The notes under the pieces are model-generated. The model saw only the letters and a program-made list of their open reading frames with translations. It was not told where the DNA came from and ran no database searches. Positions 1 to 64,000 of a stretch of 64,000 nucleotides of DNA are shown here, in pieces (the stretch's first letter is position 1; every line of letters begins with the position of its first letter). Origin of the DNA: Bacteroidales bacterium CF. GTDB lineage: Bacteria > Bacteroidota > Bacteroidia > Bacteroidales > UBA932. Location: the NCBI GenBank assembly GCA_000473305.1, contig CP006772.1, positions 868,001-932,000 of the forward strand. Reading direction: 5' to 3'. The position numbers were made by a program, and so were the translations under genes.

Positions 1-141
1 CGGATGGAATTGATTGTATTGTTCCAACGCAGAACGACCGTCGCTTACAAATGAGAGTTCATAACCGCTCATTTTAAGAAACTCGCACATGGCATAGCCA
101 AAGTTCAATTCATCATCGGCTAGAAGTATCCTCTTTCCCAT
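1..141 (-). CDS. response regulator, receiver domain (partial)
   Basis: The minus strand from 141 opens with ATG and reads MGKRILLADDELNFGYAM..., a typical response-regulator receiver start with the acidic Asp-Asp pocket at residues 9-10. Only 47 residues lie inside the window, so the phospho-acceptor Asp and the output domain cannot be seen. The gene overlaps the 3' end of the histidine kinase by 29 bases, so the two are surely one operon and a cognate pair. An OmpR/PhoB-type DNA-binding output is inferred from the 11-base-phased repeats next to the kinase gene, not seen. Confidence 0.88.
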   Translation of the reverse strand, partial: MGKRILLADDELNFGYAMCEFLKMSGYELSFVSDGRSALEQYNQFHP

Positions 142-1489
142 GCTCACAATTTATTGATAAAGTAAAAGTGCTTCCCTTTCCCACTTCGCTGACAAGAGTG
201 ATCTTACCTTTATGGGCTCTGACCACCCACATTACATAGTTAAGGCCAAGTCCGAAACCTTTGCCTTTCTGTGCATGCTCTTTCTTGCTGCCTCTGTAGA
301 ATTTTTCAAACACTTTGGCTTGTTCCTCTTTTGGAATGCCAATGCCATTGTCTTCTACAGATATATAGAAATATTTGCCCTCTTTGCGGGTAGAAACATT
401 AATTCTAACTGAATCGTTCGAGTACTTGATTGCATTATCTATCAGATTGCCAATTGCATTCGAGATATGAAGTTCATCACCGTATATCTCATCTCCTCCT
501 ATGGGTATCTGTGTAGTAATAACAATACTCTTTTTGGGGTCTACATTGTGTCTGGCTATGTGCGGGTCTATAGCCTCGTGGATATTGAATACTTTTTTCT
601 TTAGCGGGGCTTGTCTTTTTTCAAATTTGTTAATATCAAGTATATTCTCTATCAGACCATTAAGGAAATAGAGCTGTTCTTTAGACTTTCCCAGGAAGTA
701 AGGTGCAGATTTGGAGTCTGCCATCTCAGCAACCTCTAGGTTTGTTATAGATGATTGTAACGGGGATCTCAGTTCATGCGTAAGGAAGTGTGTAATATTC
801 TCCTTCACTTTGGCAAGCGATACCTGCTTGTACAACATTCGTGTCTGGAGTACTATACTTACCATAATAAATATGGTCAAGACGAGTGACGAGAGCAGCA
901 TTATCAGAAGGTCTCCCTTGAAAACCGTCGGTGGATATAAAATATGAGCTGAAACAATCAGATCTTTTGACATACTTATAGGAAGAGATGTTTCAAAGGA
1001 GGATTTGATCAATATATTCTTAAATACCTTATCGCTCTCTGCACTGTATGTCGATGATGTGGTTGAATCGAGATATGTAAGTTTGAAATTTGTCTCTTTT
1101 CCATCTGCTTTCAGAAGATCTGCAAAATATTTCGATAGTGTGTCAATCTCTAAAGGTAGAATGTTTTTGTATGCATCTTGAAGTGCAGCCTCAATCGATA
1201 CTTTGGTAAAATTATTACCCTCTTTTATACCAACATCCTTGTATTTTTCCTCATTTTGAGATATGTCAGATGGAGCATTATTCGAAATAACAACAGAAAA
1301 ACCATCGCTTTTGCTGATTTTTTTCATTCTGGAGTTAAGCTCCTTGTTTACAGCATCCTTAAGTATAGACTCCGTTTGGGTTCGATAATCAACCTTCTCA
1401 CTGTCAATGAGTCTGTATAGCCATACACCCTGGATGCCCAGAAGAAAAAATATTGCAATAATAGATATTGTAAGTGCTCTGTTAAGCAT
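113..1489 (-). CDS. membrane sensor histidine kinase
   Basis: A 458-residue two-component sensor kinase of the inner membrane. It has an N-terminal membrane helix (about 7-25), an extracytoplasmic sensor of about 165 residues, a second helix (about 194-214), a HisKA domain with phospho-acceptor H238 in THELRSP, and an HATPase domain with N box (348-357), G1 box DNGIGIP (380-386) and G2 box GFGLGL (411-416). The large external region could detect a secreted ligand. It is transcribed away from the double-glycine peptide gene, and its start codon is 3 bases from an array of 11-base repeats. That layout makes the exported peptide, or damage caused by it, a plausible input; this is inference. Confidence 0.95.
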   Translation of the reverse strand: MLNRALTISIIAIFFLLGIQGVWLYRLIDSEKVDYRTQTESILKDAVNKELNSRMKKISKSDGFSVVISNNAPSDISQNEEKYKDVGIKEGNNFTKVSIEAALQDAYKNILPLEIDTLSKYFADLLKADGKETNFKLTYLDSTTSSTYSAESDKVFKNILIKSSFETSLPISMSKDLIVSAHILYPPTVFKGDLLIMLLSSLVLTIFIMVSIVLQTRMLYKQVSLAKVKENITHFLTHELRSPLQSSITNLEVAEMADSKSAPYFLGKSKEQLYFLNGLIENILDINKFEKRQAPLKKKVFNIHEAIDPHIARHNVDPKKSIVITTQIPIGGDEIYGDELHISNAIGNLIDNAIKYSNDSVRINVSTRKEGKYFYISVEDNGIGIPKEEQAKVFEKFYRGSKKEHAQKGKGFGLGLNYVMWVVRAHKGKITLVSEVGKGSTFTLSINCEHGKEDTSSR

Positions 1490-1536
1490 TTTTCAGCAAA
1501 TTATCAGTAAATGGTCAGCGTTCTGTATGCAAATGT
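1490..1536. promoter_or_regulatory. four 11-base-phased direct repeats (likely response-regulator operator)
   Basis: Starting at 1493 there are four adjacent 11-base units: TCAGCAAATTA, TCAGTAAATGG, TCAGCGTTCTG and TATGCAAATGT. The first is part of the 12-mer TTTTCAGCAAAT (1490-1501), which recurs exactly at 1773-1784 in the exporter promoter. One-helical-turn spacing is typical of OmpR/PhoB-type response regulators. The array covers the kinase 5' leader and its probable -7 element, and lies 56-99 bases upstream of the peptide start, so it could repress one direction and activate the other. Binding is inferred. Confidence 0.6.
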
Positions 1537-1537
1537 A
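1530..1537 (-). promoter_or_regulatory. -7 promoter element for the kinase/regulator operon
   Basis: The minus strand reads TACATTTG, a perfect TAnnTTTG -7 element, about 40 bases upstream of the kinase start. No good -33 element sits at the normal distance, which would fit a promoter controlled by a regulator bound at the overlapping repeats. Confidence 0.5.
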
Positions 1538-1551
1538 ACAATTATTCTTAA

Positions 1552-1559
1552 TTTATTTG
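1552..1559 (+). promoter_or_regulatory. possible -7 element for the double-glycine peptide gene
   Basis: TTTATTTG matches TAnnTTTG at 7 of 8 positions and lies 32 bases upstream of the peptide start. No clear -33 element is present 19-21 bases upstream; the 11-base repeats begin just beyond, which fits an activator-dependent promoter. Confidence 0.35.
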
Positions 1560-1591
1560 TACAACAAAAAACAAATAAAAACATCAAAGCC

Positions 1592-1723
1592 ATGAGAACA
1601 AATTTTGAAAAACTGAATGAACAAGAGATGATTAACGTAGTAGGTGGTGATCAAGTTATACGAGTAACTGATTCTGATGGTAGCGTATATTACATTATTA
1701 TTCGTGACGGTAGGAAGAATTAA
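1592..1723 (+). CDS. double-glycine leader peptide (bacteriocin or pheromone precursor)
   Basis: A 43-residue precursor. Residues 1-19 form a ComC/bacteriocin-type leader with a conserved amphipathic pattern (LNEQEMINVVGG) ending in Gly18-Gly19, the site cut by C39-peptidase exporters. The 24-residue core starts DQVIRV and ends RDGRKN. It is free of Cys, Asp-rich, and alternates polar and beta-branched/aromatic residues (VYYIII) around two Asp-Gly turns, suggesting a beta-hairpin. An in-frame upstream start at 1511 would add 27 residues unlike any leader and would lie in the promoter, so ATG 1592 is chosen. The next gene encodes a matching exporter. No lanthionine, radical-SAM or YcaO enzyme is nearby, so the product is probably unmodified. 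Whether it signals or kills is not determined. Confidence 0.8.
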   Translation: MRTNFEKLNEQEMINVVGGDQVIRVTDSDGSVYYIIIRDGRKN

Positions 1724-1763
1724 ATTAAGTCTTTTATCTGAAGTTTGCCCCCATTTAATGATA

Positions 1764-1797
1764 ATTTGCTGATTTTCAGCAAATAAGGATTCCTTTG
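1764..1797 (+). promoter_or_regulatory. exporter promoter with embedded inverted-repeat operator
   Basis: A perfect 9-base inverted repeat, ATTTGCTGA (1764-1772) and TCAGCAAAT (1776-1784), is separated by TTT. Its left arm contains TTTG (1765-1768), which sits 21 bases before TTCCTTTG (1790-1797), a 7/8 match to the -7 element. The right half with its spacer is the same 12-mer found upstream of the kinase. There is no following T-run, so an operator is more likely than a terminator. The promoter would give a leader of roughly 10 bases before ATG 1815. Confidence 0.55.
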
Positions 1798-1814
1798 ATT
1801 GTGAAATTTAAATA

Positions 1815-4013
1815 ATGTACAGGAGACCATTCAGACATTTCCATCAGCTGGACTCCATGGATTGCGGCCCCACATGCCTGAGAATGGTTGCCATGCATTA
1901 TGGACACCATTATACATTAGAGACACTGAGGGAAAAGTGTGAATTTTCCCGGGAAGGTGTAAATCTGTTCGGTATTGCAAAAGCCGCAGAGAGCATTGGG
2001 TTTAGATCTACCGGAGCAAGGCTCTCATTCGAGGAGTTGTGCAAAGCTCCTTTCCCAATAATCGTACATTGGAATCAACGCCATTTTGTGGTCCTATACG
2101 GGACCAAGGGAAAAGGGCGTAATATAAAGATGCTGATAGCAGATCCGGCCACCTCGCTTGTAGAGCTAAGTGAGAGTGAGTTTAAGAAGTCTTGGTACAG
2201 TACTGTAAAAGACGGAGTCGGATTGGGCATAGCACTCATACTGGAACCCACACCCAGATTCTACCAGGAGGATGGAGAGTCTGTCAACAGGAGAGGGTTC
2301 AAATTTCTCAGGACATATTTAAAACCATTCAGGAAATTTATAGTACAGCTGATTGCCGGGCTTTTTATAGGAAGCTTGCTGCAGCTTATTCTGCCCTTCC
2401 TAACCCAGAGTATAGTAGATATAGGTATAGGCACACAAGATATAGGCTTTATCTGGCTTGTACTGATCGCTCAGCTCATGCTGGCCATAAGCATGGCTTC
2501 AGTAGAGTTTATAAGGGGGTGGATACTGTTACACATGGGTACGCGGATAAATATCTCGCTGATATCAGATTTTCTCACTAAACTGATGAAGCTGCCCATC
2601 GGTTTCTTCGACACGAGAATGACCGGCGACCTTCTCCAGAGGATTGACGATCATAAACGAATTCAGAATTTTCTGACGGGATCATCTCTGAATGTCTTAT
2701 TCTCACTCTTCAACATTGTAATTTTCGGGGCAGTATTACTTTACTATAGTCCCATAATATTTTTAATTTTCATTGTCGCTTCCGTTGCATACGTCTTGTG
2801 GGTGTTGATTTTTATGAAGAGAAGGAGGGAGTTGGACAATAAGGCATTTACACAAAATGCAGCCAATCAGAACTCTGTAATACAGCTTATTACGGGAATG
2901 CAGGAGATAAAACTGAACAGTTGTGAACGACAGAAAAGATGGGAGTGGGAGAGAATTCAGGCACGTCTGTACAGGCTTAACATAAAAGGGCTGGCCCTCG
3001 GTCAGTACCAGGAGGCGGGAGCCACACTGATAAATCAGCTGAAAAATATTCTCATAACAGTATTTGCCGCGAGCTCTGTGCTTAATGGGGAGCTTACTCT
3101 CGGTATGATGCTTTCAGTTCAGTTTATTAATGGTCAGTTGAATGCGCCCCTTATGCAGGTTATTTCATTTCTGAAGGCATCTCAGGATGCTAAAATATCA
3201 CTTGAGAGGCTTGCAGAGATTCATGATAAAAAAGAGGAGGAGAATGAGGAAGAAAACCATATTTCGGAGATTGCGAGCGGCAAGTCCATTACTATAGAGA
3301 ACCTCTCTTTTAAATATGAAGGTGCCGGATCTCCGATGGTTTTAAAAAATATCAACCTCTCCATCCCGAGTGGTAAGGTTACGGCGATAGTTGGCACAAG
3401 TGGCAGTGGCAAGACTACATTGGTGAAGCTGTTGTTGGGTTTCTATACTCCTCAGGAGGGTACCATCAAGTATGGAGAGAACAATCTCTTTTCTCTAAGT
3501 ATGGAACGCTGGAGGGAGAAGTGTGGTGTCGTGATGCAGGATGGATTTCTCTTTTCGGATACTATAGCCGGAAATATTGCCCCCGGAGTTGAGTCGATTG
3601 ATGTGCCAAGAATGGAGAAAGCTGTTGATATTGCCAATATAAGGGATTTTGTAGAGAGCCTTCCATTATCTTACAATACAAAAATAGGGCAGGAGGGTCA
3701 CGGACTGAGTCAGGGACAGAAGCAGCGTCTGTTGATAACCCGTGCAGTATACAAGGATCCTGAACTTATATTGTTTGACGAAGCGACAAACTCACTCGAT
3801 GCAAACAATGAGATGCAGATTATGAGTAATCTGGATGAATTTTTTGTGGGCAGGACAGTACTGGTTGTAGCGCACAGGCTAAGTACGGTCAAGAATGCAG
3901 ATAATATTGTCGTACTGGACAAAGGCGTAATAACCGAATCGGGAACACACAGTGAGCTTATTGACAAAAAAGGGGCTTACTGGCAACTAGTAAAGAATCA
4001 ATTATATGTCTGA
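1815..4013 (+). CDS. peptidase-containing ABC exporter (C39/PCAT)
   Basis: A 732-residue bacteriocin-type exporter that cleaves double-glycine leaders and pumps the core across the inner membrane. The N-terminal C39 peptidase has C17 (in DCGP), H90 (HFVVL) and D110 (ADP), so the catalytic triad is complete. An ABC membrane domain with about six helices follows (about 165-450). The ATPase has Walker A GTSGSGKTT (527-535), signature LSQGQ (631-635), Walker B with D655-E656 and a downstream switch His (VAHRLS). The gene lies 91 bases after the leader peptide gene and overlaps the HlyD gene by 8 bases. All key residues are intact. Confidence 0.96.
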   Translation: MYRRPFRHFHQLDSMDCGPTCLRMVAMHYGHHYTLETLREKCEFSREGVNLFGIAKAAESIGFRSTGARLSFEELCKAPFPIIVHWNQRHFVVLYGTKGKGRNIKMLIADPATSLVELSESEFKKSWYSTVKDGVGLGIALILEPTPRFYQEDGESVNRRGFKFLRTYLKPFRKFIVQLIAGLFIGSLLQLILPFLTQSIVDIGIGTQDIGFIWLVLIAQLMLAISMASVEFIRGWILLHMGTRINISLISDFLTKLMKLPIGFFDTRMTGDLLQRIDDHKRIQNFLTGSSLNVLFSLFNIVIFGAVLLYYSPIIFLIFIVASVAYVLWVLIFMKRRRELDNKAFTQNAANQNSVIQLITGMQEIKLNSCERQKRWEWERIQARLYRLNIKGLALGQYQEAGATLINQLKNILITVFAASSVLNGELTLGMMLSVQFINGQLNAPLMQVISFLKASQDAKISLERLAEIHDKKEEENEEENHISEIASGKSITIENLSFKYEGAGSPMVLKNINLSIPSGKVTAIVGTSGSGKTTLVKLLLGFYTPQEGTIKYGENNLFSLSMERWREKCGVVMQDGFLFSDTIAGNIAPGVESIDVPRMEKAVDIANIRDFVESLPLSYNTKIGQEGHGLSQGQKQRLLITRAVYKDPELILFDEATNSLDANNEMQIMSNLDEFFVGRTVLVVAHRLSTVKNADNIVVLDKGVITESGTHSELIDKKGAYWQLVKNQLYV

Positions 4014-5316
4014 AAAGAGGAAGATAGAGATAAAATCCGATGATGTCAATGAGATTCTCTCAAGAGCACCGGGATGGACAGTGAGATGGGGAAACACACT
4101 CATACTGGCCATTGTCTCTCTTTTCATTATTGGCAGTGCCCTCTTCAGATATCCGGACAAACTATCCGCTCCTATAACCGTAACTTCTGAAAACCTTCCT
4201 GCACAACTCATGGCGAAAACGACAGGAAGGGTTCAGGAGCTGTTTAAGAGCGACGGTGACGTGGTATCTAAGGGAGATGTGATTGCTATGATTGAGAATT
4301 CCGCCTCTTTCACAGATTATATGAAATTGACGGATGCACTCGATTCTTTGCTGGGAAATGGATTTCTTGCAGAAAACATTGTTGTTGAGGATTTGCCAGT
4401 CAATCTTCAGCTGGGAGACATACAGGATGCCTATAACCAGTTTCTTGGCAGGGCCAGAGAGTACGGGAATTTTATCAGACTTGACTATCACAAGAAGAAA
4501 TCAATACTGATAAAGCGAGAACTGGAAGCTCAACGCTCTATGATCAGGCAATACAGCCGTCAGATTTCAATATCGTCTGAGCAGGTTGATATTGCTTCCC
4601 GGAGGTATTCAAGGGACAGCCTCTTGTATGTTCAGAAAGTCATTTCACAGTCTGACATTGAAAGCAGCAAGGCATCAAAACTTTCTGCAAGGCAGGATTA
4701 TGAGGGAGCCAGGAAAAATATGGAGGATCTCAGGCTCACAGCCCTTCAGAGTGAACAATCCCTTCTTGACCTCGAACTGGACAAGGATAAGCAGAAGAGT
4801 AACCTGCTGTCCGGATTATCAGGAGACTTGGATCTGCTGAAAGCGGCATTGAGAAAGTGGGAACAGGACTATCTTCTGATATCTCCACTAAACGGTAAAC
4901 TCTCTTTTACCAGGTTTTGGCAGAAAAATCAAAACGTGACCGAAGGAGATGTTGTGTTTACTATTGTACCGGAAAATGATGCAAATATTAAGGGAAAGAT
5001 ATTCCTTCCTCTTGAGGGTGCAGGAAAAGTGAAAATTGGACAAAAGGTGAATATCAAATTCGATAATTTCCCTTACATGGAATTCGGTATGGTTGAGGTG
5101 AAGGTTCTGAGGGTCTCTTCTGTGCCGGCACTTGTGGATAATAAACAGGTATATGTGGTAGACGTGCTTTTACCACAGAAACTTGTAACAAATTACGGAA
5201 GGGAGCTTCCATTCTCAGAAGAGATGAGAGGTATTGCTGAGATAATTACAGAGGAACTGAGTATACTTCAGAGAATAGTTTTCCCTGTTAGACACATATT
5301 AAAGAGCAGAACGTGA
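4006..5316 (+). CDS. HlyD-family secretion adaptor
   Basis: A 436-residue periplasmic adaptor that links the ABC exporter to an outer-membrane channel. It has a short cytoplasmic N terminus, one membrane helix (about 31-48), a lipoyl-like segment (about 63-97), a long coiled-coil hairpin (about 150-270) and a C-terminal beta-barrel part. ATG 4006 overlaps the exporter stop by 8 bases, implying translational coupling. No TolC-like gene is in the window, so the outer-membrane partner is presumably encoded elsewhere. Confidence 0.92.
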   Translation: MSEKRKIEIKSDDVNEILSRAPGWTVRWGNTLILAIVSLFIIGSALFRYPDKLSAPITVTSENLPAQLMAKTTGRVQELFKSDGDVVSKGDVIAMIENSASFTDYMKLTDALDSLLGNGFLAENIVVEDLPVNLQLGDIQDAYNQFLGRAREYGNFIRLDYHKKKSILIKRELEAQRSMIRQYSRQISISSEQVDIASRRYSRDSLLYVQKVISQSDIESSKASKLSARQDYEGARKNMEDLRLTALQSEQSLLDLELDKDKQKSNLLSGLSGDLDLLKAALRKWEQDYLLISPLNGKLSFTRFWQKNQNVTEGDVVFTIVPENDANIKGKIFLPLEGAGKVKIGQKVNIKFDNFPYMEFGMVEVKVLRVSSVPALVDNKQVYVVDVLLPQKLVTNYGRELPFSEEMRGIAEIITEELSILQRIVFPVRHILKSRT

Positions 5317-5681
5317 TGAGTGTTACTGTTGTCATATTGCTTATTGGGTGTGCTTCTGCTGTATGTGCAAGCATGATTGCCTCTTTATTGCACAGAGTCA
5401 AGTGGTTTTCAGGGAGGAAGAAAAGCCCGTGGCAGGTGCTCAATCTTGTATTCACTGCACTTTATCAGTATAACAATAAGTTTTATAACCCTTTTCCTAT
5501 GTTAAGGGAATTAATGACCTGCACACTTTTTACAAGTCTTTGCTTTAAGTATCTGGTAGCGCCGGATTGTTATACTCACCTGCGATGTGTTGCGGGGTCG
5601 TTTATGCTTGTGATTCTGCTTACTACAATAATTCATGTTTTTGTCTACTGTAAGTTATATGACCAGAAACTTGCTGTCTGA
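5316..5681 (+). CDS. small membrane protein of the peptide-export operon
   Basis: A 121-residue hydrophobic protein that I do not recognise. It has an N-terminal membrane helix (about 3-25), a basic stretch (RVKWFSGRKK), a middle part rich in Asn, Tyr and Phe, and one or two further hydrophobic segments (about 66-80 and 92-112), with seven Cys in total. ATG 5316 overlaps the HlyD stop by one base (TGATG); a GTG one codon upstream is also possible. Its place at the end of the exporter operon fits an immunity or accessory protein, but nothing in the sequence proves this. Confidence 0.75.
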   Translation: MSVTVVILLIGCASAVCASMIASLLHRVKWFSGRKKSPWQVLNLVFTALYQYNNKFYNPFPMLRELMTCTLFTSLCFKYLVAPDCYTHLRCVAGSFMLVILLTTIIHVFVYCKLYDQKLAV

Positions 5682-5700
5682 AGAATTATTCCTACCTTTG
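5671..5700 (+). promoter_or_regulatory. promoter (-33 TTG, 19-base spacer, -7 TACCTTTG)
   Basis: TTG at 5671-5673 and TACCTTTG at 5693-5700 are 19 bases apart, a full Bacteroidota promoter. The -7 element ends only 5 bases before the next ATG (5706), so the transcript would be leaderless or nearly so. It lies at the end of the small membrane protein gene and marks the start of a separate operon. Confidence 0.7.
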
Positions 5701-5705
5701 TAGTT

Positions 5706-6149
5706 ATGAAAAAAGTGCTCAAACCGTCACTGACCATAGTTCTCCTTATATTCTATATAATGGCGAGCTTCGGTATTGGTGTCCACGAGTGCTCTGCCAG
5801 TGGAACTGTTTCCATCAGGGTCTTTGCATCTTCAAAAAACTGTGATGCCATTCACACAATTTGCAACTGCAAGCATCATCATCACGACGGTCTAGTCGAA
5901 CATCAGCACCATTCTCCAAAATGTTGCCACACAACCATTCATCAGCTGACTCAGGATTATGATGTCTCCCATCCTGATTTTAAATTTAACCAGGTAAAGA
6001 TATTTGACTTTATATCAAATTATATAGCATCTTTTTCAACTGGAGTCTCTTCGGATAACGCATATCTGTCGTTATGCAGGAGTTTCACACCACCACCTCT
6101 TATCAAAGAGAAAGATCCATATTCATACCACTCTCAGTGGAGATTGTAG
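5706..6149 (+). CDS. His/Cys-rich secreted protein, HYC_CC_PP type
   Basis: A 147-residue protein with an N-terminal hydrophobic signal or anchor (about 7-25), then His-x-Cys (H27, C29), a CNCKHHHH cluster, further His residues (66-69), a CC pair (73-74) followed by His, and a PPP motif near the C terminus. These are the hallmarks of the HYC_CC_PP family of Bacteroidota, whose members lie beside TonB receptors. The dense His/Cys content suggests binding of copper, zinc or a similar metal in the periplasm; the metal is not known. It is followed after 39 bases by a TonB receptor. Confidence 0.75.
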   Translation: MKKVLKPSLTIVLLIFYIMASFGIGVHECSASGTVSIRVFASSKNCDAIHTICNCKHHHHDGLVEHQHHSPKCCHTTIHQLTQDYDVSHPDFKFNQVKIFDFISNYIASFSTGVSSDNAYLSLCRSFTPPPLIKEKDPYSYHSQWRL

Positions 6150-6188
6150 AGATTCTATCGTTCCCGGATAGAAATCTTATACAATTTA

Positions 6189-8390
6189 ATGAATATGAAA
6201 AAAACAATTTTATCAGTAATATTACTATATATTACCACATTCACTTTTGCACAGACAATTAATGGTATCGTAAAGGTACAGCGCATAAGCGGAGATGTGG
6301 AACCACTGCCATATGCCTCGGTATACTGGCTCGAAGGAAAGCTTTCTTTGGAATCGGATGAAGAGGGTAAGTTTATAATTAAAAATAACAATGCACAGAA
6401 AGTATCCCTGATAGCAACCTATATAGGTTACTCAAAGGATACGGTAGTTCTTTCCCCTGGGGAGAAAAACGCAGAGTTCCTGCTCAAAGAGGGAAATAGC
6501 CTTGATGAAGTCAGGGTTGTCGGAAGACAAGAGGGCAACTATATATCAAAGATGACTCCTGTAAAGACTGAGGTAATCTCTGCAGCAGGGTTATGCAAGA
6601 TGGCATGTTGCAACCTTGCAGAGAGCTTTGAAAATTCGGCAAGTGTCACAGTAGGTTATGCCGATGCAATAACAGGCGCCAGACAAATAAAACTACTCGG
6701 ACTATCTGGCCAATACACTCAGATGCTGGACGAAAACAGACCGGTAATGAGAGGTATTGCAGCTCCATTCGGGCTTTCGTATATCCCGGGTCAATGGCTT
6801 GAGAGCATTCAGATTGCAAAGGGGCCATCTTCTGTTGTTAACGGAATAGAGGCAATTACCGGGCAGATTAATATGGAGCACAGGAAGCCGACAGCCGAAC
6901 AACCTTTATTCATAAATCTTTTCCTCAGTGACAAACTGAGAACCGAGGCAAATGTAGCCTCTTCACTTCAATTGAACCAAAAATGGAGTACGGTGATTCT
7001 TGGTCATATCTCGAGGGATTTTATGGATCACGATGGTAACGGTGACGGTTTCAAGGACGATCCTCTGACAACTCAGTTCAATCTGTCTAATCGTTGGCTT
7101 TATGCTCCGTCAAACGGCATTCAGCTAAGATTTGGGTTTAAGGCGATGAGTGATGAAAGGATTGCCGGTATGAATGATTTCAAAGAGGATTCTGAGATGA
7201 CAAACACCCTTTGGGGATCCAATATCAAGAATAAAGGTCTGAATGGATATGCAAAGCTGGGAATTCCGCTTAATGAGGATAACTCAAAGAATATAGCCGG
7301 AGTCGTGGATTATTCTATGTATGAAATGAACTCTTTCTTTGGACACAATAGTTATGACGCAACTCAGAATTCGGTTTTTGTCAACCTGATGCTTCAGAAT
7401 CAGATAAATGACAAACATAAGTATATTGTGGGACTCAGCGGGCAATACGATAATTTTGACGAGTTCCTTAATAGTGCATCAATCGGAAGAGTAGAGCAAT
7501 CTGCCGGAGCGTACGGAGAGTATACTTACACCAATGGGGACAAGATTACTTTCGTTACAGGCCTCAGGCTGGACAACAACAACATCCACGGATGGCTTTT
7601 TGCACCTAGGATGAACTTGAAGTATGCCTTTACTGAGAAACTTATCCTCAGAGCATCCGGTGGCAGGGGATTCAGATCTCCAAATCAGGTTGCCGATAAT
7701 CTGGGTATATTGTCAACCGGCAGGCGTATCCAGCTGGAGGCAAATCCAGATATGGAGGATGCCTGGACTTATGGCATGAACCTTACCGGTTATATGCCTT
7801 TCGGCTTTGATAAAAATGCCACTCTCAGTTTTGAGTACTTCAGGACAGACTTCCAACATCAACTGATTGTTGACCAGGAGAGAGATCTTTCGGTTGTCTG
7901 GTTGTATAATCTCTCAGGTCGTTCATATACAAACACATACCAGGCGGACTTCTCTTTCCAGCCTATTGAGCGTTTTACTGTTCTTCTTACATACAGGCTT
8001 ACTGATGCTAAGGTTACACTTGATGGTCAGGGACTCGTTGAGAGGCCTCTTATGAGTAAATATAAGGGAGTTCTGAATTTGCAATATGCTACAAGGATGA
8101 ACAAGTGGACATTCGATTTTACAGCACAGCTCAATGGTCCTGCAAGGTTGCCGAATTTCATGACAGAGGAGTACTCTCCTGTATATCCTGTCCTTTATGC
8201 CCAAGTTACAAAAAGGTTCAAGAATCTTGATGTGTATATCGGGGGAGAGAATCTGACCAACTACAGGCAAAAAAATCCTATACTTAATGCAGACCAGCCG
8301 TTCAGCGAAGGTTTCAATACCACAGTAATATGGGGTCCGCTTATGGGAGTCAAATTTTACGGAGGGCTTCGCTTTACCCTTTGGAAATAA
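6189..8390 (+). CDS. TonB-dependent outer-membrane receptor
   Basis: A 733-residue TonB receptor. It has a signal peptide (about 1-21 ending TFAQ), a carboxypeptidase-D-like beta-sandwich (about 22-105), a plug (about 115-235) and a 22-strand-type barrel ending in aromatic Trp-Lys. The plug region contains a Cys-rich stretch, LCKMACCNLAESFE, seen in a receptor subgroup usually placed with metal-related genes. ATG 6195 two codons downstream is an alternative start. Its position between a His/Cys-rich protein and a metal-binding-domain protein points to uptake of a metal or metal chelate; the substrate is inferred. Confidence 0.9.
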   Translation: MNMKKTILSVILLYITTFTFAQTINGIVKVQRISGDVEPLPYASVYWLEGKLSLESDEEGKFIIKNNNAQKVSLIATYIGYSKDTVVLSPGEKNAEFLLKEGNSLDEVRVVGRQEGNYISKMTPVKTEVISAAGLCKMACCNLAESFENSASVTVGYADAITGARQIKLLGLSGQYTQMLDENRPVMRGIAAPFGLSYIPGQWLESIQIAKGPSSVVNGIEAITGQINMEHRKPTAEQPLFINLFLSDKLRTEANVASSLQLNQKWSTVILGHISRDFMDHDGNGDGFKDDPLTTQFNLSNRWLYAPSNGIQLRFGFKAMSDERIAGMNDFKEDSEMTNTLWGSNIKNKGLNGYAKLGIPLNEDNSKNIAGVVDYSMYEMNSFFGHNSYDATQNSVFVNLMLQNQINDKHKYIVGLSGQYDNFDEFLNSASIGRVEQSAGAYGEYTYTNGDKITFVTGLRLDNNNIHGWLFAPRMNLKYAFTEKLILRASGGRGFRSPNQVADNLGILSTGRRIQLEANPDMEDAWTYGMNLTGYMPFGFDKNATLSFEYFRTDFQHQLIVDQERDLSVVWLYNLSGRSYTNTYQADFSFQPIERFTVLLTYRLTDAKVTLDGQGLVERPLMSKYKGVLNLQYATRMNKWTFDFTAQLNGPARLPNFMTEEYSPVYPVLYAQVTKRFKNLDVYIGGENLTNYRQKNPILNADQPFSEGFNTTVIWGPLMGVKFYGGLRFTLWK

Positions 8391-8437
8391 ATAAACCTAT
8401 TTTAAACTTTTTACTAATTTTACAAACAATAAAAACC

Positions 8438-8755
8438 ATGAAAAATATTATCAAATCAATCTCGCTTTTACTTGTAGCATCTATCTTTATCTTCACAAAT
8501 ACAGCAAATGCCCAGAGCAAAAAGAGCAGCAAGGATGTTGAAATAACATTCTCTGTTGACATTGACTGTCCTTCATGCAAGAAAAAACTTGAGGACAAGC
8601 TGCCATTTGAGGCTGGTGTGAAAGATCTGAAAATAAATCTTGAAGAGCGCACTATCTGGATGAAGTATGACTCAAGCAAGACAGATAAGGTGAAACTTGT
8701 AAAAGCTATAGAGAAACTCGGTTATGCTGCAAAAGAGATCGAGGTTAAAAAATAG
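8438..8755 (+). CDS. secreted heavy-metal-associated (HMA, MerP-like) protein
   Basis: A 105-residue protein with a signal peptide (about 1-25, ending ANAQ) followed by one HMA domain (about 33-105). The metal motif is DCPSC with C44 and C47, a variant of the usual MxCxxC. The start at 8438 is chosen because it gives a normal signal peptide; the open frame upstream overlaps the receptor gene. It probably binds a soft metal such as copper in the periplasm and works with the preceding receptor. The next gene begins 6 bases after the stop. Confidence 0.88.
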   Translation: MKNIIKSISLLLVASIFIFTNTANAQSKKSSKDVEITFSVDIDCPSCKKKLEDKLPFEAGVKDLKINLEERTIWMKYDSSKTDKVKLVKAIEKLGYAAKEIEVKK

Positions 8756-8761
8756 CTTATA

Positions 8762-9574
8762 ATGAAAGGTCTGACCTCTCTGATTTTTTTAATGATAATC
8801 ACCTTTAATTCACTCTGTTCGCAGGTGAATAAAGGTGATTCTCCTTTTTATGAGCAGATGCGTATTCTCCCTTTTCAACAGAGGGAGGAGCTTATTGTGC
8901 GGGAAGTGCTTTCAGGAGATATTCCTGAGTATATGAGAGGTTTTGTAGAGATAAGATTTAAAAGCACAGATGCTTTCGGGGAAGGTCACAAGGTGACAAT
9001 TTTTGTTAAACCTGACTACATTACCATAGGACAGGACAAATCATCTTTCATAATTCCTATGAGCCCCGCAGCAGCGCAGAAAATTGCCGATTCCCTGAAT
9101 TGCTCATTACCTACTCCAAAGCTTGTAGATATCATCTATTCTCACTCAAAGCTCAAGGTTGAACCATTCAATTTTATTCCTCGGGGAGATAGAAATGAGA
9201 CTCCGGATATATTATATGACCATTCAAGAGTTATATTTGCACAAATCAAGGCATCCGGGTGCAATCCCGGAGTTTTTATAGCCGGGAGCAAGAAAGACAT
9301 CGTAATTACTACCGCTTTGGAAGACTCGTTGAGGAGGAGGCACAATGTTACGATCTACGGATGGCACAGATTGGACGGCACTCCTATACAGCCTGTACAC
9401 AACAAACATCTTGTAACCTATGTGGATTACAGCCATGGGGTAAGACTAGTCTCCAACAAGATCTTGATAGACGGCAAAGAGTACGACTACAGAGATATTT
9501 TGAAAGATAATGTATATCACGTGCTATTGAGCAATGAGGAAAAACCATTTAAGATAACATCATACTCATATTAG
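8762..9574 (+). CDS. secreted protein of unknown function
   Basis: A 270-residue protein with a signal peptide (about 1-20, ending LCSQ). I do not recognise the family. The C-terminal half has a patch that looks conserved, with a GWHRLDG segment followed by YVDYSHGVRLV; its Asp and His residues could form an active or metal site. It is packed 6 bases after the HMA gene and 4 bases before the GH9-deacetylase gene, so it is co-transcribed and may act on the same extracellular glycan. No function is claimed. Confidence 0.7.
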   Translation: MKGLTSLIFLMIITFNSLCSQVNKGDSPFYEQMRILPFQQREELIVREVLSGDIPEYMRGFVEIRFKSTDAFGEGHKVTIFVKPDYITIGQDKSSFIIPMSPAAAQKIADSLNCSLPTPKLVDIIYSHSKLKVEPFNFIPRGDRNETPDILYDHSRVIFAQIKASGCNPGVFIAGSKKDIVITTALEDSLRRRHNVTIYGWHRLDGTPIQPVHNKHLVTYVDYSHGVRLVSNKILIDGKEYDYRDILKDNVYHVLLSNEEKPFKITSYSY

Positions 9575-9578
9575 ATTT

Positions 9579-12077
9579 ATGAAAAAACTATTATTCACCT
9601 CTTTCCTGTTATTTTTATCATTTATGAATGTTGATTGCAATGCGCAGTCATGGATAAGGATTAATCAGGCAGGCTATCTGCCTCAGGATGTCAAGGTTGC
9701 AGTATTTATTTCACTGGACACTCTGACATCGGATCGGTTTGAAGTAATCGATGCTCTGACTTTGAAATCTGTTTTCAAGGGCAATGGCAGAAAGGTCAAT
9801 GCTAAGGTTTGGGGTATGAAAAATGCTTACAGGATGGATTTTTCATCGATCAAAACCGGCGGTGGGTACTATATTGTCTCAAACGGAGTAAAATCGCCGA
9901 ATTTCAGAATCTCTCCGGATGCTTATAGCGGTTTGTCTGATTTGATGTTGGTCTATATGAGGCAGCAGAGGTGTTATGACAATCCGTATACCGGTCAGAT
10001 CTGCCATGCAGACGACGGTTATATTGTAAACCATCCGACCAGAAATGGTGAGAAAATTGATGTAAGTGGCGGGTGGCATGATGCAACCGACTATCTCCAA
10101 TATCAGACAACCTCCGGGACCGCTCTCTATCATATGATGTTTGCTTGGCAACAGCAAAAAGATAAATCGGTGTTCAAGGATTTGTATGATGCCAGGGGAC
10201 GGAAAGGGTCTAACGGAATACCTGATATTTTGGACGAGATTAAATGGGGAATGGATTGGATGGTCAGGATGAATCCTGAGGACAAGGTTATGTTCAACCA
10301 GATTGCGGATGACAGGGATCATGCAGGGTTCAGGCTTCCACAAAATGATAAGGTTGATTACGGCTGGGGTCCTGGTAAGGGCCGGCCTGTCTATTTTGTA
10401 ACAGGAGAACCTACTGGCTTGAGAAAATGGATTAACCGTACAACAGGAGTCTCTTCAGTTGCAGGGAAGTTTGCCTCATGTTTTGCTTTGGGTGCTGAAA
10501 TCTTTAAGGAATCAGATCCGCAATTTTCAGTAAAACTGATGGAAAAGGCAAAACAGGCTTACGCATTTGCAGAGGAGAAACCGGGGAACACTCAGACAGC
10601 TTGTGTGGTCTCTCCATATTTCTACGAAGAGGATACTTATGTGGATGATATTGAACTTGCTGCGGCTACCTTTTACAATTTAAGCAATGAAACTGAATGG
10701 GTTAAAAAGGCTGATTACTGGGGTGAACTGGAGCCTGTAACTCCATGGATGGAACTAGGAAGAGGAAGACACTACCAATACTATCCTTTTATAAACCTGG
10801 GCCATTATTACCTTGCTCAATCATCTGACAAGAAGGTCAGCGATAAATATATTGCATATATGAAAGCGGGGCTTGAAAGCCTGAAAAACAGAGCTGCAGA
10901 TGATCCTTTCATTTATGGCGTGCCGTTCCTCTGGTGTTCAAACAATCTGGTCTCTGCTGCCATAACACAGGCACATCTGTACAGGAAAGTGACTAATGAT
11001 AGTACTTATCTTGAAATGGAGATGGCGTTGAGAGACTGGTTATTCGGTTGTAACCCTTGGGGAACTTCAATGATTGTCGGTTATCCCGAAGGAGGTGATT
11101 ATCCTGACTCACCTCACTCCTCATACACACAAGTAAATGGAGACCTCACAATCGGAGGTCTTGTGGATGGACCTATCTATTACGGTTTGTTTCACGAAAG
11201 GGCAGGAGGGGCTTTGAGGAATCCTGATAAATATGCACCTTTTAACAATGGCAAAGCCGTTTACCACGATGATATAGGAGATTACTCCTCAAATGAACCT
11301 ACAATGGACGGAAGCGCCGGTCTTACATACTACTTTGCAGCCATGGAGACAGAGGGGAAAGATTATGCAAAGTCTGACAATCAGGAGACAAATGTTGAAA
11401 AAGATGCCTATGGTGCAATAGTTAGGATTAACCCTGACAAGAAAACAATATATCTTGTTTTTTCAGCAGATTCAATGTTCCAGGGAGGGGAGACAATTCT
11501 CAAGACCCTCGATGCAAACAAAATTAAAGGATCTTTCTTTTTTACCGGCAACTTTCTGAGATTGGAGAGTATGAAGGGCATTATCTCAAAAATTGTGAAG
11601 AGAGGCCATTTTGTGGGAGGTCACTCTGACGGACATCTGCTTTACGCAGAATGGGGAGCTAAGCGTCAGACACTTGTGACCCCTGACAGTCTTACAGCAG
11701 ATCTTCGAAGAAACTATCAGGAGTTGTCAAAATTCGGAATCAAGCCATCCGATGCATTGTGGTATCTTCCTCCATATGAGCATTATAATGTGGAATCTGT
11801 CGAAACCGCATCCAGGGCAGGTCTTAGGACAATCAACTACACTCCGGGAACTGCCACTCCTGCAGATTACACCACACCTGACATGAAAAGTTACAAAAGC
11901 AGCAAAGAGCTTATTGATAAACTTTTTAACTTTGAAAAAGAGAAAGGGCTGAACGGGGCAATTATCCTTATTCATCCCGGTGTTCAGGATACCAGGATTG
12001 ACAAGCTTTATGACCAGCTTGGAGTAATTATAAAGAGATTGAAGAGGTTAGGCTATTCATTCGAAAGACTTAAATAA
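9579..12077 (+). CDS. glycoside hydrolase family 9 fused to a NodB-type polysaccharide deacetylase
   Basis: An 832-residue secreted enzyme with a signal peptide (about 1-23), an N-terminal Ig-like CelD domain (about 25-110), a GH9 alpha/alpha barrel (about 120-595) and a NodB/CE4-like domain (about 618-832). GH9 catalytic residues are present: D168 and D171 in GGWHDATDY, and E573 in SSNE. In the deacetylase part the His motif H682-x3-H686 (HSDGH) is intact, but the usual TFDD motif is replaced by VFSAD (627-631), leaving one Asp. The likely substrate is a beta-linked glycan carrying acetyl or N-acetyl groups. Confidence 0.9.
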   Translation: MKKLLFTSFLLFLSFMNVDCNAQSWIRINQAGYLPQDVKVAVFISLDTLTSDRFEVIDALTLKSVFKGNGRKVNAKVWGMKNAYRMDFSSIKTGGGYYIVSNGVKSPNFRISPDAYSGLSDLMLVYMRQQRCYDNPYTGQICHADDGYIVNHPTRNGEKIDVSGGWHDATDYLQYQTTSGTALYHMMFAWQQQKDKSVFKDLYDARGRKGSNGIPDILDEIKWGMDWMVRMNPEDKVMFNQIADDRDHAGFRLPQNDKVDYGWGPGKGRPVYFVTGEPTGLRKWINRTTGVSSVAGKFASCFALGAEIFKESDPQFSVKLMEKAKQAYAFAEEKPGNTQTACVVSPYFYEEDTYVDDIELAAATFYNLSNETEWVKKADYWGELEPVTPWMELGRGRHYQYYPFINLGHYYLAQSSDKKVSDKYIAYMKAGLESLKNRAADDPFIYGVPFLWCSNNLVSAAITQAHLYRKVTNDSTYLEMEMALRDWLFGCNPWGTSMIVGYPEGGDYPDSPHSSYTQVNGDLTIGGLVDGPIYYGLFHERAGGALRNPDKYAPFNNGKAVYHDDIGDYSSNEPTMDGSAGLTYYFAAMETEGKDYAKSDNQETNVEKDAYGAIVRINPDKKTIYLVFSADSMFQGGETILKTLDANKIKGSFFFTGNFLRLESMKGIISKIVKRGHFVGGHSDGHLLYAEWGAKRQTLVTPDSLTADLRRNYQELSKFGIKPSDALWYLPPYEHYNVESVETASRAGLRTINYTPGTATPADYTTPDMKSYKSSKELIDKLFNFEKEKGLNGAIILIHPGVQDTRIDKLYDQLGVIIKRLKRLGYSFERLK

Positions 12078-12088
12078 AACTATATTAT

Positions 12089-12940
12089 ATGTACAAGATA
12101 ATCAAGAAAGTGGATCTTACTCCAATTATAACTCTGATGGAGGTTGATGCACCCAGAATGGCTCATTCGGCACAACCGGGGCAATTCCTGATTGTCAGGG
12201 CGCATGATAGAGGTGAGAGAATCCCTCTTACAATATGCGACTTTGACAGAGAGAGGGGTAGTGTTACAATCGTAACTCAGGTAGTGGGTGCTTCGAGCAG
12301 ACAGATCTGCCATCTTAATGAAGGGGATTCATTTACCGATTTTGCAGGACCTCTTGGCCAGCCTTCCGAATTTATTCACAAAAGCAGTAAGGAGCTGTCG
12401 GAGATGAAGTTTCTCTTTATTGCCGGGGGACTTGGTACAGCTCCGGTCTATCCTCAGGTGAAATTCCTTCACTCGATGGGTGCAAAGGTTGATGTTATAA
12501 TTGGGGCAAAAAACAAGGATTTACTCATTTTTGAGAACGAGATGAGGTCTATATGTGATAATCTTTACATTTGTACGGATGATGGAAGCTACGGCAAGAA
12601 GGGGCTTGTTACCGAGATGCTGAAAGAGCTTATGGATTCCGGTAAAAAGTATGACCAGGCAATTGCTATCGGCCCGATGATAATGATGAAATTTGTCACC
12701 CTGACTGCAAAACCATATAGCCTTCCGCTTATTGTCAGCCTTAACACATTGATGGTGGACGGTACCGGTATGTGCGGAGCATGCAGGGTCTCTGTCGGAG
12801 GAAAAACCAAATTTGCCTGTGTTGACGGACCTGAGTTTGATGCTTATCAGGTAGATTTTGACGAAGCTATGAGAAGACAGATGATGTACAAGAATATTGA
12901 GGTTGAAGCGGACCATAAATGTAAAATCGGATTACACTGA
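12089..12940 (+). CDS. nfnA: NfnA-type FAD/NAD-binding subunit
   Basis: A 283-residue sulfide/dihydroorotate dehydrogenase-like flavoprotein. It has an N-terminal FAD barrel (about 1-95), an NAD(P)-binding domain with GGLGTAPV (about 110-210) and a C-terminal [2Fe-2S] site with D-G-T-G-M-C229-GAC232 and C244. In the family this subunit pairs with NfnB to couple NADH, NADPH and reduced ferredoxin by electron bifurcation. The nfnB gene starts one base after this stop, which supports the pairing. SudB is another name used for homologues. Confidence 0.9.
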   Translation: MYKIIKKVDLTPIITLMEVDAPRMAHSAQPGQFLIVRAHDRGERIPLTICDFDRERGSVTIVTQVVGASSRQICHLNEGDSFTDFAGPLGQPSEFIHKSSKELSEMKFLFIAGGLGTAPVYPQVKFLHSMGAKVDVIIGAKNKDLLIFENEMRSICDNLYICTDDGSYGKKGLVTEMLKELMDSGKKYDQAIAIGPMIMMKFVTLTAKPYSLPLIVSLNTLMVDGTGMCGACRVSVGGKTKFACVDGPEFDAYQVDFDEAMRRQMMYKNIEVEADHKCKIGLH

Positions 12941-12941
12941 T

Positions 12942-14327
12942 ATGAGAAATAAAATACCAAGAGTTCCTGTCAGAGAGCAGGACCCGGCTGTTAGAGCAAA
13001 AAACTTTGAAGAGGTTTGTTACGGTTATAATGCAGAGGAGGCCCAAATGGAGGCTTCGCGTTGTCTGGGGTGTAAAAAGCCTTCATGTATAGCACAATGT
13101 CCGGTCTCAATCCAGATTCCTCAATTTATTTATGAAGTTGAGCAGGGTAATTTTGCTGAAGCTGCTGCTATCATTGCAAAAGATAGTTCACTCCCTGCAG
13201 TATGCGGCCGCGTCTGCCCACAGGAGTCACAATGCGAGGGTTCATGTATACTCGGAGTTAAGGGTGAGCCTGTGGCAATTGGAAAACTCGAGAGGTTTGT
13301 AGCTGACTGGGCTCGTGAAAACGGTGTACGTTTCTCTGACAAGAAAGAGGCTAACGGCCATAAAGTTGCAATCATTGGAAGTGGCCCTGCCGGCTTAGCT
13401 TGCGCAGCAGACCTTGCAAAAAACGGATATGATGTTACAATTTTTGAGGCGCTCCACGAACCGGGTGGAGTCCTTCAATACGGAATACCTGAATTCAGAC
13501 TTCCTAAAGAGCTTGTTGTCAGGACAGAGGTTGAGAATGTCCGTTCACTCGGAGTCAAGATTGAGACAAATGTTGTCGTAGGCCGTACCGTTACTGTCGA
13601 CTCACTGATTGAGGATGAAGGTTTTTCAGCTGTATTTATTGGTTCCGGGGCTGGTCTTCCTAAGTTTATGGGTATCCCGGGAGAAAATCTCAACGGAGTT
13701 GTTTCTGCCAATGAATTCCTTACAAGGAACAACCTGATGAGAGCATATGATCCTGATTATGATACTCCGATTTATGTAGGTAAAAGAGTTGCGGTAGTTG
13801 GCGGCGGAAATGTTGCCATGGATGCTGCGAGAACAGCTCTCAGACTGGGAGCGGAGGTGACAATCGTATACAGAAGGACTGAGAAGGAGCTTCCGGCAAG
13901 GGTTGAGGAGGTTCATCATGCCAAGCAGGAGGGAATAGATTTTAAAATGCTTACAAATCCTGTGGAGGTTTTAGGAAATGAGAAGGGTTGGGTTACCGGT
14001 CTGAAATGTATCAAAATGGAGCTGGGTGAGCCGGATGAGAGCGGCCGACGTTCTCCTGTGCCTGTCCCGGATTCTGAGTTTGATATAGAAACAGATGTTG
14101 TTGTTATGTCTTTGGGAACCTCTCCAAATCCGCTGATTGCATCAACAACACCCGGTCTGGAGACAAACAGATGGAAATGTGTGGTTGCGGATGATAATGG
14201 AGCCACCTCAAAGGCCGGAGTATTTGCCGGAGGTGATGTAGTTACCGGTGCAGCAACAGTCATTCTGGCCATGGGAGCAGGGAGAAAGGCGGCAGAGGCT
14301 ATTGATAGTTATATAAAGTCGAAGTAG
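12942..14327 (+). CDS. nfnB: NfnB / glutamate-synthase-small-subunit-like oxidoreductase
   Basis: A 461-residue FAD-dependent NADP oxidoreductase. The N-terminal domain has two Cys clusters (CLGCKKPSCIAQCP and CGRVCPQESQCEGSC) that bind [4Fe-4S] centres. FAD-binding GSGPAGLACA and NADP-binding GGGNVAMDAA follow, with a C-terminal GAGRKAAEAI. ATG 12942 is chosen because it follows the nfnA stop directly and gives the normal N terminus; an open frame 15 codons longer overlaps nfnA. With nfnA it forms the electron-bifurcating transhydrogenase, often annotated gltA or sudA. Confidence 0.9.
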   Translation: MRNKIPRVPVREQDPAVRAKNFEEVCYGYNAEEAQMEASRCLGCKKPSCIAQCPVSIQIPQFIYEVEQGNFAEAAAIIAKDSSLPAVCGRVCPQESQCEGSCILGVKGEPVAIGKLERFVADWARENGVRFSDKKEANGHKVAIIGSGPAGLACAADLAKNGYDVTIFEALHEPGGVLQYGIPEFRLPKELVVRTEVENVRSLGVKIETNVVVGRTVTVDSLIEDEGFSAVFIGSGAGLPKFMGIPGENLNGVVSANEFLTRNNLMRAYDPDYDTPIYVGKRVAVVGGGNVAMDAARTALRLGAEVTIVYRRTEKELPARVEEVHHAKQEGIDFKMLTNPVEVLGNEKGWVTGLKCIKMELGEPDESGRRSPVPVPDSEFDIETDVVVMSLGTSPNPLIASTTPGLETNRWKCVVADDNGATSKAGVFAGGDVVTGAATVILAMGAGRKAAEAIDSYIKSK

Positions 14328-14338
14328 TACTTTTTGTA

Positions 14339-14346
14339 TATCTTTG
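14339..14346 (+). promoter_or_regulatory. -7 element TATCTTTG upstream of hisS
   Basis: A perfect TAnnTTTG element 24 bases upstream of the hisS start, just after the nfnB stop. The -33 element is not obvious. It separates hisS from the upstream nfn operon. Confidence 0.55.
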
Positions 14347-14370
14347 CCTGATATTTTAAACTAGCTTTAA

Positions 14371-15735
14371 ATGGCACAAAAACCTTCAATTCCGAAAGGA
14401 ACGAGAGATTTCTCTCCTGTGGAGATGTCCCGCAGGGACTACATATTCAACAATATAAAGAGTGTCTTCAAACTCTATGGCTACTCTCCGATAGAGACTC
14501 CTGCCATGGAGAATCTGTCCACTCTTTTAGGGAAGTATGGCGATGAGGGAGATAAGTTGCTCTTCAAAATACTCAACTCCGGTGAGGCATTTGCCGGAGT
14601 CGATTCAAAGATGCTGGAAAGCAGTAATTCGCTCTCTCTCAAAGTTTGCGAAAAAGGGCTAAGATATGATCTTACAGTTCCCTTTGCCAGATTTGTAGTT
14701 CAGCATCAGAATGAACTGGCATTCCCATTTAAGCGCTATCAGATACAACCGGTATGGAGGGCAGACCGCCCGCAGAAGGGCCGTTACAGGGAGTTTTACC
14801 AGTGTGATGTAGATGTTATCGGAAGCAAGTCTCTGCTCAACGAACTGGAGCTGGTGCAGATTGTCGATGATGTTTTTGAAAAACTCGGTATTGATGTTAC
14901 AATTAAGATTAACAACCGAAAGATCCTGACCGGTATCTCTGAAATAGTAGGTTATCCTGATAAGCTCACTGATATCACAGTTGCGATTGATAAGATAGAC
15001 AAGATAGGGCTCGATGAGGTGAAGAACGAGCTTAGAGAGAGAGGAATAGATGAAAGGGCTATTGAGACCATTGAACCTGTTTTACTATTAAAGGGAACCA
15101 CCCAGCATAAGCTGGATGTGATGAGAGATCTTTTGAAGGGTTCTGAGACCGGGCTCAAGGGTGTTGATGAGATAGCCAAAGTCTTTGAACTTGTCCGTTT
15201 AACCGGAGTGAAACAGACAGTTGAACTGGATCTCTCTCTGGCAAGAGGTTTGAATTACTATACCGGTGCAATATTTGAGGTAAAGGCAAATAATGTGGAG
15301 ATGGGAAGCATTTGCGGGGGAGGCAGATACGATGATCTTACAGGTATTTTCGGACTGCCCGGTGTTTCCGGAGTGGGAATATCTTTCGGAGCCGACAGGA
15401 TTTACGATGTATTGCTGACCCTTGATAAATTTCCGAAAGAGGTGATTGAAGGTACAAAAGTTCTGATTGCAAATTTTGGAGAAGAGGAGGTAGAACTCTT
15501 GTTGCCTTTATTGAAACAGTTGCGGTCTAACGGCGTTGTGGCAGAGGTCTATGCCGAATCTCAGAAGCTGAAAAAGCAGTTTGACTATGCTGTGAAGCGA
15601 GGTATACGATATATGCTGATTGCCGGCCGGGAAGAGATTACGAAGAACCAGTACAACCTCAAGGATCTTATTACAGGAGAACAAATTTCTTTTGGATCGG
15701 AGGAGCTTGTTGACAGGCTTTTATCAAACAAATAA
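14371..15735 (+). CDS. hisS: histidyl-tRNA synthetase
   Basis: A 454-residue class II synthetase that charges tRNA-His. The N terminus has [10 protein letters not shown], motif 2 lies at [17 protein letters not shown], the histidine-specific element is [10 protein letters not shown], and the C-terminal anticodon-binding domain (about 360-454) ends the protein. The length is normal for Bacteroidota. It stands alone between its own promoter and the tRNA-fMet promoter. Confidence 0.96.
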
Positions 15736-15755
15736 AGGAATAACAGGAAAATAGA

Positions 15756-15786
15756 TTTGCACTTTGCGGATTTTGTGTTACCTTTG
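15756..15786 (+). promoter_or_regulatory. promoter of the initiator tRNA gene
   Basis: TTTG at 15756-15759 and TACCTTTG at 15779-15786, spaced by 19 bases, form a full consensus promoter that ends 11 bases before the mature tRNA. Confidence 0.8.
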
Positions 15787-15797
15787 CGATCCAATAC

Positions 15798-15870
<73 letters not shown>

Positions 15871-15872
15871 CT

Positions 15873-15903
15873 AAAAAACGCCGACATTAGTCGGCGTTTT
15901 TTT
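15873..15903 (+). terminator. intrinsic terminator after tRNA-fMet
   Basis: A 9-base-pair stem AACGCCGAC / GTCGGCGTT with loop ATTA (extended by flanking A-T pairs) is followed by a run of Ts. It ends the tRNA transcript. Confidence 0.9.
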
Positions 15904-15927
15904 CTTTTTGAGATAGTGGGTTTCTAA

Positions 15928-15958
15928 TTGATTATATGCTTTTTTGTATTTATCTTTA
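15928..15958 (+). promoter_or_regulatory. probable promoter of the thioredoxin-fold protein gene
   Basis: TTG at 15928-15930 and TATCTTTA at 15951-15958 (7/8 match to TAnnTTTG), spacer 20 bases, 41 bases upstream of ATG 16000. Confidence 0.45.
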
Positions 15959-15999
15959 TCAAATAAATCACAATTAGATAGTTAATAAAAATCAACGCT

Positions 16000-16929
16000 A
16001 TGAAAAATTTCTCTACCGGATTTTTAATTATAGCAAGCATTCTTTTGCTATTTCCTATGGCCGGTTATGGGCAGAAAGCAGGCTATGACAAAGAATTCAC
16101 CAAAATCATGGACAGTCTCAATATACAAACGACTATATATTTTCAGTGGCACAACTCCGAGGTCTATACTAAATATGGAAAACCAAGAGTTAAGGCTATG
16201 AATGAATTGAAGTCACATCCTGAAAAAGAGAAAGAGTTGCGTCCATATATTGACAGCTTAACTGTGTTATTGGATGCAGCCGGACAAGAGTCAAAAAAAA
16301 GATATGCTTTAATAACAGAGAAGAAAAGTGAGGCCTACGACAAGTATAAGTTGGTTTCAGGAGAGGCTTTCAAGAGTGTATTTTATAGAAGGCATTCGCT
16401 AACAACAGAGGAGTTGTGGAGTATGCTTAACTCTGCTACAAAGGAGGTCAGGCGCTCCCCGGCAGGAAAAGCAACAAAAGCATTCCTTACTACAAAGAAG
16501 GTACTCCCCGGCGACAAATTCAAGCCTTTTACTTGCTTTGATGTAAACGGAAAGAAATTCAATTGGAATATAATTAGTGGTAAAAAAACAATAATAATCG
16601 GAGATGGCTTGGGGTGTATGACCCACGGTATGGATAATTCTGCGCCTGCACGATATTTCAAAGAGATTAAAGAGAAATATGGTGCAGATAATTTTGTCTT
16701 AATCATATATTGGAACAATACTGACTTGCAAGAAATGAAGAAAGGGATAGCAGAGTTTGGAGTGGAGGAATTCATCAATGTGGCAGACGGTCTTGAATTC
16801 AGCACACCTTTGGAGATCTTATATGATACACAAGGCACACCATCACTTCTCTACATCAACGCAGATGGCACACTGAACAAGCAAGTTATGGGGATTGACG
16901 ATTATATTGACTCATTTTTGAAAGATTAG
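16000..16929 (+). CDS. secreted thioredoxin-fold (TlpA-like) protein lacking CxxC
   Basis: A 309-residue protein with a signal peptide (about 1-25, ending GYGQ), a helical charged N-terminal region (about 30-165) and a C-terminal thioredoxin-like domain (about 170-309). The family-typical cis-Pro segment GTPSLLYINADG is present. Where redox members have CxxC, this protein has a lone Cys in GLGCMTHG, so ordinary dithiol exchange is unlikely. It stands alone between the tRNA terminator and the GNAT gene. It could be a non-redox relative or a peroxiredoxin-like single-Cys protein; function unknown. Confidence 0.75.
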   Translation: MKNFSTGFLIIASILLLFPMAGYGQKAGYDKEFTKIMDSLNIQTTIYFQWHNSEVYTKYGKPRVKAMNELKSHPEKEKELRPYIDSLTVLLDAAGQESKKRYALITEKKSEAYDKYKLVSGEAFKSVFYRRHSLTTEELWSMLNSATKEVRRSPAGKATKAFLTTKKVLPGDKFKPFTCFDVNGKKFNWNIISGKKTIIIGDGLGCMTHGMDNSAPARYFKEIKEKYGADNFVLIIYWNNTDLQEMKKGIAEFGVEEFINVADGLEFSTPLEILYDTQGTPSLLYINADGTLNKQVMGIDDYIDSFLKD

Positions 16930-17014
16930 TGATGTTTTTTGGAAAACCAATTATTGTCTTAGTAATCAACAATGTTGTCACAGCGCCTCATTTATGAAGA
17001 ACAAAAAAGATTAC

Positions 17015-17022
17015 TATCTTTG
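17015..17022 (+). promoter_or_regulatory. -7 element TATCTTTG upstream of the GNAT gene
   Basis: A perfect TAnnTTTG 18 bases upstream of ATG 17041. It lies inside the longer open frame that begins at 16972, which argues for the internal start. Confidence 0.55.
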
Positions 17023-17040
17023 AGGAATTATAATACTACA

Positions 17041-17493
17041 ATGGTTTTTCAGATCAGACAGGCAAAACCCGATGATACAGGGATAATCCTCAAATTTATA
17101 TGTGCTCTCGCAGAGTATGAAAAGATGCTTGATGAAGTGACTGCTACGGAGGAGATACTTTACGATTCTCTCTTTGTAAAGAAGCAGGCTGAAGCTTTGA
17201 TTGCGGAGGAGGATGGCGTACCTGTCGGCTTTGCAGTCTATTTTCACAATTTTTCAACTTTCAAAGGAAAAGCGTGTCTATATCTGGAGGATCTTTTTGT
17301 CCTCCCTGAGCACCGGGGAAAAGGATATGGAAAGAGTCTTCTCATGAAATTGGCAGAGATTGCCAAAGAGAGAGGTTGTGAGAGGTTTGACTGGTCAGTT
17401 TTGAAATGGAATGAACCCTCTATTAAGTTTTATAAGAGTCTGGGTGCCGAACCTTTAGATGAATGGGTAACATTCAGACTAACTAAATATTGA
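17041..17493 (+). CDS. GNAT-family N-acetyltransferase
   Basis: A 150-residue acetyl-CoA-dependent acetyltransferase of the diamine/spermidine-acetyltransferase-like GNAT group. The acetyl-CoA loop is clear: LYLEDLFVLPEHRGKGYGKSL, residues about 78-100. The N terminus FQIRQAKPDD is typical. ATG 17041 is preferred to 16972 because a promoter element lies between them and homologues begin here. The stop is 3 bases before mgsA, so the two are co-transcribed. The acceptor is unknown. Confidence 0.88.
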   Translation: MVFQIRQAKPDDTGIILKFICALAEYEKMLDEVTATEEILYDSLFVKKQAEALIAEEDGVPVGFAVYFHNFSTFKGKACLYLEDLFVLPEHRGKGYGKSLLMKLAEIAKERGCERFDWSVLKWNEPSIKFYKSLGAEPLDEWVTFRLTKY

Positions 17494-17496
17494 CAA

Positions 17497-17955
17497 ATGA
17501 AAACAATTGCATTAGTTGCACACGACAACAGAAAGAAAGATTTGATGGAGTGGGTCGAGTATAACAAGGAGACCCTGAAAAAGCACAAGTTGGTTTGTAC
17601 AGGAACAACCGGGAGAATGGTTGAGGAGACTTTAAGTAAAGGGTCAAAAAAAGGGGATCAGAAATTAGATATAAAATTGTTGAAATCAGGTCCGCTTGGC
17701 GGAGATCAACAGCTGGGAGCTTTAATTGCAGAGGGGGAGATTGACATGCTGTTTTTCCTGTGGGATCCGATGCAGCCACAACCCCACGATGTTGATGTAA
17801 AAGCACTATTGAGGATTTCAAGTCTTTACAATGTCCCGACTGCAACAAACCGTTCAACTGCGGATTTCCTTATCTCATCACCGCTGTTTGACACAGATTA
17901 CAAACCGAAGTTGATAAGCTACACAGATTATACTTCAAGAAAGCTCAATTTATAA
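17497..17955 (+). CDS. mgsA: methylglyoxal synthase
   Basis: A 152-residue cytoplasmic enzyme that converts dihydroxyacetone phosphate to methylglyoxal and phosphate, a bypass used when sugar phosphates pile up. The N-terminal IALVAHDNRK, phosphate-binding GTTGR, the catalytic Asp in SGPLGGDQQLG and the WDPMQPQPHDVDV segment with its His are all present. Length matches the family. It follows the GNAT gene by 3 bases and ends in a terminator. Confidence 0.95.
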   Translation: MKTIALVAHDNRKKDLMEWVEYNKETLKKHKLVCTGTTGRMVEETLSKGSKKGDQKLDIKLLKSGPLGGDQQLGALIAEGEIDMLFFLWDPMQPQPHDVDVKALLRISSLYNVPTATNRSTADFLISSPLFDTDYKPKLISYTDYTSRKLNL

Positions 17956-17969
17956 TATTGAGCTTTTTT
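17939..17969. terminator. bidirectional intrinsic terminator between mgsA and the thioesterase
   Basis: Arms AAGCTCAAT (17941-17949) and ATTGAGCTT (17957-17965) are followed by a T-run on the plus strand and a shorter one on the minus strand. The stem starts within the last mgsA codons and serves two convergent genes. Confidence 0.85.
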
Positions 17970-18687
17970 ATTTGATAAACAACTTAAATGTGAATACCGG
18001 GTTGCCCTCTTTCTTGCCCTCGACAACCACTGTATTTCCTGTAACAGAACGGAAAATTTCTATTGAGTCACCGAGTCTGCTCTCCATATTGAAATTAAGA
18101 AACATATCTGTAACACACATCTCGGATGCAAACTCAGGATCAATTGCATCCATGGCCCACTCCACATATTTTGCGTTGTTGGTGTGCCTGTTGATGTCTA
18201 TATCGCTGAAAGATACTTTTTTGGTGTAGATATACTCCATGTCATGCGGAGGAACTATTTTTTCTGCATGTTCAGGAAGAGAGTCCTGAATATTGATGGA
18301 GTCTGAATAGCCCAAAGAGTCAATTTTCTGCATCTTTCTTGTCTCAATATTGATCACAACCCATGATGAGGTTGCCTTAATAATCACCTCTCCGGAGTTG
18401 TCCGTTGCTTCAAAATCCCTGTACCAGAAAAGCCTGTCACCACCCTTGTGCCACGTCTTCAGTGTAAGATTCTCACGCCATTTTGGTGTTTTGTTAAATT
18501 TTACATGAAATCTTGACAGAACCCAGGCAACATTATCCCCGATAAGGTTGTCATAACCAAAGCCAAGGAGGTCAGCATGGCGGCCTGCCAGTTCCTGTGC
18601 ATAATTCATAAATGCAAAAAGCTTTAGGTTTGCATTAATATCTGTCTCGTAGCTTTTTACATAAAAATCTTCACTGTATGTCTTCAT
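17968..18687 (-). CDS. acyl-ACP thioesterase
   Basis: A 239-residue double-hotdog acyl-ACP thioesterase that releases fatty acids from acyl carrier protein. The first hotdog (about 1-130) has the typical start for a FatA-like enzyme, and the second has SFSDIDINRHTNNAKYVEW, the family motif with Asp, Asn and His. ATG 18687 is chosen; the open frame nine residues longer adds a segment unlike homologues. It is convergent with mgsA across a shared terminator. Confidence 0.88.
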   Translation of the reverse strand: MKTYSEDFYVKSYETDINANLKLFAFMNYAQELAGRHADLLGFGYDNLIGDNVAWVLSRFHVKFNKTPKWRENLTLKTWHKGGDRLFWYRDFEATDNSGEVIIKATSSWVVINIETRKMQKIDSLGYSDSINIQDSLPEHAEKIVPPHDMEYIYTKKVSFSDIDINRHTNNAKYVEWAMDAIDPEFASEMCVTDMFLNFNMESRLGDSIEIFRSVTGNTVVVEGKKEGNPVFTFKLFIK

Positions 18688-18737
18688 GGTCAGGAAATAT
18701 TGAATATTGTTCAAAGTATGGCAAAAATAGAGATAAA

Positions 18738-18768
18738 TTGGCTAAAGAATAAATTTAGATTAACTTTG
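18738..18768 (+). promoter_or_regulatory. pyrG promoter
   Basis: TTG at 18738-18740 and TAACTTTG at 18761-18768, spacer 20 bases, 32 bases upstream of ATG 18801. Confidence 0.7.
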
Positions 18769-18800
18769 TATCCCTGTATTACAATCCGTATTTAAATTTT

Positions 18801-20423
18801 ATGAGCACCAAGTATGTATTTGTTATGGGAGGGGTTACCTCTTCCTTAGGAAAAGGTATTATAGCATCTTCATTGGCTAAACTATTGCAATCAAGAGGAT
18901 TAGCTGTTACTATCCAGAAGTTTGACCCCTATATCAACGTGGACCCGGGAACTTTAAATCCCTATGAACATGGAGAGTGTTACGTAACCGAAGATGGTGC
19001 TGAGACAGATTTGGATCTGGGGCACTATGAGAGGTTCCTTAATACCTTCACTTCAAAGGCCAACAATGTAACTACAGGGAAAATCTATCGTACAGTGATC
19101 GACAAAGAGAGGCAGGGAGCCTATCTGGGTAAGACTGTACAAATCATTCCTCACATAACTGATGAGATTAAACGAAGAATGCTCCTGCTTGGGAAATCAG
19201 GAAATTTTGATGTGATAATCACAGAGTTGGGAGGTACTGTGGGTGATATCGAGTCACTCCCTTTCATAGAGGCTGTACGTCAGCTTCAGTGGGAACTGCC
19301 TGATGAGGATTGTCTTGTCGTTCACCTCACCCTTGTGCCTTATCTGAGTGCCGCAAAGGAGCTGAAAACAAAACCTACACAGCACTCTGTAAGGATGCTC
19401 CAGCAGAACGGAGTTCATCCTGATATTATTATATGCAGGACTGAACACCCATTACCGGCAGAGATCAGGAGGAAGGTGGCACTTTTCTGCAATGTCAGGC
19501 CAAATGCTGTTATAGAGTCAATAGATGCATCCAGCATATATGAGGTTCCGCTGAATATGTACAAGGAGAAACTTGATGAGCTGGTACTCAGAAAATTCAA
19601 GCTGGAATCATATCTTTCACGGAGTCTCGAACTGGTTAAGTGGAAAGAGTTTCTTGAAAAGCTTCACAACCCGAAAAACAATGTGGATATTGCGTTGGTC
19701 GGTAAATATGTTGAGCTTCAGGATGCCTATAAGTCTATATTGGAGTCATTTATTCACGCCGGTGCCGAGAATGAGTGTAAAGTCAAAGTTCACTATGTTC
19801 ACAGTGAATATGTGAATGAGGCTAATGTTGCTGAAAAGCTCAGCGGAATGCACGGTATACTTGTAGCTCCCGGTTTTGGGGAAAGAGGTATCGAAGGAAA
19901 GATTGTAGCTGTGAAATATGCCAGAGAGAATAAAGTTCCTTTTTTCGGAATATGCCTTGGCATGCAAATGGCAGTTATAGAGTATGCAAGAAATATACTC
20001 GGACTTGAAGATGCAATGACCACTGAGATAAAACAACACGCCAAGGATCCTGTTATTGATCTTATGGAAGACCAGAAAAGCCTCACCATCAAGGGAGGAA
20101 CCATGCGTCTCGGTGCATACAAATGCACACTTGAGGAGGGTACGCTTGCAGCTTCAATATATGGATGTAAGGAGATATACGAAAGACACAGACATAGATA
20201 CGAAGTTAACAACAATTACATAGAGGCGCTTGAGAAGGGCGGCATGCATGCGAGTGGCAAGAACCCAGACACTGGTCTGGTTGAGATAGTTGAACTTCCC
20301 GGACATCCCTTCTTCATAGGAGTTCAGTTCCATCCGGAGTTGAAGAGTACCCCGGAAAGACCGCAACCAATATTTGTATCTTTTGTCAAGGCTGCGTTGA
20401 AATATAAAACAGATAAAAAGTGA
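18801..20423 (+). CDS. pyrG: CTP synthase
   Basis: A 540-residue glutamine-dependent CTP synthase, last step of pyrimidine nucleotide synthesis. The N-terminal synthetase domain begins KYVFVMGGVTSSLGKG with the ATP loop; the C-terminal class I amidotransferase domain has the nucleophile Cys in FGICLGMQMA and the His-Glu pair in FHPEL. Full length. The stop overlaps the GTG start of the next gene by 4 bases. Confidence 0.97.
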   Translation: MSTKYVFVMGGVTSSLGKGIIASSLAKLLQSRGLAVTIQKFDPYINVDPGTLNPYEHGECYVTEDGAETDLDLGHYERFLNTFTSKANNVTTGKIYRTVIDKERQGAYLGKTVQIIPHITDEIKRRMLLLGKSGNFDVIITELGGTVGDIESLPFIEAVRQLQWELPDEDCLVVHLTLVPYLSAAKELKTKPTQHSVRMLQQNGVHPDIIICRTEHPLPAEIRRKVALFCNVRPNAVIESIDASSIYEVPLNMYKEKLDELVLRKFKLESYLSRSLELVKWKEFLEKLHNPKNNVDIALVGKYVELQDAYKSILESFIHAGAENECKVKVHYVHSEYVNEANVAEKLSGMHGILVAPGFGERGIEGKIVAVKYARENKVPFFGICLGMQMAVIEYARNILGLEDAMTTEIKQHAKDPVIDLMEDQKSLTIKGGTMRLGAYKCTLEEGTLAASIYGCKEIYERHRHRYEVNNNYIEALEKGGMHASGKNPDTGLVEIVELPGHPFFIGVQFHPELKSTPERPQPIFVSFVKAALKYKTDKK

Positions 20424-21220
20424 CTGTAAAAAGCATCAATACTCTCTCTCTCATAAGAATCCTGGCAGTTGTACTAGCTATAGGCATCAATTGTCAGAAT
20501 CCGACATTTGCACAGTCTGTCAAGGCTCAAAGGTATGTATGCAGGGTAGTTGAATCTTTTCCACACGATGTAAACTCGTATACACAAGGACTCTTTTTTC
20601 ATAACGGCCAGCTATATGAGAGTGCCGGACAATATGGTAAATCCTCATTCAGGAAAGTGGATATCAAAAAAGGGACTGCTTTACAGAGTTTCAGCTTCCC
20701 GGACAAATATTTTGCCGAGGGTTCGGTTGTTCTGGACAACAATCTCTATATTCTGACATGGATGGAGCGTGTTGTATTTGTCTATGATATCAACACTCTT
20801 AAACCTGTCAAACAGTTCTTCAACCCCTTTGCCGAAGGGTGGGGACTTACAACTGACGGCAAACAGTTGATTATGAGTGACGGGTCTTCAAATCTGTACT
20901 TTATGGATCCTCAGACTTTCGCCGAAAAAGGTAGGATTAAGGTAAAACTCAACGGCAAGGAGCTAAATCAGCTTAACGAGCTGGAGTATATTAAGGGAGA
21001 GATTTGGGCAAATGTGTATCAGGAAGACTATATTGTAATTATAAATCCAAAAACGGGAGCAGTGCGTGCCATGGCAGATTGTAAGAATCTTTTGCCCGGG
21101 AGCATGCGGACTACAAAAACTGATGTCCTTAACGGGATAGCGTATAATCCTCAGAATGACCAGATATATGTTACAGGTAAATACTGGCCTAAATTATTCA
21201 GGATATCGTTGACAAAGTGA
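20420..21220 (+). CDS. glutaminyl-peptide cyclotransferase
   Basis: A 266-residue exported beta-propeller enzyme (plant-type glutaminyl cyclase family) that turns N-terminal Gln into pyroglutamate. It has a signal peptide (about 10-31, ending TFAQ) and the family segments YTQGLFFHNGQLYES, EGWGLTTDG and LNELEYI-GEIWANVY. The start is GTG in a GTGA overlap with pyrG, since no ATG gives a complete signal peptide. Periplasmic location is expected. The pairing with pyrG looks like read-through rather than shared function. Confidence 0.87.
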   Translation: MTVKSINTLSLIRILAVVLAIGINCQNPTFAQSVKAQRYVCRVVESFPHDVNSYTQGLFFHNGQLYESAGQYGKSSFRKVDIKKGTALQSFSFPDKYFAEGSVVLDNNLYILTWMERVVFVYDINTLKPVKQFFNPFAEGWGLTTDGKQLIMSDGSSNLYFMDPQTFAEKGRIKVKLNGKELNQLNELEYIKGEIWANVYQEDYIVIINPKTGAVRAMADCKNLLPGSMRTTKTDVLNGIAYNPQNDQIYVTGKYWPKLFRISLTK

Positions 21221-21240
21221 GATAGTACAATATAAAAATA

Positions 21241-21957
21241 TCAGGGATGAGTTGCCCGGACTATATGCTTTTTACCGGCAGGTCCGGGCAATCTCTTTAC
21301 CAGAAATCCGGAATCTCTCAATGCTTGTTTGACAATCCCTTTTGATGAGTATGTTACAAGAATTCCACCCGGGACAAGCCACCCGAATAATTTTTTAAAT
21401 TGATCAGTACTCCACAGTTCGGGTTGGGTATTTGGGGAGAAGGCATCATAATAAATAAGGTCAACAATGCCGCTCTTCATCTCCATGTCAAGAAGGTCTG
21501 TCTGAAATTTTGTAAACGAAAAGTTGGGAAGCAGATTTTGTTCGGAACCCCACGGGAGTTCATGAAGGTTATTGAAAAGTCTGACAAAATCTTCTGTGGC
21601 ATTTTCTGCAGAACTTCTGTATTCCGGGATAGAGGCAACCATGTCCGGATAATTCAGCTTCCTGTATTCAAACTCTTTGAGTGGAAACTTCTCAACGGTT
21701 ATGTAATTAATTGTTAGCCAAGGGTGTAGCTTGGCAAAGAGAAGTGTGAGGTAGGCATTCAATCCGGTGCCAAAGCCCATTTCGAAGAGAGAGATTTTAT
21801 CCCTCTGACCTGCGTAAAATTCAAGACCGGAACTGATGAAAATGTGCAGACTCTCAGCCAGTGCACCGTTTATTGAGTGAAAGCACTCGTCGAACTCTTT
21901 TAATTTTAGTGTCGAAGAGCCGTCTGCACTAAGTATAATTTCTCTGGAACCATTCAT
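21241..21957 (-). CDS. mnmD: tRNA (mnm5s2U34) methyltransferase, MnmD
   Basis: A 238-residue SAM-dependent methyltransferase equal to the N-terminal half of E. coli MnmC, without the FAD oxidase half. It has the SAM loop MGFGTGLNAYLTL (about 58-70), the acidic YYDAFSPNTQPELW segment and a C-terminal PGPAGKKHIVRA tail. It would methylate the wobble uridine aminomethyl group. It is convergent with the cyclotransferase gene (20-base gap) and divergent from secA. Confidence 0.88.
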   Translation of the reverse strand: MNGSREIILSADGSSTLKLKEFDECFHSINGALAESLHIFISSGLEFYAGQRDKISLFEMGFGTGLNAYLTLLFAKLHPWLTINYITVEKFPLKEFEYRKLNYPDMVASIPEYRSSAENATEDFVRLFNNLHELPWGSEQNLLPNFSFTKFQTDLLDMEMKSGIVDLIYYDAFSPNTQPELWSTDQFKKLFGWLVPGGILVTYSSKGIVKQALRDSGFLVKRLPGPAGKKHIVRATHP

Positions 21958-21994
21958 TATGAAGCGAATTTAAGACTTTTTGTATCTATTTTCT

Positions 21995-22002
21995 TATCTT
22001 TG
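21995..22002 (+). promoter_or_regulatory. -7 element TATCTTTG upstream of secA
   Basis: A perfect TAnnTTTG 38 bases upstream of ATG 22041; a weak TTTA lies 22 bases further upstream. Confidence 0.55.
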
Positions 22003-22040
22003 TAGCTAACATTGAAAAATAATTATCAAAAATATAGACA

Positions 22041-25000
22041 ATGGCAGTTATAAACAGCATCCTTAAGAAATTCTTCGGAACCAAGGCAGACAGGGATATG
22101 AAGCTAATCCAACCTTATGTCGCTAAAACTCTTGAGGCATATGCAAGAATAGACAAGCTTACTCACAATCAACTAAGGGATGAGAGTGATAAAATAAAAA
22201 GAAGGATAGCAGAGTATATTGCTGAAGATGAGGCAAAAAAACAATCTCTAAGAGAGAGACTTGAGGATCTTACAATTGATATTTCAGAGAAGGAGTCATT
22301 GGCTACAGAGGTTGATAAGCTGACTAAGAGGATAGATGAGAAACTGGAAGAGGTGCTAATCGAGGTGTTGCCGGATGCATTTGCAATTATGAAATCTACC
22401 GCAAGGCGCTTCAAGGAAAACAGCGAGATCAGGGTGGTTGCAAGTGAAGCAGATAAGGATTTTGCTGCAAAACGTGATTTTGTCACAATAGAGGGGGAGA
22501 CAGCAGTATGGCATAATAGCTGGATGGCCGGGGGAAACATGATTGTTTGGGATATGGTTCATTACGATGTGCAGCTGGTCGGTGGTGTTGCCCTGCATCA
22601 GGGTAAAATTTCAGAGATGGCTACCGGTGAGGGTAAAACTCTGGTGGCCACACTGCCTGTTTTCCTTAATGCACTTGCAGGGAAAGGCGTTCACGTTGTA
22701 ACTGTCAACGACTATCTGTCTAAACGTGACTCTGAGTGGATGGGACCTCTTTATCAGTTCCACGGGCTCAAAGTAGACTGCATCGACAGACACGAACCAA
22801 ATTCAGATGCCAGGAAGGCAGCTTACAAAGCAGATATCACATTCGGCACAAACAACGAGTTTGGTTTTGACTATCTGCGTGACAATATGGCGATTAATCA
22901 GGAAGATCTAGTTCAAAGGAAACACCATTATGCAATTGTCGATGAGGTGGACTCTGTGTTGATTGACGATGCCAGGACTCCTTTGATTATCTCAGGACCG
23001 GTTCCCAAGGGTGATGATCAGCAGTTCAACGAGTTCAAGCCTATCGTGGAAAAGCTCTATGCAGCACAACGCACGATTGTGACACAGATTCTCAATGATG
23101 CCAAGAAAAAGATATCAGAAGGGAACGAAGAGGAGGGAGGAGTTCTTCTTCTCAGAGCACATAAGGGCCTTCCAAGATACAACCCGCTTATTAAATATCT
23201 GAGTGAGCCGGGCATAAAACAATTACTCCTGAAGACGGAGAACTACTATATGCAGGATAACAACAAACAGATGCATATAGTGACCGATCCTCTCTACTTT
23301 GTCATTGAGGAGAAACAGAAATCCGTCGACCTTACAGATGTTGGTCATGAGCTTATTTCAAAGGGGGTAAGTGATCCTAAATTCTTTATTCTGCCGGATA
23401 TAGGAGGTGAGATATCGGAGATGGAGAAACAAGACCTCACTCCTGAGGAAAAGGTAGCAGCAAAGGACGCCCTTCTTACCGACTATGCTTTGAAGAGTGA
23501 GCGTGTCCACACAGTTAATCAGCTGCTCAAGGCATATACTATGTTTGAGAAGGATGTCGAGTATGTTATACTAGACAACAAGATAAAGATTGTTGACGAG
23601 CAGACTGGCCGTATACTTGAGGGAAGACGTTATTCAGAGGGACTTCACCAGGCTATCGAGGCAAAAGAGAGTGTTAAGGTTGAGGCTGCCACACAGACAT
23701 TTGCAACAATCACCCTTCAGAATTACTTCAGAATGTACCACAAGCTTGCCGGTATGACAGGTACTGCGGAGACAGAGGCAGGTGAGTTCTGGTCAATCTA
23801 CAAACTGGATGTTGTTGTAATTCCGACAAACAGACCGATAGTCAGGAAAGATATGGAAGATCTCATTTTCAAGACAAAAAGGGAGAAATTCAATGCTGTC
23901 ATTGACGAGATTGTTAACCTGACAAAAAAGAATCGTCCTGTTCTTGTCGGTACAACTTCTGTCGAGGTTTCCGAACTATTGAGCAGGATGCTTAAAATAC
24001 GAGGAATCAAGCATAATGTGCTGAATGCTAAACAACATGCCAAAGAGGCCGAAATCGTTGCCGAGGCAGGTCAACCGGGAGCAGTGACAATTGCTACTAA
24101 CATGGCAGGTCGTGGTACAGATATAAAACTCGGTCCCGGCGTTAAGGAGGCAGGAGGTCTTGCAATTATTGGTACTGAGAGACATGATTCACGTCGTGTT
24201 GACAGACAGCTCAGAGGCCGTGCCGGTCGTCAGGGAGACCCCGGTTCTTCGAGTTTCTTTGTATCACTTGAAGATGACCTTATGAGGCTTTTTGGTTCTG
24301 AGAGGATAGCAGGTATGGTTGACAAGATGGGAATGAAAGAGGGTGAGGTTTTGCAACACAGTATGCTCTCAAAATCTATTGAGCGTGCACAGAGAAAGGT
24401 TGAGGAAAATAACTTCGGTATTAGAAAGAGACTCCTTGAGTACGATGACGTAATGAATTCTCAGAGAGAGGTTATTTACACCAGACGCCGCAACGCTCTT
24501 TACGGAGAGAGAGTTGATGTCGATGTTCAGAACATGATAACTGACTATGCAGAAAACCTTGTATCGTCACATCATGGTTCTTCAGATTTTGATGAATTCA
24601 CAACTGATTCTATCAGAAGTCTATCTGTAGAAACCGGTATTGACAGGGAGTTCTTTGAGAAGTCAAATACAGCTGAGGTTACTGAGGCATATCAGAAAAA
24701 CATAAAGGAGATACTCAAGAGGAGAGGTGATGTACTCGTTCAGCAGTCATGGCCTATTGTCAAGCAGATTTACGAGACTCAGAATGCAGTATATCAAAAT
24801 ATTGCCATACCTGTCAGTGATGGTCATAAGATGATGCAGATGGTGGTTAATCTCAAGAAGGCATATGATACAAAGGGTCTTGAAATAATAAGAGCCCTAA
24901 ACAAGAGTATAACCCTTCTGATGATAGATGAGCACTGGAAGGAGCACCTCCGCGACATGGATGATCTGAAACAGTCTGTTCAGAATGCCACTTACGAGCA

Positions 25001-25328
25001 GAAAGATCCGTTGTTGATCTATAAGTTCGAGAGTTTTGAACTATTTAAAGGTGTACTTGACAAGGTAAGCAAAGATGTGCTTTCATTCCTTCTTAAGGCT
25101 CATATCCCTCTCAGGGAGAACACTCAGCAGCCACCTGTAAATGTAAGGCAGGAGAATCACAAAAAGACAGATCTGAGCAATATGAGGACATCCAGAGAAG
25201 ACCTTTCAACTTCCGGCGGAGAGCCAAAATCTCAAGGTCCTGTACATGTTGAGAAGAAGGTGGGCAGGAATGATCCATGCCCTTGCGGAAGCGGTAAAAA
25301 ATATAAAAATTGCCATGGAGCGAGTTAA
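22041..25328 (+). CDS. secA: preprotein translocase ATPase SecA
   Basis: A 1095-residue motor of the Sec pathway. Walker A is [14 protein letters not shown] (about 193-206), the DEAD-type Walker B is in [14 protein letters not shown], and the nucleotide-binding domain 2 motif is [12 protein letters not shown]. Compared with E. coli SecA (901) it has an insertion near residues 325-480, common in this phylum. The C-terminal zinc motif [14 protein letters not shown], used for SecB and ribosome contact, is intact. Confidence 0.98.
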
Positions 25329-25341
25329 TTATTGATGATTT

Positions 25342-26730
25342 ATGTATGATATTATAGTTATAGGGGCTGGTCCCGGAGGATATGTCGCAGCAATAAGGGC
25401 TGCTCAATTGGGAATGAATTGCGCTGTTGTGGAGAGAGCTGAATTGGGAGGTATTTGTCTGAACTGGGGCTGTATTCCAACCAAGGCTCTTTTAAAAAGT
25501 GTTCAGGTTCTCAATTATGCAAAACACTCCTCAGAATACGGCTTTGACATAGAGGGAGAGATAAAGCCCGATATTTCTAAAATAGTAGCCCGTAGCAGAG
25601 GTGTTGCGGCGGGTATGAGCAAGGGAATTGAGTATCTGTTCAAAAAAAATAAGATTACTGTCATAAGCGGAACCGGCAGAATACCTCAAGCCGGCAAAGT
25701 GGATGTTACACAGCCCGATGGAAGTGTTTCAACTCTTGAGACAAAAAATATAATCATAGCAACAGGTTCACGGGCCAACTCCCTGCCTTTTGCGCCGATA
25801 GACGGAGACCGTATTATTTCATACCGTCAGGCACTTGTTCCTGAAAAAATTCCTGCAAGTCTTGTTGTCATTGGCTCCGGGGCAATAGGTAGCGAGTTTG
25901 CCTATTTCTACCGCTCACTAGGTACTGAGGTGACACTTATAGAGTACCTTGACAATATAGTCCCTCTGGAGGACGAGGAGGTTTCAGTTCAATTGAGCCG
26001 CTCTTTCCGTAAGATGGGGATGAAGGTGATGGTCTCGGCCCGTGTAAACAGCGTTACAGCCACTGAAAACGGTTGTAAGGTTGAGGTTATTACAAAGAAA
26101 GGGACAGAGTTCATTGAGGCAGAGAAGGTACTTTCTGCTGTTGGGGTTGTAGCCAATATTGAAAATCTAGGATTGGAAAACTGTGGGGTTCAGACAGAGC
26201 GGGGAAAGATCAAGGTCGACAGCTATTACTCTACAAACATACCCGGAATCTATGCCATCGGGGATGTTATAGCCACACCTGCATTGGCGCATATAGCATC
26301 TGCTGAGGCAATATGCTGTGTGGAGAAGATTGCAAATATGAATCCGGCTCCGCTGGATTATACAAATTTCCCGGGCTGTACCTATACTTCACCTGAAATA
26401 GCCTCAGCAGGCTATACAGAAAAGGCTGCAAAAGAGGCCGGAATCAATTATAAAATCGGTAAATTCCCATTTACCGCATCAGGTAAGGCTGCAGCTTCCG
26501 GGGAGAAGGACGGATTTGTAAAACTAGTTATAGATGCGGATTCAGATATCGTTTTAGGCGCACATTTTATTGGTGCCAATGTTACAGAGATGATTTCAGG
26601 AATAGTTGTTGCAAGAAAGCTGGGAGTCAAGGCAAAGGATATTATTCATTCCATTCACCCGCACCCGACAATGAGTGAGGCAATTATGGAGGCAGCGGCA
26701 GCAGCACACGGAGAGGTAATACATTTATAA
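25342..26730 (+). CDS. lpdA: dihydrolipoyl dehydrogenase
   Basis: A 462-residue FAD disulfide oxidoreductase that regenerates lipoamide in 2-oxoacid dehydrogenase or glycine cleavage complexes. FAD loop GAGPGGYVAA, redox disulfide GGICLNWGCIP, NAD loop GSGAIGSEFA and the C-terminal HPHPTMSE His-Glu pair are intact. It starts 13 bases after secA. No E1 or E2 genes are nearby, so its complex is encoded elsewhere. Confidence 0.94.
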   Translation: MYDIIVIGAGPGGYVAAIRAAQLGMNCAVVERAELGGICLNWGCIPTKALLKSVQVLNYAKHSSEYGFDIEGEIKPDISKIVARSRGVAAGMSKGIEYLFKKNKITVISGTGRIPQAGKVDVTQPDGSVSTLETKNIIIATGSRANSLPFAPIDGDRIISYRQALVPEKIPASLVVIGSGAIGSEFAYFYRSLGTEVTLIEYLDNIVPLEDEEVSVQLSRSFRKMGMKVMVSARVNSVTATENGCKVEVITKKGTEFIEAEKVLSAVGVVANIENLGLENCGVQTERGKIKVDSYYSTNIPGIYAIGDVIATPALAHIASAEAICCVEKIANMNPAPLDYTNFPGCTYTSPEIASAGYTEKAAKEAGINYKIGKFPFTASGKAAASGEKDGFVKLVIDADSDIVLGAHFIGANVTEMISGIVVARKLGVKAKDIIHSIHPHPTMSEAIMEAAAAAHGEVIHL

Positions 26731-26747
26731 AATATAAATTTTGAAAT

Positions 26748-27176
26748 ATGTCAAAGGTGGAATCTATACCTCAGGTGAATGAAGTAAACAGAATCTCGTC
26801 GGGAACTGAATTCCGCGGGGTTTTGTCTTCATCATGTGATATCAGGATTGATGGTTATTTTAATGGAGAGCTTAATACTGCCGGTAAACTGGTTATCGGG
26901 GAATCAGGACAACTTATTGGAGATGTTATATGCCGTAGTTGTGATATATGGGGTTCTTTGGAAGGGAAAATAACTGTAAGGGAGACGTTCGGTCTCAAGA
27001 AAAATGGTGCTATAAAAGGAAATGTTGCATGCCAGAGAATATCTATAGAGGATGGTGGTACTTTCAACGGATCATGTAAGATGATTGATGAAAAAACCTT
27101 TGAAGACCTTACAAACAACAAGAAGGAACAAGAGCAAGAGACAGTATTCTCGGAGATAAAAAAAGCCGAAATTTAG
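26748..27176 (+). CDS. bactofilin
   Basis: A 142-residue polymer-forming cytoskeletal protein. The core (about 20-115) is a right-handed beta-helix with repeating short Gly-turn units (IDGYFNGELNTAGKLVIGESGQLIGDV), flanked by disordered ends, the C-terminal one rich in Glu and Lys. Such proteins form filaments at the membrane that organise shape or cell-wall enzymes. It follows lpdA by 17 bases and is convergent with the glycosyltransferase. Confidence 0.9.
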   Translation: MSKVESIPQVNEVNRISSGTEFRGVLSSSCDIRIDGYFNGELNTAGKLVIGESGQLIGDVICRSCDIWGSLEGKITVRETFGLKKNGAIKGNVACQRISIEDGGTFNGSCKMIDEKTFEDLTNNKKEQEQETVFSEIKKAEI

Positions 27177-27177
27177 A

Positions 27178-28134
27178 TTAGAGTTGTGCCTTTATCTTGT
27201 AATTGTTTCTCTCACTACTGTTTCTTGTAATCAGCTCACCCAGGAAACCGGCAAGAAACAGTTGAAGACCTATAAGCAGAGCAACAAGGGATATATAGAA
27301 TAGCGGTTGATCGGTGACAGCCCTGTAAGGCAGCCCTTTTGCCTGTGCAGTTATCTTTTCTATTATAAGCCAGACAGATGTTATTGTTCCAATAATAAAT
27401 GTCATACTTCCTATCAATCCGAAAAAGTGCATAGGGCGTTTTCCAAATTTTGACAGAAACCACAGAGTGAGAAGATCCAGAAATCCATTAACAAACCTAT
27501 CCATCCCAAATTTGCTCTTTCCGAACTTCCTTGGTTGATGGGCTACAACTTTCTCTCCAATTTTTGTAAAACCGGCATTTTTGGCAATATATGGGATATA
27601 TCGGTGCATCTCACCGTAAACCTCAATATTCTTGATGACCTCCTTCCTGTATGCCTTCAAACCGCAGTTCATATCGTGCAGCTTAATGCCAGTAACCTTT
27701 CTTGCGGTGGCGTTGTATATCTTGGACGGGATGTTCTTGGCAAAGACATTGTCTTTTCTTTTTTTCTTCCACCCGGAAACAAGATCATACTGACCGGAAT
27801 TAATCATATCGAACAGGGCCGGAATCTCATCCGGACTGTCCTGAAGGTCGGCATCCATAGTTATCACTACCTCTCCCTTGGCTGCCTCAAATCCACAGAA
27901 AAGAGCGGCAGATTTGCCGTAATTCCGTCTGAAACTTATTCCTCTGATAATTGACGGGTATCTTTCAGATAGATCCTGAATTATGCTCCATGAACGGTCA
28001 GTACTTCCATCATCAATAAGAATTACTTCATAGACAATGTGCCTTCCGGAGAGGGAACGGTCTATCCAGGAGATCAGTTCCGTGAGAGACTCATCTTCGT
28101 TATATACAGATATAATAATTGAAAGGTCTAACAT
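27178..28134 (-). CDS. family 2 glycosyltransferase, DPM1/ArnC-like, membrane-anchored
   Basis: A 318-residue enzyme with a GT-A domain (about 1-225) and two C-terminal membrane helices (about 233-258 and 276-300). The nucleotide-sugar site shows SIIISVYNE, LIDDGSTD and the DxD motif MDADLQD; NYGKSAAL is also typical. Relatives move a sugar from a nucleotide donor to polyprenyl phosphate on the cytoplasmic face. The DUF4199 gene lies 14 bases upstream in the same transcript. Donor and acceptor are unknown. Confidence 0.9.
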   Translation of the reverse strand: MLDLSIIISVYNEDESLTELISWIDRSLSGRHIVYEVILIDDGSTDRSWSIIQDLSERYPSIIRGISFRRNYGKSAALFCGFEAAKGEVVITMDADLQDSPDEIPALFDMINSGQYDLVSGWKKKRKDNVFAKNIPSKIYNATARKVTGIKLHDMNCGLKAYRKEVIKNIEVYGEMHRYIPYIAKNAGFTKIGEKVVAHQPRKFGKSKFGMDRFVNGFLDLLTLWFLSKFGKRPMHFFGLIGSMTFIIGTITSVWLIIEKITAQAKGLPYRAVTDQPLFYISLVALLIGLQLFLAGFLGELITRNSSERNNYKIKAQL

Positions 28135-28148
28135 AGCTGAGATCAGTA

Positions 28149-28658
28149 TTAGATACTATTATTAGTGAAAATATCGCCCTTTTTTGTGTAGTTTGCAATA
28201 ATGGCAGATGCGATCAATCCAAAGATAGTGTAATAAAAGAGGGTAACTACTGATACCAGCTGAGGCAATTTAGACTGATACCTCTCCATGGCATCGGCTG
28301 CATCAGGGTTACTGCTCTGCATTGCCATTATGACCTGTTCCATTGCTGTTTGCATAGACTCAGGAAAAAGTACGGCGTACTGCAGGAAGTTAAATGCTGC
28401 CAGAACAACAGAAGAGAGAAGGCAGATTTTAAAACCATAACTGAAACCCTCCTTGTACGTGAAGGATTCACGCTGTTTGCTGTACTCTTTTACAAAATAG
28501 TATAATAAGCCGAGACATCCGACGAATTTGACAAGCCAGAGAAGTATGGATATTATAGTTCCCGGTTCAAAAACAACTTGTATAAGACTTACGACGATTG
28601 TAATAATTGAGAGTAAAAGTGCATTCAATGCCGCTATACTCCACTCGTTTGATTGCAT
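28149..28658 (-). CDS. DUF4199 membrane protein
   Basis: A 169-residue protein with four predicted membrane helices (about 6-28, 33-50, 70-90 and 138-160) and a polar loop rich in Gln, Met and Asp before the last. The pattern, with YKEGFSYGFK after the second helix, matches DUF4199, common in Bacteroidota and usually beside a glycosyltransferase as here. ATG 28658 is chosen over 28703 because the first helix begins soon after it. The function is unknown. Confidence 0.82.
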   Translation of the reverse strand: MQSNEWSIAALNALLLSIITIVVSLIQVVFEPGTIISILLWLVKFVGCLGLLYYFVKEYSKQRESFTYKEGFSYGFKICLLSSVVLAAFNFLQYAVLFPESMQTAMEQVIMAMQSSNPDAADAMERYQSKLPQLVSVVTLFYYTIFGLIASAIIANYTKKGDIFTNNSI

Positions 28659-28755
28659 AATAAATTGGTTTGTAGTGTAATTGGTATAATACAGAATTCC
28701 CAAATTTAATTAAAAATGTAAATAGCACAAAATTTAAGGATTATTAAAAAAAGAT

Positions 28756-28763
28756 TAACTTTG
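28756..28763 (+). promoter_or_regulatory. -7 element TAACTTTG of the thrS-infC-rpmI-rplT operon
   Basis: A perfect TAnnTTTG 27 bases upstream of ATG 28791. It shows that the open frame starting at 28761 is too long. A weak TTTA lies about 20 bases upstream. Confidence 0.6.
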
Positions 28764-28790
28764 CAAATTGTTAGAATTGTGTTAAAGATT

Positions 28791-30725
28791 ATGATAAATA
28801 TTACTTTCCCGGACGGAGGTATCCGTCAGTACGAAAAGGGTATCACCCCTTATGATATAGCTCACAGTATAAGTCCAAGACTGGCTCAGGATGTACTCGC
28901 AGCAACGGTGAACGGCAAGGTTGTTGAACTTGGCAGACCAATCAATGAAGATTCAACCCTGATGCTTCATAAGTGGGAAGATCAACAGGCTAAGAGTACC
29001 TTCTGGCACTCTTCGTCTCACTTGATGGCAGAGGCTCTGGAACTTTTATATCCTGGTATCAAGTTCGGTATCGGACCCTCAATCGAGACAGGTTTTTACT
29101 ACGATGTGGATCCGGGCGAAAAGACTATCACTGAGGCCGATCTTAAGAGGATTGAAGACAAGATGCTAGAACTGGCAAGGGAGAAGCAGCATTTTGTACG
29201 CAGGGAGGTGAGCAAGGATGAGGCGATGAAAACATATACCGATAAGGGGGACCAGTATAAGTGCGAACTTATCCGCGACCTTGAGGACGGTACAATATCC
29301 TTTTACACCAACGGCTCCTTTACTGACTTGTGCAGGGGCCCGCACCTCAATGATACATCTGTAATAAAGGCTGTAAAACTTACATCTATAGCCGGTGCAT
29401 ACTGGAGAGGAAATGAAAAGAACAAAATGCTCACTCGTATATATGGCGTGACATTCCCTCAGAAAAAACTCCTTGATGAGTATCTGGTACTTATGGAGGA
29501 GGCAAAGAAGCGTGACCACAGGAAATTAGGCAAGGAGCTGGAGTTGTTTGCATTCTCTCAAAGAGTGGGACAAGGGTTGCCATTGTGGCTTCCAAAAGGA
29601 GCACAGCTTAGGGAGAGATTGGAGAACTTCCTTAAAAACGTACAGAAAAAGGGAGGCTATCTTCCGGTTATAACACCGCATATCGGACAGAAAGAGCTAT
29701 ATGTGACATCAGGCCACTATGCCAAATATGGTGCTGATTCGTTTCAGCCGATACATACCCCTCAGGAGGGAGAGGAATTTCTGCTTAAACCTATGAACTG
29801 TCCTCACCATTGTGAGATTTATAGGACAAAGCCTCGTTCTTACAAGGATCTTCCTATCCGCTTTGCTGAGTTCGGTACCGTTTACCGTTACGAGCAGAGT
29901 GGTGAGCTTCACGGGCTTACAAGAGTAAGGGGCTTTACTCAGGATGATGCACACATCTTCTGTCGTCAGGATCAGATTAAAGAGGAGTTCAACAAGGTTA
30001 TAGATATCGTCCTTTACATTTTCAAGACATTGGATTTCAAGGACTATACTGCACAGATTTCTCTCAGGGATCCTAACAACAAAGAGAAATATATCGGAAC
30101 TGATGAAAACTGGGAAAAAGCAGAGAGGGCAATCATAGAATCAGCCGAGGAGAAGGGTCTTAAGACTGTCGTAGAGTTAGGTGAGGCTGCGTTCTACGGA
30201 CCGAAGCTTGACTTTATGGTGAAGGATGCAATCGGAAGAAAGTGGCAGCTCGGCACAATCCAGGTAGACTACAACCTTCCTGAGAGATTTGAGCTGGAAT
30301 ATGTAGGTGCAGATGACAAGAAATACCGTCCGGTTATGATACACAGGGCGCCGTTCGGGTCTATGGAGAGATTCGTTGCCGTACTTATCGAGCACACAGG
30401 TGGAAAGTTCCCGTTGTGGCTTGCTCCTGAGCAGGCAGTGGTTCTTCCTGTAAGTGAGAAATACAACGATTATGCAAAAAAAGTTGTAGATTTGCTGACT
30501 AATAACGATATTCGCGCCTCAATTGACGATCGTAACGAAACTATCGGCAAGAAAATCAGGGAGAATGAACTGAAAAGGGTTCCATTCATCCTGGTTGTTG
30601 GTGAGAAAGAGGAGGATACTGGTATGGTTTCTGTAAGAAAGCAGGGAGAGGGAGATAAGGGAACAATGTCAGTTGTGGATTTTGCAGGACTCATTAACAA
30701 TGAGATAAAGAAACAAATTGAGTAA
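28791..30725 (+). CDS. thrS: threonyl-tRNA synthetase
   Basis: A 644-residue class II synthetase with an N-terminal TGS domain (about 1-60), an editing domain with [12 protein letters not shown] (about 75-225), a catalytic core with [10 protein letters not shown] zinc-site Cys and His, and an anticodon-binding domain (about 545-644). ATG 28791 gives the standard start [10 protein letters not shown]; the promoter element excludes the longer version. It heads the conserved thrS-infC-rpmI-rplT cluster. Confidence 0.97.
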
Positions 30726-30735
30726 TAACTAATAT

Positions 30736-30751
30736 AGGAGGACAATTTATC
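30736..30751 (+). promoter_or_regulatory. strong Shine-Dalgarno and AUC start of infC
   Basis: AGGAGG at 30736-30741 lies 7 bases before ATC at 30749-30751, which is in frame with the IF-3 coding sequence. Strong Shine-Dalgarno sequences are rare elsewhere in this window. This combination decides the infC start. Confidence 0.7.
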
Positions 30752-31369
30752 GCAACACCTTTCAAACCTCGTCCGGGTGGCTTTGTGAAAAGAACACCGG
30801 GGCAGAACAACCCAAGAAATGACAGCAGGAATCTGCAGAACAGGCAGAATTCGGGTCAGGAGGGTCCGAGAGTAAATAACGGAATAACTGCTGCAAGAGT
30901 AAGAGTAGTAGGGGACAATGTGCCGAATCCCGGAATCTTTTCTCTCTTTGAGGCAATTAAAATGGCTGAGGCGTTAGAGCTAGATTTGGTTGAAATTTCT
31001 CCTAATGTCGATCCGCCCGTTTGCAAGATTATTGACTATCAAAAGTACATCTACCAGCAGAAGAAAAAGGCTAAGGAGATGAAGTCAAATGCAAGCAAGG
31101 TGGTTATAAAAGAGATCAGGTTCGGCCCAAATACGGATGAACATGACTACCAGTTTAAATTGAAGCATGCTCAATCATTCCTGCAGGAGGGATCAAAAGT
31201 AAAGGCGTATGTCTTTTTCAAAGGAAGATCTATCCTCTTCTCGGAACAAGGAGAAAAGCTGCTTTTACGTTTTGCACTTGAACTGGAAGAATACGGAAAG
31301 GCTGAGCAGATGCCGAAGCTTGAAGGAAAAAGGATGATAATGATGTTATCACCAGCAAAAAAGAAATAG
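30749..31369 (+). CDS. infC: translation initiation factor IF-3 with apparent AUC start
   Basis: A 206-residue IF-3. The N domain contains RVVGDN and [13 protein letters not shown], the linker is Lys-rich ([10 protein letters not shown]), and the C domain has [19 protein letters not shown]. The open frame extends upstream of GTG 30785 by 12 codons (ATC GCA ACA CCT TTC AAA CCT CGT CCG...) to an ATC placed ideally behind AGGAGG. E. coli infC uses AUU and autoregulates through it, so a rare AUC start here would allow the same control. GTG 30785 has no Shine-Dalgarno and is the fallback. Confidence 0.93.
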
Positions 31370-31394
31370 TTTTTAACTTTAAAAATAGAAACCA

Positions 31395-31589
31395 ATGCCC
31401 AAAATTAAAACCAACTCCGGTGCCAAAAAGCGCTTTGAGCTTACCGGAACGGGAAAAGTGAAAAGAAAGCATGCTTTCAAAAGTCACATTTTAACAAAAA
31501 AGACAACCAAGAGAAAGAGAAATCTTACTTACTCAGCAGTAGTTGCTACTTCTGATGAGAAGAGGATGAAAAACCTTCTGGTTGCGTAA
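31395..31589 (+). CDS. rpmI: 50S ribosomal protein L35
   Basis: A 64-residue basic protein starting [25 protein letters not shown], the standard L35 start, with the Lys-rich [11 protein letters not shown] segment. It sits between infC and rplT as in most bacteria. Confidence 0.97.
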
Positions 31590-31622
31590 TTATTTATTAA
31601 CCTGAATGCACAGCAGAATAAG

Positions 31623-31641
31623 GTTCTCAATGGAGGAGAAC
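31623..31641 (+). promoter_or_regulatory. hairpin between rpmI and rplT (possible L20 autoregulatory site)
   Basis: GTTCTC (31623-31628) and GAGAAC (31636-31641) form a 6-base-pair stem whose loop contains GGAG, within an unusually long 78-base gap of the ribosomal operon. L20 is known to bind leader RNA of this operon in other phyla. The role here is inferred. Confidence 0.35.
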
Positions 31642-31667
31642 GCTGACATTCTTAAACAAAGACAAAG

Positions 31668-32012
31668 ATGCCAAGATCGGTAAATTCGGTAGCTTCAAGA
31701 GCTCGCCGTAAAAAAATTCTGAAACTTACACGTGGTAATTTTCTTGCACGTGCAAATGTATGGACTGTAGCTAAGAACACCTGGGAGAAGGGTCTTACCT
31801 ACGCATACCGCGATCGTAAAACCAAAAAGAGATTGTTCCGTGCACTCTGGATACAAAGGATCAATGCAGCCGCAAGGCAGCATGGTATGAACTATTCTCA
31901 GTTCATGGGTAAACTTGCAAAGAGTAATGTGGGTCTTAACCGTAAGGTGCTTGCAGATCTTGCAATGAACAATCCTAAAGCTTTCGAGGCTATTATAAAC
32001 TCTGTAAAATAG
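31668..32012 (+). CDS. rplT: 50S ribosomal protein L20
   Basis: A 114-residue L20 with the standard start [20 protein letters not shown], the [21 protein letters not shown] core and C-terminal LADLAMNNP. In other bacteria it represses its own operon by binding mRNA. The 78-base gap before it holds a hairpin. Confidence 0.97.
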
Positions 32013-32019
32013 ACGTAAA

Positions 32020-33369
32020 TTGAAAGTTCTTCAGATAATAGGCAACAAATGGTTCAAGTTTTCAATTTGGGCTCTTTTGTATTTGCTGTGGGTGATATGG
32101 TTCGGCAACTTGTGGTTCATCCTCGGATTGATCATAATTTTCGACCTGTTTATCACTCGTAAGGTAAAGTGGGCCTTTTGGAAAAAGAACTACAAAAAGG
32201 GAGAGAAAAGAAATGCCTGGCTGGATTGGCTGGATGCAATAATCTTTGCGCTTATAGCATCTACTCTTATTAAGGCATTCTTCTTTGAGGCATATATGAT
32301 ACCAACCTCTTCTATGGAGAGAACCCTCATGACGGGGGACTATCTCTTTGTAAGCAAGGTTGCTTATGGCCCCAAGGTAGCACAGACTCCTATATCATTC
32401 CCGCTTGTTCACAATGTGCTTCCATTGACCGGAGGCGAGTCATATCTTAAGTGGATCCAGAATCCATACAGGCGTATGGCGGGTTTCAGGACTATAAAGA
32501 GAAATGATATAGTTGTCTTTAACTTTCCCAACGGAGATACAGTGCTAAAGGGAGACCCTACAGCCGATTACTATCAATGCATAAGACTTTACGGAAGAGA
32601 TTACACATACAGGACTTATGGCCCTGTAGTGGTAAGACCTGATGATAAGAAGGACAATTATGTAAAGCGATGTGTTGCCCAAGCGGGAGATACACTTGAG
32701 ATCGTAAACGGCAAGGTTTATATTGACGGAAATCCGCAACCAAACTTCCCAGGAATCCAGAACACATATACTGTATATACAAACGGAACGACTTTGAATC
32801 CGAAGATTATTGAGGATATGGGTCTTAATAATGACGAGCTCTACTATGATGCATCACTTCCGGGCTATACCAATTTCCCTCTTAATGAGGATGAGGTTGC
32901 CAAGCTGAAGTCAATGGCAAACATTGTAGATATACGTCAGAATATTGATACATATCCGCCGGATCTTCCCGATTCTCCTCTTACTATCTTCCCATTTGAA
33001 GGTGACTTCAAATGGACAAGGGATAACTTTGGCCCGCTATGGATACCAAAGAGAGGAGCTACCGTTCCTCTTACAGTTGACAACCTTCCTCTGTACAGCC
33101 GCATTATATCCTCTTATGAGGACAATAAGCTGGAGGTTAAGGGCTCTGAGATCTTTATTAACGGAAAAGTTGCCAATAGTTATACTTTCAAAATGGATTA
33201 TTACTTCATGATGGGAGATAACAGGCACAATTCCGCTGATTCAAGATATTGGGGTTTTGTTCCTGAGTCACATGTTGTGGGGACACCGTCCGTAATATGG
33301 TTTTCAAAGGATAAATACAGCTCTTTCCCACGAAATATAAGGTGGAAGAGGATTTTTAAAATTGTGTAA
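32020..33369 (+). CDS. lepB: signal peptidase I
   Basis: A 449-residue S26 signal peptidase with two N-terminal hydrophobic helices (about 14-48) and a third segment near 68-85. The catalytic Ser is in PTSSMERTL and the catalytic Lys in YVKRCVAQAGD. Box E MGDNRHNSADSRYWG is near the C terminus. It is longer than E. coli LepB (324) because of an insertion between Lys and box E, as usual for Bacteroidota. The start is TTG; no in-frame ATG occurs before the catalytic Ser region. Confidence 0.95.
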   Translation: MKVLQIIGNKWFKFSIWALLYLLWVIWFGNLWFILGLIIIFDLFITRKVKWAFWKKNYKKGEKRNAWLDWLDAIIFALIASTLIKAFFFEAYMIPTSSMERTLMTGDYLFVSKVAYGPKVAQTPISFPLVHNVLPLTGGESYLKWIQNPYRRMAGFRTIKRNDIVVFNFPNGDTVLKGDPTADYYQCIRLYGRDYTYRTYGPVVVRPDDKKDNYVKRCVAQAGDTLEIVNGKVYIDGNPQPNFPGIQNTYTVYTNGTTLNPKIIEDMGLNNDELYYDASLPGYTNFPLNEDEVAKLKSMANIVDIRQNIDTYPPDLPDSPLTIFPFEGDFKWTRDNFGPLWIPKRGATVPLTVDNLPLYSRIISSYEDNKLEVKGSEIFINGKVANSYTFKMDYYFMMGDNRHNSADSRYWGFVPESHVVGTPSVIWFSKDKYSSFPRNIRWKRIFKIV

Positions 33370-33372
33370 ATA

Positions 33373-33404
33373 TTTGCATAATATAAAAATTATCGTGATA
33401 TTTG
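33373..33404 (+). promoter_or_regulatory. promoter of the rpmB-rpmG-DUF4295 operon
   Basis: TTTG at 33373-33376 and GATATTTG at 33397-33404 (7/8 match), spacer 20 bases. A CCCC-TTA-GGGG palindrome at 33408-33418 lies at about the predicted transcript start and could fold at the 5' end of the message. Confidence 0.5.
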
Positions 33405-33454
33405 CAGCCCCTTAGGGGTATATTAATGAATAATATATAAAAATTACATACAAA

Positions 33455-33697
33455 ATGGCAAGAGTTTGTCAAGTTACCGGTAAGAAGAGGATGATAGGAA
33501 ACAATGTTTCCCATTCAAAACGCCGTACAAAGAGAGAGTTTTCTCCAAACCTTCAGAACAAACGTTTCTGGCTCGAAGAGGAGAAAAGATTCATCACCCT
33601 CAAGGTTTCAGCCGCAGGGATGCGTAATATTTACAAGAATGGTCTTAAGGCCACTCTGGTTGATGCACAGAATAAAGGTTTAATCAGCTTAGTATAA
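33455..33697 (+). CDS. rpmB: 50S ribosomal protein L28
   Basis: An 80-residue L28 starting [21 protein letters not shown], with the [16 protein letters not shown] core. It has only one Cys, so it is the zinc-independent form. It is followed closely by rpmG and the DUF4295 gene. Confidence 0.97.
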
Positions 33698-33708
33698 TTT
33701 AGAATAAC

Positions 33709-33891
33709 ATGGCAAAGAAAGGAAATAGAGTTCAGGTTATACTGGAGTGTACCGAACAGAGGGAGAGCGGTGTTCCCGGGATTTCAAGATATATCACCAC
33801 AAAGAACAAGAAGAATACCACACAGCGTCTGGAGCGTAAGAAATACAATCCATTCATGAAGAAGGTAACCGTTCACCGTGAAATTAAGTAA
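33709..33891 (+). CDS. rpmG: 50S ribosomal protein L33
   Basis: A 60-residue L33 starting [17 protein letters not shown] and ending with [21 protein letters not shown]. It lacks paired CxxC motifs, so it is the zinc-independent form. It lies 11 bases after rpmB. Confidence 0.96.
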
Positions 33892-33916
33892 TAACGACTA
33901 AAAAACATTATAGAAA

Positions 33917-34078
33917 ATGGCAAAGAAAGTAGTTGCTACATTCGGTGGCTCAAAAGGATCAGGAAAGAATGTCGTTAAGTGCATCCGTATGGTCCGCTCA
34001 GATCGTAGCGGAGCATATGCATTCCAGGAAGAGATTGTTCCTACAGAAGGTGTAAAGGATTTTTTCGCTAAGAAATAA
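33917..34078 (+). CDS. DUF4295 small basic protein
   Basis: A 53-residue protein beginning MAKKVVATFGGSKGSGKNVV and ending VKDFFAKK. It is the small protein found directly after rpmG throughout Bacteroidota and matches DUF4295. It is lysine-rich and probably ribosome-associated, inferred from position and charge. It starts 25 bases after rpmG and is followed by a terminator. Confidence 0.9.
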   Translation: MAKKVVATFGGSKGSGKNVVKCIRMVRSDRSGAYAFQEEIVPTEGVKDFFAKK

Positions 34079-34097
34079 TTACCTTAATAGAAGTTTG

Positions 34098-34128
34098 AAA
34101 AATGCCGCCTCTAAAGCGGCATTTTTTG
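34098..34128 (+). terminator. intrinsic terminator after the DUF4295 gene
   Basis: Stem AATGCCGC / GCGGCATT (34101-34108 and 34116-34123) with a 7-base loop, followed by TTTTT. It ends the rpmB-rpmG-DUF4295 transcript. Confidence 0.9.
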
Positions 34129-34157
34129 TTTACCTATCTCAATTGACGGATTTTTCA

Positions 34158-34165
34158 TATCTTTG
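34158..34165 (+). promoter_or_regulatory. -7 element TATCTTTG upstream of ftsY
   Basis: A perfect TAnnTTTG 18 bases before ATG 34184. It overlaps the start of the longer open frame at 34163 and so supports the later start. Confidence 0.6.
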
Positions 34166-34183
34166 ACAATTAATTCTATTTGC

Positions 34184-35137
34184 ATGGCATTATTCGGACT
34201 ATTCGGGTCAAAATCCAGAGAGGAAAAAGAAGCTCTGAATCAAGGACTTGAAAAAACAAAAAAAGGTATTTTTGAGAAGCTGTCAAGGGCTGTGGTTGGA
34301 AAATCCAGGGTGGATGAAGATACGCTGGATGACATTGAGGAGGCATTGATAGCATCTGACATTGGAGTGGAGACTACGCTGAGGATCATTGAGAGACTTG
34401 AGGAGAGGGTTAGCAGGGATAAATTTATGGACAGTAATGAACTCAACTCGATTCTCAAGGAGGAGATTGAAGCTCTACTGAATATTGACGAGAATTATAA
34501 GGGAGAAATCCCGTTTGACTTTTCAAAGAAACCTTTTGTAATACTCGTTGTTGGGGTAAATGGAGTCGGCAAGACTACAACAATAGGGAAACTTGCTTCA
34601 AGACTCAAAAATTCAGGATATAGTGTTGTCCTTGGTGCTGCCGATACATTCAGAGCTGCAGCTGTTGACCAGCTGACAATATGGAGTGAAAGGGCTGGTG
34701 TTCCTATTGTTAAACAGGCTATGGGCTCAGATCCTGCTTCTGTCGCATATGATACTGTAGCATCGGCAATTTCGCAGAATGCAGATGTTGTCTTGATAGA
34801 CACTGCCGGTCGTCTTCACAATAAAGTCAATCTGATGAACGAACTGACAAAAATAAGGAACGTAATGAGGAAACTCATTCCTGATGCTCCTCATGAGGTG
34901 CTGCTTGTTCTTGACGGTTCAACAGGCCAGAATGCATTTCTTCAGGCAAAGGAGTTTACAAAGGCAACAGATGTGACAGCCCTTGCTGTCACCAAACTTG
35001 ACGGCACTGCCAAAGGCGGTGTTGTTATCGGAATATCTGACCAGTTCAAAATCCCTGTAAAGTTTATCGGAGTGGGAGAGAAGATCGACGACCTTCAGCT
35101 ATTCAATAAGAAAGAGTTCGTTGAGTCTCTGTTTTAA
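34184..35137 (+). CDS. ftsY: signal recognition particle receptor FtsY
   Basis: A 317-residue SRP receptor GTPase that docks ribosomes making membrane proteins. The NG domain is complete: G1 GVNGVGKTTTIGKLA, DTFRAAA, G3 DTAGRLHN, G4 TKLDGTAKGG and C-terminal GVGEKIDDLQLF. The acidic A domain of E. coli is almost absent, as in many short FtsY. ATG 34184 gives MALFGLFGSKS, a typical amphipathic start. Confidence 0.97.
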   Translation: MALFGLFGSKSREEKEALNQGLEKTKKGIFEKLSRAVVGKSRVDEDTLDDIEEALIASDIGVETTLRIIERLEERVSRDKFMDSNELNSILKEEIEALLNIDENYKGEIPFDFSKKPFVILVVGVNGVGKTTTIGKLASRLKNSGYSVVLGAADTFRAAAVDQLTIWSERAGVPIVKQAMGSDPASVAYDTVASAISQNADVVLIDTAGRLHNKVNLMNELTKIRNVMRKLIPDAPHEVLLVLDGSTGQNAFLQAKEFTKATDVTALAVTKLDGTAKGGVVIGISDQFKIPVKFIGVGEKIDDLQLFNKKEFVESLF

Positions 35138-35170
35138 TTCAATTATTTAACCGGACGAAATATTAATATT

Positions 35171-37633
35171 ATGAACATATCATATAAGTGGCTTAAAAAT
35201 TATATTGATCTTGACATCAATCCAGAAGAGACAGCGAAAATACTCAACACCATAGGTCTTGAAGTCGAGGGGATGAGCCTTACAGAGGAGATTCCCGGAG
35301 GGCTGGCAGGTGTAGTTGTGGGGGAGGTTCTTGAATGTGTTAAACACCCGGATGCCGACAAGCTGAGTGTGACAAAAGTAAATGTGGGGAGCGAAGATCC
35401 ATTACAGATTGTTTGTGGAGCTCCTAATGTAGCCGCAGGTCAAAAGGTCCTGGTGGCAACTGTTGGCACAAGCCTGACATTTTCCAACGGGGAGGAGATT
35501 AAGATAAAGAGATCCAAGATAAGAGGTGTTGAAAGTATGGGTATGATATGTGCGGAAGATGAGCTTGGAATCGGGACCTCACATGAGGGGATAATGGTTC
35601 TGGATCAGAGTGCTGTTCCAGGCACTGCTGCCGGAGAGTTCCTCAATCTGAGCAATGACACACTCTTTGAAATAGGGTTGACCCCAAATAGGGTTGACGC
35701 CGCATCTCATATTGGAGTTGCAAGGGATTTGTCTGCATATCTCAGGCTGAATGGTAAAGGTGGAAAGTTGTTGATGCCGGATATAAGCTCATTCGACTCA
35801 CTCGGGAGGAATAATGATAAAAAAGCCGTGGAGATTGAGGTGGAAGCTCTGGATGGAGCTCCAAGATATTCCGGCCTTACATTCAGTGATATAAAGGTGG
35901 CACCATCTCCGGAGTGGTTGCAGAAAGCCTTGAAAAGTATAGGCCTGAGACCTATAAACAATATCGTCGATATAACCAATTTTATTCTTTTTGAAACAGG
36001 TCAGCCACTTCACGCCTTTGACAGGGATAAGATCGAGGGAGACAAGGTTGTGGTGAGGTATGCGAAAAGCGGAGAGAGGTTTACAACTCTTGACGGGGTG
36101 GAGAGAGAACTCTCACCTGAAGATGTGATGATTTGTAATGTCAACAGGCCAATGTGTATAGGCGGGGTTTTCGGTGGTCTGGATTCAGGTATAACCAACA
36201 ATACAACATCCGTTTTTCTTGAGAGTGCTTATTTCAATCCTGTATCTATCAGGAAGACATCAAAAAGACACGGATTGAAGACTGATGCCTCATTCAGGTA
36301 CGAAAGAGGCGCAGATCCTGAAAATGTTCCATATGCTTTAAGACGTGCAGCGATATTGTTAAGTGAGATAGCAGGGGCAAAAGTGGTGGGTGAAGTTAAG
36401 GAAGTATATCCTAAACCATTCGAAAGACCAAGAATCACACTTGATTTTAAAAGAATAGAGACATTTATCGGTAAGGAGATTGGATCGAAGGCAATAACCG
36501 ATATACTTGATTATATGGACTTCGAAACTGTAAACAAGTGCGAATCCGGTGTCGAAGTGCTCGCTCCACTATACAGGGTGGATGTTACCAGAGAGTGCGA
36601 CGTGGTAGAGGAGATTCTCAGGATTTACGGTTATAACAATATAGAATTGCCTTCAAGTGTTCATGCTTCAATAAACACTACACCTAAGCCGGATCCTGAA
36701 AGAGTCAGGAATGTGGCTGCAGATCTTCTGGTGTCGAATGGATTTTTTGAGATAATGAACAACTCTCTCACTAAATCTGATTATTACGCAAAACTTAAGA
36801 CCTATCCGGAATCAAATCTGGTCAGGATTCTTAATCCGCTCAGCTCGGATTTGAATTGCATGAGACAGACGCTGTTACTCAGCGGACTAGAGGTTATTGC
36901 ATATAATGTCAATCGCCAGCAGTCAGATCTCAAACTCTTTGAATTGGGAAATGTTTACTCGATTTCAGGAGAGTCTGACCCCTCTGTTGCCGACTCATAT
37001 AAAGAGCAGGCAAAAATGTCCATTTTCGTTACAGGTCCAGGTTCTCTTTCTTGGAAAGGCGGAACAGGCTGTTCATCATATTTTCTGTTGAAGGGTTATC
37101 TTGAACTGCTTCTAGGAAGATTCGGAGTTGAACTTTCAGATCTCTCATATTCTGCAGCACCTGCTGACATATTTGCCGAGGGTCTTGTATACAGGACAAA
37201 TGGTGAAAAGGAGCTTGCCGTTATGGGAACTGTCAACCCTCATCTTTTAAGGCAGTTTGGTATCAAACAGCCGGTTTATGCCGCAGAGCTGTCATGGAGT
37301 GTTCTGTTCAATCTGGTGAAGAGACAGAAGGTGATGTACAAAGAACTTCCAAAATTCCCTGAAGTCAAGAGGGATCTTGCACTTCTTGTGGATGAGAAGG
37401 TCTCCTTTGCTGAGTTACGCAATCTTGCACTCAAGACTGAGAAAAAGCTGCTTAAGCAGGTAACTCTGTTTGATGTCTACAGGGGTGACAAAATCCCTCA
37501 AGGCAAGAAGCAGTACGCCATGAGCTTCATTCTCCAGAACCTTGAGAAGACAATGAAGGACGAGGACGTAGAGTTTACAATGAATAAATTGCTGAATGCG
37601 TTTATAAGTCAGTTCGGAGCCTCTCTCAGATAA
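35171..37633 (+). CDS. pheT: phenylalanyl-tRNA synthetase beta subunit
   Basis: An 820-residue beta subunit with an N-terminal tRNA-binding (EMAP-like) domain (about 42-155, KHPDADKLSVTKV), B3/B4 editing domain, B5 domain (about 410-485), catalytic-like core and C-terminal ferredoxin-fold anticodon-binding domain (about 728-820, KFPEVKRDLALLVD). The alpha subunit gene pheS is not adjacent, the common arrangement in Bacteroidota. Confidence 0.97.
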   Translation: MNISYKWLKNYIDLDINPEETAKILNTIGLEVEGMSLTEEIPGGLAGVVVGEVLECVKHPDADKLSVTKVNVGSEDPLQIVCGAPNVAAGQKVLVATVGTSLTFSNGEEIKIKRSKIRGVESMGMICAEDELGIGTSHEGIMVLDQSAVPGTAAGEFLNLSNDTLFEIGLTPNRVDAASHIGVARDLSAYLRLNGKGGKLLMPDISSFDSLGRNNDKKAVEIEVEALDGAPRYSGLTFSDIKVAPSPEWLQKALKSIGLRPINNIVDITNFILFETGQPLHAFDRDKIEGDKVVVRYAKSGERFTTLDGVERELSPEDVMICNVNRPMCIGGVFGGLDSGITNNTTSVFLESAYFNPVSIRKTSKRHGLKTDASFRYERGADPENVPYALRRAAILLSEIAGAKVVGEVKEVYPKPFERPRITLDFKRIETFIGKEIGSKAITDILDYMDFETVNKCESGVEVLAPLYRVDVTRECDVVEEILRIYGYNNIELPSSVHASINTTPKPDPERVRNVAADLLVSNGFFEIMNNSLTKSDYYAKLKTYPESNLVRILNPLSSDLNCMRQTLLLSGLEVIAYNVNRQQSDLKLFELGNVYSISGESDPSVADSYKEQAKMSIFVTGPGSLSWKGGTGCSSYFLLKGYLELLLGRFGVELSDLSYSAAPADIFAEGLVYRTNGEKELAVMGTVNPHLLRQFGIKQPVYAAELSWSVLFNLVKRQKVMYKELPKFPEVKRDLALLVDEKVSFAELRNLALKTEKKLLKQVTLFDVYRGDKIPQGKKQYAMSFILQNLEKTMKDEDVEFTMNKLLNAFISQFGASLR

Positions 37634-37644
37634 GCACTTGATAT

Positions 37645-38511
37645 ATGTCTGCATATAAATACCTTAAGCTGGTAAAGTTCTCACACACGATATTTGCCCT
37701 TCCTTTTGCATTTATAGGTTTTTTTATGGCAAACGAGACCGTTGTGGAGGGAAGTGATATCTACTCCTGGAGGCTACTCATACTTGTCGTTTTGGCTATG
37801 GTTTTTGCCCGTAACAGTGCGATGGGATTTAATCGGTATGTTGACCGGTTTATCGATGCGAAAAATCCCCGTACTGCCGGAAGAGAGATCCCGGCAAAGG
37901 TTTTATCACCGAAATCAGTACTGATCTTTGTGGTTGTAAATGTTCTGTTATTTATTGCCACAACTGCTTTTATAAATAAATTGACTTTCCTGCTCTCTGT
38001 CCCGGCACTGATTGTAATTCTGGGGTATAGCTATATGAAGAGATTCTCCGCCCTGTGCCACTACGTGCTGGGGTTGGCCCTTGCAATAGCGCCAATGGGA
38101 GCTTATATCAGTATTACAGGAAAATTTGATCTGGCACCTTTGATTTTATCAGCTATAGTCTTTTTATGGTCAAGTGGGTTTGACATACTCTATTCGCTGG
38201 ATGATGAAGCATTCGATAAAAAGGAAAAGCTTCACTCAGTTCCGGCAAAATTTGGAAGGACAAGAGCGATGAAAATCTCCTCGGCAGGTCATGTACTGAT
38301 CGTTCCGATGTTGTTTCTTTTGTATCTGTTTGGAGATATGGGGGTCATCTATATTGTGGGATCCGTTGTTTTTGTCGGTCTGCTTGTTTATCAGCACATG
38401 ATAATCAAACCCGATGATATATCACGGCTTAACGCTGCTTTTTTCACATCTAACGGAGTGGCTTCGATTCTGTTTGCAATCTTTACTGTCTGGGATATTT
38501 TGGTGCGATGA
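37645..38511 (+). CDS. UbiA-family prenyltransferase (possibly MqnP)
   Basis: A 288-residue membrane enzyme with about eight or nine helices. Both Asp-rich prenyl-diphosphate motifs are present: NRYVDRFIDAKNPRTAGREIP and DILYSLDDEAFDKKE. It attaches a polyprenyl chain to an aromatic acid in quinone synthesis. The GREIPAKVLS and HSVPAKFG segments fit the putative 4-hydroxybenzoate prenyltransferase group linked to the futalosine menaquinone route (MqnP); assignment to that route is inferred. It starts 11 bases after pheT. Confidence 0.88.
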   Translation: MSAYKYLKLVKFSHTIFALPFAFIGFFMANETVVEGSDIYSWRLLILVVLAMVFARNSAMGFNRYVDRFIDAKNPRTAGREIPAKVLSPKSVLIFVVVNVLLFIATTAFINKLTFLLSVPALIVILGYSYMKRFSALCHYVLGLALAIAPMGAYISITGKFDLAPLILSAIVFLWSSGFDILYSLDDEAFDKKEKLHSVPAKFGRTRAMKISSAGHVLIVPMLFLLYLFGDMGVIYIVGSVVFVGLLVYQHMIIKPDDISRLNAAFFTSNGVASILFAIFTVWDILVR

Positions 38512-38515
38512 TAGG

Positions 38516-38620
38516 GTGAATAGTGAAAAGTGAATAGTGAAAAGTGAATAGTGAAAAGTGAATAGTGAAAAGTGAATAGTGAATAGTGAGTAGTGAATAG
38601 TGAGTAGTGAAAAGTGAATT
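38516..38620. repeat. tandem heptamer repeat, 15 units of GTGAAWA
   Basis: Fifteen uninterrupted 7-base units begin 4 bases after the UbiA-like stop. Most are GTGAATA or GTGAAAA; for the first nine units the two alternate strictly, giving a 14-base higher-order unit. Two GTGAGTA units and a final GTGAATT are the only other variants. No gene covers it: the minus-strand open frame reading through it is low-complexity. Length change by slippage is possible. Short tandem repeats of this look are known between genes of Bacteroidota and cyanobacteria. Confidence 0.93.
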
Positions 38621-38673
38621 ATAAAGGGCTCATCAATATTTCTGTTCGACGGATTTTGTGGGATTATAATGAA

Positions 38674-38705
38674 AAGAGGTGTCAAAATTTATTTTGACAC
38701 CTCTT
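38674..38705 (-). terminator. intrinsic terminator of eno
   Basis: A perfect 15-base-pair stem AAGAGGTGTCAAAAT / ATTTTGACACCTCTT with a 2-base loop starts 32 bases after the eno stop. On the minus strand it is followed by TTTTC. Confidence 0.85.
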
Positions 38706-38737
38706 CGTCGTGTTAACTAAATATACTAATACTCGAA

Positions 38738-40093
<1,356 letters not shown>

Positions 40094-40113
40094 TTAACCA
40101 CAAATATCAAGCC

Positions 40114-41586
40114 ATGAAAGCAAAATTTCTCTTCCTGACATTATTTTTTGTCACCTTTTTTTGTGTATTTTCTAATGCGCAGATTATTAGCGGAATAAAG
40201 GTTGTGAGCGGGAAAACTGACACTGTATATCGAGCTACACATTATGTTGTAGGGGCAGTATCTCCCGGTTCGGAAGTGCTTATTAATGGAACAGTTGTAA
40301 AACAGTATAAAACAGGATCTTTCGGTATCGAACTTAAGCTGGTTGAGGGGGTGAATCCTATAGAAATCAGAGTGAAAAACAATAAAGAAGATCTTTTAGA
40401 GAAATTTTCTGTCTATTACAAATTGCAACAGCCAAAACCGGTCATTTCTGACACAAATTCATATCATGGCATGGTGGTTACAACTTTACCGGGAGCATAT
40501 CTGAACTATGGCGCCGGAGAGGACCGTCTTGGAGGGGCAAAGATTAATTTTATCTCTGAGGGCGTGAATCTGGCTGTGATAGATTCAGTAAACAATTTAT
40601 ATAAAGTAAGATTGTCTGATTCCAGATATAGTTACCTGCCCAAAGAGTATGCAGTGAAAGCTCCGGCCGGAACCAAGCCTCCTTTTTCTCTCACCGGCTC
40701 GTGGAGTGTATCTAACAGTGGTAAAAGTGATAAAGTCAGAATCTCTCTCGATCAGAGACTTCCTTATACAATGACATTTGAGCTTGAGCCATCAAGAATT
40801 GTTGTGGACATTCACGGGGCCCAGTGTAATTCAAACTGGATAACCCAATATCTGGATCTGAAGTCTGTGGAATATGTGGATTTCAGTCAGACAGAGTCCG
40901 ATGTGATGAGGATCGTAATTAAAATTAAGGGAAACAGATGCTGGGGATATTCGGCCTCCTATTCCGGCAATGCGTTGGTAATAGATGTAAAACATGCACC
41001 GGATCCAACACTTAAAGGCATGACTATAGGTCTTGATGCCGGTCATGGGGGATCTGCTTCCGGAGCTGTCAGCCCTTCCGGATACAAAGAGAAGGATTTG
41101 AATCTCTCTATGGTATACATATTGAAGGAGGAGTTGGAGAAGAGGGGCGCAAAGGTTGTACTGAGCAGGAAGGATGATTCTGATATGAATATGACGGAGA
41201 GAAAAAGAATCTTTAAAGAGGCCGGTATTGACATGCTCATTTCAATACATTGTAATGCAAGCGGAAATCCGTTAGTAAGCGGAGGAACCAGCACATATTA
41301 CAGACATATTGAGTACCGTGACCTTGCAAAAACAATCCTGGAAAGGTTGGTTAAGATGGATGGCGGAATAAAGAATTTCGGACTGGTTGGTAATTTTAAT
41401 TTTTCGTTGAACAGCCCTACAGAGTATCCTTCAGCGCTTGTTGAGACGCTTTTCATGAGCTCTTTGCCAGATGAAGAGAAGATAACCGACCCTCAATTCA
41501 GGAAAGCTATGATGACAGAGGTTGCTAAAGGGGTAGAGGATTACCTTAAGATTGTTAAGAAAGAGAATAAGAGGTTAAACCGTTAA
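40114..41586 (+). CDS. N-acetylmuramoyl-L-alanine amidase
   Basis: A 490-residue secreted peptidoglycan amidase. It has a signal peptide (about 1-22, ending SNAQ), a beta-rich cell-wall-targeting or SH3-like region (about 30-290), then an Amidase_3 zinc domain (about 303-485). The zinc and catalytic motifs GLDAGHGG, KEKDLNL, SIHCNAS and ALVETLF are complete. It cuts the bond between MurNAc and the stem peptide, as in daughter-cell separation. It heads an operon with uvrB (5-base gap). Confidence 0.92.
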   Translation: MKAKFLFLTLFFVTFFCVFSNAQIISGIKVVSGKTDTVYRATHYVVGAVSPGSEVLINGTVVKQYKTGSFGIELKLVEGVNPIEIRVKNNKEDLLEKFSVYYKLQQPKPVISDTNSYHGMVVTTLPGAYLNYGAGEDRLGGAKINFISEGVNLAVIDSVNNLYKVRLSDSRYSYLPKEYAVKAPAGTKPPFSLTGSWSVSNSGKSDKVRISLDQRLPYTMTFELEPSRIVVDIHGAQCNSNWITQYLDLKSVEYVDFSQTESDVMRIVIKIKGNRCWGYSASYSGNALVIDVKHAPDPTLKGMTIGLDAGHGGSASGAVSPSGYKEKDLNLSMVYILKEELEKRGAKVVLSRKDDSDMNMTERKRIFKEAGIDMLISIHCNASGNPLVSGGTSTYYRHIEYRDLAKTILERLVKMDGGIKNFGLVGNFNFSLNSPTEYPSALVETLFMSSLPDEEKITDPQFRKAMMTEVAKGVEDYLKIVKKENKRLNR

Positions 41587-41591
41587 TATAG

Positions 41592-43589
41592 ATGGGATTT
41601 GAACTGAAGTCCGATTATAGGCCGACCGGGGATCAACCGGCAGCAATTGATGAGCTCTGTGAACACTTGAACGAGGGGGTAGAGGCTGTCACTTTGCTGG
41701 GTGTTACCGGATCCGGTAAGACATTTACCATGGCCAATGTTATTGAAAGATTACAAAGGCCCGCACTTATTCTGAGTCACAACAAAACCCTGGCTGCCCA
41801 ATTGTATGGTGAATTCAAGGAGTTTTTCCCGAATAATGCGGTTGAATACTTTGTATCCTACTATGACTATTATCAGCCTGAGGCATATATGCCGACTACA
41901 GATACATACATTGAAAAGGACCTCAGTATAAACGATGAGATAGAGAAGCTCAGACTTAGTGCTTCGAGTGCTTTGCTTTCCGGCAGAAAGGATGTAATAG
42001 TGATATCGAGTGTCTCCTGCCTTTATGGTATTGGTAACCCGGAGGATTTTCACTCAAATACAATCAAACTGAAAAGAGGACAAAAAATATCCAGGAGTAA
42101 ACTACTCTACGCTTTGGTAGACAGTCAGTATTCGAGGAATGAGGCTGAGTTCAAGCGGGGAGTTTTTCGTGTTAAAGGTGACACTGTTGATATATATCCG
42201 GCATACTCTGACACTGCATGCCGGGTTATATTCTTTGGCGACGAGGTTGAATGTCTGGAGCTTTTCGAGCCTGTTACAGGAGCGTTGATAGATGAATTGG
42301 AGGATTTGTCGGTCTATCCGGCAAACATTTTCGTAACCACAAGAGAGAGAACAAAATCAGCTGTGAGTGCGATTCAGGATGATTTGATGAAGCAGTATAC
42401 ATATCTTTCTGAAATTGGGAAGCATATGGAGGCGAAACGGCTTAAACAGAGAGTGGAGTATGATCTGGAGATGATTAAAGAGATAGGCTACTGCTCGGGT
42501 ATAGAGAATTATTCCCGTTATTTTGACGGGAGGACTCCGGGTATGAGGCCTTTCTGTCTTATCGATTATTTTCCCTCTGACTTTATAACATTCATTGATG
42601 AGAGTCATGTGACATTACCTCAGGTTAGGGCAATGTACGGAGGGGACAGGTCTAGAAAGGAGACTCTGATCGAGTATGGGTTCAGGTTGCCTGCAGCTGC
42701 GGACAACAGGCCTCTTAAATTCAACGAGTTTGAGAATATTCTCGGACAGAGGATTTTTGTAAGTGCCACTCCTGCCGATTATGAACTGAACATATCAGAG
42801 GGGCTGATTGTTGAACAGGTTGTCAGACCCACAGGGTTGCTTGACCCTCCTATTGAGGTAAGACCTGTCAAGAATCAGATTGATGATCTGCTTGAGGAGA
42901 TAAGGGTGAGGGTTGATAAGGATGAGAGGGTGCTTGTAACTACGCTGACAAAGAGGATGGCTGAGGAGCTCGATAAATATCTGGCGAAACTTGAGATAAG
43001 ATGCCGTTATATCCACTCAGATGTAGATACTCTGGAGAGAATTGAGATTCTCGAGGACTTCCAGATTGGCCGTTTTGATGTACTGATAGGGGTAAACCTC
43101 CTGAGAGAGGGGCTTGATCTTCCGCAGGTATCACTGGTTGCCATACTGGATGCAGATAAGGAGGGATTCCTGAGGTCAGCAAGAGCTCTTACACAGACAG
43201 CGGGAAGAGCAGCCAGAAACATAGACGGAAGGGTTATTATGTATGCGGATACGATTACTGAATCTATGAGGGTAACAATAGAGGAGACCGAAAGGAGAAG
43301 GAAAAAACAGATGGAGTATAATCTGGCTAACGGAATAGAGCCAAAACAGATAGAGAAAAAGCTCAGAAATGTGCTTGGACGTGAGAGAATATATGAGTCA
43401 GAAAACGTTGAATCAGGTGTAATCTCAGATCCTTTAATCTCTCTTATGAAACCTGAACAGATAAGGGAGGCCATCAATTCTGCGAAGATAGAGATGGAGA
43501 GAGCTGCTGCAGACCTCGACTTTATACAGGCGGCCAAATTCAGGGATCAGATGAATGCATTAAAGAAATTGCTTGAAAAAAAGATATGA
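41592..43589 (+). CDS. uvrB: excinuclease ABC subunit B
   Basis: A 665-residue nucleotide-excision-repair helicase-like subunit. Walker A GVTGSGKTFTMA (about 37-48), the beta-hairpin YYDYYQPEAYMP, DESH box FIDESHVTLPQ, helicase motif VI QTAGRAARN and the C-terminal UVR motif AADLDFIQAAKFRDQM are present. The stop overlaps the RSH start by 4 bases (ATGA). Confidence 0.98.
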   Translation: MGFELKSDYRPTGDQPAAIDELCEHLNEGVEAVTLLGVTGSGKTFTMANVIERLQRPALILSHNKTLAAQLYGEFKEFFPNNAVEYFVSYYDYYQPEAYMPTTDTYIEKDLSINDEIEKLRLSASSALLSGRKDVIVISSVSCLYGIGNPEDFHSNTIKLKRGQKISRSKLLYALVDSQYSRNEAEFKRGVFRVKGDTVDIYPAYSDTACRVIFFGDEVECLELFEPVTGALIDELEDLSVYPANIFVTTRERTKSAVSAIQDDLMKQYTYLSEIGKHMEAKRLKQRVEYDLEMIKEIGYCSGIENYSRYFDGRTPGMRPFCLIDYFPSDFITFIDESHVTLPQVRAMYGGDRSRKETLIEYGFRLPAAADNRPLKFNEFENILGQRIFVSATPADYELNISEGLIVEQVVRPTGLLDPPIEVRPVKNQIDDLLEEIRVRVDKDERVLVTTLTKRMAEELDKYLAKLEIRCRYIHSDVDTLERIEILEDFQIGRFDVLIGVNLLREGLDLPQVSLVAILDADKEGFLRSARALTQTAGRAARNIDGRVIMYADTITESMRVTIEETERRRKKQMEYNLANGIEPKQIEKKLRNVLGRERIYESENVESGVISDPLISLMKPEQIREAINSAKIEMERAAADLDFIQAAKFRDQMNALKKLLEKKI

Positions 43590-45727
43590 TATCAGCAAAA
43601 CTAGATAAAATCATCAATACTTGTAAGGCTGAAGAGCAGAAGTGGCTTATAAAGTCTAATGAGATTGCATCGGCAAACCTTTCAGGCATGGTCAGAGGTG
43701 ATGGCTCTCCTTTTATGGATCATGTGATTGCGGTTGCCGAGATTGTAGCTTTTGAGATTGGCCTCTCTTCTGAAGCTATTGCTGCCGTATTCCTCCATGA
43801 GGCTTCCCGGTCCAACAACTCTCTTCTGGAGGATTACAGAAAGGATTTCACTGAGGAGATCATATCTATTGCACAGAGCCTAAATAAGATTTCAGGTATT
43901 GAGCCTAAAGACACTGGTTTGAAGTCTGATAATTACAGAAGACTGATTGTCTCTTATTCCCACGATCCGAGGGTAAGTCTCATAAAGTTGGCAGACAGGC
44001 TTGAAGTAATGAGAAGCCTGGATCTTTTTACAAAATCAAAACAAACCAAAAAAGCGACAGAGACTATACTTTTGTACGCGCCGCTTGCTCATCAACTGGG
44101 TCTTTATAATCTGAAAAGTGAGATGGAAGACCTCTCTTTCAAGTACACTGATCAGGAGCAGTATCGTTTTATTACAAACAAGCTCAAAGCGGGAGAACAA
44201 GATCGCAAGAGGCTGATGGACATATTCGTCAAGCCTATTGAACTGAGTCTGAAGAAAGCTCATATACAATACAGATTGAAGAGCCGGACAAAGACAGCAT
44301 ACTCAATCTGGAAGAAGATGCAGGCACAGCAAATTCCTTTTGAAGGGGTTGCGGATATTTTTGCCATCAGGATTATTATAGATGCTCCGTTAGAAAGAGA
44401 GCAGGAGCTATGCTGGAAAGTCTATTCAATGGTTACAGAGCACTATCAGCCAGATACATCTCGCCTGAGAGACTGGATAACAGTTCCTAAATCAAACGGG
44501 TATGAATCTCTTCATACAACAGTGACGGCTCAGAATAATCAGAGAATAGAGGTTCAGATCAGGAGTGCAAGGATGGATGATGTTGCCGAGAATGGACACG
44601 CGTCACACTGGTCATATAAAGGGGTAAAAAATGATGAAGGACTGAATGCATGGCTGGGAGGAGTTAAAAGTCTGCTTGAATCACAGGATAAAAGACCCGA
44701 GAACCAATTTCTTGATTTTGTAATCGATGACATATTTGTTTTTACTCCTGACGGGGATCTCCGCAGGCTTCAGTCAGGCTCCAGCGTACTGGATTTTGCC
44801 TTTGACATACACACAAACCTTGGTTTAAAATGCTCCGGGGCAAAGATAAACGGCAAACCGGGATCAATAAGGGAGAAGCTCAAGACAGGTGATGTCGTAG
44901 AGATTATGAGTACCAAGAACCAGAAGCCTTCGAGTGACTGGCTCAATTTTGTTGTCTCATCCAAGGCAAAAGCAAAGATAAAGCAGAAAATCAAAGAGGA
45001 GGAGGGAAAACAGATACAGGCAGGGAAGGAGCTATTTGAACGGAGGATGGCAAACTGGAAGCTAGAGATTAGCGATGACCTTCTCAATTATCTTGTTAAG
45101 CATTACAAATACAAGACAATAGGAGAGTTTTACGCTGCCCTTGCTGACGACAAGGTGGATATTATTGATGTCAAGGCTCAGGTATCACTCAGAGAGACAA
45201 GACAGGAGGCCGAACTCAGGGACCCCCTCACATCACAGGTGCCGAGACATATACACAAGGAGGTCAATACATCGGATTTTTTGATTATTGATGAGAAACT
45301 CAATAATGTGGGATTCAAACTCTCAAAATGCTGCAATCCGATTATGGGTGACGAGGTTTTTGGATTTGTAACTATAAAGGAGGGGGTTAAGATTCACAGG
45401 ATAGGGTGTCCTAATGCTGCAAGGCTAATGGATAATTATCCTTACAGAATCCAGAAGGTGAAGTGGAAGGAATCATCAACGGGCCAGAGTTTCCAGACTT
45501 CAATACGGGTAAGCTCTTATGGAGATTCTGGTTTAAGTCAGCAGATAATGGAGGTGATAAACTCTCTCTCTGTATCACTGAGATTCTTTTCAATTAATGA
45601 ACATAAGGGAATGATAGAGGCAAAGATGCAAGTTGCTGTTCCAAACAACCAGGTATTGGACAAGCTTATCTTTAACTTGAAAAAAATAAAAGGGGTAAAA
45701 TCTGTAAGCAGAACGACAAATGTCTGA
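43586..45727 (+). CDS. RelA/SpoT homologue with degenerate hydrolase site
   Basis: A 713-residue long RSH stringent-response enzyme. Domains: HD (about 25-165), (p)ppGpp synthetase (about 205-345), TGS (about 370-435), zinc-finger-like CC region ([13 protein letters not shown]) and C-terminal ACT. The synthetase has [22 protein letters not shown] and ENGHASHW and looks active. In the HD part H46 and the LADR Asp remain, but the HDxxED motif reads HEASRS (71-76), so hydrolysis is probably lost and the protein behaves like RelA. It overlaps uvrB by 4 and uvrA by 8 bases. Confidence 0.92.
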
Positions 45728-48530
45728 AAACGTAATAAAGATAAGAGGCGCGCGGGAAAATAACCTTAAGAATATATCTCTCGATATACCACGTGATGAA
45801 TTTGTAGTTATTTCCGGTATATCGGGCTCGGGGAAGAGCAGTTTTGCCTTTGACACTGTTTATGCAGAGGGGCAGAGAAGATTTGTAGAGAGTCTTTCTT
45901 CTTTTGCAAGACAATTCCTTGGCAGAATGTCTAAGCCTGATGTTGATGATATTTCGGGAATTCCGCCAGCAATTGCTATAGAACAGAAGGTAAATACAAC
46001 AAATTCACGATCTACGGTCGGTACGGTAACAGAGATTTATGATTATCTGAGACTGTTATATGCAAGGGTCGGAAAGACAATATCCCCGATAAGCGGAAAT
46101 GTGGTAAAGAGGGACAACATAAGTGAGATAACCTCTTATATAATGTCGTATCCTGAAGGGACGGTGATTTACATAATTTCTCCGCTGGGAATAAAAGAGG
46201 ATGAAGGACTTACCGAGAGGCTGATGACACTGAAAAATCTTGGTTTCACAAGATTGTACAGTAAAGGTGACGTATTTAGGATTGAGAGCATTTTGTCGGG
46301 TAAGTCGAATCCCTCGGATACTATATATTTGCTTGTTGACAGGGTTATTGTCGAGAAGAGTGATGTGGCTGAAAGTTCTATAATGGATTCGCTTCAGGTA
46401 GCGATGGGTGTCAATATGGAGAGTACAAGTGACAGAGGCGTTGTATTGATTGCGACCGGAAAGGAGGGTGAGATTCCAAAAGAGTTCTCGACCCTCTTTG
46501 AAGCTGACGGGATGACCTTTGAAGAGCCTACAGAGTTACTTTTTAGCTTCAACAACCCTTTGGGAGCATGTCCTTTATGTTCAGGATTGGGAAGGAACCC
46601 CGGCATTGATGAATCCCTGGTGATACCGGACCCCACTCTTACAATATATCAGGAGGCTATAGCATGCTGGAGAGGAGACACAATGAACCTTTTCCTGCAG
46701 GAGCTGATAGACAATGCCTGGAGATTTGACTTTCCTATTCATAAGCCATACATGGAGCTCACGAAGGAGCAGAAGACCCTTTTATGGAGGGGCAATGAAT
46801 ATTTCACCGGTATAGAGAAATTCTTTGAGATAGTAGATGCAAACTCATACAAGATACAGTACCGGTTTATGAAATCAAGGTACACCGGATGGAGTGTGTG
46901 TCCGGAGTGTCAGGGAAAGAGGCTGAAAAAGGAGGCTTTGTATGTAAAGGTTGCCGGAAAAAGCATTGATGAGCTTCTGGAGATGAGTATAGAGAAGTTG
47001 TACGACTTCTTCAAAAAACTCTCTCTTGACGAATATGAAACGGTTGTTGCATCCAGGATATTAAAGGAGATTAACAGCCGGCTTTTATGTCTGCTTTCGG
47101 TGGGGCTTCCGTACCTTACACTTAACAGGGCTTCGAAAACTCTGAGCGGGGGTGAGAGTCAGAGAATCAATTTGGTGAGTTCTATAGGCAGCAGTCTTGT
47201 AGGCTCTCTGTACATACTTGACGAGCCAAGTATAGGCCTTCACCCCAGAGATACCGAAAAACTGATTACAGTCCTGAAACAACTGAGGGATTTGGGAAAC
47301 ACACTTATTGTGGTAGAACACGATGAGGAGATAATAAGAAGTGCTGATCATCTTGTTGATTTCGGTCCTCTGGCAGGAGTTCACGGGGGAGAAGTTGTTT
47401 ACCAGGGGCCTTCAATAGCTCAGAAATCCCTGGAGGAGTGCGGAGCAAGTAAAACTCTGGCATATCTTTCAGGTTTTGAAAAGATTGAAATCCCGGCTAA
47501 AAGAAGGACATGGAACCGCTTTATTGAAATAAAGGGTGCTATGGAGCACAATCTCAAGAATATAGACGTGCAATTCCCATTGAAGACTTTTACTGTCATT
47601 ACCGGTGTCAGTGGTTCAGGTAAATCTTCATTGGTCAGAGATATTCTCTATCCTGCCCTGAACAGGAAGATAAACCAATATGGTGAAAAACCGGGAGTTT
47701 TCAGGGAGATTTCAGGAGATATAAGCAGTATAAAAAGTGTTGAGTATGTTGACCAGAATCCGGTAGGAAAATCAACAAGGTCAAATCCGGTGACATATCT
47801 TAAGGTCTATGATGAGATCCGCAAACTATTTTCAGAGCAACCTTATGCAAAAGCAAACGGATACGGCCATTCTCACTTCTCTTTCAATATAGAGGGAGGG
47901 AGATGCCCGGAGTGTCAGGGAGATGGTGTGATAAAGATTGAGATGCAGTTTATGGCTGATGTTCAGATGGTCTGCGAATCTTGTGGAGGGAAGCGATTCA
48001 AACCTGATATTCTTGAGGTTCGTTACAGGGATAGGAACATAAATGATGTTCTCAATATGAGTGTTGAGGAGGCTATAGCATTTTTCTCAACACAAAAGGA
48101 GCCGCTGGCACAAAGAATCGCAGAGAAGTTGAAACCACTTGAGGCCGTGGGCCTTTCATATGTTCAGCTTGGCCAGAGCAGTAGCACGCTCAGTGGCGGT
48201 GAGAGCCAGAGGGTAAAGCTTGCAACATTTTTAGGAAAAGACTCCTCAGCAGATCCTATACTCTTTATATTTGACGAACCTACTACTGGCTTGCATTTCA
48301 GTGATATAAAAAAACTAATGGACTCTTTCAATGCGCTGATTGATAAGGGACATACAGTGCTTGTCGTTGAGCACAATATGGATGTGGTTAAGTGCGCTGA
48401 TTGGGTTATTGATATGGGGCCTGACGGAGGCGAGAATGGTGGGGAGGTAGTCTTTGCCGGAACACCGGAAGATCTTATAAAGGTAAGGAACAATTATACA
48501 GCTGAGGCACTTAGCGTAAAGATGCAATAA
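45720..48530 (+). CDS. uvrA: excinuclease ABC subunit A
   Basis: A 936-residue damage-sensing ATPase with two ABC modules. Walker A sequences are [14 protein letters not shown] (N) and [13 protein letters not shown] (C); signature motifs are [11 protein letters not shown] and [12 protein letters not shown]. Zinc-module Cys pairs occur in [20 protein letters not shown] and CESCGGKR. The start overlaps the RSH stop by 8 bases. Its 3' end overlaps the convergent M28 gene by 20 bases. Confidence 0.97.
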
Positions 48531-49461
48531 TTTCAATCAGATTCCCGATAAGTAAAGTCCGGTTATAAAGTATAGGGAAATTTATAAAGTAGTAATCATC
48601 TGTTGGTTTGTAGGTGTGCATATGTATTCCGGATGTAAACAGCAGAGCCGGAATCCCGGCTTTTGCAAAAGAGTAGTGGTCTGATGTCTTATAGAAGATT
48701 TCAGCAAAGGTTGCACTGCCGTAATAATCGTAATTAATACTTACCGGACTTGCTGTTTTGACTCTTGCTGCCTCGATGATTTTTTTATAACCCGGATTGC
48801 TTTTGGTTCCCAATACCAGGACATAGTTTGTGTCTTTGGCGGGAGGAGCCAGGGTTGATCCGATCTGATCCAGATTTATATTACAAATAATATCCCTTTT
48901 TGAAATGGGCAGATTTTTTATAAAAGTCTCGGATCCTGACATGTTGTGCTCCTTGCCGTCAAAGGCTGCAAATATAATGTTTACGGGCACTCCTTTCCCC
49001 TCTGCTCTCAGTGCTGAAAAATATCCGGAGAGGGTAAGCAGGACTCCTACTCCGGAGGCATTGTCATCTGCTCCGTTGTATATTTTTCCGTCCAGAATCC
49101 CGAGATGGTCATAGTGTGCTGATATAACAATGTATTTTTCACTGTAATAGCGAGCTCTTACAACACCGATAATATTCCTTCCGGTTATTGTGTCTTTAAC
49201 GAAACTCTGTGTGAATGTCCTGTGATAAAACGGAATCAGATTCTGTTTCTCGAACTGCCTGGCTATCATCGTACCTGCCAGGAGACTTCCGGTTGTTCCC
49301 ATACCTCTTCCGGTCAGGGAATCATCTGACAGATACGTAACCATATCTACCAAAAAAGAGCTGTCTATTTGTGCAGATCCTGATAAATCCTGGCCATTGG
49401 CTATAATTCTTGTAAATAATAAAAAACAGGCTAATAGAGCAGGAACAGAGGGTCTCTTCAT
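48511..49461 (-). CDS. M28-family peptidase with Lys in the general-base position
   Basis: A 316-residue secreted zinc aminopeptidase-like protein with signal peptide (about 1-23). Metal ligands are seen: H116 and D118 in AHYDHLG, D132 in GADDNASG, E171, D198 in NLDQIG and His in SDHYSFAKAG. Canonical M28 enzymes have Glu-Glu at the active site; here it reads FDGKEHNMSGS, so the general base is K170. It may be inactive, or use another base. It converges on uvrA with a 20-base overlap. Confidence 0.88.
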   Translation of the reverse strand: MKRPSVPALLACFLLFTRIIANGQDLSGSAQIDSSFLVDMVTYLSDDSLTGRGMGTTGSLLAGTMIARQFEKQNLIPFYHRTFTQSFVKDTITGRNIIGVVRARYYSEKYIVISAHYDHLGILDGKIYNGADDNASGVGVLLTLSGYFSALRAEGKGVPVNIIFAAFDGKEHNMSGSETFIKNLPISKRDIICNINLDQIGSTLAPPAKDTNYVLVLGTKSNPGYKKIIEAARVKTASPVSINYDYYGSATFAEIFYKTSDHYSFAKAGIPALLFTSGIHMHTYKPTDDYYFINFPILYNRTLLIGNLIEIIASLR

Positions 49462-49472
49462 TTAGAAATTTT

Positions 49473-49480
49473 TATATTTG
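49473..49480 (+). promoter_or_regulatory. -7 element TATATTTG of mtgA
   Basis: A perfect TAnnTTTG 27 bases upstream of ATG 49508. It overlaps a TTG at 49478 that could otherwise open a longer frame, and so excludes it. Confidence 0.55.
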
Positions 49481-49507
49481 TCAAAAATAACCCATTTGAA
49501 GGTAATA

Positions 49508-50227
49508 ATGCAAAAAAAAGTAAAAAACAGAGCCGGAAGATTCTTTAAGATTCTTTTTCTATACACACCACTCTCTTTTATTGCACTCTCCATATTATCG
49601 GTAATCGCACTGAGATGGATACCTGTATACTATACCCCGCTGATGGTCATCAAGGGGATTGATCACATAGGAGATGAGAATTATACTACATACAAAAAAT
49701 GGGTTCCCATAGAGAAAATATCCCCTAATATTCAGCTGGCTGTGATGGCCTCTGAGGACAACCTTTTTATGGAGCATCACGGTTTTGACTGGAAGGCTAT
49801 AGATAAGGTTATAGAGATGAATAAAAGGAGCAAAAGACTTCGGGGAGCAAGCACAATTTCCCAGCAGACGGCCAAGAATGTCTTTCTCTTTCCCTCCAGG
49901 ACTTGGGTGAGAAAGGGGCTTGAGGTATATTTCACGGCATGTATTGAACTGTTTTGGGGTAAAGAGAGAATAATGGAGGTTTACCTGAATGTTGCCGAAA
50001 TGGGAAAGGGGTTATTCGGAGCCGAGGCGGCAGCCAATCATTTGTTTAATAAAACGGCACAAAAATTGACTGCAAGAGAGAGCTCTCTTATCGCTGCCTG
50101 TTTGCCTAGCCCGGTCAGGAGAAAGGCCAACAACCCTTCAGGATATGTGAGTTCAAGAGCCGGCCGTATTCAGTCTCTGATGTATATGATGGAGAGGCCG
50201 TGGTGGTTTGAGAAATATAAAAAATGA
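49508..50227 (+). CDS. mtgA: monofunctional peptidoglycan glycosyltransferase
   Basis: A 239-residue GT51 enzyme that polymerises lipid II into glycan strands. It has one N-terminal membrane helix (about 13-36) and the GT51 motifs ASEDNLFMEHHGFDW (catalytic Glu), RGASTISQQTAKNVFL, RKGLEVYFT, KERIMEVYLNVAEMG and AARESSLIAACLPSP-like C terminus. There is no transpeptidase domain. It overlaps the TPR gene by 4 bases. Confidence 0.95.
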   Translation: MQKKVKNRAGRFFKILFLYTPLSFIALSILSVIALRWIPVYYTPLMVIKGIDHIGDENYTTYKKWVPIEKISPNIQLAVMASEDNLFMEHHGFDWKAIDKVIEMNKRSKRLRGASTISQQTAKNVFLFPSRTWVRKGLEVYFTACIELFWGKERIMEVYLNVAEMGKGLFGAEAAANHLFNKTAQKLTARESSLIAACLPSPVRRKANNPSGYVSSRAGRIQSLMYMMERPWWFEKYKK

Positions 50228-52230
50228 AATTGATGATGAGAAAGCGGGTCCTTTTGACTGTACTGATATTCGTGACTGCCGGTAACTTTTTGTTTGCCCA
50301 ATATGATAAAGAGCAGTTCCTGTATAGGGGAAGACAGATGCTCTCCGAGGGAAAATTCGCTCAGGCGATAGATAATTTCAACATATTATCCAGATTGGAT
50401 ACTACAATGTATGAGTCATACTTCCTCAGAGGAATTGCTAAGTATAATCTGGGTGATTTCATTGGTGCCCAACTTGATTTTGACAGGACATTAAGGCTAA
50501 ATCCTATTTATACTCCGGCATATCACTACAGGGCAATTACATTAAGCAGGACCGGAAAATATGATATGGCTCTTAAAGACCTGGAGGATGCGGTGGGGCT
50601 GCGGCCCAGCTATACCGGACTCTATTTCAGCAGAGGTGTGACCTATTTCCTGTCTCAGCAATTTGACAAGGCAATAGAGGACTTTAACAGATTCCTCATA
50701 TATGAACCGAAAATAGGGGATGCATATCTTAACCGAGGTGCTTCGTATCTTTTTCTGGGAGACACTCTTAAAGCCCTAAAAGACTACAATACGGCAATAA
50801 GCCTTAATCGGTTTGACCCGGAGGGATTTGTCAGGAGATCGAGGATTCATATTATGCAGAATAATCTTCAAGAGGCTATAGCAGATCTCAACTCTGCAAT
50901 TGCTCTGGATACAGCAAATACATTTGCCTACTTTAACAGAGCACTGGCAAAATATAACAATAAGGAGATAATGGGGGCACTATCTGATCTTGACACTGTA
51001 CTAATGCAGGACAAAAACAATGCTCTTTCATTGTATAACCGTGCTCTGATAAAATCTGAGATTGGCGATTACAACAATGCTCTCGAAGATTATGACAAGG
51101 TATTGGAGATAAATCCCGATAATGTGTTGGCTTACTATAACAGAGCATCTGTATTCATGCAGCTTGGTAAGTTCAGGGATGCCATCAGTGACTACGACAG
51201 TGCAATAAAACTATACCCGGATTTTGCAAATGCCTATATGAACCGCTCTTATGTAAAGAATCAGCTTGGACAATTAAAGTCTGCCAAAAGGGATTATGAA
51301 ACCGCGCAGGCAAAGGTGAAGGAGTACAGGTCGATGGCAAAGGATTCGGCAAAGATGTCAGCGTTTGCCGACACCACTAAAAAATATGACAAGCTCCTTG
51401 CACTTGATGCAGATTTTGCCAAAAAAGAGTTTAATAACAATCTTTTACAATACAGAGATGTCGATATCAGACTGAAACCTCTATATAAGTTTGTGGTTAC
51501 ACCTGTCAGGGACGAGCTTGCCGTGTTGTCAAGAAGTTATGAAAGCACTGTTTTAGAAAGGTTTGTCTCAAAGGTTCCGGTTCCTGTCAAACTCTCCTCT
51601 TCTGCCGTTGATTTACCGGGAGAACAACAACAGATTTTTATGGAGACTATTGACACCTCTTTGAAAAATGACAAGGAGTCTCCTACATTATTTGCAAAAG
51701 CCTTACTGGAATCGAATATGAAAAAATTCAACGTTGCCCTCGATTACTATAACCGGGCAATTGTGAGTGAGCCGGAAGAGACATTTTACTATATCAACAG
51801 AGGGGCATTGCAAGCCGAGATGATAGATTTCATATCCTCAATCGAGTCTAATGTACAGGTTCTGACGCTGGATGATGCAGGAGCAACAAGAGCCAAGGTC
51901 CAGGAAAAATCATCAAAAAACTATGACTACTCGTCAGCAATTCAGGATATGAAGAAGGCTGTGGCACTGGCTCCGGAATTTCCCTATATCTATTACAATC
52001 TGGGGAATCTATACTGTCTTTCAAACAATCTACCGGAGTCAATCAAGCAATATGACAAGGCTCTGGAGTTGTTCCCTAACATTGCCGAAGCATATTATAA
52101 CAGAGGATTGGTTCTCATTTATCTTAAAGACAAGGAGAAAGGTTGTTTTGACCTGAGCAAGGCCGGCGAGCTTGGTCTTCAGGATGCTTATGTGGTTATA
52201 AAGAAATATTGCATTAAAGAGGAAAACTAA
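50224..52230 (+). CDS. secreted tetratricopeptide-repeat protein
   Basis: A 668-residue protein with a signal peptide (about 1-25, ending LFAQ). At least eight TPR units run from about 30 to 365, each with the pattern AYYNRASVFMQLGKFRDAISDYD. A charged linker (about 370-490) follows, then three more TPRs to the C terminus. Such proteins are periplasmic scaffolds. The ATGA overlap with mtgA suggests a role in cell-wall assembly; this is inferred only from position. Confidence 0.87.
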   Translation: MKLMMRKRVLLTVLIFVTAGNFLFAQYDKEQFLYRGRQMLSEGKFAQAIDNFNILSRLDTTMYESYFLRGIAKYNLGDFIGAQLDFDRTLRLNPIYTPAYHYRAITLSRTGKYDMALKDLEDAVGLRPSYTGLYFSRGVTYFLSQQFDKAIEDFNRFLIYEPKIGDAYLNRGASYLFLGDTLKALKDYNTAISLNRFDPEGFVRRSRIHIMQNNLQEAIADLNSAIALDTANTFAYFNRALAKYNNKEIMGALSDLDTVLMQDKNNALSLYNRALIKSEIGDYNNALEDYDKVLEINPDNVLAYYNRASVFMQLGKFRDAISDYDSAIKLYPDFANAYMNRSYVKNQLGQLKSAKRDYETAQAKVKEYRSMAKDSAKMSAFADTTKKYDKLLALDADFAKKEFNNNLLQYRDVDIRLKPLYKFVVTPVRDELAVLSRSYESTVLERFVSKVPVPVKLSSSAVDLPGEQQQIFMETIDTSLKNDKESPTLFAKALLESNMKKFNVALDYYNRAIVSEPEETFYYINRGALQAEMIDFISSIESNVQVLTLDDAGATRAKVQEKSSKNYDYSSAIQDMKKAVALAPEFPYIYYNLGNLYCLSNNLPESIKQYDKALELFPNIAEAYYNRGLVLIYLKDKEKGCFDLSKAGELGLQDAYVVIKKYCIKEEN

Positions 52231-52240
52231 GAGGAGAGTT

Positions 52241-52672
52241 CTATTTTCCGCTTACTTTTCTCTTGTGTTTCTCAATACTGCGGAGTCTTTTCGTGGTCCT
52301 GACAAGAGCCTCGTCTCTTCCGATATATCTTATTGCCAAAATAGACAAGATAACACTTATGGCAGGTGCAATGGCTGTCCAGCCAAAAGCAGTCCCCTCC
52401 GGCCTGTTTAGGAAGTAGTATAACAACCAGATCTGATATGCTGTAAGCACAACCGAATTGAAAACTGTAATCCGGATCTGTAAAATCCTGTGATGGTAAA
52501 GGAAAACCGTAAAAAATGAGAGCAGTGTGGTTATAATAATGAATACGACACAAGGGAAGAGTGTCAGGTATTTAACCTTTTCTGTCGGAGAGTAGGCCAT
52601 AACAGAGAAGAACTGAGAGCCCATAAGTGTTGCAACAGCAAGTAGAAAAACGGTCTGTATTCGTTGTATCAT
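52241..52672 (-). CDS. DUF4293 membrane protein
   Basis: A 143-residue protein with four hydrophobic helices (about 5-24, 40-62, 70-90 and 102-118) and a basic C-terminal tail (RTTKRLRSIEKHKRKVSGK). The MIQRIQTVFLL start is characteristic of DUF4293, found in Bacteroidota. The function is unknown. It converges with the TPR gene (10-base gap) and diverges from the nucleoside phosphorylase gene. Confidence 0.87.
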   Translation of the reverse strand: MIQRIQTVFLLAVATLMGSQFFSVMAYSPTEKVKYLTLFPCVVFIIITTLLSFFTVFLYHHRILQIRITVFNSVVLTAYQIWLLYYFLNRPEGTAFGWTAIAPAISVILSILAIRYIGRDEALVRTTKRLRSIEKHKRKVSGK

Positions 52673-52708
52673 GAATCTTAATTTTTCACAAAAATATAAA
52701 ATAAAGGT

Positions 52709-52716
52709 TATTTTTG
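52709..52716 (+). promoter_or_regulatory. -7 element TATTTTTG of the nucleoside phosphorylase gene
   Basis: A perfect TAnnTTTG 21 bases upstream of ATG 52738, with no clear -33. Confidence 0.5.
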
Positions 52717-52737
52717 TAAGTAAATAATAATATATAT

Positions 52738-53613
52738 ATGAAACCTATTGCTTCCTCTGAATTGATAATTAATAGTGACGGATCTGTATTCCATCTTCAT
52801 CTGAGGCCTGAAGAGCTCGCAGAGAATGTAATACTTGTCGGGGACCCCGGAAGAGTAGATATGGTCTCATCGTTTTTTGACAACAAAGAGTTTACAAAGT
52901 CATCAAGAGAATTCAATACTGTTACCGGAAACTACCGGGGCAAACGTGTCACAGTACTCTCAACAGGTATTGGAACGGACAATATTGATATTGTTATGAA
53001 TGAGCTGGATGCTTTAGTCAATATAGACCTTGAAACCAGAACGATCAAAGAGGAGAAAAAATCCCTCAATATTCTGAGAATTGGCACATCCGGAGCGATA
53101 CAACCTGAGATACCACTGGGCTCTTTCGTCTTATCCCACATATCTGTCGGGTGTGACGGGTTATTAAATTGGTATTCAGGTAGAGACAAGGTCAGCGATT
53201 TGGATATGGAGAGGGAGTTTGTCACACAGACAGGCTGGATCAAAGGGCTTCCGGCACCATATTTCGTGCATGCCGGGGATAAGATAATCAATGCACTGAA
53301 GGGTGATACGATTGAAGGTGTCACCATTTCCGCATCAGGATTCTATGGTCCGCAGGGACGAGTTCTTAGAATTCCTCTTTCTATGCCGGATATGATTGAA
53401 AAATTTGAAAATTTCAGATATAACGGAAAGAAAATCACAAACTTTGAGATGGAGGGGTCTGCAATTGCCGGGCTATCTTCAATACTCGGACACCAGGCAG
53501 CTACTGTATGCTGTATAATCGCAAATCGTCACAGAAAAGAGAGCCGTACGGATTATAAACAGGATATAATGAAACTGGTGGAACTTTCCCTGGAAAGAAT
53601 CACAGCTTTGTAA
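52738..53613 (+). CDS. nucleoside phosphorylase (uridine phosphorylase-like)
   Basis: A 291-residue PNP/UDP phosphorylase-family enzyme that splits a nucleoside with phosphate into base and pentose 1-phosphate. The phosphate and ribose motifs ILVGDPGRVD, VLSTGIGTDN, ILRIGTSGAI and the EMEG motif in NFEMEGSAIAG are present. Substrate cannot be read from sequence; uridine phosphorylase-like is the closest impression. The SirB1-like gene begins 5 bases later. Confidence 0.88.
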   Translation: MKPIASSELIINSDGSVFHLHLRPEELAENVILVGDPGRVDMVSSFFDNKEFTKSSREFNTVTGNYRGKRVTVLSTGIGTDNIDIVMNELDALVNIDLETRTIKEEKKSLNILRIGTSGAIQPEIPLGSFVLSHISVGCDGLLNWYSGRDKVSDLDMEREFVTQTGWIKGLPAPYFVHAGDKIINALKGDTIEGVTISASGFYGPQGRVLRIPLSMPDMIEKFENFRYNGKKITNFEMEGSAIAGLSSILGHQAATVCCIIANRHRKESRTDYKQDIMKLVELSLERITAL

Positions 53614-53618
53614 TCATT

Positions 53619-54470
53619 ATGAAGATTGACGCAGAGTTATTCTCTATTATCTCTCTTATGGATGATCCTGACACAACTGTCAGAGAGGCCGTCATCGACC
53701 GGCTGGCTGACAGGGGAGAAGAGTCTCTGCAGATACTGGACAGATTTATTGTTGATAATCTTCCCGGTGATTATGAAAAGCAAAAAGAGGTGATCAATCA
53801 GGTCCGGGACAGATTGGTTCTAGAAAGACTCTCCCGTTTTCTGAAATCAAGAGATCATACTCTGTCAGATGGTCTCATGCTGGTCAGTAAGTCTATCAAT
53901 CCGGAAATGGATGAGCAATTGTTCTCCTCTCAGATTTCCGAGATGTCGGAAGAGATTATTCAGGAGCTTTCAGACGATAAGACCGATCTGGAAAATATGG
54001 GTATTTTCAATTACTTCTTTTTTAGAAGATTGGGGTTTGTTTATTCTGATTTTTTGATTGAAAAGGAGGAGGGGACACTGCTCGAGAACATTCTGATGAC
54101 AAAAAAAGGTAATCCTGTTGCCATATCAATAATGTATTTCCTTCTTGCAAGGGCTGTAGGTATGGAGATATTTCCGCTCTGTTTTCCTGGAGGGTTTGTA
54201 CCGGTGCTTACGGGCGAAGAGGGGAGAATTGTCTTTTATCTTAATATATTCAAGGGCGGTGCTGTTTTTACCAAAGAGAGCCTGGCTGATTTTTTCAAAG
54301 AGGTAGGTGTGGAATATTCACCAGATGATGTAAGAGTAGAGGATGATCTGGCATTGGTGGTCATCTATGCTGAATTGCTGGGCTATTTATACAGAAGTGA
54401 CGAGAAGAGTGTCAAATATCAAAGGATTGAGCGAGTACTTTCACTTATGGGCGGAAGGAGATTCCTGTAA
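53619..54470 (+). CDS. transglutaminase-like (SirB1 family) protein
   Basis: A 283-residue cytoplasmic protein. The N-terminal part (about 1-100) is helical with HEAT-like pairs (DDPDTTVREAVIDRLADRG). The middle has the SirB1/Transglut_core2 signature, TKKGNPVAISIMYFLLARAVGMEIFPLCFPGGFVP (about 162-196). The usual transglutaminase catalytic Cys is not evident, as in other family members. The function is unknown. It is co-transcribed with the nucleoside phosphorylase. Confidence 0.85.
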   Translation: MKIDAELFSIISLMDDPDTTVREAVIDRLADRGEESLQILDRFIVDNLPGDYEKQKEVINQVRDRLVLERLSRFLKSRDHTLSDGLMLVSKSINPEMDEQLFSSQISEMSEEIIQELSDDKTDLENMGIFNYFFFRRLGFVYSDFLIEKEEGTLLENILMTKKGNPVAISIMYFLLARAVGMEIFPLCFPGGFVPVLTGEEGRIVFYLNIFKGGAVFTKESLADFFKEVGVEYSPDDVRVEDDLALVVIYAELLGYLYRSDEKSVKYQRIERVLSLMGGRRFL

Positions 54471-54477
54471 AGGAAAA

Positions 54478-54548
54478 AACCTCCGTAACCAAAGAGGCCA
54501 AGGAGGTTCTGAAGTTTAGTATTAGGTTAAGTAATTGCTAATAACTAA
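54478..54548. promoter_or_regulatory. two hairpins in the gap before the LolE-like gene
   Basis: Hairpin 1 pairs AACCTCC (54478-54484) with GGAGGTT (54502-54508) over a 17-base loop that contains GAGG, an alternative partner for CCTC. Hairpin 2 pairs TTAGTATTAG (54516-54525) with CTAATAACTAA (54538-54548) with one bulged base. Neither is followed by a T-run. The 109-base gap is otherwise featureless. It could be a structured leader or 3' end. Confidence 0.4.
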
Positions 54549-54579
54549 TGCAAGACAAATATAGTAAAATATTTTAACA

Positions 54580-55827
54580 TTGAATATAAATCTGTTTATT
54601 GCGAAAACTTTATGGAGACGAGGGGATGAGTGTAAAAAAGGTTATGCTTCATCCAATACTCTTATAGCGCAAGTATCGGTAGTTGTCAGTTTTCTTGTAA
54701 TTATCTTATCCATAGTTATTTCAGATGGCTTTAAATATGAGATAAAGAGCAAGGCCTCAGGTTTCAGCGGAGATATCCTTTTAAAGTCGCCAGGGGTGGA
54801 GTATAATTCTAATTTGTACCCGATCTACGATAACTTCTCTTTCAGGAACGATATTCTCTCGGTCGGGGATGTGAAAACCATGAACAGCTATGCCTACCGG
54901 TCAGGTATGATAAAATATAATGATCAGATACAAGGAGTGGTTTTAAAAGGTGTGGATGCAGAATATGACTGGGGCTTTTTCAAATCAATCCTTTCTGAGG
55001 GTGAGCTGCCTGATTTCAGTGATACAACTTCGGGCAATCAGGCCATGATATCATTAAGACTGGCTGAAATGATGGGTTTGAAGGTGGGTGATGAGATGCC
55101 TGTCTATTTTATAGACCAATCTGTAAGAGTGTCAAAATTCATGATAAAAGGGGTGTTTGACGCACAACTGGAACAAATAGACCGTACTCTTATTATTACA
55201 GACATAAAAGAGGTGCAGAGATTGAACGGTTGGGGGCCTGCCCAGGTTTCCGGAGTTGAAATTCAATTGAGCGCAGGAGCGGAAAGAGCCGCTGTTGCCG
55301 ATAATATTCAGGACATTGTCCTGGAAAAATCCAACGAAAGTGACTCTCAGATGGAAGTCACAACTGTAGATGATCTTTTTCCGCACCTGTTTGACTGGCT
55401 TAGACTGCTTGACTTCAATGTTATGATTGTTCTTGCTCTTATGATGCTCGTGGCTGGATTCAATATGTTGTCCGGCCTTCTGATACTTCTTTTTGAGAAG
55501 ATATCAGTGATTGGGCTGCTGAAAGCTTTGGGAATGAGAAATATGAATATTCACGGAATTTTTATGTACAAAGGTTTCCGTATTGTGCTAAGCGGAATGA
55601 TAATTGGAAATATAACAGCAATGGCTGTTGCTATTTTGCAGAAATACTTCCATATAATCAGACTCGACCCTGAAAACTATTTTGTCAAGGCTGTACCGAT
55701 TCACTTTGATTTTTTGAAGATTGCAACAATCGACATAATCTCTGTAATAGTTATAATGTCACTGATGCTTCTTCCGTCACTCTTTGTCTCCAGAGTAAGT
55801 CCCGACAGGACTATCAGGGTGAAATAA
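54580..55827 (+). CDS. FtsX/LolE-type ABC transporter permease
   Basis: A 415-residue inner-membrane permease with one N-terminal helix (about 25-47), a large periplasmic domain (about 50-270) and three C-terminal helices (about 275-300, 325-350 and 378-400). MNINLFIAKTLWR and the ISVIGLLKALGMRN segment are typical of the LolC/LolE group, which extracts lipoproteins from the inner membrane. The start is TTG, the only sensible start before the first helix. Its ATPase is not adjacent. The 3' end overlaps the convergent MltF-like gene by 14 bases. Confidence 0.87.
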   Translation: MNINLFIAKTLWRRGDECKKGYASSNTLIAQVSVVVSFLVIILSIVISDGFKYEIKSKASGFSGDILLKSPGVEYNSNLYPIYDNFSFRNDILSVGDVKTMNSYAYRSGMIKYNDQIQGVVLKGVDAEYDWGFFKSILSEGELPDFSDTTSGNQAMISLRLAEMMGLKVGDEMPVYFIDQSVRVSKFMIKGVFDAQLEQIDRTLIITDIKEVQRLNGWGPAQVSGVEIQLSAGAERAAVADNIQDIVLEKSNESDSQMEVTTVDDLFPHLFDWLRLLDFNVMIVLALMMLVAGFNMLSGLLILLFEKISVIGLLKALGMRNMNIHGIFMYKGFRIVLSGMIIGNITAMAVAILQKYFHIIRLDPENYFVKAVPIHFDFLKIATIDIISVIVIMSLMLLPSLFVSRVSPDRTIRVK

Positions 55828-56875
55828 AGGCACGGTAATCCTCATACCTGTCCAGAACTTCATCCACAAATCTTATTGTCTCTTTTCCGTTGAAAGCGCC
55901 GAACTTAAGGAGGCCTTCAGGAAGCAACTCTCTTTCTCTCATCATAGGTATTACACCAACCAAAGTATTCCAGTCATTTGAGTTAAGATCCTTGTGCTCG
56001 GCAAAAGTGCGTATATCTTCTATCCTTCCGTCCCCGGCATTGTAAGCAGCAAGAATGAAGCGTATCATATTGGCAGAGTCTATATCGCTCTTTGCAAATT
56101 TTTTCTCAAGTCTTTTGAGAAGCATTGTGCCTGCAATAATATTCTGCTCCGGATCATATGGATTTTCAATACCGGCCTGTCTGGCAATTTCGCTCTTAAT
56201 CTGCATCAGACCCTGAGCACCTCTGCTGCTTCTGGCATTAGGGTTGAATTTGGACTCCTGATAAATCAGTGATGCCAGCAATCTCCAATCCCACTTGATC
56301 CTGTTGGCATAATTCCTGATTATATGGTCATAGGGTGAGAGCAGATTATTTCCCTTCATTGGTGTCAGAGGAACTTTTCTATACCGTTTGTAAAATTTGT
56401 AGTTCAGATCATCATATCCTTTTGTTTGTCTGAAGTATCCGAACCAGTAATTGAGCTGTTGTAAAAGCATATAATCGCTTTTTCTGACAACCCACACCTG
56501 GTTGGCATCGTTCAGATCCACACTGGACAAAACCTCGGTCTGATAGATGTCAGGAATAGTATCCTGAGGATTAACAACAAGGATATCTGTGTATCTTCCT
56601 ACAAGATCTGCCCATTGGTCTGTCCCTTTGTATGGCTTTACATTGATTTGACACTTCTGATTCTTGGAAAACATCTTCAACAATTCATAGTGATATCCTG
56701 TAGTATGTCCCTGTTTGAGGAATACTCCTCCCTTAACACATACAGTTGCGTTGAGTGTGTCATTTTCAAGATACAGTGTATGCCTGTCAGGGATTATGTT
56801 CCCTTTTGTTGTGCTAAGTAAAAGGCAGACAAGCAGCAGAAAAAATATCAGAAAGTACTTTTTCTTTGAATTCAT
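55814..56875 (-). CDS. MltF-like membrane-bound lytic transglycosylase
   Basis: A 353-residue exported protein: signal peptide or anchor (about 6-25), a solute-binding-protein-like domain (about 35-160) and a C-terminal SLT domain (about 195-330). The catalytic Glu is in IYQESKFNPNA; SRGAQGLMQI and AAYNAGDGRI complete the lysozyme-like fold motifs. This order matches MltF, which cleaves glycan strands. It begins 6 bases after the porin gene on the same strand. Confidence 0.9.
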   Translation of the reverse strand: MNSKKKYFLIFFLLLVCLLLSTTKGNIIPDRHTLYLENDTLNATVCVKGGVFLKQGHTTGYHYELLKMFSKNQKCQINVKPYKGTDQWADLVGRYTDILVVNPQDTIPDIYQTEVLSSVDLNDANQVWVVRKSDYMLLQQLNYWFGYFRQTKGYDDLNYKFYKRYRKVPLTPMKGNNLLSPYDHIIRNYANRIKWDWRLLASLIYQESKFNPNARSSRGAQGLMQIKSEIARQAGIENPYDPEQNIIAGTMLLKRLEKKFAKSDIDSANMIRFILAAYNAGDGRIEDIRTFAEHKDLNSNDWNTLVGVIPMMRERELLPEGLLKFGAFNGKETIRFVDEVLDRYEDYRAFISP

Positions 56876-56881
56876 TTAAAA

Positions 56882-59038
56882 CTATTTAACATAAAATGGC
56901 CAGTGCAAGCCGAACTTCAGGGCTGTCTGAGGCCTGATGTAATGACTTGCAGAGAAGTAGTCTTCGTCAGGCCATCCGTGCGATGCGTTCAGATACTTGA
57001 CAAAGATGCTTGCGCGTTTCCATTGAATGTTCACGAATGCGTCCAGGTATGGGTACCCGCCTGTTTTTCGGTCATTCTGCATGTGAAACTGACCTAAGGC
57101 CGGGCTATATGCCGGGGCATAAAATTCCGTGTTATATGTTAAATCCGCTCCCAACTGAACCCTCATGACATTCTTGACAAGGTCGAATTCCAGGTAGTAT
57201 CTCAAATTTGCACTTAATGCAGGCAGAGGTAAAACCTCGCTGTTTGATGTGTATTGATACAGGATCCGGTTGTCAAAATGGAAATTCCATAGCTTAAGAT
57301 TTTTCTGTAAGCTGGCAGAGAAGACGGTAACCGGGTTGTTGCTCTGACCGATTGTACCGTCAAGACCATAGTAGATAAGGTTGTCGATTATTGCGTATCC
57401 GGCTGTAGCCTTAAGCTCCCAGTACGGAATGTCGAGATTGCCCTCAAGTCTGGTCTCGGTTATCTTATTATAATTATTGTCCCAATAATAGTGGTTTGAA
57501 TAGTAGAAATTCTGATACCAGTCAGGAGTGGTAGAGGTCATCTTTATCCTCCCTGAAAGGTGAATTCCGTTTTTTACAGGGTATGCCGAAAACCTGACAC
57601 CGGCATTTATATTGAAATCTCCGGCGTTATAGCCGGCAAGATTGAACTTCAGAATTCCGTCCCATTTGAAGTAATCCCTGAACTGTCCCGATGCACCGGC
57701 ATAAGTGTATAAATTGTTGTAGTGTCTGTTGACATCCGGTTTAAGGTAGCTGTCCGGCCTGAAGTTGTATACACTTAACATCTGATACCCGATTCCCCCG
57801 TCGAGTTTTGAGATAATGGCATCGGAGGCCCATGGTTGAAGCCTTATGAAGGCTTTATTGTCAAAAGAGCTTACTCTGGTTGAGTCGTAGCTCTCTGTTG
57901 GAGATATGTAGAAACGGTTATTGTAAAATAGGCTTTCAAGGCTGTTTTCTGACGATACTGCATCGGTATATGCCCTGTGATAGGTGGAATACTCCATAGA
58001 GTGTCCAAAATAGGTAATCGTTCCCTCTCCCGCCTTAATTGAGTCTTGTTGGGTGGTATCTCTTCTGGAAAAACGTATAGGAATTCCGTATGACTGAGTG
58101 AGGAACAGGGTGTTTCTCCTGAGTTTGTTAAATGCCTCTCCGAGGGTATATGGGACAGACTTGACATCAATCAGTGTGTCAAGGATATCTGCGTCACTCC
58201 TGACACCTCCGTTCTCCTCTCGCTTGATTCCCTGGTAAATATATCCGGAGTTCATCACATACCTTTCACCAAGGTAATTTGTAGTAAAGGTGAAATTGCG
58301 GTTGTCAGTATCCTCTCTCTCAAGCAGACCTGATGCTCCGTATCTTTCATAGTTTATCGCAAAATTGAAGTGGGGATTGACGTTCTGAGTATGCAGGAAT
58401 TTAACATTAGTCTCATCAATGTCCTTGTTTGCGAAGAGCGTTCCCCAGTATGCAAGCTCGGTATGTGGTGTTTTGGAGTTGTAAAATGGGGCATTTTTTG
58501 GTGTGTAACCATATACTGTATATGGAGAAAAATCCTTGAACTCGTATATCTCCTCTCTCAGAAAATAGTTGTGTAACAAGGCTGCAGAGCCCGATGTCCC
58601 GAGATATGTGACACCTACGTCCTTTTTATAGAAAGGATAGTCATAGAAGTTGGAGTTATAGGTCGTGTCCTGCTGTTTTATGCTTATAGAGTTCAGATTA
58701 GGGTCATAATTCCATTTTATTATCCTCTTAACCTTCATGCTGTCTTCCAGAATGTATGTCAGAAGATAGCGCGGCTTTGCCCATCTTATGCTGTCTCTTA
58801 TAATTTTCAGGCTATCTCGGATAGCCTTCTCTTTCATCCTTGTCTGGTAGCGTAGTTCACGCTTTCCGACGGAAACCGTTAAACTGTCTGTTTTAAGTGA
58901 ATCCTGCAGAATAGCAGTAGAGTCCTGTTGGACAACAAGTGTGTCCTGTGCTCCGGATATGCCGGAATACAGCATCATACCCACCAGGGCAATGATGCTG
59001 TATGCAAAAATTGATCTTTTATCTCTTGCTTTAAACAT
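56882..59038 (-). CDS. putative porin (Porin_10 family)
   Basis: A 718-residue outer-membrane beta-barrel protein. It starts with a hydrophobic signal segment (about 9-30), a charged helical region (about 55-90, RYQTRMKEKAIRDSLKIIRD), then many alternating beta strands rich in Tyr, Asn and Asp, ending with HWPFYVK, an aromatic C terminus. This fits the putative porin family of Bacteroidota. No substrate can be inferred. Confidence 0.85.
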   Translation of the reverse strand: MFKARDKRSIFAYSIIALVGMMLYSGISGAQDTLVVQQDSTAILQDSLKTDSLTVSVGKRELRYQTRMKEKAIRDSLKIIRDSIRWAKPRYLLTYILEDSMKVKRIIKWNYDPNLNSISIKQQDTTYNSNFYDYPFYKKDVGVTYLGTSGSAALLHNYFLREEIYEFKDFSPYTVYGYTPKNAPFYNSKTPHTELAYWGTLFANKDIDETNVKFLHTQNVNPHFNFAINYERYGASGLLEREDTDNRNFTFTTNYLGERYVMNSGYIYQGIKREENGGVRSDADILDTLIDVKSVPYTLGEAFNKLRRNTLFLTQSYGIPIRFSRRDTTQQDSIKAGEGTITYFGHSMEYSTYHRAYTDAVSSENSLESLFYNNRFYISPTESYDSTRVSSFDNKAFIRLQPWASDAIISKLDGGIGYQMLSVYNFRPDSYLKPDVNRHYNNLYTYAGASGQFRDYFKWDGILKFNLAGYNAGDFNINAGVRFSAYPVKNGIHLSGRIKMTSTTPDWYQNFYYSNHYYWDNNYNKITETRLEGNLDIPYWELKATAGYAIIDNLIYYGLDGTIGQSNNPVTVFSASLQKNLKLWNFHFDNRILYQYTSNSEVLPLPALSANLRYYLEFDLVKNVMRVQLGADLTYNTEFYAPAYSPALGQFHMQNDRKTGGYPYLDAFVNIQWKRASIFVKYLNASHGWPDEDYFSASHYIRPQTALKFGLHWPFYVK

Positions 59039-59046
59039 TCAGGCTG

Positions 59047-59054
59047 CAAAAATA
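59047..59054 (-). promoter_or_regulatory. -7 element TATTTTTG of the porin-mltF operon
   Basis: The minus strand reads TATTTTTG, a perfect TAnnTTTG, ending 8 bases before the porin start. The leader would be only a few bases long. Confidence 0.55.
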
Positions 59055-59068
59055 CAAAAAAATGGTAT

Positions 59069-59087
59069 AAAAGGTATTTTAGATACC
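59069..59087 (-). terminator. weak terminator after the SIS-domain gene
   Basis: On the minus strand GGTAT / ATACC forms a 5-base-pair stem with loop CTAAA, followed by TTTT. It overlaps the end of the SIS-domain coding sequence. The short stem makes it uncertain. Confidence 0.35.
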
Positions 59088-59840
59088 TGCTACCCTCTCT
59101 TTGTACGCTGCTATACAAGAATCGAGCCTTTCATGAGCAGTTGTGTCTCCGGGTACATTGTGAGAAGGGTGTATATAGAGCTTCACACCTCTGTCTGCTA
59201 ATATTTCGGCAACTGTTGTCACAGTCATCCAGACAAGAGTTATAAATGCTACTGTAGAGACAGGGCCAACTTTATCAAAGTGGTTTTTAAGCGGAACACT
59301 TGCATCTGTAAGCGGAGCGCACGAGTCAACCACAACATCTGCCAATTCAAAAAGGTTCTTGCCACAAGAGTGACGGCTCTTTTTACCTGCAGTTTCGGCT
59401 GCCGAGCCGAATACAATGAGCTTCATGCCGGCCTCTTTTGCTTTAATGGCAACATCAATGTTTACATTGTTGATACCTGTATGGGAGAAGATCCACATTG
59501 TATCCCTCTTGTCAAAATTGTATGATTTCATAATGGCATCACCATATCCTTCTGCTCTTTCGAGGAAGAGGAACTGATGAATACCCATCTCGCCTGTGAT
59601 TCTTGTAAAGAATGTAAGAGGAAGTTCGCAAATAGGATGGAAACCGACAAAACCTCCGATTCTCGGGTACATCTCCTCAACAGGTATTGTGGCGTGACCA
59701 CATCCAAAGGTATGAACCCAGCGTCCGGCTTCAATACTATCTGCCATAATTGTTGCGGCTTTCTTAATGTTTTCCAATTGAGACTCCTCAATTGATGACA
59801 TAACTTTTCTGGCGTTATTTAACCATTCAATTGCTAACAT
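59079..59840 (-). CDS. SIS-domain sugar isomerase-like protein
   Basis: A 253-residue SIS protein that binds a phosphosugar. It shows HTFGCGHATIPVEEMYPRIGG (about 43-63), the SHTGINNVNIDVA phosphate-binding loop (about 118-130) and a C-terminal domain closing with HERLDSCIAAYKE. It resembles proteins annotated as sugar isomerase domain-containing, not MurQ. With the adjacent MFS transporter and ROK kinase it probably processes an imported aminosugar. The exact reaction is unknown. Confidence 0.85.
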   Translation of the reverse strand: MLAIEWLNNARKVMSSIEESQLENIKKAATIMADSIEAGRWVHTFGCGHATIPVEEMYPRIGGFVGFHPICELPLTFFTRITGEMGIHQFLFLERAEGYGDAIMKSYNFDKRDTMWIFSHTGINNVNIDVAIKAKEAGMKLIVFGSAAETAGKKSRHSCGKNLFELADVVVDSCAPLTDASVPLKNHFDKVGPVSTVAFITLVWMTVTTVAEILADRGVKLYIHPSHNVPGDTTAHERLDSCIAAYKERVAGI

Positions 59841-59882
59841 AAATTTAATTTTAATATAGTTGTTCTTTAATAATTCATGAAA

Positions 59883-61031
59883 CTATGCCTTTCTGCTCCT
59901 GAAGTCGTTGACAGAGAAGAGAAGGATTACCATAAATGCCGATACAAGCACAATAACAGGGAATGCAGCCATAGGAACAATCCCTACAAGCAAATTCAGG
60001 AGTGTATTACCGGTAAGACCTATGACAAGTGCAAAACTGAATGCTGTTCCGGAGATCTCTTTGAATTTGTCGCCGATTGTCCCCAATACAATAGGGAAAG
60101 TGGAGGCATATCCAAGACCCATAGTAAATGTACCGGCTATTGCAGAGAATTTAGAATCTGCAAGGACTATCAAACCCATACCCAAAGAGGTAATGAGCAT
60201 GCTTATTGTTAAAATTGTCAGTTTAGGAAATACTTTCAGCAGGTAGCTTGTAAGTATCCTGCTGGTCAAAATACCGACAGATATAAAACCGAGGGCATAG
60301 AGGGCAAATTCTGTGTCCAGCCCCTTAACTGTATTGATATAAGTAGATATCCAGCTGTTGAGGATTCCTTCAAGCCCGCTTTGGAAAAAGAGGACAAAAC
60401 TCAGTAGAAGCATCACCGGCTCTTTGGCCAATGTAAGCAACTTCCCGAAAGGAACTCCCTGTTTCTGCTTCTCTTCAGGGAATTTTACAAATAGGAAGTA
60501 TAGGACAGAGAGAGCCACAAGAGCACCTGCGAAGCTTACAATTGTAGTGTAAGGAACACTCTTGGAAAGCGGTGCATAGATAAGGGGTACGGTAATAGCC
60601 CCGAGAGCATAGAAAATTCCCAGTATACTCAGGTTGGAGGCTCTGGAATGGTCATTCGAGGCATCGGATATAAGTGCATTGGTAAGTCCGTTCAGAGAAC
60701 CACCACCTAAACCTATCAGGAATATTGAGAGCCTTATTAATGACACTTCAGAGCTGAATGCCAGCATTTCAAGACCTATAGCAGTTACAACGCTTGAACA
60801 GACAATAAGCAATTTATAACCATATCTGTCTACAATAGGACCAAACATCAATGAACCTACCAGAATACCTACCGGCAAAAGTCCGGCTATAGTAGAGGCT
60901 ACAGCATTGTCCAGAGAAAATCTTGTTATCAGTGAAGGTAAAACGGCTCCCATTACGACAAAAGCAAGACCGAAGAATGTCATTCCTATAAATCCGGCTG
61001 CGAGTACAGATCCATTAGTTTTTTGTTTCAT
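59883..61031 (-). CDS. MFS sugar transporter (FucP/YbjJ-like)
   Basis: A 382-residue major facilitator protein with about 12 helices. The between-helix motif GPIVDRYGYKLLIV (motif A-like, about 63-76) is clear. It is closest in look to sugar or sugar-alcohol symporters. The ROK gene ends 10 bases upstream and the SIS gene starts 42 bases downstream, so it most likely brings in the sugar that these enzymes use. Confidence 0.86.
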   Translation of the reverse strand: MKQKTNGSVLAAGFIGMTFFGLAFVVMGAVLPSLITRFSLDNAVASTIAGLLPVGILVGSLMFGPIVDRYGYKLLIVCSSVVTAIGLEMLAFSSEVSLIRLSIFLIGLGGGSLNGLTNALISDASNDHSRASNLSILGIFYALGAITVPLIYAPLSKSVPYTTIVSFAGALVALSVLYFLFVKFPEEKQKQGVPFGKLLTLAKEPVMLLLSFVLFFQSGLEGILNSWISTYINTVKGLDTEFALYALGFISVGILTSRILTSYLLKVFPKLTILTISMLITSLGMGLIVLADSKFSAIAGTFTMGLGYASTFPIVLGTIGDKFKEISGTAFSFALVIGLTGNTLLNLLVGIVPMAAFPVIVLVSAFMVILLFSVNDFRSRKA

Positions 61032-61041
61032 TTTCTGAAGT

Positions 61042-61995
61042 TTATCTTAAATTACTAATTATTGCTGTCCTCCCTGCACCATAAAGGCCGGCAGTGTCAG
61101 GAAGAGTTGTCGCTGCAAATGTACATTGTTTAATTGAAATTGGTTGAGCCCACTTGACAGCTTCTGCATAAATTTTTTCAATCAAGGATGAGGCAGGGCC
61201 AAAAACACCCCCACCAAATATTACCATCTCGGGATTGAAAAGACTTACAAAATTGGCAGAGGCCATGCCCCACATCTCAATAGCATCACTGATTACCTTT
61301 ACAGCTATGGCATCATTCTCCGAATATGCCTTGAATACATTGTGTGCTGTTATAGTCTCTACCGGGATTTCAGAAAGTATGCCACTGTATGATTGGTCAG
61401 CACTGACAAGTTTACGTGCCTGAAAAGCAATCCCGGTTCCAGATGCATGTGTCTCAAAACAGCCACATTTATCATATTCATCAGTATATGGGGGTTTTAG
61501 AGCCATCCATCCGGTAGCTCCTACAATATCCGAATGTCCGTGAAGAATTTTACCGTCAATCAGTATGCCGGCTCCGATGCCGGTACCTACGGCGATAAAT
61601 ATTGCATTCTGGCAACCACGTGCAATACCCTGACTAGTCTCTCCCAGAATGTAGCAGGTTCTGTCACTCTCAGCAGTAATACTTGCATTGGGAAAGACTT
61701 TGAGCAACTCATCACGCAGGGGAAAATCCTCCCATCCGGGAATGTTTGGGGCCCATACACGCCCTGTTCTGGAGTAGGCTATCCCAGGAACACATATTCC
61801 TATGCTCATCTCCTTATTATCCGGTATTGCTGCAAGCATCAAAAGCCTCCGGCAAAGGCCGGATATAAGGTCGGACACCTCTGACCCGCACCTTCCTTCG
61901 AGCATCATCCTCTCCTGGATTATAATAGAGTTATCTTCCTTAAAGATGGCCCCTGAGACCTTTGTGCCGCCAAGATCAATTCCTATGTATACCAT
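61042..61995 (-). CDS. ROK-family sugar kinase
   Basis: A 317-residue ROK protein without a DNA-binding domain, hence a kinase and not a repressor. The ATP loop IGIDLGGTKVSGAIF, the catalytic segment AVGTGIGAGILIDGKILHG and the ROK signature region are present. The zinc motif normally CxCGxxGCxE is reduced to KCGCFE, so one or more zinc ligands are missing. It probably phosphorylates a hexose or N-acetylhexosamine imported by the adjacent MFS protein. Confidence 0.9.
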   Translation of the reverse strand: MVYIGIDLGGTKVSGAIFKEDNSIIIQERMMLEGRCGSEVSDLISGLCRRLLMLAAIPDNKEMSIGICVPGIAYSRTGRVWAPNIPGWEDFPLRDELLKVFPNASITAESDRTCYILGETSQGIARGCQNAIFIAVGTGIGAGILIDGKILHGHSDIVGATGWMALKPPYTDEYDKCGCFETHASGTGIAFQARKLVSADQSYSGILSEIPVETITAHNVFKAYSENDAIAVKVISDAIEMWGMASANFVSLFNPEMVIFGGGVFGPASSLIEKIYAEAVKWAQPISIKQCTFAATTLPDTAGLYGAGRTAIISNLR

Positions 61996-62006
61996 ATTTT
62001 AGATTT

Positions 62007-62738
62007 TTATATGAGATCGGTTTTTTGTGGTTCTTCAATGAGGTTTGTAACAACCAGGTCCTGCAAAGTGTGAACTATTATGACAGGAATCACGGAACCG
62101 AGCACAATATAGAGAAACCCAAAATATATGCCGGCAAGCAATGGTTTGTATACCTCTTTTCTCTGATAGATGTGCCCTATTCCGAATACCACAGAAGAGA
62201 CGGCGAGTACAATCCATATTGAGATGTTAGGAAAAAGCAGTTGCAGTGCAAAGAAAAGATATCCTCTGTATTGTATCTCCTCAGTTATTCCGGCTGATAA
62301 CGAGAGTAACTTCCATTCTCTTTTCTCCTTTTTTGATACAGGTAAAGCAAAAAGAAGCTCATCCGGAATATTATCCGCGTAATCCCTTCTTTTTTCTTTG
62401 TCGAACCTGATGGCAATAATGTTATAAACCAGGTAACAGAGATATAATATATACGAAAAGAGGGTTAAAATGACAATCCAGCCTTTCAAGCCATGTTTCC
62501 CGGGATTGATATAATCCAGTCCAAGCGAATCAAGGGAATAGCCGTCAAAAATAAGCACAGATACTATGATTAATGTTGGTATCCATGACCACAACATCGA
62601 TTGCCTGTACCATAAAGATTTATCGCGAACTCCGGTCTTATTGGATTTGCGGAGTAATCTTGTCTGATAGAATCCTGATATTGGATAAACAGCTACATAT
62701 AGGAGTGAAGCTGTTATAAATAATATAATCTGCACCAT
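62007..62738 (-). CDS. CPBP-family intramembrane metalloprotease
   Basis: A 243-residue protein with about seven membrane helices. The CPBP (CAAX protease-like/Abi) motifs are in order: EEIQYRGYLF with the Glu-Glu and Arg, GIGHIYQ with a His, and VIIVHTLQDL with another His. Some family members protect against self-made bacteriocins; here the neighbours are sugar genes, so its role is unclear. It is 11 bases before the ROK gene. Confidence 0.87.
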   Translation of the reverse strand: MVQIILFITASLLYVAVYPISGFYQTRLLRKSNKTGVRDKSLWYRQSMLWSWIPTLIIVSVLIFDGYSLDSLGLDYINPGKHGLKGWIVILTLFSYILYLCYLVYNIIAIRFDKEKRRDYADNIPDELLFALPVSKKEKREWKLLSLSAGITEEIQYRGYLFFALQLLFPNISIWIVLAVSSVVFGIGHIYQRKEVYKPLLAGIYFGFLYIVLGSVIPVIIVHTLQDLVVTNLIEEPQKTDLI

Positions 62739-62792
62739 GAGACAAGTTTACGGATTTTTTTTCTATCCTCCTCAGAAAACTTGCCTTAAAAA

Positions 62793-64000
62793 TTATAAAA
62801 GTTGAGAGATTATATAAACAGCCGCACCGGACAAATACCCTAACATTGCGATGAATGAGAATCTTTTCAGATACCAGGTGAATGTTATTTTTTCGATACC
62901 CATAACGACAACACCGGCCGCAGAGCCGATAATCAACATGCTTCCACCTACACCTGCGCAGTAAGCCAGAAACTCCCAGAAAACGCCATCCTGTACGAAG
63001 TATTGCATGAAAGCAGGATCGGCAACTGTTGCCAGAGTGGCAGGATCAACCAATGGATACATACCCATGGCAACGGCAACAAGTGGTACGTTGTCTACAA
63101 TTGCCGAGAATGTACCTATTATTATGTTGATTGCATATACGTTGTGAACGTTCTCGTTGAGATAGACCCCTGCCATTTTCAGGATGCCGGTTGCCTGCAG
63201 TGCCATTACAGCCAGCAGTATTCCGAGGAAGAAGAGAATGGTTGCTGTGTCTATTCTGCTTATCACCCTAGCCACACGGAATTTTAGATGTTCTCCAACT
63301 TGTATGTTCTTGTACATAAATTCGGTATATACCCAAAGAACTCCAAGGACAGACAAAACTCCCACAAAAGGGGGTAATCCTGTTATATGTTTGAAGACAG
63401 GGATTGAGAGAAGCCCAACTACACCTAAAATCAATAATGCTTTCTTCTGATTTTTCTGAATGACTTCCTCTCTGGTCTCAACACTCAGTTTCTTTACCTC
63501 CCCTCTAAGCTCACCCTTGAGCATTCTTCTTGCAAACAACAGTGGCACAATTGTCGAAACAAGGCTTGGAAAGAATAGCGAAGACATAAGGGGTATGGTT
63601 GTAATTTTACCCTTTATCCACAACATTATAGTAGTGACGTCACCGATCGGAGACCATGCACCGCCGCTGTTTGCCGATATGATTATCATACTTGCAAATA
63701 TCCACCTCTCTTTATAATTGGGAACAATCTTCCTTATTAAAGTAACCATTACTATTGCTGTTGTAAGGTTGTCCAGAACGGAAGACATAAAGAATGTAAT
63801 AAGGGTAATTAAAAATAGAAGTTTCCTTTTGTCGCGGCTTGTAATCTTCTCTGTGATGACAGAAAAACCATCGTGGACATCTATCAGTTCGACGATTGTC
63901 ATTGCTCCGATCAGGAAAAAGAGAGTGGAGGCAATTTCGCCGAGGTTTTCAATTATTTGTAATTCTGTAATGTAATGCCGGCATTGCTCTATAAGTGGGA
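62793..64000 (-). CDS. nhaD: NhaD-type sodium/proton antiporter (5' end outside window)
   Basis: The frame stays open to the right edge; in front of the internal Met at 63902 it reads ...ENLGEIASTLFFLIGAM, so the gene begins beyond 64000. About 402 residues are visible, with some ten hydrophobic helices. SSVLDNLTTAIVMVTLIRK and SANSGGAWSPIGDVTTIMLW are hallmark motifs of the NhaD group, which exports sodium in exchange for protons. The C-terminal part is complete. It lies 54 bases before the CPBP gene on the same strand. Confidence 0.92.
   Translation of the reverse strand, partial: PLIEQCRHYITELQIIENLGEIASTLFFLIGAMTIVELIDVHDGFSVITEKITSRDKRKLLFLITLITFFMSSVLDNLTTAIVMVTLIRKIVPNYKERWIFASMIIISANSGGAWSPIGDVTTIMLWIKGKITTIPLMSSLFFPSLVSTIVPLLFARRMLKGELRGEVKKLSVETREEVIQKNQKKALLILGVVGLLSIPVFKHITGLPPFVGVLSVLGVLWVYTEFMYKNIQVGEHLKFRVARVISRIDTATILFFLGILLAVMALQATGILKMAGVYLNENVHNVYAINIIIGTFSAIVDNVPLVAVAMGMYPLVDPATLATVADPAFMQYFVQDGVFWEFLAYCAGVGGSMLIIGSAAGVVVMGIEKITFTWYLKRFSFIAMLGYLSGAAVYIISQLL

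Follow-up and report, generated by a model that had tools for sequence, protein, structure and literature searches.

A candidate self-regulated double-glycine peptide circuit in Bacteroidales

Introduction

Firmicutes provide the textbook peptide pheromone circuits. In ComABCDE and BlpABCHR of streptococci, a double-glycine peptide, a C39 exporter with its adaptor, and a kinase-regulator pair are joined in autoinduction. Bacteroidota are abundant in the gut, and no double-glycine pheromone from Bacteroidota was among the matches listed in the open-licence literature. Does a Bacteroidales locus with a two-component system beside a double-glycine peptide and its export genes encode such a circuit? 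Here we analysed one such locus within a stretch of 64,000 nucleotides (the window), together with its relatives in other genomes. It is a compact, testable candidate, offering a 24-residue core amenable to synthesis, an adjoining kinase, and exact coordinates for the predicted promoter and binding site. Should the sensing step proposed below be true, density or neighbour sensing in this phylum would be opened to experiment.

Genes of the cassette

The sensor histidine kinase (458 aa; positions 113-1489, minus strand) comprises TM1, an extracytoplasmic domain, TM2, a HisKA domain with His 238, and a HATPase domain, with N, G1, and G2 boxes present. Hydrophobic stretches at residues 1-20 and 188-220 flank an outside domain of approximately 165 residues, which bears out the large external sensor described in an earlier, sequence-only reading of this DNA, and the predicted topology places this domain in the periplasm. 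A single-sequence AlphaFold model of the kinase had a mean pLDDT of 37.8 and was set aside as unreadable. The OmpR-type response regulator enters the window at 147 on the minus strand with its 5' part (1-147), the rest lying left of the window. It is complete in the genome (225 aa, L009:5470-6147), its start overlaps the kinase end by 35 bases, and a domain scan identified Response_reg and the winged-helix Trans_reg_C.

As that reading had claimed, this pair is divergent from a double-glycine precursor, a 43-aa peptide encoded at 1592-1723 on the plus strand (stop codon 1721-1723) and consisting of the 19-aa leader MRTNFEKLNEQEMINVVGG and a 24-residue core. The start at 1592 was preferred over that of a longer frame at 1511 because homologues begin there. 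The leader is of the double-glycine class, with its GG end, hydrophobic/acidic pattern, and adjoining C39 exporter. In a six-frame search of the 64-kb window, a strict leader pattern matched only this peptide, and a loose pattern gave two matches. Against the general leader model TIGR01847/bacteriocin_sig, the peptide scored 15.5 bits, just below the cut-off of 15.7. The leader at locus L063 ends in GS instead of GG.

An AlphaFold model of the peptide from one sequence (mean pLDDT 80.1) has beta-hairpin strands at residues 21-26 and 32-37, and the core probably takes this shape. A strand at leader residues 10-15 in the same model was not trusted. Both parts are under purifying selection over 105 pairs, with a mean pN of 0.22 versus a pS of 0.73 in the core and 0.06 versus 0.49 in the leader.

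The exporter (732 aa; 1815-4013, plus strand) contains C39 (PF03412), ABC_membrane (PF00664), and ABC_tran (PF00005) domains. The proposed triad of Cys 17, His 90, and Asp 110 is present in the sequence, as are Walker A and the ABC signature, and the fusion of a triad-bearing C39 domain to ABC membrane and ATPase domains makes this protein a PCAT. The post-exporter overlaps and the HlyD adaptor were also correctly read: the HlyD-type adaptor (436 aa; 4006-5316, plus strand) overlaps the exporter end, and a 122-aa protein with two hydrophobic stretches (5313-5681, plus strand, GTG start) overlaps the adaptor end. The latter, previously given as a 121-residue membrane protein of the cassette, is a genuine frame; some homologous cassettes lack it, which makes it accessory rather than constant. 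It had no family match above cut-off in a domain scan. No modification enzyme was seen in the cassette, in agreement with the sequence-only reading. No radical-SAM gene was recognised in frames of window positions 1-12000 and L009 1-7600 (by eye, partly domain-scanned), and no thiol oxidoreductase was recognised by eye among the cassette neighbours.

These export genes bear on how far the peptide travels. It may be released into the periplasm and report the state of the exporter or envelope to the same cell's kinase, with no cell-to-cell signalling. The predicted periplasmic placement of the kinase domain would suit such self-monitoring, no outer-membrane channel gene was recognised in the cassette, and two adaptors (L042, 185 aa; L057, 172 aa) are without the lipoyl and hairpin region expected to reach such a channel. 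However, the window adaptor and most other complete ones are full length, and we regard purely periplasmic reporting as improbable.

Conservation and distribution

The genes form one conserved unit. Of 23 kinase loci examined in the genus, 22 carry the peptide gene next to the kinase, the exception (G013) lying at a contig end, and the exporter was found in 23 of the 25 genomes of the genus. The unit also recurs at L058-L060, in a different gene neighbourhood, and in another genus (L062, where the kinase is cut by the contig end). A scan for related loci gave a single one, L100, which matches G006:C131 (L168) in length and peptide.

In an exporter tree of 57 rows, from which the partial exporter of L079 was left out, it was possible to place 19 of the 20 exporters that come with both kinase and peptide, all in one branch of 24 rows (SH-aLRT 100) that also holds two exporters without them (L055, L056) and three unscored rows. 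The labels change twice on the tree, or five times if unknowns are treated as a class. The sequence-only reading had named, as evidence against itself, homologous loci that keep the exporter and lack the peptide and two-component genes. Such exporters do occur, in 28 of 47 scorable rows including the two in the cassette branch, where "without" means that no close relative of this kinase lies beside the exporter. Other two-component genes lie near some of these "without" exporters (L073, L077, L087).

When 393 genomes of the order were searched with a peptide profile, clear hits came from G004 and from the genome of the window itself (E 1e-22 or better). We regarded seven weaker hits (E 0.0015-0.0087) as chance matches, five of them being inside frames of more than 200 aa. 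Of 249 genomes of the family, 39 matched the sensor profile, comprising 24 of the 25 from the genus (G022 partial, G003 none) and, more weakly, 15 others (E 9e-21 to 1.7e-6). Strong matches (E 1e-74 or better) within these 249 were confined to the cassette-carrying genus. We fetched 20 regions around the weaker sensor hits and G201. In 12, the frame is approximately 350 aa (one cut at 296) with no convincing double-glycine gene beside it, and the four of these that were scanned are not kinases and carry a C-terminal Trans_reg_C. The others comprise two genus cassettes (L228, L229), three double-glycine clusters (L210, L218, L222), a region cut at a contig end (L221), and two kinase-regulator pairs with no double-glycine gene (L215, L216). 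G001 has a TIGR04149-type precursor in the vicinity of both an 11-bp array and a paralogous kinase (35%).

This distribution makes it very improbable that a housekeeping two-component system merely sits by chance beside an unrelated peptide exporter. Synteny in the main lineage does extend downstream to HYC_CC_PP, TonB-receptor, and HMA-like genes (the last two named by eye), as a chance neighbourhood would allow, but the unit stays together in another neighbourhood and another genus, the strong sensor matches are restricted as above, and the array ahead of the peptide covaries with the regulator.

Repeat array and promoter

That array consists of four 11-bp repeat units, TCAGCAAATTA, TCAGTAAATGG, TCAGCGTTCTG, and TATGCAAAT, at 1493-1534 on the plus strand, and is the proposed regulator binding site; it was absent from the earlier reading. 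Downstream, TTTATTTG (1552-1559, plus strand) resembles, with one mismatch, TAnnTTTG, which we take to be the Bacteroidota -7 consensus. Measured between their first bases, the array and this element are exactly 59 nt apart. Removing near-copies, which differ at 12 or fewer of 75 letters, left 21 of 33 sites. Among these, a -7 element (5 or 6 of 6 letters) stands at offset 59 in all five cassette sites and in 5 of the 16 others, where the next-best offset carries one in 2 of 16. Some of these 16 non-cassette sites (L152, L153, L167) are probably chance. At 7 of 20 loci, a TAnnTTTG also lies 34-38 nt 5' of the exporter and may mark a separate exporter promoter; the window has none at this position.

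Across lineages, the repeat letters follow the recognition helix of the regulator (14 loci; the L052 regulator, which ends early, was kept as is, and the L051 contig does not reach its regulator). TCAGC arrays occur with the helix KKSLEALASH, TGAGC with PKRTLEATTSN or PKRSIETLTSN, TAGGT with AKKSLEALVLN, and TAAGG with NMNNLDVL. The array, its fixed promoter spacing, and this covariation make it very likely that the two-component pair controls the peptide gene. The covariation also offers a natural series for studying concerted change in a regulator and its sites.

Arrays are not limited to the cassette. In 25 genomes there were 46 array matches (11 in cassettes, some overlapping) versus 2 with the pattern read backwards, and arrays of the cassette type also precede other genes in the genus. 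TAAGG/TAGGT-type arrays showed no excess outside cassettes, with 15 matches (7 at cassettes or a paralogous system) versus 18 in the control. The own genome has two further array places, neither with a -7 element at 59 and one of them between convergent genes; among its 14 two-mismatch array sites, none has the element at 59. What was previously proposed as a self-contained cassette and closed circuit therefore stands as a conserved unit whose two-component pair very likely controls the peptide, but with array sites before other genes the circuit would be self-regulated and not closed.

Sensor and core

In partial Mantel tests, which leave shared ancestry in, sensor and core distances remain correlated once the kinase domain is accounted for (r 0.59, 14 loci). 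The correlation persists when kinase, HlyD, and exporter are all controlled for (r 0.54, p 0.015, versus 0.14 for HlyD); this best-controlled test has 8 loci, 6 of 14 being lost with no full-length or labelled HlyD. Uncorrected, the kinase domain tracks the core (r 0.85) as the sensor does (0.84, 17 loci), and HlyD keeps r 0.52 with the core given the kinase. From adjacency, shared presence, and this co-divergence over few loci, we infer that the ligand of the kinase may be the peptide.

The same genes could instead serve a regulated effector, with the kinase sensing another cue (envelope, metal, or competitor) and a class II bacteriocin-like peptide being exported to act on other cells. Control by the regulator would be equally expected, the leader falls just under the bacteriocin_sig cut-off, and Bacteroidales double-glycine/C39 peptides include bacteroidetocins (PMC6671954). 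Yet the cores are acidic or near neutral and, unlike arms-race toxins, strongly conserved between species, and that of the window lacks cysteine. Further, no immunity-like gene is constant, given the patchy membrane protein, and sensor and core diverge together. We consider an effector unlikely, if less so than the other alternatives.

We favour a pheromone-like, self-regulated peptide circuit, an account that as a whole seems somewhat better than an even bet. As expected from these families, the C39 ABC exporter would recognise the precursor by its leader, cleave it after GG and, with HlyD, export it. The unmodified core of approximately 24 residues, predicted to fold as a beta-hairpin, would then bind the extracytoplasmic domain of the neighbouring kinase. 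The phosphorylated regulator would bind the four repeats about the -35 region and turn on the peptide gene, probably with exporter and adaptor; in this way the peptide would boost its own synthesis and export. Acting also at a few promoters elsewhere, the regulator would have outputs beyond the loop. Counting against this account, a 2.8-kDa peptide outside the outer membrane would need a route back to a periplasmic sensor, and no such route was found.

Comparison with known systems

This is probably a new form of double-glycine peptide signalling, with sensing as its inferred step. It shares with ComABCDE and BlpABCHR the leader, the C39 exporter and adaptor, the kinase-regulator pair, and the autoinduction logic. 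It falls outside the ComCDE/BlpC-type class: the kinase is a two-TM HisKA/HATPase protein with a large extracytoplasmic domain rather than a polytopic HPK10, the regulator carries Response_reg and Trans_reg_C rather than LytTR, the host is Gram-negative, and the adaptor is HlyD. PhoB/OmpR-type regulators act on 11-bp direct repeats. The winged-helix regulator and head-to-tail half sites about the -35 region resemble these, whereas the four half sites, lineage-specific letters, and fixed 58-59-nt spacing to a TAnnTTTG-like element do not. TIGR04149 radical-SAM RiPP clusters of Bacteroidota likewise have a GG leader and C39 exporter; the window peptide falls outside that class, scoring 14.3 bits against a cut-off of 25, and no radical-SAM gene is seen in the cassette.

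Bacteroidetocins share the order, the GG leader, and the C39 exporter. According to Coyne et al. 2019 (PMC6671954), the two studied mature peptides have 42 aa and four cysteines, and the clusters include a 5-TM protein and a thiol oxidoreductase; the main text of that paper uses none of the terms two-component, histidine kinase, or HlyD. The 24-aa cysteine-free core and the lack of a recognised thiol oxidoreductase set the cassette apart from that class. BGC5 of a Bacteroidales RiPP survey also combines a precursor with kinase and regulator, but is reported with radical-SAM enzymes and without the C39 exporter found here (PMC10352776).

More tentatively, and somewhat short of even odds, Bacteroidales may have a peptide quorum sensing of their own. 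It would use beta-hairpin GG peptides, a two-TM kinase with a periplasmic domain, and an OmpR regulator on four-unit arrays 58-59 nt from the -7 element, read in a lineage-varying DNA code. Its regulon would reach other kinases, beta-propeller lipoproteins, and small secreted proteins, and a related kinase and array would drive a radical-SAM-type cluster.

Intergenic stem-loop

Between the peptide and exporter genes lies a stem-loop, TTTGCTGA-TTT-TCAGCAAA (1765-1783), also absent from the sequence-only reading. It resembles an inverted regulator array and was therefore weighed as a second regulator site. Its letters are lineage-specific in L052-L054, L051 departs from this, and the intergenic gap of L058-L060, L062, and L063 leaves no room for it. 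We leave it as a stem-loop or possibly a weak site.

Structure and conservation of the cassette

At its left edge the window (bases 868001-932000 of a single-contig, 2.66 Mb genome) carries two minus-strand genes, a 225-aa response regulator (Response_reg and Trans_reg_C), complete in own-genome region L009, and a histidine kinase whose frame overlaps the regulator frame by 35 bases. The plus-strand genes, divergent from these, begin with a 43-codon peptide frame and continue with three overlapping frames, which encode a C39 ABC exporter, an HlyD adaptor and a 122-aa protein. The kinase matches HATPase_c; its HisKA score of 23.4 bits is slightly below the cut-off of 26.9. It is 95% identical to the kinase of region L100. 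The exporter matches Peptidase_C39, ABC_membrane and ABC_tran and contains the C39 residues C17, H90 and D110; the adaptor matches HlyD_3. Neither the peptide nor the 122-aa protein had a family match above cut-off.

Judging by genome searches, the cassette is conserved. A strong exporter match (E 1e-150 or better) was found in 53 of 118 genomes searched, and in 23 of 25 within the genus, own genome included. The profile of the sensor, the kinase's extracytoplasmic domain, is present in 24/25 genus genomes, 39/249 family genomes and 3/393 order genomes, two of the last three belonging to the window's genus. The peptide gene adjoins the kinase in 22 of 23 genus kinase loci examined, a count that omits genome G022 (partial sensor match), and the remaining locus stops at a contig edge. 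Of the 57 rows in the exporter tree, 19 have kinase and peptide, 28 are without them and 10 are unknown. The 19 that have both all share one 24-row branch (SH-aLRT 100), which also holds two without and three unknown, and two state changes suffice for this label with unknowns omitted. A second gene neighbourhood carries the unit (L058-L060; kinase 42-43%, peptide leader MTPEEMAQL), as does another genus (L062, kinase truncated by the contig end). Among the homologous cassettes compared, L049-L051, L053, L058-L060 and L063 lack a counterpart of the 122-aa protein. The cassette structure described in the sequence-only reading is real and conserved.

Some adaptors are shortened. HlyD-like proteins without the lipoyl and long hairpin region occur in L042 (185 aa) and L057 (172 aa), in otherwise intact cassettes. 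From matches alone, L071 and L090, which are exporter relatives, may likewise have shortened adaptors, as their split HlyD hits suggest; in L093 and L095 the match is limited to the C-terminal part. After the cassette (window 5706-8755) come a HYC_CC_PP-like protein (22.3 bits, cut-off 28) and, by eye, TonB-receptor-like and HMA-like genes; frames of similar size and order follow the cassette in the main lineage and not in L058-L060. The own genome has a second C39-type exporter frame (L010:5733-7838, 28% identical) near genes that look TolC-like and HlyD-like.

The double-glycine peptide

Based on its sequence in relatives, the 43-codon frame is a real gene. Homologous frames at the equivalent position give the consensus METTFEKLNxQEMINVVGG-DRVxxIxDxxGNVxYIII (17 sequences). 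For 105 pairs from 15 main-lineage loci, mean pN/pS is 0.06/0.49 in the leader (pN < pS in 102/105 pairs) and 0.22/0.73 in a 16-residue core segment (103/105). Five computed cores range in charge from -0.2 (window) to -8.2, and a single-sequence model predicts strands at 21-26 and 32-37 flanking a D-x-x-G turn.

A repeat array that varies with the regulator

The interval between the kinase and peptide starts contains an array of four 11-bp units arranged head to tail (1493-1534), of the form TCAGC-N6 in the window's lineage. The letters vary by lineage yet remain repeated: TGAGC in L052-L054, TAGGT in L063 and TAAGG in L058-L060. Among the lineages compared, a regulator segment that we take, from the OmpR fold, to be the recognition helix varies in step with them. 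TCAGC arrays pair with (T/P/A)KKSLEALASH(L/V)RKK; TGAGC arrays with PKRTLEATTSN (L053), PKRSIETLTSN (L054) and PKRALEALT (L052, where the regulator then breaks off); the TAGGT array with AKKSLEALVLN; and TAAGG arrays with NMNNLDVL or NINNLDVL. L047 has a mixed array and the segment PKRSLETLASH. The Bacteroidota -7 consensus is TAnnTTTG. In TCAGC and TGAGC cassettes exactly 59 nt separate the first array base from a -7-like element, TTTATTTG, and TAAGG cassettes have a 5-of-6 match at 58 nt. The regulator very likely controls the cassette, the array being its predicted binding site.

Arrays outside the cassette

The sequence-only reading had proposed a closed circuit in which the exported peptide controls its own export. 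Two-component control of the cassette is well supported by array, spacing and covariation; "closed" is too strong, as arrays occur elsewhere and the regulator has further predicted targets. The own genome has three mismatch-free sites for the three-unit pattern, in the cassette, at 1505294 and at 2406883, the last preceding an SDF-type symporter gene. Across the 25 genus genomes, a relaxed pattern gave 46 matches (11 in cassettes, some overlapping inside one array) versus 2 for the backward control. We inspected 20 regions around these matches plus two extra own-genome sites. A -7 element with at least 5 of its 6 letters lies at offset 59 in 5/16 nonredundant non-cassette sites, the next best offset reaching 2/16; the L165 array fits this spacing when counted from its second unit. 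The element was absent at offset 59 from 14 own-genome sites with two mismatches (0/14) and from both extra own-genome sites.

Fitting sites in L159, L160 and L164 (three genomes; TCAGC or TGAGC by lineage) precede a 7TM-sensor kinase, taken as orthologous. Behind the others are a small protein whose N-terminus is signal-like and then a DUF5128 beta-propeller protein (L156), a GLPGLI-family protein (L158) and a 147-aa protein of no known function (L166). A search for TARGK-type arrays returned 15 matches versus 18 in the control, so these lineages give no signal outside cassettes and one paralogous system.

In each of L154, L157 and L162 a pair of arrays faces each other across about 155 bp. 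The pair is flanked on one side by a gene that by eye looks like an EamA-like transporter and on the other by a second gene, which in L162 encodes a DUF5128 beta-propeller protein. A four-unit own-genome array between convergent genes (L121:4795-4832) is kept in genome G006 (L161); it has no -7 element in the usual position, nor was a same-strand gene seen behind it.

The peptide as the kinase's signal

That the peptide is the signal for the kinase is a good hypothesis with indirect support. The two co-occur at the genus kinase loci. Over 17 loci, distances of sensor and kinase domain both correlate with those of the core (r 0.84 and 0.85); given the kinase domain, the sensor-core r is 0.43, and 0.59 over 14 main-lineage loci. 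For the 8 loci with all proteins, conditioning on HlyD leaves it at 0.51 (p 0.008) and conditioning on all the other proteins at 0.54 (p 0.015). Conditioned in this second way, the correlation with the core is 0.14 for HlyD, 0.32 for the exporter body (p 0.075), -0.16 for the kinase and -0.29 for the C39 domain. This co-divergence is suggestive, because permutation leaves shared ancestry in. The cassette is probably a previously undescribed form of double-glycine peptide signalling; the literature searched, mostly titles and abstract openings of open-licence papers and so weak evidence of absence, yielded no Bacteroidota double-glycine pheromone.

Other two-component and double-glycine clusters

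In G201, a genome of another family, region L222:7251-15871 has a kinase-regulator pair (weak sensor match, E 1.4e-7) and, divergent from it, a double-glycine frame of 39 aa whose 14-residue core looks hairpin-like. A 39% identical C39 exporter lies about 4 kb further on, with a second GG-type frame at 11156, and we read this cluster as a distant analogue of the cassette. In G001 (L210:3432-7696), a second, paralogous kinase (35%), with no regulator found alongside, lies about 2.7 kb from a precursor matching TIGR04149, the radical-SAM-modified RiPP precursor model (64.3 bits, cut-off 25). Between them is a TAAGG-type 11-bp array, with TAGTTTTG 58 nt on. Judging by these two cases, double-glycine peptide clusters of these bacteria repeatedly have two-component genes as neighbours.

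L218:1-12246 has two kinase-regulator pairs by double-glycine frames with cysteine-rich cores and, by eye, a radical-SAM-like gene. Membrane-type proteins of about 350 aa (L219:5753-6802, L223:6737-7783, L225:2079-3155 and L214:6158-7198) match the sensor profile weakly in their N-terminal part and Trans_reg_C at the C-terminus, apparently a sensor fold fused straight to a DNA-binder with no kinase.
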